A stretch of 32,588 bases of DNA from Myxococcales bacterium (GTDB taxonomy: Bacteria > Myxococcota_A > Polyangia > Polyangiales > Polyangiaceae), in assembly GCA_023248815.1 (NCBI GenBank), contig JAHFDV010000008.1, positions 1 to 32,588 on the forward strand, written 5' to 3'. Of the stretch, positions 1 through 32,588 are shown one piece after another. Numbering within the stretch: position 1 is the stretch's first letter; the number at the start of each line of letters is the position of its first letter. Below the pieces are notes generated by a model. It was given only the letters and a program-made list of their open reading frames with translations, was not told the DNA's origin and made no database searches. A program made the position numbers and the translations under genes.

Positions 1-206
1 AAGTGCTTCGAAAACGCCTGATCGAAGGGGTCGAGATCGGCCTCGCGATGCGCGCAAATCGCGCGGGCGACGTAATAGAAGCCGTCGAGCGAGTTGTCGT
101 GGAGACCGCGAATCAGCGCTGCCGCGAGCGAGAGCGCCTCTTGCGCGCCGACCTTCACTTTTTGCGCGCGGAGCTCGTAGAGAAAAGGAATGAAGGCGCC
201 GCTCAT
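1..206 (-). CDS. VWA-domain (CoxE-like) protein, N-terminal part; runs off the left edge
   Basis: Minus-strand reading from ATG at 206..204 gives MSGAFIPFLYELRAQKVKVGAQEALSLAAALIRGLHDNSLDGFYYVARAICAHREADLDPFDQAF..., the typical N-terminus of CoxE-like VWA proteins. Start overlaps the stop of the upstream gene (ATGA). Confidence 0.75.
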   Translation of the reverse strand, partial: MSGAFIPFLYELRAQKVKVGAQEALSLAAALIRGLHDNSLDGFYYVARAICAHREADLDPFDQAFSKH

Positions 207-1795
207 GGCGACTCTCCGCGCCCGCAGTCTTTCCCGCCGCGCGTCTTTGCGACGAGGCGGTATTCGCCGAGCGAGATCGAGGTCGGAACCGAAAGCGTTC
301 CCGCGAAGTGTCCCTGCGCGTCCGTGGGGAGAGCACCGAGTGCGACGCCGCGCAAAGATCCAGTGTTCGGAGTGAGCACGAGATCGACACCGACGAACGG
401 GCACGCGTGATCGCCGGCCCGAACGTCGCCCGAGACTTCGAGGGTCGTCCCCCGAAGAACTTCTTTCTGCGCAGAGCTCAAGGTGATGGCCGCGCGCGGT
501 CCCGTCGTGTCTTGCATGGGATCGGGCGAAACGTCAGACGAAAAGGGACGAGCGCTCGATGACGCGAGTGCGCTCGATGTGCCGTTCGGTCCTTTTCCGT
601 TCGTGCCGCCGTTTCCGCCCTGCCCCTGCGCGCGTTTCTGCATCGTGTTTCGCCCCGAGCTCGAGCCTTCGGGCCAGGCGAAGGGATCCACGGGATCGCG
701 GTAGGTCGCGATGTCGGCGGTCTCGGGATTGATGATCGTGCCGCCGCCCCCGAGATCGATTCGCTTGTAGAGCGTGCCGTTGTGCACTTCGACCCAAGCG
801 TGCTCGCCATTCATCAAGAGGCGCGTGGGGAGACCGAGTGCCGTAGCGGTCACGAGAAACGCGTAGGCGCGATGACGGCACACGCCCTTCTTCGACAGCG
901 CGATCGTTCGATACGGATCTCCCTGCATTTCAGGGCGATCGTTCGACTCGCGAAACTCTCGGAAGTACTTGGTGAGCCGCTCGACGGCTTGCGCCGGAGA
1001 AAGATCGCGCTGCGAAATTCCGAGGCGGAGGAGGACGGAAGCGGCCGAGCGTTTCGGGGTGTCGGGGAGCTCGCGAATGTGTGGAAGCACGCCCCACTCC
1101 GGATTGCCGAAAGGACCGCCGAACGCCGCCCGCGGAGCCGCGATCGAAAGGCGAATGCGCGCCATTCCACTTTCTCGCGAAGTGAGAAACCAGTTTTCGG
1201 CGCCGTCGCTCTCGATGCGATGAACGACGGCATGTCCGTCGATGGTCACGTTCGAATCGACGACCTTGGAGCCGGCAATGACGCTGGGAATGCGAATCGG
1301 CTGATCGCGAACCACGCGCAAATCGAGCCGTGCGCGAAACGTATCGGTGCCGGGCAAGGGCGGCGCTTTCGTCACGGGATGCGTTACCGGGTTCTCGACG
1401 CCGAGCGTGAAGTCGGAAAGCACGGTGTCGAAAGCGGAGACGCGCTCGTACGGGCTAATCGACGGCTCGAAGACGTTGGCGCCCGCGAGAATGTCGGGCG
1501 CGCGCGTATCGAGATCGGGCGTGAAAGGGCGATCGAATCCCGAGAGGCGCGGCTCGGGAATCGGCGCATCGGGCTCGCGTGTATCTGGGACGAGCCCATT
1601 CGGCGACTGACGAAACCCCGTGAGCTCGCTCGCGACACGCGCACGTCGGTCATCGGCCGGATCCTCGGGGATGGGCTCGTGCAACACGGGCCCGCGACGC
1701 TGCGCCGAACCGATCGTCGAGATGCTCGAGACGCCAAACAAGACCGCGAGGAAGAATCGCGCGCCACGCGCTGTCTTCGTTCCCGGACGCCGCAT
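203..1795 (-). CDS. Secreted transglutaminase-like protein with a C-terminal Ig/macroglobulin-like segment
   Basis: ORF with GVCRHRAYAFLVTATALGLPTRLLMNGEHAWVEV (Cys/His transglutaminase-like core). Signal-peptide-like N-terminus MRRPGTKTARGARFFLAVLFGVSSISTIGSAQ. Internal Met at 1795 preferred over the ORF start at 1831. Confidence 0.75.
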   Translation of the reverse strand: MRRPGTKTARGARFFLAVLFGVSSISTIGSAQRRGPVLHEPIPEDPADDRRARVASELTGFRQSPNGLVPDTREPDAPIPEPRLSGFDRPFTPDLDTRAPDILAGANVFEPSISPYERVSAFDTVLSDFTLGVENPVTHPVTKAPPLPGTDTFRARLDLRVVRDQPIRIPSVIAGSKVVDSNVTIDGHAVVHRIESDGAENWFLTSRESGMARIRLSIAAPRAAFGGPFGNPEWGVLPHIRELPDTPKRSAASVLLRLGISQRDLSPAQAVERLTKYFREFRESNDRPEMQGDPYRTIALSKKGVCRHRAYAFLVTATALGLPTRLLMNGEHAWVEVHNGTLYKRIDLGGGGTIINPETADIATYRDPVDPFAWPEGSSSGRNTMQKRAQGQGGNGGTNGKGPNGTSSALASSSARPFSSDVSPDPMQDTTGPRAAITLSSAQKEVLRGTTLEVSGDVRAGDHACPFVGVDLVLTPNTGSLRGVALGALPTDAQGHFAGTLSVPTSISLGEYRLVAKTRGGKDCGRGESP

Positions 1796-1845
1796 GCCCC
1801 GAGTATGGCAGAGGACGCGCCCCCGTTTCACGCGGTTTGCACGGT

Positions 1846-2115
1846 TCAGTCAGCGGGCGAAGGCGGCGGCTCTTCCCAGCTTCCCCGGCGCCACGCATAT
1901 CCGCGTCCGGTCCAGTGCCAGTACCCCGCGCGCCAGACGGCCGTTTCGCTCGGAGCTTCGGGAATCGTCTCTTTGAGCTCGGCGGGGGCGGCTTCGTTGC
2001 GCGGCGTCACGGTCCGAACGTTCGTGACACATGCCGCGGCGCATCCAATGCCGAGCACTCCGAGAAGGACCCGACCCGAGAAGGCGAAGCGGCGAGTCAG
2101 GCAAAATGGCGCCAA
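1846..2115 (-). CDS. Small lipoprotein with YXWGXW/WXXGYW-type repeat
   Basis: 89-aa ORF with lipobox-like ...GIGCAAAC and WRAGYWHWTGRGYAWRRGSWE. Confidence 0.65.
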   Translation of the reverse strand: MAPFCLTRRFAFSGRVLLGVLGIGCAAACVTNVRTVTPRNEAAPAELKETIPEAPSETAVWRAGYWHWTGRGYAWRRGSWEEPPPSPAD

Positions 2116-2183
2116 AGTAGGCGCGAAATTATCGGAACCCGTCGCTTTTTGGGGAGTAAAGTTTCTCCTCGGAGCCCTCCCTC

Positions 2184-3317
2184 ATGCCCCTTCTCGATGA
2201 AATCAGCGCCCTTCCCGCCGACTTGAAGAAGACACTTTCGGATCGCGGCTTCGATCACGAGCTCTTTGCCAAGCTGGCGGAGCTGCATTCGAAGAGCGAC
2301 GGCAACCGCGTCGAAGGCACGGTCGAACGCGTCGTTCCTTCGGATCTCGAAACGCTTGCCACGCCGGGCACCCCCAAGCACGCCGAGTGGACGCGCGCGG
2401 GGGAGCGCTATTTTCGTGAAGGCAAAGTCGCGCTCGTCGTGATGGCCGGTGGGATGGCGACGCGCATGGGCGGAGTCGTGAAGGTCCTCGTCGACGTCTT
2501 CGACGACACGTCGTTTCTCGATCTTCGCATCGCGGAGAATGCCGCCTTCGAAAGGAAGTTCGGCAAGAAGATGCCGCTCTGGCTCATGACGAGCGCCCCC
2601 ACCGAAGCGCCCATTCGCGACGCTTTGAAGAAGGCGAACGCGCCCGCGCACATCACGACATTCGAACAAGGCCTCGGGCTCCGTCTCGACGAACGAGGCT
2701 CGATTTTCAAAGAATCGAATGGCGTCGCGAGCACGTGCGCCACTGGCCACGGTGATCTCGTCGACGCGCTTCGGCGCTCGCTCTTCTTGAAGAAGTTCGT
2801 AGAAGACGGCGGCGAGTACGTCTTCATCTCCAACGTCGACAACCTCGGCGCAACGCCCGACCCTGCGATTCTCGGTGCTCTTCTCGAATCGAAGAAGCGC
2901 GTGCTCGTCGAGGTCGTCAAAAAGGAAGCGGGCGATCGCGGAGGCATCCCCGTTCGCTGGAACGGTAAAGCGCAAATCCTCGAAGAATTCAGGCTCCCCG
3001 AGACCTTCGATCCCAACACGGTCGACGTGTTCAACACCAATACCTTTCTCGTCGAAGCCAAGGCGCTGCTCGAGGCCGAGATCGATTGGACGTGGTTCAA
3101 GGTCACGAAGAAGGTCGAAGGAAAGAACGTCGTTCAGTTCGAGCGACTCGTTCAAGAGATCGCCGCGGTGCTCCCCTCGATGTTTCTCGTCGTTCCGCGT
3201 GACGGCGACGATCCGCGCTTTCTTCCCGTGAAAGACAACGACGAGCTCGCACGTCGACGCGAAACGCTCGAGACGCTGGCGACGAAGCGCGGCTGGATTC
3301 CGGGTCGCGCGCCATGA
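2184..3317 (+). CDS. UTP--sugar-1-phosphate uridylyltransferase, UDPGP (eukaryotic-type) family
   Basis: 377-aa ORF with VVMAGGMATRMGG, PLWLMTSAPTEAPIRDAL, GHGDLVDAL, YVFISNVDNLGA. Confidence 0.8.
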   Translation: MPLLDEISALPADLKKTLSDRGFDHELFAKLAELHSKSDGNRVEGTVERVVPSDLETLATPGTPKHAEWTRAGERYFREGKVALVVMAGGMATRMGGVVKVLVDVFDDTSFLDLRIAENAAFERKFGKKMPLWLMTSAPTEAPIRDALKKANAPAHITTFEQGLGLRLDERGSIFKESNGVASTCATGHGDLVDALRRSLFLKKFVEDGGEYVFISNVDNLGATPDPAILGALLESKKRVLVEVVKKEAGDRGGIPVRWNGKAQILEEFRLPETFDPNTVDVFNTNTFLVEAKALLEAEIDWTWFKVTKKVEGKNVVQFERLVQEIAAVLPSMFLVVPRDGDDPRFLPVKDNDELARRRETLETLATKRGWIPGRAP

Positions 3318-4858
3318 ACGAAACGAAGGCGCTCGAGGAGCTCTTCGGCATCGCCCGCGCGATGACGACCGAACGCGACGTCGGTCGGCTCCTCGCCGTC
3401 ATTCTCGAAAAAAGCCGCTTCATCACGAGCGCCGACGCCGGCAGCATCTACGTCGTCGAAGGCGAAGGAACCTCCGCCAAGCTCCGCTTCAAGCTCACGC
3501 AAAACGACAGCGTCAGCTTCGACTCGCGCGAGTTCACGATGCCGATCTCGAATCGGTCGATTGCCGGCAGCTGCGTCATCAATCGCAAGCCGATCTCGAT
3601 TCCAGACGTCTATCACCTCCCGAGCGACGCGCCCTTCGGCTTCGATCGCAGCTTCGATCAACGCATCGGCTACGTCACGCGATCGATGATGACGGTCCCC
3701 CTCATCTCGCAACGCGAAGAAGTGCTCGGCGTCATCCAGCTCATCAATCGCAAAAAAGATCCGAATGCCAAGCTCGTCACACGCGACGATGTCGAGCGCG
3801 AGGTCATCCCCTTCGACGATCACGCGCAAAACATGCTGCAGATGGTCGCCGCGCAAGCCGGCGTCTCCCTCGAGAACGCGACGCTCTACGACGAGATTCG
3901 TCTGCTTTTCGAGGGCTTCGTGCGCGCAAGCGTCGACGCGATCGAATCGCGCGATCCGACGACGAGCGGACATTCGCGACGCGTTGCCGATCTCACGGTG
4001 GGCCTCGCACAAGTCATCGATGCGGAGTCGAGTGGTCCCTACAAAGGAACGCGCTTCACCAAGGACGAGCTGCGCGAGCTCGAATACGCGAGCCTCCTTC
4101 ACGACTTCGGTAAGATCGGCGTGCGTGAGCGCGTGCTCGTCAAAGCGAAGAAGCTCTTCGACGAACAGCTCGACCTCATTCGCGCTCGTTTCGACTACGT
4201 CGCGCGGACGCTCGAGGCCGAATACCTCGGAGCGCGCATCAAGCTCATCGAGACCGGAGCGAGCAAAGAAGATCTAGCGAATGCCGAGCGTCACTATGTC
4301 GAACAAACCGCCGAGCTCGACGTGTTCTTCTCTTCGGTGCTCTCGGCCAACGAGCCCACGGTGCTCGCGGGAGGAGATTTCGAAAAGCTCGAGAAGCTTG
4401 CGGGTCAAACATACGTCGATCGCTTGGGACAACCCCACCCGTTGCTCCAGCCAGGTGAATTCGAAGCGCTTCGTATTCTTCGCGGATCTCTCACGACCAA
4501 AGAGATCGACGAAATTCGATCGCATGTAACCCACACGTATCGTTTCTTGTCGAAGATTCCGTGGGGTAAAACGTTGCGCGGCGTCCCCCGCATCGCGGGT
4601 TCGCACCACGAGAAGCTCGACGGGACGGGCTATCCGAATCGCATGCCCGGCGCGGACATTCCCGTGCAGTCGAAGATGATGACGATCGCCGACATCTTCG
4701 ACGCGCTGACGGCGAGCGATCGCCCCTACAAGAAGGCCGTTCCCATCGAAAAGGCGCTCGACATCCTCGACTTCAGCGTCAAAGACGGTCACATCGACGC
4801 CGATCTCACGCGCGTCTTTCGCGGCGCCAAGGTGTGGGAGATCAAGCCCTCCACGTGA
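3314..4858 (+). CDS. GAF-domain HD-GYP phosphohydrolase (putative cyclic-di-GMP phosphodiesterase)
   Basis: N-terminal GAF-like region, then SRDPTTSGHSRRVADL, LLHDFGKIGVRERVL, HHEKLDGTGYPNRMPG, MTIADIFDALTASDRPYKKA. ATGA overlap with the upstream gene. Confidence 0.85.
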   Translation: MNETKALEELFGIARAMTTERDVGRLLAVILEKSRFITSADAGSIYVVEGEGTSAKLRFKLTQNDSVSFDSREFTMPISNRSIAGSCVINRKPISIPDVYHLPSDAPFGFDRSFDQRIGYVTRSMMTVPLISQREEVLGVIQLINRKKDPNAKLVTRDDVEREVIPFDDHAQNMLQMVAAQAGVSLENATLYDEIRLLFEGFVRASVDAIESRDPTTSGHSRRVADLTVGLAQVIDAESSGPYKGTRFTKDELRELEYASLLHDFGKIGVRERVLVKAKKLFDEQLDLIRARFDYVARTLEAEYLGARIKLIETGASKEDLANAERHYVEQTAELDVFFSSVLSANEPTVLAGGDFEKLEKLAGQTYVDRLGQPHPLLQPGEFEALRILRGSLTTKEIDEIRSHVTHTYRFLSKIPWGKTLRGVPRIAGSHHEKLDGTGYPNRMPGADIPVQSKMMTIADIFDALTASDRPYKKAVPIEKALDILDFSVKDGHIDADLTRVFRGAKVWEIKPST

Positions 4859-4996
4859 CGAGCGCTCCAAAGGCGGAGGGGCCTGATCGAAAAGCCCTGA
4901 TGGCACACGTTGGCTCAAGCTCAGCCTCGCCTTTCGTGCGCTAAGATCCTGAAACTCATCGCGCTTCTTTCCGCAGCCAGCTGGTACGCAGCCTGC

Positions 4997-6322
4997 ATGA
5001 TGGGCGCCATGATGATCCGCCACGCTTCTCCCCTCGTCACTTCGCCGTTCGCTCTCGCTGCCGCCGTTTCCCTCGCGCTCGTGGCATGCGGTGATTCGGA
5101 TCCGTCCGAAGGAGTGAAGGTCGAGGTCGCCAAGTCGTCGCTCACCCGTGAGAGGAATCCCGCTGCCGACGACGCCGCGCTCACGAGCGCCGTCATCAGC
5201 GATGAAGCGTTCGCTGCCGATCTTCACAAGCAGCTCGTTCTCAAAGACGCATCGAAGAATCTCTTCTTCTCACCTCACAGCGTATCGTCTGCGTTCGCGA
5301 TGCTCTACGGCGGCGCGGCAACGCAGAGCCAGATCGACATCGCGAAAACGTTCCACTTCGCGGACAACAACGCCGCCTTTCATGCGGCGCGCAACAAGCT
5401 CGCCCTCGCGCTCGAGTCGCGAGCGAATGCGGCGGGCAAAGGAACGGACGGCAAAGGCTTCCGTCTCGCGCTCAACAATTCGTTTTGGGGCGAGAAGACC
5501 TTCACGTGGGGCGCGGGCTATCTCGACGTGCTCGGAAAGAACTACGGCGCGGGCATCTACTTGAACGATTTCGTCGCCGACTTCGAGAAGGGCCGTCATC
5601 TCATCAACAGTTGGACGGAAACGAACACGGAAGGTCGCATCAAGGAGCTTCTCCCCGAAGGATCGCTCGACAGCTCGACGCGCTTCGTCCTCGTGAACAC
5701 GGTCTATTTCAATGCCGCGTGGGTCGAACAGTTCATCCCGACGAACATGGACTTCACGAACGCAGGGCTTACGTCGAACGTTCCGGCGATCACGAACACG
5801 GGCTCCTTCCGGTACTCGAAGAATGCCAATGGAGACGAGGTCGTCGCGGTTCCTTACGAAGGCTCGCAAGTCGAGTTCGTCGCACTTTTGCCGAAAGACA
5901 TCGCAGCCTACGAAGGCGCGCTCGATGGCACGACGCTCCACTCTCTTTTCGCTTCGCTCACGCCGGGGGCGGTCAGCCTCACGATGCCGAAGCTCAAGAT
6001 CGAAGGCGCGACGATCAGCCTGAAAGAGCAGCTCTCGGCGCTCGGTCTCGCGTCGATTTTCGGAGCCGAGGCCGACTTCAGCCCGATCACCGCGTCCGCG
6101 AAACTCCAAATCGACGACGTCTATCACCAAGCGTTCGTGAAGCTGAACGAGAAGGGCACGGAAGCCGCGGCGGCCACGGCGATCACCGCGCGAGAAACCT
6201 CCGCGATTCTCGACCCCGTCGTCGTGAATCTGAACCGCCCGTATCTCTTCTTCATCCGCGACGTCCCGACGGGCGAAATCCTCTTCCAAGGCCGCATCGT
6301 CTCGCCGAGCTATTCGGAGTAG
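4997..6322 (+). CDS. Serpin-family lipoprotein (copy 1)
   Basis: Lipobox LALVACGDSD; serpin motifs NLFFSPHSVSSAFAMLYGGA, RFVLVNTVYFNAAW, VDDVYHQAFVKLNEKGTEAAAATA, PYLFFIRDVPTGEILFQGRI. Start uncertain (4910, 4997, 5000, 5009 or 5012). Confidence 0.88.
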   Translation: MMGAMMIRHASPLVTSPFALAAAVSLALVACGDSDPSEGVKVEVAKSSLTRERNPAADDAALTSAVISDEAFAADLHKQLVLKDASKNLFFSPHSVSSAFAMLYGGAATQSQIDIAKTFHFADNNAAFHAARNKLALALESRANAAGKGTDGKGFRLALNNSFWGEKTFTWGAGYLDVLGKNYGAGIYLNDFVADFEKGRHLINSWTETNTEGRIKELLPEGSLDSSTRFVLVNTVYFNAAWVEQFIPTNMDFTNAGLTSNVPAITNTGSFRYSKNANGDEVVAVPYEGSQVEFVALLPKDIAAYEGALDGTTLHSLFASLTPGAVSLTMPKLKIEGATISLKEQLSALGLASIFGAEADFSPITASAKLQIDDVYHQAFVKLNEKGTEAAAATAITARETSAILDPVVVNLNRPYLFFIRDVPTGEILFQGRIVSPSYSE

Positions 6323-6341
6323 GATCGAGAAGGGGGAATTC

Positions 6342-7631
6342 ATGGGGAAGAGCGCATTTTTCGAACGAGCCGCACTCGCACTTTTGCCACTCGCGCTCGG
6401 CGGGTGCAGCGATGAAGCCTCGACGACGCAGGTCGAGGTCGCGCGCTCAGCGCTGTCGCGTGATCCGAACCCAGCGACGGATCCTGCGTCTCTCCGCAGC
6501 GTCGTCGATGGCGATATCGCCTTCGGACTCGCGCTCGGTCGACGCGCGGACATCGCATCGTCGGATGGCAATAGCTTCTTCTCACCGCACAGCATCGCCG
6601 TGGCGTTCGGCATGCTCTACGGCGGCGCGAGCGGTACGTCGAAAACCGACCTCGCAAAGACCTTCGGGATCTCGCTCGCGGACGACGCGTTCCATGCGAC
6701 GCGAAACAGTATCGGGCTGAATCTCGAATCGCGCGCAATATCGGGCGGACAAGGGAGCGACGGGAAGGGGTTTCGTCTCACCGTCGAGAACTCGTTTTGG
6801 GGCGAGAAGAGCTGGTCGTGGGAGACGCCCTATCTCGACGTGCTCGCGAAGAACTACGGCGCCGGAATCAACCTCGTCGACTTCAAGGCCGACTTCGAAG
6901 GAAGTCGAAAGACCATCAATGCGTGGACCGCGGAGCACACCGAGGAGCGCATTCTCGACCTGCTCCCCGAACGATCGCTGAGCGACGACTCGCGTTTCGT
7001 TCTCGTGAATGCCGTTTTTTTCAACGCCGCTTGGAAGGAAGAGTTCGCGGTGACGACGATGCCCTTCAACGGCCCAGCGGGTGTGAAGACCGTTCCCGCC
7101 GTGACCCACGAATCCAAGTATCGCTATCTCAAGACCGACGAGGCCGAGGTCGTGTCGGTGCCATACGAGGGAGAGAAGATCGAGCTCGTCGCCATCCTTC
7201 CGAAGGATCTCTCCGCTTTCGAAGCGAGGCTCGATGCAGCGGCGCTGCGAGACCTCTTCGCCAACGAAAGCCCGGCCCCGGTGATTCTCACGATGCCGAA
7301 GCTCACGATCGAAGGAGCAACGCTTTCACTCAAGAACGAGCTGAGCGCGCTCGGTCTCGCGTCGGTCTTTCACGAAGATGCGGCCGATTTCTCGAAGATG
7401 ACGAAGAGCGGAGCGCTCGTCATCGACAACGTCTACCACCAGGCAAAATTGAAGCTCGATGAGAAGGGCACTGAAGCCGTTGCGGCAACGGCGATCGTGG
7501 GATCGGATCTCGTCAGCGAAGAAATTGGGCCGACGCCGATACCGATGAATGTCGATCACCCCTACCTCATCTTCATCCGCGACATCCCCACGGGCGAAAT
7601 CCTCTTTCAAGGCCGTATCGTCCAGCCGTGA
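6342..7631 (+). CDS. Serpin-family lipoprotein (copy 2)
   Basis: Good SD (agaaggggga) before ATG; lipobox LALGGCSDE; SFFSPHSIAVAFGMLYGGAS, FVLVNAVFFNAAW, VYHQAKLKLDEKGTEAVAATA, PYLIFIRDIPTGEILFQGRI. Confidence 0.88.
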   Translation: MGKSAFFERAALALLPLALGGCSDEASTTQVEVARSALSRDPNPATDPASLRSVVDGDIAFGLALGRRADIASSDGNSFFSPHSIAVAFGMLYGGASGTSKTDLAKTFGISLADDAFHATRNSIGLNLESRAISGGQGSDGKGFRLTVENSFWGEKSWSWETPYLDVLAKNYGAGINLVDFKADFEGSRKTINAWTAEHTEERILDLLPERSLSDDSRFVLVNAVFFNAAWKEEFAVTTMPFNGPAGVKTVPAVTHESKYRYLKTDEAEVVSVPYEGEKIELVAILPKDLSAFEARLDAAALRDLFANESPAPVILTMPKLTIEGATLSLKNELSALGLASVFHEDAADFSKMTKSGALVIDNVYHQAKLKLDEKGTEAVAATAIVGSDLVSEEIGPTPIPMNVDHPYLIFIRDIPTGEILFQGRIVQP

Positions 7632-7689
7632 CCCCCACGCACTCCGCTAGAGACTTTCGTCCGAGAATGGACGAAACTCCGCGGCAGTC

Positions 7690-8364
7690 ATGAATCGGCG
7701 TGCGTTCGTTTTCGGGTCCCTTCTTCTCGCGTGCTCGACGAAGAAGAAAGAGGGCGAACAGAAGGCCGTCGCCGTTACGGACGACAGCATCGGGGTCCTC
7801 TTCATTTGGATCGACGAAAAAGGCGATGCGCACACCGAGACCAAAGCGGGAGCCGTTCCCGAAGCGAGCCGTGCGCTCGTTCGCGTGATCGTTCCCGAGC
7901 AAGAAGAAGGGTCGGCCGACGCGATCTCCGTCGTCGATCTGCGGACGAAGCAGGCCGATGGCACCTATGCGATTCGCCGCGTCCCCAAGCGTGAGTTCGA
8001 AGCCCTCGCCGAATCACGGCGCTCGGCGCACGGACCGACGCTCGGAACGGCCGAGCAAGAGGCGGGGGTCGCGCGTCCGGAGCACAATCAGAAGATTCCC
8101 ACGGCTCCGCCCAAGGTCATCATCTACGGCGCAAGCTGGTGCAAGCCGTGCCATCAAGCGGCCGATTACCTGAAGAGCATCGGCGTGCCGTTCGTTCTCT
8201 ATGACATCGAGAAAGAGCCAGCGCGTGCATCGGAGATGGCGCAGAAGCTCGAGGCCTCCAATCATCGCGGCGGATCGATTCCCGTCCTCGACATTGGCGG
8301 CGCGATTTTGATCGGCTACAGCCAAGTCGCTGTCGACAAAGCACTCGTCTCCGCCGGTTACTGA
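7690..8364 (+). CDS. Lipoprotein with C-terminal glutaredoxin/thioredoxin-like domain
   Basis: Signal/lipobox MNRRAFVFGSLLLACS; IIYGASWCKPCHQAADYLKSIGVPFVLYDIEKE...GGSIPVLDIGG. Confidence 0.8.
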   Translation: MNRRAFVFGSLLLACSTKKKEGEQKAVAVTDDSIGVLFIWIDEKGDAHTETKAGAVPEASRALVRVIVPEQEEGSADAISVVDLRTKQADGTYAIRRVPKREFEALAESRRSAHGPTLGTAEQEAGVARPEHNQKIPTAPPKVIIYGASWCKPCHQAADYLKSIGVPFVLYDIEKEPARASEMAQKLEASNHRGGSIPVLDIGGAILIGYSQVAVDKALVSAGY

Positions 8365-8393
8365 GCGCGGCTACTAGCGCGTAGTTTTGCGCA

Positions 8394-9218
8394 CTATTTT
8401 TTGCGCGCGTCGAGAAGCGCGCTGTAGACGTCGCTTTTCTTGCGACCTGACCAAAGCGCGATCTCGCGAGCGACCTCGTTCAGCGGACGTGTTCCAGAAG
8501 CCTCACCAGCGATTCGCGCCGCAAGCGTTTCGTCCGTCACCTCTTCGGTCGTCGCCGCAACGCGTCCGAGAACGATCACGACCTCTCCGCGATACGCGCG
8601 CTCTTCTTTCGCCAGTTCGCCGAGCGTGCCGCGAATGAACTCTTCGTAAATCTTCGTGAGCTCGCGCGCAATGCACACGGCGCGTGTCGGATAGAGCGCT
8701 GCGAGCTCCACCAAGGTCTCGTGCGTGCGATTGGCGGCCTCGAAAATCACGATCGGCTCGGGCAGACTCCCGAAGCTCTCGAGGCGATCCTTGCGCACTT
8801 TTCCAGAGCGCGGAAGAAATCCGAAAAAGTGGAACCCTCCGCCGCCGAAGCCGCTTCCCACGAGAGCCGTGAGCACGGCGCTGGCTCCGGGAATCGGAAC
8901 GACCGCAATCCCTTTTTCGATACAGGCATCGACCAAGAGCGAGCCCGGATCACTGACGAGTGGCGTTCCGGCATCGGAGACGAGCGCAACGTCTTCTCCC
9001 GCTTCGAGGCGCGCGAGCACCTTCGGCAAGCTCTCGGCCTCATTGTGCGCGTGCAAAGAGACGAGCGGCTTTTTCTCGATGCCGAGATGCATGAGCAAAG
9101 GCGCCGTGCGTCGCGTGTCCTCTGCGGCGATCAGCGTGCACTTTTTCAGCGTGTCGATGGCACGCAGCGTGATGTCGCCGAGATTTCCGAGAGGCGTCGC
9201 GACGACGTAGAGGGTCAT
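8394..9218 (-). CDS. rsmI: 16S rRNA (cytidine(1402)-2'-O)-methyltransferase
   Basis: MTLYVVATPLGNLGDITLRAIDTLKKCTLIAAEDTRRTAPLLMHLGI..., VALVSDAGTPLVSDPGSLLV: characteristic RsmI N-terminus. Confidence 0.93.
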   Translation of the reverse strand: MTLYVVATPLGNLGDITLRAIDTLKKCTLIAAEDTRRTAPLLMHLGIEKKPLVSLHAHNEAESLPKVLARLEAGEDVALVSDAGTPLVSDPGSLLVDACIEKGIAVVPIPGASAVLTALVGSGFGGGGFHFFGFLPRSGKVRKDRLESFGSLPEPIVIFEAANRTHETLVELAALYPTRAVCIARELTKIYEEFIRGTLGELAKEERAYRGEVVIVLGRVAATTEEVTDETLAARIAGEASGTRPLNEVAREIALWSGRKKSDVYSALLDARKK

Positions 9219-10255
9219 GCCGTCAGGCTCGAAACGTCGCCCATCTTTTCTTCGAGGAACGTCTTGAGCTGCGAAGTGATGCGCTGTTCGAGCTGGCGCA
9301 CGCGCTCGCGCGAGATGTGGAAGCGTTCACCGAGCTCTTGCAAGGTGAGCGGCTCTTCCGCCACGAGGCGTTCGTCGAAGATCGCGAGGTCTTTCTCTTT
9401 GTCGACCAAGGTCTTCCGGAATTCCGCGAGGTGCCCCTTCATGAGCGTTTGCAGCTCTTCGCCCGCCGTCAGAATCTCGGGGCTCGCGACCGCGCTCGGC
9501 ATGAGATCGATGCGCGCAAGACCGTGATCGTCGCCTTCGCCACCCACCGGAGCATCGAGCGATTTCTCGCTCGCGCCGAGGCGCGTATCCATTTCGCGGA
9601 CTTCGTCTTCGGTGACGTTCAGCTCACGCGCGATGTCGGCGGGGGTCGCCGAGATGCCCATGGCTTCGAGCTCGGCCTTCTTTTTCCGTAGATTGAAAAA
9701 GAGCTTTCGCTGCGCCTGCGTCGTCCCGAGCTTCACGAGACGCCAGTTGTTGAGGATGAAGCGCAGGATGTACGCGCGAATCCACCACGCCGAATACGAC
9801 GAGAGCTTCACGCCGCGATACGGATCGTAGCGCTTCACAGCCTGCATGAGGCCGATGTTGCCCTCCTGCACGAGGTCCATGATGTTCTTGTAGGCGCGGC
9901 GATACTCGTAGGCGATTTTCACGACGAGGCGCAGGTTGGCCGTCACCATCTTGGCCGCAAGCACCGGATCTTGCGTCTCGGTGAACTTCACGGCGAGCTC
10001 GTGCGTCTCTTCGGGCGTGAGCAGCGGATGGCGCTGAACCTCGCGTAGGTACGACGTCATTGCGTCGTACCGAACGGTGCCGCGACCGTCCGAAGCGCGC
10101 TGGGCCTTCGCAATCGGAAGCTTCGAGAGATCCGGATCGTCGTCCGTGTTCTCGATCTCGCCTTCGAGCACGTCTTCGCCGCCCTCCGACTCTTCGTCGT
10201 CGCGCGGTTTCACTTCCTCTTTGGCGGTATCCTTCGACTTTTTTGCTTTGGCCAT
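9215..10255 (-). CDS. RNA polymerase sigma factor, RpoH/sigma-32-like
   Basis: TSYLREVQRHPLLTPEETHELA, NLRLVVKIAYEYRRAYKNIMDLVQEGNIGLMQAVKRYDPYRGVKLSSYSAWWIRAYILRFILNNWRLVKLGTTQAQRKLFFNLRK, LGERFHISRERVRQLE. Confidence 0.9.
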   Translation of the reverse strand: MAKAKKSKDTAKEEVKPRDDEESEGGEDVLEGEIENTDDDPDLSKLPIAKAQRASDGRGTVRYDAMTSYLREVQRHPLLTPEETHELAVKFTETQDPVLAAKMVTANLRLVVKIAYEYRRAYKNIMDLVQEGNIGLMQAVKRYDPYRGVKLSSYSAWWIRAYILRFILNNWRLVKLGTTQAQRKLFFNLRKKKAELEAMGISATPADIARELNVTEDEVREMDTRLGASEKSLDAPVGGEGDDHGLARIDLMPSAVASPEILTAGEELQTLMKGHLAEFRKTLVDKEKDLAIFDERLVAEEPLTLQELGERFHISRERVRQLEQRITSQLKTFLEEKMGDVSSLTA

Positions 10256-10400
10256 TCGTCCTGCCGACGTGCGTCCACATGTTGGGCCGCGAGGCTCGGG
10301 AGTCTAGCCACTCAGTACAGAAAGGAAAAGGGCGAGCGGCGCAGATGATCTTGGATGGAGCCCGTCGACTCACTATCGTTCACTCGGATTTCCACGAACG

Positions 10401-11219
10401 ATGAAGACTTCTTCCAAGCCCGCTCCTACGAAGGCGGAGCCATCAAAGACAGCGGCGCCAAGGCCCAACACGCGAGCCACTGCGCAGAAGACGGGTGCAC
10501 ATACGAAAGCGCTCCTCGACGCGACGCGCACGCTCTCGAAGACGCTGACGAAGATGCGGTTCGCGGCGCCCGTCGCCTATGTTTACAACCCGCTCGAGTA
10601 CGCGTCGGCCATGGTCGAGGCGTACATCGAACGCCACGCGCATCTCGGCACGCGCTATCTCCTCCTAGGAATGAATCCGGGCCCTTTCGGGATGGCGCAG
10701 ACGGGCATTCCGTTCGGCGAGGTCAACATCGTCAAGGATTGGCTGAAGATCGACGCGCCCGTTGGAAAACCAGCGCGCGAGCATCCGAAGCGGCCCATCG
10801 TCGGCCTCGCGTGCACGAAGAGTGAGGTCTCCGGAAAACGTCTTTGGGGAGCCATCCGCGCGAAGTATCCCGAGCCGAAGTCCTTTTTCGAGCGCGCCTT
10901 CGTTGCGAACTACTGCCCGCTCCTTTTCGTAGACGAAGGGGGGCGCAATCTCACGCCCGACAAGTTGCCCAAAAGCGAACGGCTACCGCTCGAAGCCGCG
11001 TGCGACGCGCATCTCCAAGCGCTCGTTGCCGCTCTCCAACCGAAGTGCGTCATCGGCGTGGGACAATACGCTGCGAATCGAGCCGAAAAAGCGCTTCCCG
11101 AGGGGACGAAGATCGCCGTGTTGCCGCACCCGAGTCCGGCGAGCCCCGCTGCGAACCGCGGCTGGGAAGCGCTGGCGGTGAATGCTCTCGGACAAGCGGG
11201 CATCCGCGATCTTCTTTGA
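10401..11219 (+). CDS. SMUG1-like uracil-DNA glycosylase
   Basis: VYNPLEYA, LLLGMNPGPFGMAQTGIPFGEV, GLACTKSEVSGKRLWG, FVANYCPLLF, IAVLPHPSPASPAAN. Confidence 0.85.
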   Translation: MKTSSKPAPTKAEPSKTAAPRPNTRATAQKTGAHTKALLDATRTLSKTLTKMRFAAPVAYVYNPLEYASAMVEAYIERHAHLGTRYLLLGMNPGPFGMAQTGIPFGEVNIVKDWLKIDAPVGKPAREHPKRPIVGLACTKSEVSGKRLWGAIRAKYPEPKSFFERAFVANYCPLLFVDEGGRNLTPDKLPKSERLPLEAACDAHLQALVAALQPKCVIGVGQYAANRAEKALPEGTKIAVLPHPSPASPAANRGWEALAVNALGQAGIRDLL

Positions 11220-11358
11220 GGCCCAGTCCCCGTCCGCGTGACCGCGCACAGAGCGCGTCGCGTGGGGTGTGTCGAGACATTTCACGTGCGTCTCAACTTC
11301 GTGAGGTCGAACGACGACAGCGCTTGACCGCGCACCGCTCCCTCATGAGAATCGCGCC

Positions 11359-12105
11359 ATGGCCTCCAACCCGCTCGTGCTCGTCGCTGATGATGAATCC
11401 TCCATGCTCGCGCTCGTCGCCGAGCACCTCCGAGGATTGACGGATCCGAAGGTCGACGTCGTCGAAGCGACCGATGGCGAAGAGGCTCTGCGCCTCGCCC
11501 ACAGCCTTTTGCCCGACCTCGTCGTACTCGACGTCATGATGCCGAAGATGAGCGGCTGGGAAGTCTGCAAGCGCATCCGTGACGACGTAGGGCGCTTCGC
11601 GCACACGGGCGTGATCATGCTGACGGGCATCGACGAGAATCTCAATCACATGACGAGCCCGCTCTACGGCGCCGACTTCTACATCGACAAGCCGTTCGAC
11701 TTCTTCGAGCTCGACAAGAAAGTTCGCCAAGCGCTCCGCGACCGCGAAGGCCAGCGCAACAGCGTTTCGCGTCCGCCGCTCAACGGGCATGGAACGAGCG
11801 ACGGCGGCGCAAAGACGAAGAGCGCAGGAGCGAAAAAGGCTTCAAAAAAGCCTGCGGCAGAAAAGGCTGCAGCCTCGAAGCCCGTCGCGAAGAAAGCCGC
11901 GCCGAAGTTCGTCGCGAAAAAAACCGCTGCCAAGAAGACTGCTGCCAAGAAGCCCGCCTCAAAGAAAGCTCCCGCGAAGAAAGCGGTCGCTAAGAAGGCG
12001 CCAGTGAAGACGAAGGCCGTCGCGAAAAAAGCGCCCACCAAGAAGACTGCTGCCAAGAAGCCCGCCTCGAAGAAAGCGCCCGCGAAGAAAAAGTCGCGTC
12101 GCTGA
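11359..12105 (+). CDS. Response regulator (REC) fused to a C-terminal K/A/P-rich histone H1-like tail
   Basis: REC: VLVADDESSMLALVAEHL, LLPDLVVLDVMMPKMSGWEV, GVIMLTGID, FYIDKPFDFFEL. Tail of about 95-100 aa rich in KKAAAKK/KKPASKKAPAKK repeats. Confidence 0.9.
   Translation: MASNPLVLVADDESSMLALVAEHLRGLTDPKVDVVEATDGEEALRLAHSLLPDLVVLDVMMPKMSGWEVCKRIRDDVGRFAHTGVIMLTGIDENLNHMTSPLYGADFYIDKPFDFFELDKKVRQALRDREGQRNSVSRPPLNGHGTSDGGAKTKSAGAKKASKKPAAEKAAASKPVAKKAAPKFVAKKTAAKKTAAKKPASKKAPAKKAVAKKAPVKTKAVAKKAPTKKTAAKKPASKKAPAKKKSRR
11931..12090 (+). repeat. Near-perfect 52-bp direct repeat (11931-11982 and 12039-12090) inside the H1-like tail, 108-bp period
   Basis: Both copies begin caagaagactgctgccaagaagcccgcctc (30 bp identical), then (a/g)aagaaagc(t/g)cccgcgaagaaa: 50 of 52 positions identical. 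Confidence 0.9.
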
Positions 12106-12163
12106 CGAACGCTCACGAGGCGTGCGCCCGCATCCATCGCGCGCCTGTTCTTGGACATCGACG

Positions 12164-12182
12164 CGCTCTAGAGTCTAGAGCG
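12164..12182. promoter_or_regulatory. Perfect 19-bp palindrome CGCTCTAGA-G-TCTAGAGCG
   Basis: 9-bp arms with 1-bp centre, directly abutting/overlapping the GTG start of the DUF393 gene. Function as an operator is inferred. Confidence 0.6.
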
Positions 12183-12619
12183 TGCATGTTCTCTTTTTCG
12201 ACGGCGTTTGCGGTCTCTGCGATCGCGCGGTGAAGTTCATCCTTCGTCGCGATCGCGAAGAGCGATTCAAGTTCGCTCCGCTTCAGAGTGACATCGCGCG
12301 CGATCTCCTTCTGCCCCGCAACATCGACCCGAGTCGACTCGATACGGTCGTAGTCGTCGCGCACTTCGAAACGCCGCGCGAAGAAATCTACGTTCGTTCG
12401 CGCGCGGCTCTCTTCGCGATCAGCGAGCTCGGCGGCATCTATGCTCTCATCAAGCCGCTGACATGGCTCCCGTCGTGGTTGCTCGATCCGCTCTACGCGC
12501 TCGTCGCCAAGGTTCGGTATCGCCTTTTTGGAAAAGCGGACGCGTGCATGGTCCCGACGCCAAAAGAGCGTTCACGCTTTCTCGCGATCAACGCCGAAGA
12601 GCGCGCGCTCGAGGGCTAG
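12182..12619 (+). CDS. DUF393 / thiol-disulfide oxidoreductase DCC family protein
   Basis: HVLFFDGVCGLCDRAVKFILRRDREERFKFAPLQSDIARDLL matches the DxxCxxC core of the DCC family; GTG start. Confidence 0.8.
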   Translation: MHVLFFDGVCGLCDRAVKFILRRDREERFKFAPLQSDIARDLLLPRNIDPSRLDTVVVVAHFETPREEIYVRSRAALFAISELGGIYALIKPLTWLPSWLLDPLYALVAKVRYRLFGKADACMVPTPKERSRFLAINAEERALEG

Positions 12620-12670
12620 CCCAGCCGCCCGCCCGGCCCCTTCCAACTGGCCACCTCACGGTCAACGAAA

Positions 12671-12701
12671 AGGCCGCCATTCCATTGCTGGAAGGCGGCC
12701 T
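12671..12701. terminator. Strong hairpin AGGCCGCCATTCCA-ttgc-TGGAAGGCGGCCT, candidate (bidirectional) terminator
   Basis: Near-perfect inverted repeat (one bulged base) between convergent genes, preceded by AAAA. Confidence 0.55.
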
Positions 12702-12770
12702 CGTCAAGTGAACCCTGTGGAAAAACTGTTTAGAAAACTATTCAGCTGACCGCGGGTTTCAAAAGGCACG

Positions 12771-12813
12771 AACACGAAAGGCGCCGTCCGTGAGGACCGA
12801 CGCCTTCGTGACC
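12771..12813. terminator. Hairpin CACGAAAGGCG...CGCCTTCGTG between convergent genes
   Basis: Outer stem CACGAA(A)GGCG/CGCCTTCGTG with inner GTCC-gtga-GGAC. No long T-tract, so terminator role is tentative. Confidence 0.4.
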
Positions 12814-12849
12814 TACATCACCCAGAGGGCTGCAGGTAATTTCGTGAGG

Positions 12850-13116
12850 TTACTCTTCGCCGTCGTCGTGGCGATTAGAGACGCTCGGACCGCCAAAAAT
12901 CGGGGGAACCCCCGGCGGTGGAGCCTTTTTCCCTGAACTCTTGCGGCCGCCCGACGACTTCTTCTTGGCAGCCGCTCTAGCAGGACCTTTTTTAGCAGCC
13001 TTTTTTGCAGGCTTCTTGGCGGCTTTGCGCTTCGTCGTCTTCTTCGCCGTCTTGCCAGCGGCCTTCTTCGTGGTCTTCGTCTTCTTCGCCTTCTTCGCAG
13101 TCTTCTTTGCAGCCAT
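12850..13116 (-). CDS. Small histone H1-like (K/A-rich) basic protein with short acidic C-terminus
   Basis: 88-aa ORF MAAKKTAKKAKKTKTTKKAAGKTAKKTTKRKAAKKPAKKAAKKG...NRHDDGEE; SD-like GGAGGA upstream on the minus strand. Confidence 0.8.
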   Translation of the reverse strand: MAAKKTAKKAKKTKTTKKAAGKTAKKTTKRKAAKKPAKKAAKKGPARAAAKKKSSGGRKSSGKKAPPPGVPPIFGGPSVSNRHDDGEE

Positions 13117-13262
13117 GGAATCCTCCAGTTGGTGTTGTCGTTACATGACCTATATGGTCACGTACGTTAGTAGTCACTCAAATACTTGACCCTGTCAACA
13201 AAAAAAGACTTGACCCGCCGGTATTCCTTTTTCTGAGATAGGTGCATACTGCACGTGTCGGG

Positions 13263-13304
13263 CGATCGCAAAGTAGGCCTGATTGCTGCGGTGATTTGCG
13301 ATCG
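13263..13304. repeat. Inverted repeat CGATCGCAAA ... TTTGCGATCG (10-bp arms, 22-bp spacer)
   Basis: Read directly: 13263-13272 and 13295-13304, in a noncoding, locally AT-richer gap. Confidence 0.7.
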
Positions 13305-13692
13305 TGTGATCTCACTCGTGATGATCATCGACGAAAAAATGATCGCCGTCTCGATCGCGATTTGAAAAAAAATCGTACATCGCGTCAACGAATTAATCCT
13401 CGCACCGCACCCTCGCGATGAGCAAGTGAATGACGACACGCGAGTAGCGAAGACGAGTGACGAGCGACGATCGAGACGAACGATTCGAGACCGTCGACTC
13501 ACTCGACCGCCGATCGACGACGAGCTGCCGACACGTGGAGGGGTCGGCGCCGCAACCTTTCTGTCCCACTCCACCTCACCATCGGTCGACGCGTGCACCG
13601 TGACGCCGACGTGCGTAAGCGCGCTCCGCGTCGAGACGTCGCCGATCGCGCTTCGCGGCTTCGCGTTCGCGCCCCTGCTAGTCTCTCGACCG

Positions 13693-14634
13693 ATGACCCG
13701 GCGAATCGCAACGATTGATCTCGGAACCAACACCGTCCTCCTGCTCGTTGCCGAGCGCGCCGAAAGCGGTGAGCTCGTCCCCGTCGTCGAGAAGGCAACC
13801 ATCACTCGGCTGGGTCGGGGCGTCGACCGGACGCGACGACTCGCAGAGGATCGCGTCGCCGCAACGGTCGACTGTCTGAAGTCGTACGCCGCGATTGCTT
13901 CCGAGAACGGCGCGACGCTCGTCGATGCCGTCGCGACGAGTGCGATGCGCGACGCGGCGGGGGGGGAACCCATCTTTCAAGCCCTGCGCGATTGCGGCTC
14001 GAATTTGCGAGTGATCAGCGGACAAGAAGAAGCCGAGCTCACCTTCCTCGGAGCGACGAGCGGACTTCGCGTGAACGACGCGTCACCTGACGAACCGATG
14101 GTCGTCTTCGATGTGGGCGGCGGTAGTACCGAGTTCGTGCACGGCGTTCGCGAAGACGGACACGCGCGGATCGAGTCGGCGGTGAGCTTCGATGTCGGCA
14201 GCGTGCGTCTCACGGAGCGGCATCTCGAAGGGGATCCCCCGACGGCGCTCTCCACGGCGGCGCTCGCAGCCGATCTCGTCACGACCTTCACACCGCTTCG
14301 TCCAACGACGAAGCGCGTCGTCGGGGTCGCTGGGACGGTCACCACGCTCGCGGCGATTCATCTCGAGCTCGCCACGTACGAGGCCGCGCGCGTTCACGGG
14401 CTGCGACTCCCGCGCGAGACGGTGCGATCGATCGCCGCCCGCCTGAGAACGATGACGCTCGAGGACCGCATGCGCGTCGTCGGACTCGAAGCAGGACGCG
14501 CGGACGTGATCGTCGCGGGCGCCATGATCGTCGTCGCGGCGATGGATGCGCTCGACGCAAGCGAGCTCACCGTGTCCGATCGCGGAGTACGTTGGGGACT
14601 GGCCGAGCGCGCGCTTGCATCGCGAGAGCTCTGA
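13693..14634 (+). CDS. Exopolyphosphatase / Ppx-GppA family phosphatase
   Basis: MTRRIATIDLGTNTVLLLVAE, RLGRGVDRTRRLAEDRV, VDAVATSAMRDAAGG, VISGQEEAELTFLGA, VVFDVGGGSTEFVHG, VGVAGTVTTLAAI. Annotated from the internal Met, not the ORF-track start at 13426. Confidence 0.9.
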   Translation: MTRRIATIDLGTNTVLLLVAERAESGELVPVVEKATITRLGRGVDRTRRLAEDRVAATVDCLKSYAAIASENGATLVDAVATSAMRDAAGGEPIFQALRDCGSNLRVISGQEEAELTFLGATSGLRVNDASPDEPMVVFDVGGGSTEFVHGVREDGHARIESAVSFDVGSVRLTERHLEGDPPTALSTAALAADLVTTFTPLRPTTKRVVGVAGTVTTLAAIHLELATYEAARVHGLRLPRETVRSIAARLRTMTLEDRMRVVGLEAGRADVIVAGAMIVVAAMDALDASELTVSDRGVRWGLAERALASREL

Positions 14635-14857
14635 ACGCGCGCGACGAATCGAGAGCGACAACGTCGCCGCGGTTCGCTTCCACGAACGCGCTCACCACCG
14701 GACGCGAGAAGCAGATGTCGTCTTTCTCGGCAGTCGGATCGGGCGATCGGGCGTCGCGGCCGTCCCAACGAGGGGGCGCGCCTGAGTTCCGTGCGCATGC
14801 CCTGGCAACCTCCCCGCGTCCAGCACTCCCTCGAAAGAATCGACACCTCTCTACTGT

Positions 14858-14887
14858 CGTTTCTGCGGTGAGCGTTTCTGCGGTGAG
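14858..14887. repeat. 15-bp unit cgtttctgcggtgag, two perfect tandem copies
   Basis: 14858-14872 and 14873-14887, intergenic. Confidence 0.8.
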
Positions 14888-15134
14888 CTCTCGGGCTCGT
14901 CCCTCCATCCCACCCCTGAACGTCGTGGCGACGTTTGCCGCGAAAAATACCGTCGAAAATAGCGGAAAAAGCCAACTTCGGGTGTTTGACCCAAAGCTCA
15001 GCTCGCGAGATTTGTCCGCACTTTCCCGACGTTGCAGAGAATGTCGCAGCGCGACTTGCGCGCGAACCACCCCATGCTACATTGTGTGTGTACCCAAAGG
15101 CCTTCCGCCAAGGTCAAAAAAGTTACAAAACCCT

Positions 15135-15163
15135 TTGACAACCGCGAGTGCGACGAGTAGAGT
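15135..15163 (+). promoter_or_regulatory. Sigma-70-type promoter TTGACA-N17-TAGAGT upstream of CarD/CdnL
   Basis: Perfect -35 (15135-15140), 17-bp spacer, TAGAGT -10 (15158-15163). Confidence 0.65.
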
Positions 15164-15169
15164 CGGCAT

Positions 15170-15392
15170 CGCTGGAGTTCTGGCCTTGCGAATCTCTAAG
15201 AGATTTGCCGTCAGCGACTCCTTAGGCTGAGGACATAAGCCCTTCGGCCGAGAAAAGAAAGTTCGCGCGAGCCGCGAAACACGGTCGCCCCATGGGTGGC
15301 CCCCGAAATCTTTTGTCTGAACTTCACTGTTCGTTCCCCCAAAGCACTGTTTCTGTTTCTTCCCCAAAGCACATCTAGTCAAGGAGTCTTAC
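15170..15392 (+). other. Putative long structured 5' leader of CarD/CdnL
   Basis: About 220 nt from the inferred TSS to ATG 15393. Hairpins GCGAATCT-ctaag-AGATTTGC (15188-15208), TCAGC...GCTGA (15211-15230), GGTCGCCC-cat-GGGTGGCC (15283-15301). Confidence 0.45.
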
Positions 15393-15890
15393 ATGCAGAC
15401 CGAAATGAAGCTGAAAGTTGGCGATAAGGCGGTTTACCCGGCGCAAGGGGTGGGGGAAGTCATCAAGATCGAGGAAATCGAGATCGCCGGCTCCAAGCAG
15501 ATGGTCTACGTCCTCAAGATCCTCTCGGATCCCAAGCGTATGGTGAAGGTTCCCGTTTCGAACCCGCACGCGCTCCGTGCGATCATCAATGAAGAAGAGA
15601 TCGGCGATTTGCTCGATATCTTGAAGGAACGCTCCGTCAAATTCGACAATCAGACGTGGAACCGCCGTTACCGCGGCTTCATGGACAAGATCAAGACGGG
15701 CTCGATCTACGACGCCGCAGAAGTCATGCGCGACCTCTATCGCTTGAAGCTCGAGAAGCCCCTTTCGCACGGCGAAAAGAAGATGCTCGAGCAAGCGCGC
15801 AACCTCATCGTCAAGGAAATCGCGACGGCGCGTGACCAGACGGAAGAGAACGTTCGCTCGGAGATCGAGTCGCTTTTCGAAGTGAACTGA
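15393..15890 (+). CDS. cdnL: CarD/CdnL family transcriptional regulator
   Basis: MKLKVGDKAVYPAQGVGEVIKIEEIEIAGSKQMVYVLKIL, TWNRRYRGFMDKIKTGSIYDAAEVMRDLYRLKLEKPLSHGEKKMLEQARNLIVKEIA; AGGAG SD. Confidence 0.9.
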   Translation: MQTEMKLKVGDKAVYPAQGVGEVIKIEEIEIAGSKQMVYVLKILSDPKRMVKVPVSNPHALRAIINEEEIGDLLDILKERSVKFDNQTWNRRYRGFMDKIKTGSIYDAAEVMRDLYRLKLEKPLSHGEKKMLEQARNLIVKEIATARDQTEENVRSEIESLFEVN

Positions 15891-15908
15891 ATCTCTGACG
15901 CTCGACGG

Positions 15909-15947
15909 ACGGCGGGTTCTCGAAAGAGAGCTCGCCGTTTTCCTTTT
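15909..15947 (+). terminator. Rho-independent terminator of cdnL
   Basis: Stem 15909-15938 (ACGGCGGGTTCTC-GAAA-GAGAGCTCGCCGT, G-U pairs allowed) followed by TTTTCCTTTT. Confidence 0.8.
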
Positions 15948-16092
15948 GTGTGCGGGTGGGCGAGGGGAACCGCGATCGCTCAAGCGCTGAGTCTTCGTAC
16001 AGGGAGACACGCGGACCAGGGACTGTGCCGACGTGTGCCAAGTCAAAGCGTGCAGATTTCAAAAACGTTCATCATTTCGTGCGTTGCCCCGG

Positions 16093-16108
16093 TGGCACTA
16101 ACCATGCA
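16093..16108 (+). promoter_or_regulatory. Candidate sigma-54 (-24/-12) promoter TGGCAC-taacc-ATGCA
   Basis: Matches TGGCAC-N5-TTGCA at 10 of 11 defined positions with correct GG-to-GC spacing. Predicted TSS about 20 nt before ATG 16139. Confidence 0.6.
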
Positions 16109-16138
16109 AACTTAACCTCGTCACGATCCGAGCTGCAC

Positions 16139-16420
16139 ATGCCCAGACGTAAAACTCTCCTCCTCCTCACGGTCGTCGTCGCGCTGCTTTCGGCGGTGGC
16201 GGTTGGGTGCAGCTTGAACCCGCAGCCGATTCCACCCGGCGGGGACGACCCGGCGCCTGCGACGGATCCCGATCGCGGAGACGATGAAGGGGCAGCGAAG
16301 GACGCCGGCGCTTCTGATTCTGGCGATGGCGGCGATGGAGCGAGCGACGGCGGCGCGGACGGCTGTGTACCGCCACCCATCACGGACGGAAACATCCCCG
16401 TAGACGGAACCGTGAAATGA
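16139..16420 (+). CDS. Small lipoprotein with C-S-LNPQPIPP motif and D/G/A-rich low-complexity tail
   Basis: MPRRKTLLLLTVVVALLSAVAVGCSLNPQPIPPGGDDPAPATDPDRGDD...; signal peptide and lipobox. Confidence 0.7.
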   Translation: MPRRKTLLLLTVVVALLSAVAVGCSLNPQPIPPGGDDPAPATDPDRGDDEGAAKDAGASDSGDGGDGASDGGADGCVPPPITDGNIPVDGTVK

Positions 16421-16710
16421 AAATCTCGAAGCTTCAGCTCTTGTCGGCTCTGTTCTTCGGAGCGGCGGTTGCTTGCGTTCTCAACCCGCAACCGATTCCG
16501 CCAGAGCTCGAAGGCAACAATACGAGCGACGCGGGCAAAGCGAACGACTCGGGTGCATCTATGGCCGATGATGACGGCAGCGCCCCCGGAGTGTCCGATG
16601 CTCAGGTGCGTGACGCGGGGATCTCGAACGATGCCGCCGAAGGTGAAGACGCCGAGCCGGGAGACGCTTCGATCGACGCGCCTTCCGATGCGCCCGACGA
16701 CGGCGGCTGA
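16417..16710 (+). CDS. Small lipoprotein with C-V-LNPQPIPP motif and D/A-rich tail (paralogous pair member)
   Basis: MKISKLQLLSALFFGAAVACVLNPQPIPPELEGNN...; ATGA overlap with the preceding gene. Confidence 0.7.
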   Translation: MKISKLQLLSALFFGAAVACVLNPQPIPPELEGNNTSDAGKANDSGASMADDDGSAPGVSDAQVRDAGISNDAAEGEDAEPGDASIDAPSDAPDDGG

Positions 16711-16775
16711 ACGCGAGATAGGGCGATGAGCTCCGAGCGAACGGATCGCTCACCTGCTCAGCGGACTATCAGGGT

Positions 16776-17264
16776 TCAGCGAGTGCCCGTGCCCGGATAG
16801 TGAGCGTAGACGTTCGCTGCGATGTCGGCGAGGACGCCATCGGTCGTGCGAAGACGGCGCGCGAGATTTCGTGCGACCGCGCGAAGGAGCAAGGCGTATG
16901 CAGTCGGTGATTCGGCCGCCATCTCTTCGATGAGCGCAATCGAGACGCGCGCGAGGCGCGTTGGACCGAGCGTGCGAACGGTTGCCGAACGAGACGCCGA
17001 TTCGATCATCGACATCTCGCCGAAGCTGTCTCCAGGACCCAAGATGGCGATGCGTGTTTCACGACCGGATCGGCTCTTCTTGCCGACTTCGACCTCGCCG
17101 TCGAGGACGACGAAGAGATCCGAGCCTGCATCGCCCTCGCGAAAAACCACGGCTCCAGGTGCGAGCGCCGATTCTTCGATTCGCGTCGCGAGCTTCGTGA
17201 GCGCCGCTTCCGGCAGATCGGAGAAGATGAAAGCCTGTGCGAGATCCGTCGCCGTCAGAGTCAT
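16776..17264 (-). CDS. Cyclic nucleotide-binding (cNMP/CAP effector) domain protein
   Basis: From ATG 17264: MTLTATDLAQAFIFSDLPEAALTKLATRIEESALAPGAVVFREGDAGSDLFVVLDGEVEVGK...LGPGDSFGEMSMIESASRSATVRT. The ORF-track start at 17654 is not credible. Confidence 0.85.
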   Translation of the reverse strand: MTLTATDLAQAFIFSDLPEAALTKLATRIEESALAPGAVVFREGDAGSDLFVVLDGEVEVGKKSRSGRETRIAILGPGDSFGEMSMIESASRSATVRTLGPTRLARVSIALIEEMAAESPTAYALLLRAVARNLARRLRTTDGVLADIAANVYAHYPGTGTR

Positions 17265-17713
17265 GAAACACCTTTCGCGAGAGAGCGGGTGAACACGAGA
17301 CGCGCGCGTCCCGGGCCTGCGTAGTCTTGCACTTCTTCGACGTTCCAGCCGACGCCCGCATGAAAACGCGCCGAGCCTTCGTTGCCCATGGGCGCGATCG
17401 CCTTCATCATCGCGCACCCTGCGCTCACGCATTCGCGCGTGAACGCTTCGTAGAGAAGGCGCCCCACGCCGTGGCGGCGCTGCTCCGGATGAATTCCAAC
17501 GAGGTGAACGTAGCCGGTCGGCGGGAGCTCGGGCGTGATGAAGCCGAGGAGAAAGCCGACCATCGAACCGTTTTCTTCGGCCACGAGCGCATGCTGCCCA
17601 AGCTCGTAGAAGAAGATCGGATGTGCGAGCGTACCCGCGGGAGCGCCCCACCATCGATCGATCACGCTGACGATCTGGTCGAAGTCACCTTTCGTGATCC
17701 TGCGTGTCTGCAT
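17261..17713 (-). CDS. GNAT-family N-acetyltransferase
   Basis: MQTRRITKGDFDQIVSVIDRWWG...GYVHLVGIHPEQRRHGVGRLLYEAFTREC; ATGA overlap with the cNMP gene. Confidence 0.8.
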   Translation of the reverse strand: MQTRRITKGDFDQIVSVIDRWWGAPAGTLAHPIFFYELGQHALVAEENGSMVGFLLGFITPELPPTGYVHLVGIHPEQRRHGVGRLLYEAFTRECVSAGCAMMKAIAPMGNEGSARFHAGVGWNVEEVQDYAGPGRARLVFTRSLAKGVS

Positions 17714-17861
17714 GCGCCGGAGTTTATCGCGAAAGCGCACGGTCGCGGCGCCCCAAAAAGCCGTGATCGGCGAATCGGTCGACGTTGCAGCGGGCAACGC
17801 GAGCGAAGGCGCGCCACTGAAAGCCCTGTGCTTTGAATCTCGCCTGCTTTGTTTGTTGGAT

Positions 17862-17881
17862 CTCGATTCGAAAGAATCGAG
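17862..17881. promoter_or_regulatory. Perfect hairpin CTCGATTC-GAAA-GAATCGAG upstream of rpe
   Basis: 8-bp arms with GNRA-type GAAA loop, ending 18 nt before the likely TTG start. Confidence 0.5.
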
Positions 17882-17899
17882 GTACTAGACTCGACTCGC

Positions 17900-18550
17900 T
17901 TGAAGCGACCACTCATTGCTCCCTCGATCTTGTCTTCGGATTTCGGTCGCCTCGCAGAAGAGGTCGCGGCGATCGAAGGTGCCGGCGCGGACTGGGTCCA
18001 CGTGGACGTGATGGACGGACACTTCGTTCCCAACCTGACGATTGGTCCTGTCGTCGTTCAAGCCGTGCGTAAGGCGACGAAGCTGCCGCTCGACGTTCAC
18101 CTCATGATCGAGAACGCCGATCGCTATCTCGACGCATTCTCCGAAGCGGGCGCCGATCGCCTTTCGGTGCACGTCGAAGCGTCCGTGCATCTTCAACGAA
18201 CTCTCGCTCACATTCGTTCGCTCGGAAAAAAAGCGGGCGTCGTGTTGAACCCCGCGACCTCCGAGGAGACGATCCGCTATGTCCTCGGCGACATCGACCT
18301 CGTGCTCGTCATGAGCGTGAATCCTGGCTTCGGCGGACAAGCCTTCTTGGAAAGCGTGCTTCCGAAGATTCGCGCGATTCGGAAAATGATCGACGACTCC
18401 GGACACACGGTGCTCATCGAGGTCGACGGTGGCGTAACGAAAGACACGGCTCCGCGCGTCCTCGAAGCCGGCGCCGACGTGCTCGTCGCAGGCAACGCGG
18501 TGTTTCGCGAGAAGAACTACGCCGACGCGATTCGCGTGCTTCGCGGTTGA
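17900..18550 (+). CDS. rpe: Ribulose-phosphate 3-epimerase
   Basis: [50 protein letters not shown]...[13 protein letters not shown]...EVDGGV...[13 protein letters not shown]. Likely TTG start at 17900. Confidence 0.92.
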
Positions 18551-18582
18551 CCGCCCGAACGGAAAAGAGAGAGACGACCTTC

Positions 18583-19953
18583 ATGCAACGACGGATGCGG
18601 TTTTCTTCGGCGTGGCGAAGGCTTTTGCCGATGATGGCGCTCTCGGCTTGCGCGAGTGGCAGCAGCGAGCAACAGACGTCACAGGCGCCTCCGCAGGCGA
18701 ATCCGGTCGACGCGGGATTGCCGATGACAGCGCCCTTCGACGCGGCTGTCGCCGAACCTCCGGCGGACACCGCGAAGGATGCAAAGCTCGTCCGGTCGAT
18801 GCTGAAGAAGGTCGCCGCGCGACGCGAGCTCGAAGCAACGGGTGAGGTCGTCTCCGCGACCATCTCGCGTAAAACGATCATCTCGCAAATCAAAGAGCAT
18901 GTCGGTCGCGAGATTCCGCGTGTCGCCATCGATCGCGAAGGTTCCGTGATGAAGCTCCTCGCGTTGATTCCGCAAGATCTCGACTACGAGAAAGAGACGT
19001 TCGCACTCCTCGAAGCGCAAATCGCCGGGTACTACGAGCCCGCAGACAAACACATGTATCTTGCAAGTGATCTCGGCGAAAAGGACGCCGCAGCGACGCT
19101 TGCACACGAGCTCGTTCACGCACTTCAGGATCAGCACTTCGATCTCGGCGCGCGCTCGAAATATACGGCAGGGCAGTCGGATCGCTCCCTCGCGACATCG
19201 TGCCTCGCCGAAGGCGATGCCATGAGCGCGATGTTCGACGTGATGTTCGGCGCAGGAAAAGCGCTCGAAATGCCCCCCGGGGTTTTCCCGAAACTCGTCG
19301 AAGCCGGGCTTTCTACGGGACCGGGGGCGAGTGCGCCTCCCGCGATGAAACGCTCGCTCGTGGCGCCCTACAGCTTCGGCACGGAGTTCGTTCACGCCCT
19401 TCGTCGTCAGGGAGGGTTCGCGCTCGTCGACGAGGCTTGGAAGAATCCGCCGATGACGACGGAGCAGATTCTGCATCCCGAGAAATGGAAAAAGCACGAG
19501 CCCGCCCTCGGCGTCGCGAAGTACGTGCCGCCGTCCGACTTCACGGTCGAAGACGAAGACTCGGGCGGGGAGCTGAGCTTGCGCATCGCTCTCGAAGAGT
19601 GGATCGGCACGAAAGACGGACCCGCTTTTGCCGTGGGCTGGGGCGGCGACCACACCGAATACGTGAAGCGTGGAGACGAGGTGTTTCTCACGTGGCAACT
19701 CCGATTCGACAGCGCGAAGGGCGCTCCCGCCAAGAAGCTCGAAAAGGCGCTCTCCGCTGCGTGGGCGCAAAAGAAGTGGCTGGGCGCGAAGGGGTGTTTC
19801 GAAGGACCCGGCGGCAACCTTGCCGTGCGTGTGCTCCGCGACGACGAAATCGTCATTCTCGCCGGCCCCACGAATGCGACGACGCGCAAGCCCAGCGCCG
19901 ATTGCGCGGCAACGCTGAAGCTCGCAACACTCGCGACGGCGACCCCGCGCTGA
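18583..19953 (+). CDS. Putative lipoprotein zinc-metallopeptidase-like protein (HExxH)
   Basis: Lipobox LMALSACAS-like N-terminus; AAATLAHELVHALQDQHFDL (HELVH = HExxH). Confidence 0.65.
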   Translation: MQRRMRFSSAWRRLLPMMALSACASGSSEQQTSQAPPQANPVDAGLPMTAPFDAAVAEPPADTAKDAKLVRSMLKKVAARRELEATGEVVSATISRKTIISQIKEHVGREIPRVAIDREGSVMKLLALIPQDLDYEKETFALLEAQIAGYYEPADKHMYLASDLGEKDAAATLAHELVHALQDQHFDLGARSKYTAGQSDRSLATSCLAEGDAMSAMFDVMFGAGKALEMPPGVFPKLVEAGLSTGPGASAPPAMKRSLVAPYSFGTEFVHALRRQGGFALVDEAWKNPPMTTEQILHPEKWKKHEPALGVAKYVPPSDFTVEDEDSGGELSLRIALEEWIGTKDGPAFAVGWGGDHTEYVKRGDEVFLTWQLRFDSAKGAPAKKLEKALSAAWAQKKWLGAKGCFEGPGGNLAVRVLRDDEIVILAGPTNATTRKPSADCAATLKLATLATATPR

Positions 19954-20017
19954 GATGCGTTTCGCGCCTCATTCCTCGCGGTTAATTTTCGCCCGCGCGC
20001 AAACGACGAGGTGGGTC

Positions 20018-20046
20018 TTGACGTGCTCCGCGCTCGCGGGTAAGTG
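20018..20046 (+). promoter_or_regulatory. Promoter of tRNA-Lys: TTGACG-N17-TAAGTG
   Basis: -35 at 20018-20023, 17-bp spacer, -10 at 20041-20046; tRNA begins 12 nt later. Confidence 0.55.
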
Positions 20047-20058
20047 GTTGGCCCTTCC

Positions 20059-20131
20059 GGGCGAATAGCTCAATTGGTAGAGCAGCGGACTCTTAATCCG
20101 TTGGCTGACGGTTCAAGTCCGTCTTCGCCCA
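20059..20131 (+). tRNA. tRNA-Lys (anticodon CTT)
   Basis: Complete cloverleaf: GGGCGAA/TTCGCCC acceptor, GCTC-GAGC D stem, GCGGA-CTCTTAA-TCCGT anticodon arm, GACGG-TTCAAGT-CCGTC T arm. Confidence 0.95.
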
Positions 20132-20147
20132 CTACCCGGAACGAAAA

Positions 20148-20176
20148 GGCCCTGTGAAAGCAGGGCCCTTTTTTTT
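20148..20176 (+). terminator. Rho-independent terminator after tRNA-Lys
   Basis: GGCCCTG-tgaaag-CAGGGCC then C and TTTTTTTT. Confidence 0.88.
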
Positions 20177-20213
20177 GCTCGCAGCGTCCGCTCATGGGAC
20201 GCGCGCCCGATGC

Positions 20214-22115
20214 TCAGCGTCGGCTCTCGAGATCTTCCCACTTTTCCATGAGACGCGCGCTTTCGGCTTTCGCCTTCTCCAAGCGATCGCGGATCTCTTT
20301 GGCTTTTCGGTCGTCGGCCGCGAGCACGTAGAGCGCCGGATCGGATAGCTCGACCTCGATCGCCGCGACGACCTTCTCGGCCTCGTCGATCTTCTGCGGA
20401 AGCTCGTCGAGCACGCGCTGTTCGTTCTTGGAAATGCCGCTCTTCTCGGTTTTCTTCGGCGGGAGGCTCGCCGGTTTTGCAGCCGCCGCTTTTTCGAGTC
20501 GCTTCGTCTCGAGCTCGCGCTCTTTGGTCGACGCGAAGGCTTGATAGGCGCCCGCATAGCGCACGACCTTGCCATCGCCTTCGAACGACAAGATGCCGGT
20601 CGTGACGCGATCGAGAAGATAGCGATCGTGCGTGACGACGATGACCGAGCCCTCCCACGAGGTGAGAAAGTCCTCGAGGGCGCTCAGGGTGTCGATATCG
20701 AGATCGTTGGAAGGCTCGTCGAGAAGAAGGAGGTTCGCGGAGCTCGCGAGAAGACGCGCGAGCGAGAGACGTGCGCGCTCGCCGCCAGAAAGTGCCGCCA
20801 CCTTCTTTCGCTGTGCTTGGGGGTCGAACAGAAAGCGCTCGAGATAAGAGCGCGGATCGATGCGCTCTTTACCGTCGGCCGCGAGCGGGACGGCATCTGC
20901 GACCGTTTCATAGACGGAGGCGTTCTCGTCGAGCTCTTCACGCTTCTGGTCGAGGTAGCCAAGGCGCACGCGTTTTCCGACGATGATTTCGCCGCGCGCG
21001 GGTGGGAGCTCGCCGGTGATCGCGCGCAGTAGCGTAGATTTTCCGCAGCCGTTCGGGCCGAGCACGCCGAGACGCTCGCCGCTCATCACCGTGAGATCCA
21101 AGTTCTTGATGAGCGTCTGCCCGCCGATCGCGAGATCGAGCTTTCGGATCTCGAGCACGGTTTTGCCCGTCTCGCCGGCCGACGCCGAGAGCTCGACTTG
21201 ACCGATGCGCCCTTGGGGAACGTCGTCACGCGCGGTCTCGGCGCGACGAATGCGTGCCTTTTGCTTCGTCGAGCGCGCCTTCGGCTGGCGGCTCAGCCAC
21301 TCGAGCTCTTTACGCAGGAAGTTTTGGCGGTTCTTCTCGGTGCGCTCTTCGTGCTCGAGCCGCTCGGCTTTGCGATAGAGAAACGACTCGTAACCGCCCT
21401 CATATGAGTAAACGCCGCCGTTCTCGACCTCGAGCGTGCGATCGACGACGGAATCGAGGAGATAGCGATCGTGTGTCACCATCACGACGCCTCCCTTGTA
21501 TTCGTCGACGAGAAAGCGCTCGAGCCAGTCGATGCTCGACGCGTCGAGATGGTTCGTCGGCTCGTCGAGAATCATGAGATCGGGCGCGTAGGCGAGCAGG
21601 CGCGCGATCGCAACGCGCCGCTGTTGTCCGCCGCTCATCGTGCCTGCGAGCTGATCGGGATTTTCGATGCCGAGGTGACTGAGCACGCGCTCGATGAGAT
21701 GCGAGCGCTCCCATCCGCCGAGCCGCTCGACTTCTTGCGCCGCGCGAAGTTGCGCGTCGAGATGCTTCTCGAGATCGCCCTCGCCCGACTCGAGTGCCTT
21801 CGTCGCGAGATCATGACGCTCCTTCGCCTCGGTCCACGCCCCGAGTCCCTCTTCGGCGACCTTGCGAGCTGTTTTCTGCGGATCGACGTATGGCTCTTGC
21901 TCGAGGTACATGACGCGCGCGCCGCGCTTCACCGAGATCGAGCCGACGTCGGGGGTCTCGAGGCCCGCAAGGATGCGCGCGAGCGTGCTCTTCCCTGCGC
22001 CATTGCGGCCGATGACGCCGATGCGCTCCCCTTCTTCGATCGTGAGCGAGATGCGGTCGAGGAGCGTGCGCTCGCCGTAGGCTTTCGTGATGTCGGAGGC
22101 GCCGAGAAGCGTCAT
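20214..22115 (-). CDS. ABC-F family ATP-binding protein (Uup/Ettx-like, two ABC domains)
   Basis: GRNGAGKSTLARILAG, TMSGGQQRRVAIARLLAYAPDLMILDEPTNHLD, GPNGCGKSTLLRAI, LSGGERARLSLARLLASSANLLLLDEPSNDLD; basic C-terminal coiled coil; no TM domain. Confidence 0.92.
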   Translation of the reverse strand: MTLLGASDITKAYGERTLLDRISLTIEEGERIGVIGRNGAGKSTLARILAGLETPDVGSISVKRGARVMYLEQEPYVDPQKTARKVAEEGLGAWTEAKERHDLATKALESGEGDLEKHLDAQLRAAQEVERLGGWERSHLIERVLSHLGIENPDQLAGTMSGGQQRRVAIARLLAYAPDLMILDEPTNHLDASSIDWLERFLVDEYKGGVVMVTHDRYLLDSVVDRTLEVENGGVYSYEGGYESFLYRKAERLEHEERTEKNRQNFLRKELEWLSRQPKARSTKQKARIRRAETARDDVPQGRIGQVELSASAGETGKTVLEIRKLDLAIGGQTLIKNLDLTVMSGERLGVLGPNGCGKSTLLRAITGELPPARGEIIVGKRVRLGYLDQKREELDENASVYETVADAVPLAADGKERIDPRSYLERFLFDPQAQRKKVAALSGGERARLSLARLLASSANLLLLDEPSNDLDIDTLSALEDFLTSWEGSVIVVTHDRYLLDRVTTGILSFEGDGKVVRYAGAYQAFASTKERELETKRLEKAAAAKPASLPPKKTEKSGISKNEQRVLDELPQKIDEAEKVVAAIEVELSDPALYVLAADDRKAKEIRDRLEKAKAESARLMEKWEDLESRR

Positions 22116-23509
22116 TGCCGCACGATTACCACGTCTTTTGCGACGTCGGCGGGTGCTTCGGAAGAAGCGCCTTCACGGACCTCGGGAAACGAATGCTCCC
22201 ACTTGGCGACGACGACCGCCGCGAGCGCATTGCCGGTCACGTTGATCGCAGAACGCGCCATGTCCATGATTTCGTCGACGGCGAGAATCATCATCACGCC
22301 CGCTTCGCCGGGGAGACCGAAGCCTGCGCTCGTCCCCGCGATGATCACGAGCGTTGCCCGCGGAACCCCCGCGACACCCTTCGACGTGAGCATGAACGTC
22401 AGCATCATCGCGATTTGTCGTCCAAGGGACATCTCGATGTGGGCCGCTTGCGCGATCGTGAGACTCGCAAGAACGAGGTAGAGCGTCGAGCCGTCGAGAT
22501 TGAACGAGTAACCTGCGGGAACGACGAAGCTCGCAATGCGTTTCGGAACGCCGAACGCCGTCAGATCCTCGAGAAGACGTGGCAGGGCGGCTTCACTCGA
22601 CGCCGTCGTGTAGGCCGTCAAAATGGGCGTGCGGATCGCTCGAAAAAACGAGATCGCGCGAATCCCGAGGAGAAGAAGAATCGGGACGAAGACGAGACCG
22701 ACGAGCAAGAACAAGGAGCCGTAGAGGCTCCCCACGAGCTTCGCGTAGCGGCCGAGCAAGTAAAAAACGGCCGACCACCCGCGCAGCATGACGCCGCCGA
22801 CCTCGTGCCCCGCGGCCATGTGACTCATGTTGTAAGCCATGGCGCCGAAGACGCCGAGTGGCGTGAGCTTCATCACGTAACCCGTGTAACGGAACATCGC
22901 CTGCGCGACGACATCGATGCCTTCGATGATCTTCGTTCCGCGATCGCCAAGTTGCACGAGCGCGAGACCGAACATGATCGAGAAGACGACGATCGGAAGG
23001 AGATCGCCCTCGACGGCGTGCTTCGCGAGGTTCGAAGGAAAGGCGTGCAGCGCGAGATCCCATCCGCTCGGCGGATGCAGCGGAATCGCATCGGACTTCG
23101 CGTTCAGATCCAAGGGGAGGCCATCCCCGGGACGGACGACATTGGCGACGATGAGCCCAAGCGCCAGAGCGAGCGTCGTCACGATCTCGAAGTAGACGAT
23201 CGCCTTCCAGCCGAGACGGCGCACGGCCTTGAGATCACGCGTTTGCGCGACGCCGACGATCACCGTGGAGACGATGAGGGGAACGACGAGCCCTTTGATG
23301 AGCGAGATGAACGCGCGCGAGAGAAAGTGGAAGAGCTCGTAAGCGAACGGGTGCTCGTTCTGCGGAAGAAAGCCCCCGAGGACGACGCCGAGGACGAGCG
23401 CGAGGACGATCGTCGTGATGCCCTTTCGCGACTCGCCGCCGTGAGCCGCCGCCGCGCCGTCCGTCGCTGCGTTGGGAATCAAGAAAGGGCTCCTGCATCG
23501 CGCGCGCAA
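22112..23509 (-). CDS. Dicarboxylate/amino acid:cation symporter (SDF family)
   Basis: FLSRAFISLIKGLVVPLIVSTVIVGVAQ, AYTTASSEAALPRLLEDL, VVPAGYSFNLDGSTLYLVLA: DAACS/SDF hallmarks. ATGA overlap with the ABC-F gene. Confidence 0.92.
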   Translation of the reverse strand: MRARCRSPFLIPNAATDGAAAAHGGESRKGITTIVLALVLGVVLGGFLPQNEHPFAYELFHFLSRAFISLIKGLVVPLIVSTVIVGVAQTRDLKAVRRLGWKAIVYFEIVTTLALALGLIVANVVRPGDGLPLDLNAKSDAIPLHPPSGWDLALHAFPSNLAKHAVEGDLLPIVVFSIMFGLALVQLGDRGTKIIEGIDVVAQAMFRYTGYVMKLTPLGVFGAMAYNMSHMAAGHEVGGVMLRGWSAVFYLLGRYAKLVGSLYGSLFLLVGLVFVPILLLLGIRAISFFRAIRTPILTAYTTASSEAALPRLLEDLTAFGVPKRIASFVVPAGYSFNLDGSTLYLVLASLTIAQAAHIEMSLGRQIAMMLTFMLTSKGVAGVPRATLVIIAGTSAGFGLPGEAGVMMILAVDEIMDMARSAINVTGNALAAVVVAKWEHSFPEVREGASSEAPADVAKDVVIVRQ

Positions 23510-23639
23510 GTGAGGCTCGAAGTGAGCAGAAGGCTAGAAATCGTCGGGCGAATCACGCGGTCGACAATAGAACACATCTCCCGCGAGGCCATCGATTCCA
23601 ATCGATCGAAGGTCTCGATCCGCGCGTATACTCCGAAGG

Positions 23640-23816
23640 GTGCGTCCGTACGATCTCGCGGCACTTCTGCTTTTGATTCTCGCGATCGTAGCGTTCGGTG
23701 CAGGCACCTGGGCCGTCTCGCGCGCGGACGACGTGCGCGCGTTCTATCTGCTGGTGGTGGGCGGGACGATGACGTGGGGATCCGTCCACCTTGCGCGTAG
23801 CGGCGTGCGACGATGA
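23640..23816 (+). CDS. 58-aa putative membrane protein (GTG start; not in the ORF track)
   Basis: Translation MRPYDLAALLLLILAIVAFGAGTWAVSRADDVRAFYLLVVGGTMTWGSVHLARSGVRR*; two hydrophobic segments; stop overlaps the next ATG (ATGA). Confidence 0.6.
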   Translation: MRPYDLAALLLLILAIVAFGAGTWAVSRADDVRAFYLLVVGGTMTWGSVHLARSGVRR

Positions 23817-24748
23817 CGCGACGCGTACTCCTCGGCACGGTCTCCTTGCTGGCGCTCGCGGCGTGCGGCGATGACAAGCGCGCGAGCTCGACGCGGCCCG
23901 CGCCACCGAAAGGTACCTATGTCGCGCGCGTCGGCGACGACTTCGTGGCCCCCTCGTTCGTCGAGCAATCTGCGCGCGCTCGCTCCGTCGATGCGCGGCA
24001 AGCGCTCTCGGACGTCATCGACGACGCGTTGCTCGCACGAGCCGCTCGCGATCGCGGCTTCGACGAGCGCTGGACGAGTCAGCGCGATCGAACGGCGGCG
24101 GAAGCTCGCGCGGTGACTCTTCGCCTTCGCGATCTCGGACGCCAAGCCGGACCACCGACGGACGAAGAAATAGCGGCGCTATCGGAAGTGCGCTGGCAGG
24201 AGGTCGAAGTGCCTGCGGCCGTACGCGCAGTTCACGCACTCGTCGTGCGTCCCGCGGAAAAAGATCCGAAGCGCGCCGAAAAGACCGCGAGCGCCAAACG
24301 AATGGCCGAAGACCTCCTCGCGCGCGTTCACGACGCGACATCGCCCGATGACTTCGAAGCTCGGGCAAAGACGACGCCTCCGATCGACGGGCTCGAGCTC
24401 GTGGCCGAGAAGCTGCCCCCCTTCATCGCGACGGGCTTCGTCTCGGAGGTGGGCCAGATGTCGAAGATGGACGACGATTTCACGAAAGCCGCTTTTGCAC
24501 TGAAGGCCGTGGGTGAGCAAACGGGCATCGTCGAGACGTCGTTCGGCTTTCACGTCATTCGGCTCGTAGAGCGCCTTCCTCCGCGCTCGATGCCGTTTCC
24601 CGAGCGACGAACGCTCTTCGAGAGCGACGTGTACTTGCGACGCATGCGCGGCGCGTACGAGACGATTCTCGAAGCGCAGGGCACCGGTTTGAAGATCGAG
24701 TTCTCGCCGAACGCCGACGAGCTCATGCAACGCGTTCCTCTCGAATGA
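23813..24748 (+). CDS. Lipoprotein peptidyl-prolyl cis-trans isomerase (PpiC/parvulin-like)
   Basis: Lipobox SLLALAACGD; C-terminal GQMSKMDDDFTKAAFALKAVGEQTGIVETSFGFHVIRLVERLPP parvulin signature. Confidence 0.85.
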   Translation: MTRRVLLGTVSLLALAACGDDKRASSTRPAPPKGTYVARVGDDFVAPSFVEQSARARSVDARQALSDVIDDALLARAARDRGFDERWTSQRDRTAAEARAVTLRLRDLGRQAGPPTDEEIAALSEVRWQEVEVPAAVRAVHALVVRPAEKDPKRAEKTASAKRMAEDLLARVHDATSPDDFEARAKTTPPIDGLELVAEKLPPFIATGFVSEVGQMSKMDDDFTKAAFALKAVGEQTGIVETSFGFHVIRLVERLPPRSMPFPERRTLFESDVYLRRMRGAYETILEAQGTGLKIEFSPNADELMQRVPLE

Positions 24749-24794
24749 CGACTGGATGATCAAACGCTCGCGACACAAGCATTTGCCGCGCGAC

Positions 24795-25391
24795 ATGGAC
24801 GCGAGTCCATTCTCCGTGATCCTCGCAGGCCTCATCTATCGCCTGCCCGGAGCGGTTGCGGCATGTCTCGTCGACAAGGACGGCGAGTCCGTGGACTACG
24901 CAGGCGCCGGAGAGCCGTTCGACATCAAGGTCACGGGCGCGTACTGGCAGATCGTCCAGCGCTTCTTTCGGCAGTGCCACATGTTCGCCGGCACGCGCGA
25001 ACTCGTGATCCGTTGTGGCAAGAAGAGCTTTCTTTTGCGGGCGCTTCCCGACGACTACGTCGTCGTCGTCTCGCTCCACCGTCATGCGGGCTATTCGGGC
25101 GTCGATCGCGCGCTCTCCGCTTGCGTCCATGCACTCGCGCGCGAGGCTCGTTGGGACCTTCCCGAGGAAACGCGCAGCTGGTTTGCGATTCACGTCGAAA
25201 GCGATGCCAAGCGTCGCCCGATCCGCATCATCTACGGCGGACTCGCCGAACGCGTCGAGGTGGTCGGGACGATCGTCGGCCTTCGAAAGTGTGATCGCGG
25301 GTTCCGCATCCGGCTCGCTTCAGGGCCTGAAATTACGGTAGTCCGTGAGCCAGGCGACTTTTGGTACGCCGAAGAACAACACGGCATTTGA
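24795..25391 (+). CDS. Roadblock/LC7-like domain protein
   Basis: FSVILAGLIYRLPGAVAACLVDKDGESVDYAG...RELVIRCGKKSFLLRALPDDYVVVVSLHRHAGYSGVDRALSAC resembles MglB/roadblock folds. Start may be 24756. Confidence 0.5.
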   Translation: MDASPFSVILAGLIYRLPGAVAACLVDKDGESVDYAGAGEPFDIKVTGAYWQIVQRFFRQCHMFAGTRELVIRCGKKSFLLRALPDDYVVVVSLHRHAGYSGVDRALSACVHALAREARWDLPEETRSWFAIHVESDAKRRPIRIIYGGLAERVEVVGTIVGLRKCDRGFRIRLASGPEITVVREPGDFWYAEEQHGI

Positions 25392-25412
25392 GGGCGCTCG
25401 GGCCCACGCGCG

Positions 25413-26492
25413 TCACTCGCGTCGTCGATTGTGCCGCGTGACGAGCGCGAGATAGTCGGGAAGCGTTCGTTCGTCGTTGTGATTGGCTTTTGCGACGGCG
25501 GCAGAGTCGGGGAGGCGATCGACGAGGCGACGGAGCTCTTGCCCTTTGCGCCCCGTGCCCTCTTCCTGGAACCACGGCTCGAACGCCACTTGGAGCTCGG
25601 AGATGCCCGTCCCCCGGAGATGCCCGCGGCGCGCGAGATCGAGATAGCTGCGTGCGAGTTGATCGCCGTCGAACCGATGCTTCTCGACGAGCTCGGCGCC
25701 GACGCGCAGAACGGACCTCGGAGCGAGCGTTCCGTCTTCTTGGCAGAGGAACGCCGCTTGAAGATAGTTGTAGAACGGCACGACGCGTCGCCCGTAGGCC
25801 GCAAAGACATCGGGCGGCGTTTGCTGATCGAGATGAATCAAGATGCGTGCAACGCGCCCTTTTTCGCGTGGGACCGAGCGCGCGCGAAAGAGCGTCGTGT
25901 CGAGAACGTCGTCGTACATCTTTCCGCGGCGGGCAATCGCGCGGAGAAGCGTCTCGTCGACCGTGCCTTCGAGAATGTCGGAATAGAGCGAGTAGACGAA
26001 CGCGTCTGCCTCAGAGTCGTCGCCGAAGAGCCACTCGCGCGCGAGCTCGTCGTGCTCTTGGATGCGAAGCCCCAAGAGGGCGGGCAGCTTGTAACCGAGC
26101 TGGTCTCGCAGCGCGCGAAAGCGGAGCCGCAACACGTTTCGCAAGTTCGGCTTGAGCGTGAAGGAAGCCCATTCGATGCCGTCGAGCTTGAGCTTTCGTT
26201 CGAGCGATCGCCGCATCTGTTCGGGCGATCCAGAAAGAATGTGCACGCGAATGCCGGAGCTCGCCATCTCGCGAAGAAGCGTCGAGGCTCCCGGATTGGC
26301 GCGCTTCGCTTCTGGCGACTCGAACGCCGTCTTCACGAGATCCCGCAGCGTGTCGAACTCGGTACGGAGATAGGTCTTGTCGAGATCCCACCGCGTGATG
26401 CGCGAGACCGCGCCTGGCTGCGGTGGCAGCGAGTTCGCCTTGGCGGGGGGGCGACTGACGGACGTCATCCTGACGGTGGCCTCGACCCGCAC
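25413..26492 (-). CDS. App1-like phosphatidate phosphatase catalytic-domain (HAD-type) protein
   Basis: SRITRWDLDKTYLRTEFDTLRDLVKTAFESPEAKRANPGASTLLREMASSGIRVHILSGSPEQMRRSLERKL; EWLFGDDSEADAFVYSLYSDIL. Start could be 26468. Confidence 0.65.
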   Translation of the reverse strand: MRVEATVRMTSVSRPPAKANSLPPQPGAVSRITRWDLDKTYLRTEFDTLRDLVKTAFESPEAKRANPGASTLLREMASSGIRVHILSGSPEQMRRSLERKLKLDGIEWASFTLKPNLRNVLRLRFRALRDQLGYKLPALLGLRIQEHDELAREWLFGDDSEADAFVYSLYSDILEGTVDETLLRAIARRGKMYDDVLDTTLFRARSVPREKGRVARILIHLDQQTPPDVFAAYGRRVVPFYNYLQAAFLCQEDGTLAPRSVLRVGAELVEKHRFDGDQLARSYLDLARRGHLRGTGISELQVAFEPWFQEEGTGRKGQELRRLVDRLPDSAAVAKANHNDERTLPDYLALVTRHNRRRE

Positions 26493-26493
26493 A

Positions 26494-29214
26494 TCACGAA
26501 GCGGCGGGCAGACTCCGTTCGAACGTCTTCAAAGAATCGATGAGGTCGTTCGAGTTGCTCTTCTTTGCGAGCTCCAGCGCCTCGCGAAGATACATGCGTG
26601 CATCATGCATGTGCTTGCGTCCCCGCGCGACGTTGGCAAGTGCACCGAGCACGCGTGCGCGATCTGGGCCGCCAGGACCGGCGAGATCGAGCGATTCGCG
26701 GAGAACGCCCTCGGCGTCGACGAAGGCGCCGGTTTGCGCGAGCGCTTCGCCGAGCTTGCGGCTGAAGATGAAGACGGCGCGAAGCGGATCTTCGATTTCT
26801 CCACGGAAGAGCTCGCGACGTGCGAGCTCGAGGCCACGGCGGAGCGTCAAGACGACACCGTCGCTGTCTCCGCGACCTGCCTGCAAGTTTGCAAGGCGTT
26901 CCAACACGAATAGCGCTTCGAACGATCGCTGAGCGTGGAACTCGTGGAGGGCGCGCACTTCGATCGGATCACCGCGGAGCTCACTGCCTTCGGCGGCGTG
27001 CTGATGGAGCTCGCGACGAACGGCGGCGGGGATGGTGCCGAGAGCAATCTCGCGGAGAAGTGGGTGCGTCGTTCCGAAGACTTCGCCGCCCTCGACCATG
27101 CCCGCTGCGCGAAGCTGATTGAGCGCATCCGAGAAGTCGAAGTCGCCGAGGAGTGGGCGGAGCGAGTCGGCCGTGGCCTGGTCGCCGACGACGGAGATTG
27201 CCTGAAGGACGCGGCGGGCATCGCCACCGAGGCGCTCGACGCGGAGCGCGATCAAGTCGCCGAGACGCGCAGGCGCCCCCGTACCTTCTTCACCGGTGAA
27301 GCGCAGCACCTGATCGACGTAGAGCGGGGCCGTTCCGCGCGACGTTGCCGGAGGAACGGAGGCACTGATGCCTCCACGCGCGAAGAGCTGGCCGACGACG
27401 GCGTTCGACAGACCGGCGAGCACGCGCACCTGGCTCGCATCGCGCCACGAGGGCAAGTGCTCCGGGCTGTGTGCCGCGAGGAAAAGGAGCGGAACCTTGG
27501 GCGGGTTCATCACGAGATCGGCGATGGCGTTGCGGCTCACGCCGTCGACGTTTTGCAAGTCGTCGACGAACACGAGAACGGGACGCCCGTACGCTTTCAC
27601 GGAGGCTTGCGTGAGAACCCAACGAAGCGCTTCGACGACGTTGCGTTTGCGAAGGTCCGGCTCCATCGTCGCGCTGAGCTCGGGATCGAGGTCGAAGATG
27701 TCGGCCAAGCCGCGCTCGATCGAACGCGTGAGCGAGCCCGACATGATCGCTGCCGCCGTCGCCGCGCGATCCATGTGTGCGAGGCGTTCGATGATCGTGC
27801 GAAGTGCGTAGCAGCTCACTTCTGCGCCCACGGGATCGGGACCGGCGATCGCGATCGGGTCACCACCGCTCTGCGAGAGTTGAATGAACTCGCGCGCGAG
27901 GCGCGTCTTGCCGAGACCGGCGTCGCCGACGAGTCGAAGAGCGACGAAGCCGCTCGCCGCGCGTTCTCGCTGTTCTTCGAGCCAGGCGATCTCTTCGTCG
28001 CGGCCCACGAGCGGAAGGGGAAATGCGAGGCGTTCACGCGACGAAGCGCGGCGCGCAGGAATCACGGACGAAGCGGCTTCGCCGGTGCCGGGCATGCGCG
28101 GTGCGCGTGGGATGGATGCGACGGCTGCGTTCGCCGTGGGCGTGAGGCTCATTCCCGAAAGAGGGCTTCCGCACTCACCGCAGAACTTTTGCGTCGCCGG
28201 GTTCGGATAATGGCAGCGCACGCATTCGAGGATGACTTGCGACGGACGCGTCCGCGCCTCGTCGAGCTCCTGAATGACGTCGCGGAGCGCCGCCGAGAAT
28301 TCGTCGGCAGACTGGTATCGCTGCTCCGTGCTCTTCGACATGCTCTTCTTGAGCACGTTCACGATCGACTCGGGGATGTCGCGCTCGGGAGCGACCGTGC
28401 GCGGATCATCGGGCTCACGCGTGAGGTGAAGAAGCACGACTTGCGTCGGTGACTCTGCTTCGAAGGGGAGTCGGCCCGTGAGGAGCTGGTAGAAGATGAC
28501 GCCCATCGCGTAGACGTCCGAGCGATGGTCGAGCGGATCGCCGCGGCCCTGCTCGGGGCTCATGTATTCGGGGGTACCGCACACGATGCCGGGGCTCGTG
28601 ATGCCGGGGCCGTTCTCGACGCGCATCTTCGCGAGACCGAAGTCGACGACTTTGACGAAGTCGCCGCCAGTGCGAATCGCCGAGAGGATGATGTTCTCGG
28701 GTTTGAGATCGCGATGGATGATCTCGAGCGAGTGCGCTTCCGACAATGCCGAGAGCGTCTGCCGAAGCACGTCGACGATGCGACGAAACGGCAGCGGCCC
28801 GTCTTCGTAGGCGACGCGCGAGAGATCGCGCCCACGAATGTATTCCATGACGAGGTAGTGCTGCCCGTCTTGGGTCTTGCCGAAGTCGATGATGCCGACC
28901 GAGTTCGGATGATTGAGGCGACTCGCTGCGCGCGCTTCCGTGATGAAGCGAGCGGCCGCGTTCTCTTCGCCAACGAGATGCGGGTGGATGATTTTTACGG
29001 CGACGGTGCGACCGAGGGCGGTCTGCTCGGCGCGATAGACGCGACCCATGCCGCCGATACCGACGAGCTCGATGATGACGTAGCCGCCGGGCAATGTCTT
29101 TCCGATGAGCGGATCATCGGATTGCGGCGCCACCTGGGCGACTGGAAAGCCGCATCCTGGGCAGAACCGGTGGGACTCCTCGCAAGGAGACGCGCACTGC
29201 GGACAAGCTCGCAT
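26494..29214 (-). CDS. Serine/threonine protein kinase with two zinc-ribbons and C-terminal AAA/STAND-type ATPase
   Basis: N-term CPQCASPCEESHRFCPGCGF; kinase LVGIGGMGRVYRAEQTALGRTVAVKII, IIHRDLKPENII, VVDFGLAK, GTPEYMSPEQ; second ribbon CVRCHYPNPATQKFCGECG; Walker A RLVGDAGLGKTRLAREF; Walker B-like VLVFVDDLQ. Confidence 0.92.
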   Translation of the reverse strand: MRACPQCASPCEESHRFCPGCGFPVAQVAPQSDDPLIGKTLPGGYVIIELVGIGGMGRVYRAEQTALGRTVAVKIIHPHLVGEENAAARFITEARAASRLNHPNSVGIIDFGKTQDGQHYLVMEYIRGRDLSRVAYEDGPLPFRRIVDVLRQTLSALSEAHSLEIIHRDLKPENIILSAIRTGGDFVKVVDFGLAKMRVENGPGITSPGIVCGTPEYMSPEQGRGDPLDHRSDVYAMGVIFYQLLTGRLPFEAESPTQVVLLHLTREPDDPRTVAPERDIPESIVNVLKKSMSKSTEQRYQSADEFSAALRDVIQELDEARTRPSQVILECVRCHYPNPATQKFCGECGSPLSGMSLTPTANAAVASIPRAPRMPGTGEAASSVIPARRASSRERLAFPLPLVGRDEEIAWLEEQRERAASGFVALRLVGDAGLGKTRLAREFIQLSQSGGDPIAIAGPDPVGAEVSCYALRTIIERLAHMDRAATAAAIMSGSLTRSIERGLADIFDLDPELSATMEPDLRKRNVVEALRWVLTQASVKAYGRPVLVFVDDLQNVDGVSRNAIADLVMNPPKVPLLFLAAHSPEHLPSWRDASQVRVLAGLSNAVVGQLFARGGISASVPPATSRGTAPLYVDQVLRFTGEEGTGAPARLGDLIALRVERLGGDARRVLQAISVVGDQATADSLRPLLGDFDFSDALNQLRAAGMVEGGEVFGTTHPLLREIALGTIPAAVRRELHQHAAEGSELRGDPIEVRALHEFHAQRSFEALFVLERLANLQAGRGDSDGVVLTLRRGLELARRELFRGEIEDPLRAVFIFSRKLGEALAQTGAFVDAEGVLRESLDLAGPGGPDRARVLGALANVARGRKHMHDARMYLREALELAKKSNSNDLIDSLKTFERSLPAAS

Positions 29215-29310
29215 CGGGAAGCAAAAAGCGTAACACCGGTTTGCACGGCGCGGAACGCTCGATTGTTCGCAAAATTGCCCGCTTCGAGTGAAGCGACGTA
29301 CGCTTCAAAT

Positions 29311-30069
29311 GTGAAAGAGTGGCGTCGACTCGGGGAAATTCTCGTCTCAGAGGGATTCCTCACGGAAACCGCGGTTGCGGAGGCGATTGCCAATGCGGAC
29401 GCTGGGACGCGCATTGGAGAGCACCTCGTGCGCGCGGGTCTCCTTTCTGAGACGCAACTCGCGCAAGCGCTGGCCCACCAGCTCTCTTTGCCTTGGGTTT
29501 CGATCGTCCACGTCGACTTTCGTTCCGAGATTCTCGAGCGAATTCCTGCGGAGATGGCCTCGCGTCTACGGATCATCCCCGTTTACCTCCAGCAAGCGCC
29601 CGGACAAGACCCCGTGCTCTTCGTGGCGACGTCGGATCCGACGAATGAAGATGCGATCGCCGAAGCTTCCAAGCACGCGAAGATGCCCGTGCGGATGTAT
29701 GTCGCCGCGCAGGGCGACCTTCTGACCGCGATCCGCTTTCACTACGGTGCAGCTGCTGAACGCGACAGCTTGCGTCCAAAAGCCGATGGCAAGAAAGTCG
29801 ATGCGAAGGCCGCCGCGTACGCCTCGAAGCAACAAGCCCCGCCTCTCCCGATGCGCGCGAAGATGCCGTCGATTACGAGCGAAGCGATGCTTCCACGAAA
29901 GAGCGAAGACGAGCCACCGCGTGAATCGGTGAAAGAGCCTGAAAAAGAAGCTCCGAAAGAGCTTGCCCAAGAAGAGGGGCCGAAGCGCATCGCAAGTGTC
30001 GAGGTCGAGCTCGATTTTGGGGCAAGCGGTCCGCCGAAGGCAGGCGATCCGACCCCGAGCGATTCGTAA
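29311..30069 (+). CDS. Stand-alone MshEN / GspE N-terminal-domain protein with charged C-terminal tail
   Basis: From GTG 29311: MKEWRRLGEILVSEGFLTETAVAEAIANADAGTRIGEHLVRAGLLSETQLAQALAHQLSLPWV. No Walker ATPase domain follows. Confidence 0.8.
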   Translation: MKEWRRLGEILVSEGFLTETAVAEAIANADAGTRIGEHLVRAGLLSETQLAQALAHQLSLPWVSIVHVDFRSEILERIPAEMASRLRIIPVYLQQAPGQDPVLFVATSDPTNEDAIAEASKHAKMPVRMYVAAQGDLLTAIRFHYGAAAERDSLRPKADGKKVDAKAAAYASKQQAPPLPMRAKMPSITSEAMLPRKSEDEPPRESVKEPEKEAPKELAQEEGPKRIASVEVELDFGASGPPKAGDPTPSDS

Positions 30070-30118
30070 CCTCGCGCGTAGTCGCTCTTCGGGGCGGCTT
30101 CGCTCTCCCTGAAACGAA

Positions 30119-30155
30119 AAAACGCGCACTCTTTCGAGCGCGCGTTTCGTCTTTT
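30119..30155. terminator. Bidirectional terminator between convergent MshEN and PEGA genes
   Basis: AAAACGCGCaCTC-tttc-GAGcGCGCGTTT with A-tract left and T-rich right flank. Confidence 0.7.
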
Positions 30156-30176
30156 GTGGAACTGATCGAGAGCGAC

Positions 30177-31391
30177 TTAGAACGTGCCGACGACGCCCAC
30201 GTAGGTCGGTGAGAGCACCATGTCTGCCTTGGCCTTTTGCGGTGCGGGCTTCTCGTTGACGTTCTCGGTTTTCGGCTTCTTCAGCGTGAAGTAGAGCGAG
30301 ATGCCGCCAGCGACGACGGTTGCGCCGATGAGAACGTCGGTGACGATTCCCATCGTTTTCGCCGCGTCGCGATGAGTCTGCGCGCCACTGATGTCGTCTG
30401 GTGACACGGGGCCCGCGTTCGTTTTATCGCGGTAGTCCTCGAACTTGCTGCGGTTGTTCAAGGCGACGATTCCCGTCACCGTCGCGCCCGCAGCGAAGGC
30501 GCCCGTCGCGACCCAACCGACCCAGGTGTAGTCTTTCTTGCCGTTGATCTGCTCGAGGAACTTGCGGCGTTCCTCTTGCTCACGCGCGGCCTGCTCTTCG
30601 CGCTGTTTGCGCTCTTGCGCGGTCTCGGCGACGCGTTGCTTGTCGCGATCTTCTTCCGCCCAAATCTGTTCTTGGCTGCGCTGCGGCTTGATCTCGAATT
30701 CGAGGTTCTTCGTCGAGTCACCGCTGAGCGTGATGTTGCGCGGCTGCTCCGTGAGGTACCCGTCGGCGTACGTGCCGATGCTGTGATCGCCCGCGTCGAT
30801 GAGGAGGTTCTTCACGGGAGTTGCGACCTGCTTGCCGTCGATCGAAACGGAGACGCCGTCGACGGGCTGCTTCTCCTTGGGCTTGCCGCGTTCCGGTGCC
30901 CACATGCGATAGAAGGAGATCGAGACGTGCGCCGTGCGCGCCTTCAAGCCCCAGAGATCTTTCTCGACCTCGGCCTTACGGGCGGGCGCGATCTCTTTGC
31001 CACCTTCGGCAAGGTAGCGCTCGAGCGCCGAGCGCGCTTCGGCGTAGCGATTGAGGTTCAGGTAGACCTGACCGAGATTGAAGAGAATCTTGTACGAGGG
31101 CGCGATGCGATACGTTTCTTCGAACTCGACGCCGGCGAGCTTGTAGTCCGTGTCGCGATAGAGCGCGGCGCCGCGCTCGTAGTGAAGCTTGGCTTCAGCG
31201 AGCTGCTCTTTGGTCGGCTTCGGAGCCGTAGGAGCTGCCGGCGTGTCCGTCTTGGCCGCGTCCGGAGCGGGCTTCTTCGCTTCTTCGGTCTTGGCGGGAT
31301 CCGTTTTCGTCTTCGCCTTGGTTTGCGCGAAGGCGGAGTTGGTCGTGAGAAGGAGACAAAGCGGAAGGGCAGTACGCAGCTTAAATTTCAT
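30177..31391 (-). CDS. TPR/PEGA-domain secreted or membrane protein
   Basis: Signal peptide MKFKLRTALPLCLLLTTNSAFAQ; TPR-like YKILFNLGQVYLNLNRYAEARSALERYL; PEGA-like VSVSIDGKQV...LIDAGDHSIGTYADGY; two C-terminal hydrophobic segments. Confidence 0.75.
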   Translation of the reverse strand: MKFKLRTALPLCLLLTTNSAFAQTKAKTKTDPAKTEEAKKPAPDAAKTDTPAAPTAPKPTKEQLAEAKLHYERGAALYRDTDYKLAGVEFEETYRIAPSYKILFNLGQVYLNLNRYAEARSALERYLAEGGKEIAPARKAEVEKDLWGLKARTAHVSISFYRMWAPERGKPKEKQPVDGVSVSIDGKQVATPVKNLLIDAGDHSIGTYADGYLTEQPRNITLSGDSTKNLEFEIKPQRSQEQIWAEEDRDKQRVAETAQERKQREEQAAREQEERRKFLEQINGKKDYTWVGWVATGAFAAGATVTGIVALNNRSKFEDYRDKTNAGPVSPDDISGAQTHRDAAKTMGIVTDVLIGATVVAGGISLYFTLKKPKTENVNEKPAPQKAKADMVLSPTYVGVVGTF

Positions 31392-31570
31392 GGGGATCGA
31401 GACGCCTCCGAGAAGGATCGTGCTTCCTTCATTACACGTGCTTTGAGAAGAAATGTCCAATGCCATGAACTTCCATCACGGCCGATCCATGGAATCTGCA
31501 CGAGATGGATGTAGGCGCGAGTAAGGGGGCGCGCCCCGCGCGTGAGGGAGCGCCGGAAACCTCGAAACGA

Positions 31571-31605
31571 AAAAGCGCGGAAGGCGCTTTGCCCTCCGCG
31601 CTTTC
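31571..31605. terminator. Hairpin terminator AAAGCGCGGA...TCCGCGCTTT downstream of htpG
   Basis: 10-bp perfect arms 31572-31581 / 31595-31604, just after the htpG stop on the minus strand. Confidence 0.65.
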
Positions 31606-31622
31606 GCGCACCTTTTCGAATC

Positions 31623-32588
31623 TCAGCCGGCGCCGAGAGATGCCACTTTGGTCAGCATCGACGCGACACGCCGCGCAAAGCGATTGGGGTCGGGGAGCGT
31701 TCCGCCCTCGGTGATGATCGCCTGATCGTAGAGCGTCTCGATCCATTCCGTCACGGTCGGATCCTCTGCGTTCTTCTCGAGGAGCGTGTTCATCGAGACG
31801 ATCAGCGGATGCTGCGGATTGATCTCGAGCGTTCGCTTCTCGGGCGGGAAGCCGTCTTTTCCGTGCTCGCGCATCAAGCGCTCCATGAAGGGAGAAGGCG
31901 CAAACTCGCCGAGAACGAGGCAGCACGGTGAGTCCGTGAGACGCTCCGACACTTTCACGTCCTTGATCGTCTTTTCGAGCACCTTCTTGATGCGCTCGAC
32001 GACCGGCTTCATCTCGGTCGTGAGGCGCTCGGTCTCTTTCTTCTCGTCGTCGGTCGACTCGAACTTCAAGTCCGAGCGCATCGCCGAGATGAACTTCTTG
32101 TCCTTGTACTCGTCGAGACCTTGCGACGCCCACTCGTCGATCGGATCGGTCATGAGAAGCACTTCGTAGCCGCGCTTCTTCAGCGACTCGAGATAGGGCG
32201 CGGACTCGGCGGTCTCCTTCGAAAGCGCCGTGATGTAGTAAATGCCTTCCTGCTTCTCGGGCATGCGCGACACGTAGTCGGCGAGGGAGACGGGACCTTC
32301 GCCCTTCGTCGACTCGTAGCGAACGAGCTCGAGGATGCGCTCTTTGTCTTTGTCGTCGGCGCCTTGGGAGAGTCCTTCCTTCAACACGGGGCCGAAGTCT
32401 TTGAAGAATTGCTTGTATTCCTCAGGCTTTTCTTTGGCGAGCTCGTCGAGGGTGTCGAACGCCTTTTTCGAGATGTTCTTGCGGATCGTCTTCAAGATCG
32501 AAGAGTCCTGGAGAAGCTCGCGCGAAACGTTGAGCGGAAGATCGTTCGAGTCGACGACGCCGCGAATGAAGCGCAGATACGGCGCGAG
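31623..32588 (-). CDS. htpG: Molecular chaperone HtpG (Hsp90), C-terminal part; runs off the right edge
   Basis: Reading continues to the window edge: RYLRFIRGVVDSNDLPLNVSRELLQDSSILKTIRKNISKKAFDTLDEL...GIYYITALSKETAESAPYLESLKKRGYEVLLMTDPIDEW. Confidence 0.95.
   Translation of the reverse strand, partial: LAPYLRFIRGVVDSNDLPLNVSRELLQDSSILKTIRKNISKKAFDTLDELAKEKPEEYKQFFKDFGPVLKEGLSQGADDKDKERILELVRYESTKGEGPVSLADYVSRMPEKQEGIYYITALSKETAESAPYLESLKKRGYEVLLMTDPIDEWASQGLDEYKDKKFISAMRSDLKFESTDDEKKETERLTTEMKPVVERIKKVLEKTIKDVKVSERLTDSPCCLVLGEFAPSPFMERLMREHGKDGFPPEKRTLEINPQHPLIVSMNTLLEKNAEDPTVTEWIETLYDQAIITEGGTLPDPNRFARRVASMLTKVASLGAG

Follow-up and report, generated by a model that had tools for sequence, protein, structure and literature searches.

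The gene of interest lies on the forward strand of the window, by which we mean the whole 32,588-nucleotide stretch of the Myxococcales contig JAHFDV010000008.1 that was analysed, and its stop-free frame of 248 codons encodes a response regulator receiver (REC) domain followed by a lysine- and alanine-rich tail resembling that of histone H1 (Table 1). A Pfam search of the window protein recovered Response_reg (PF00072) at near full length, with a score of 75.7 bits (cut-off, 30.2). All catalytic residues are intact, with the receiver motifs AD11D12, VVLD58VMMP, MLT89G, and IDK111P all in place, and by sequence the closest solved chain is 1mvo, the PhoP receiver (2.3e-21). Besides Response_reg, the Pfam search returned only HC2 and an Extensin match below the cut-off, and no helix-turn-helix (HTH), winged-helix, or other output domain was found in the protein. 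The gene is, therefore, not a DNA-binding response regulator of the OmpR, NarL, or NtrC types, as the C-terminal winged-helix/HTH output domain of such regulators is absent. The preliminary description of this DNA had claimed a complete receiver core, a K/A/P tail of about 95-100 residues, and the lack of a conventional HTH output domain, and each of these points was borne out, the tail proving to be 98 residues long. It had also named a frameshift separating two genes as grounds for withdrawing the idea of a fusion; the receiver and tail share a single frame, both in the window and in all orthologues whose tails are readable, which rules out both a frameshift and a pair of separate genes.

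Table 1. Coordinates of the receiver gene and of its parts within the window.
Feature	Position	Strand	Basis
Complete gene, receiver plus H1-like tail, 248 aa	11359..12105	+	ATG start, TGA stop; full-length orthologues within the same family
Receiver (REC) domain, residues 7-122	11377..11724	+	Pfam PF00072, 4.1e-21, profile 1-110/111
Acidic pair D11 D12, Mg2+ site	11389..11394	+	Translation; D12 invariant in 107/107 orthologues
Phospho-acceptor Asp58 (VVLDVMMP)	11530..11532	+	Invariant in 107/107 orthologues
Switch T89 to catalytic K111, beta4-alpha4-beta5, signature TGIGExLNxMTSPLYGADxxxDKPF	11623..11691	+	107-sequence alignment
End of alpha5 and linker, residues 123-150	11725..11808	+	Translation; no domain match
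H1-like K/A/P tail, residues 151-248, with internal repeat KKTAAKKPASKKAPAKK occurring twice	11809..12102	+	HC2 match; tail in 56/56 family orthologues

About one third of the tail residues are lysine and about one third are alanine, and the net charge is approximately +38. The whole protein matches the HC2 profile ('Histone H1-like nucleoprotein', PF07382) over residues 153-245 at 40.5 bits, just over the cut-off of 40, and the tail alone scores 38.2 bits, HC2 being a low-complexity profile that also matches the tails of Obg, MetK, and PrmA. Four shuffled sequences of the same composition gave no match, which rules out a match from composition alone. Indeed, because the real order of residues matches the profile and shuffled orders do not, the spacing of KK pairs appears to count besides composition. 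No other run in the window is as rich in lysine, bar one other H1-like open reading frame (ORF) nearby, and the reading frame of the tail is not a product of chance. The AlphaFold prediction from the single sequence was of poor quality (mean pLDDT 50.5) and showed the tail entirely as coil; a fold search on this model added little.

The immediate neighbors of the gene in the window encode a uracil-DNA glycosylase-family protein and a DCC1-like oxidoreductase, and no histidine kinase gene was identified beside it among the window genes that were scanned. A Ppx/GppA phosphatase gene also lies near the receiver gene (13426-14634, +). The other H1-like ORF of the window (12850-13116, -) is separate, lies downstream of the receiver gene at a distance of approximately 750 bp, and encodes 88 residues without a Pfam match. 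Its relatives in two other genomes (G009 and G019) end in PPxGVPSMLGGAPTSxxGLDDGEE, and the window ORF has a related ending, a common C-terminus which suggests that these ORFs probably constitute a real family of small basic proteins. The data do not support an origin or operon shared with the receiver gene, as relatives of the ORF were detected in only two of 38 other genomes and the one in G019 lies approximately 280 kb from the receiver gene.

The receiver has a far wider distribution than a single genome. One clear orthologue each was detected in 47 of the 59 relatives searched, which rules out an orphan oddity, and a single strong match per genome was found in 143/241 genomes of the class and 103/237 genomes of the phylum. 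Nearly all of these sequences have the switch-region signature in common, with variants. The next best receivers in the window's own genome are just 35-37% identical, so the gene is single-copy in this assembly (84% complete). Judging from these sequence comparisons, one orthologous copy of the receiver gene occurs per genome throughout the phylum (Myxococcota, by inference); the whole gene was not found in several genomes of the window's family (e.g., G005, G213, and G235). In an alignment of 107 orthologues, the invariance of D12 and D58 is accompanied by T89 in 105/107 sequences (T or S in 107/107) and K111 in 106/106. Constancy extends to positions that are not catalytic, including I91 and N96 (both 107/107), G92 (106/107), and T99 and P101 (both 106/106), pointing to a conserved partner surface that would be independent of the tail. 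The sole departure at position 92 is the window protein itself, which has an aspartate (D92). Thirteen loci came from a scan of other phyla, and the seven that were read through all lacked such a tail; only ordinary receivers, DivK-like and others, were seen there.

A key result of the comparison is the distribution of the tail among these 107 orthologues, of which 56 come from the window's family (f1) and 51 from other families. The search for the receiver-tail architecture across the phylum that the preliminary description had recommended was run, and the absence of the tail from orthologues, which that description had regarded as fatal to its proposal, was not what emerged: a lysine-rich extension is present in 56/56 orthologues of the window's family, across more than 30 genera, and 51/51 orthologues of the other families end 0-22 residues beyond the receiver. 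Complete tails in the window's family range from 69 to 441 residues; three tails are cut by the end of a contig and, in one genome (G010), a run of unread bases falls within the extension. On a tree built from the receiver only (107 sequences, 123 columns), tail presence requires one change, compared with a mean of 36 for shuffled labels, with support of 98/96 and recovery in 98% of bootstrap trees. Because all outgroups that were read out are tail-less, this corresponds to one gain of the tail and no loss. Indeed, no genome was seen among the family genomes examined in which the receiver was kept and the tail lost; in one family member left off the tree (G023), whose assembly is a draft, an apparent frameshift interrupts the tail. 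As reconstructed on this tree, the tail was acquired a single time, in the ancestor of the window's family (probably Polyangiaceae), and has been retained since. Short lysine-rich ends also follow the receiver in families f8 (20-22 residues in G043, G050, and G056) and f31 (13 residues in G145), and these are possibly an early or independent step toward a tail.

The tail repeats are unalignable between genera, consistent with a turnover of repeat sequences in which composition is broadly kept, mostly at 20-36% lysine and 20-40% alanine and lower where an acidic stretch precedes the tail. Between close species, tail dN is generally lower than dS (for example, dN of 0.02-0.12 and dS of 0.13-0.35 in the g14 set) and, in the G218/G249 pair, is near dS, all of these tail values being rough owing to the alignment of repeats. 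The receiver is far more constrained than the tail, with dN of 0-0.04 versus dS of 0.05-0.29. As a control, the same strict tail test was applied within the family to neighboring genes, of which 1/267 carried a tail, versus 27/29 receivers; a general habit of genes in these genomes can thus be ruled out as the explanation of the fusion. Because this architecture is genuine, dates far back within one family, and has persisted there, the tail is likely functional. In several members, long D/E-rich acidic stretches lie between the receiver and the basic tail (G021:C149, G031:C1:10039557, G008:C70, and G014:C9), and the net tail charge is near zero or negative in some (-4 in G008, -14 in G031, and -40 in G021). 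By analogy with the acidic-basic layout of CarD, such acidic stretches may mask the tail.

The gene neighborhood provides a further link between tailed and tail-less receivers. In approximately 15 genomes of the window's family, the gene adjoins a cluster encoding a MoxR AAA ATPase, a DUF58 protein, and a BatA/vWA membrane protein, mostly in divergent orientation. In the tail-less families f2, f5, f9, and f10, the gene lies downstream of the MoxR-DUF58-Bat cluster in the same direction, nearly overlapping its neighbors in f5, and is followed nearby by genes for PpiC-type isomerases; BatD is also part of the cluster in tailed and tail-less genomes alike. A context common to both kinds of genomes supports true orthology, and it hints at an ancestral pathway. 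This linkage is absent in the window's genome and its nearest relatives.

Considering these findings together, we lean, with somewhat better than even confidence, toward a history in which an old single-domain receiver gained a disordered H1-like tail once, the tail serving as a non-specific tether to a polyanion, most likely nucleoid DNA. The receiver is found without a tail outside the family (51 orthologues) and so has an older output, and since most orthologues consist of the receiver only, that output is presumably protein contact. We, therefore, envisage a scheme in which a histidine kinase would phosphorylate Asp58 and the signal would be passed by protein contact through the highly conserved alpha4/beta5 face, as in the ancestral protein. 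The tail, in turn, would hold the protein non-specifically at the polyanion and would thereby set the place and local concentration at which the switch acts, and the long acidic linkers of several orthologues could tune or mask it. Binding of the tail to DNA or another polyanion is the natural guess from the KPAA-type tails of AlgP, PhaF, and CarD. The much greater age of the receiver relative to the tail, and the occurrence of like tails on Obg, MetK, and PrmA, lead us to favor a tether.

By these sequence patterns and analogies, a role in tethering or localization appears more likely than regulated compaction, in which phosphorylation of the receiver, by way of dimerization or a conformational change, would switch chromatin-like compaction or bridging of DNA by the tail and make the product a phospho-controlled nucleoid protein. 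The presence in one chain of an intact catalytic site and an H1-like tail, always paired within the family, is what such a switch would call for, and DNA binding by such tails is known from other bacteria (PMC9239181). However, orthologues in the rest of the phylum keep the receiver but have no tail, nothing folded exists in the tail that could read the state of the receiver, linker length is not conserved, and complete tails range from 69 to 441 residues. The protein is also a single gene product, perhaps of low abundance, and we consider regulated compaction unlikely. If true, it would represent a direct two-component input to chromosome architecture, fixed in one family.

Or, perhaps the tail binds RNA, ribosomes, or polyphosphate and not DNA, placing the regulator there. 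Like tails are found in the same bacteria on Obg, a GTPase associated with ribosomes, and on PrmA, which methylates a ribosomal protein; given the tails on Obg, MetK, and PrmA, none of them chromatin proteins, the tail may target RNA, ribosomes, or some other polyanion. In addition, the spacing of polyphosphate granules requires the KPAA tail of AlgP (PMC9239181). This alternative also strikes us as improbable, however, as the gene has no specific link to RNA or polyphosphate genes, and the Ppx/GppA gene of the window was not identified among the recurrent neighbors in relatives. Least credible is the view of the tail as a nearly neutral habit of the whole lineage, with K/A repeats that expand readily and confer solubility or no particular benefit: H1-like stretches do occur on unrelated proteins throughout the order, and the repeat units turn over rapidly and vary widely in length, but retention by every family orthologue without a tail-only loss, the rarity of tails on neighboring genes, and a tail dN generally below dS all speak against it.

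The window protein has partial counterparts among known systems. The tail-less orthologues correspond to single-domain regulators of the CheY, Spo0F, and DivK type, which are stand-alone receivers with intact catalytic residues, although the orthologues have an alpha4 signature of their own and the window's family differs further in its basic tail. The 51/51 tail-less orthologues thus qualify as single-domain response regulators, and the window protein, with its 98-residue tail, does not. RomR of Myxococcus xanthus likewise has a receiver followed by a long low-complexity region without an HTH, and its output region sets localization; that region is, however, Pro-rich/Glu-rich and not basic, and directs RomR to the cell poles (PMC3441718). 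CarD, also of M. xanthus, combines a folded interaction domain, an acidic stretch, and a basic disordered DNA-binding tail, a layout shared by those orthologues that have an acidic stretch, but instead of a phospho-receiver it has a folded part whose partners are RNA polymerase and CarG. CarD still works when its HMGA-like domain is swapped for the C-terminal region of H1 (PMC8156234). The window protein is not itself a CarD, as the RNA-polymerase-binding domain CarD_CdnL_TRCF had no Pfam match in it.

AlgP and PhaF of Pseudomonas carry C-terminal KPAA repeats with a composition like that of an H1 tail, and these tails have been proposed to link granules to the chromosome as tethers (PMC9239181). 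Their N-terminal parts are not receivers, whereas the N-terminus of the window protein is a receiver and not a phasin-type or helical one, which excludes it from that group. The chlamydial Hc2, whose profile the window tail matches, is a free nucleoprotein without a signaling domain, and it likewise varies by lysine-rich repeat units (PMC2848022).

No description of a protein with a receiver and an H1-like tail was found in the open-licence literature, and a genome-wide survey of myxobacterial two-component proteins does not mention histones (PMC4603909). The receiver and the H1-like tail are each known; a fusion of the two, fixed throughout a family, appears to be new. The phylum offers a natural experiment, in which one orthologous phospho-switch occurs with and without an H1-like tail, and swapping or deleting the tail would directly test the contribution of such a basic disordered region to a signaling protein. 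If the tail does couple the receiver to the nucleoid, it would connect two-component signaling to chromosome organization while bypassing sequence-specific DNA binding.

Two further groups of sequences deserve mention. No description was found of a phylum-wide family of single-domain receivers with the alpha4 signature, such as the one observed here (e.g., G048:C1:5031547-5031942 and G040:C6:59167-59529), in which the alpha4 residues N96, T99, and P101 are invariant and the genes are often linked to MoxR-DUF58-Bat operons. K/A-rich H1-like tails also occur on unrelated proteins of the order, including the Obg GTPase, MetK, PrmA, TopA, AHSA1-type proteins, and DUF1801 (L090, L250, L254, L268, L256, L258, and L251), and an Obg GTPase with such a tail is encoded in the window's own genome. 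The same genome contains a short ORF (L093) in which the motif CRCGSKLCRGSM, resembling a post-SET segment (an identity that is tentative), is followed by an H1-like tail.
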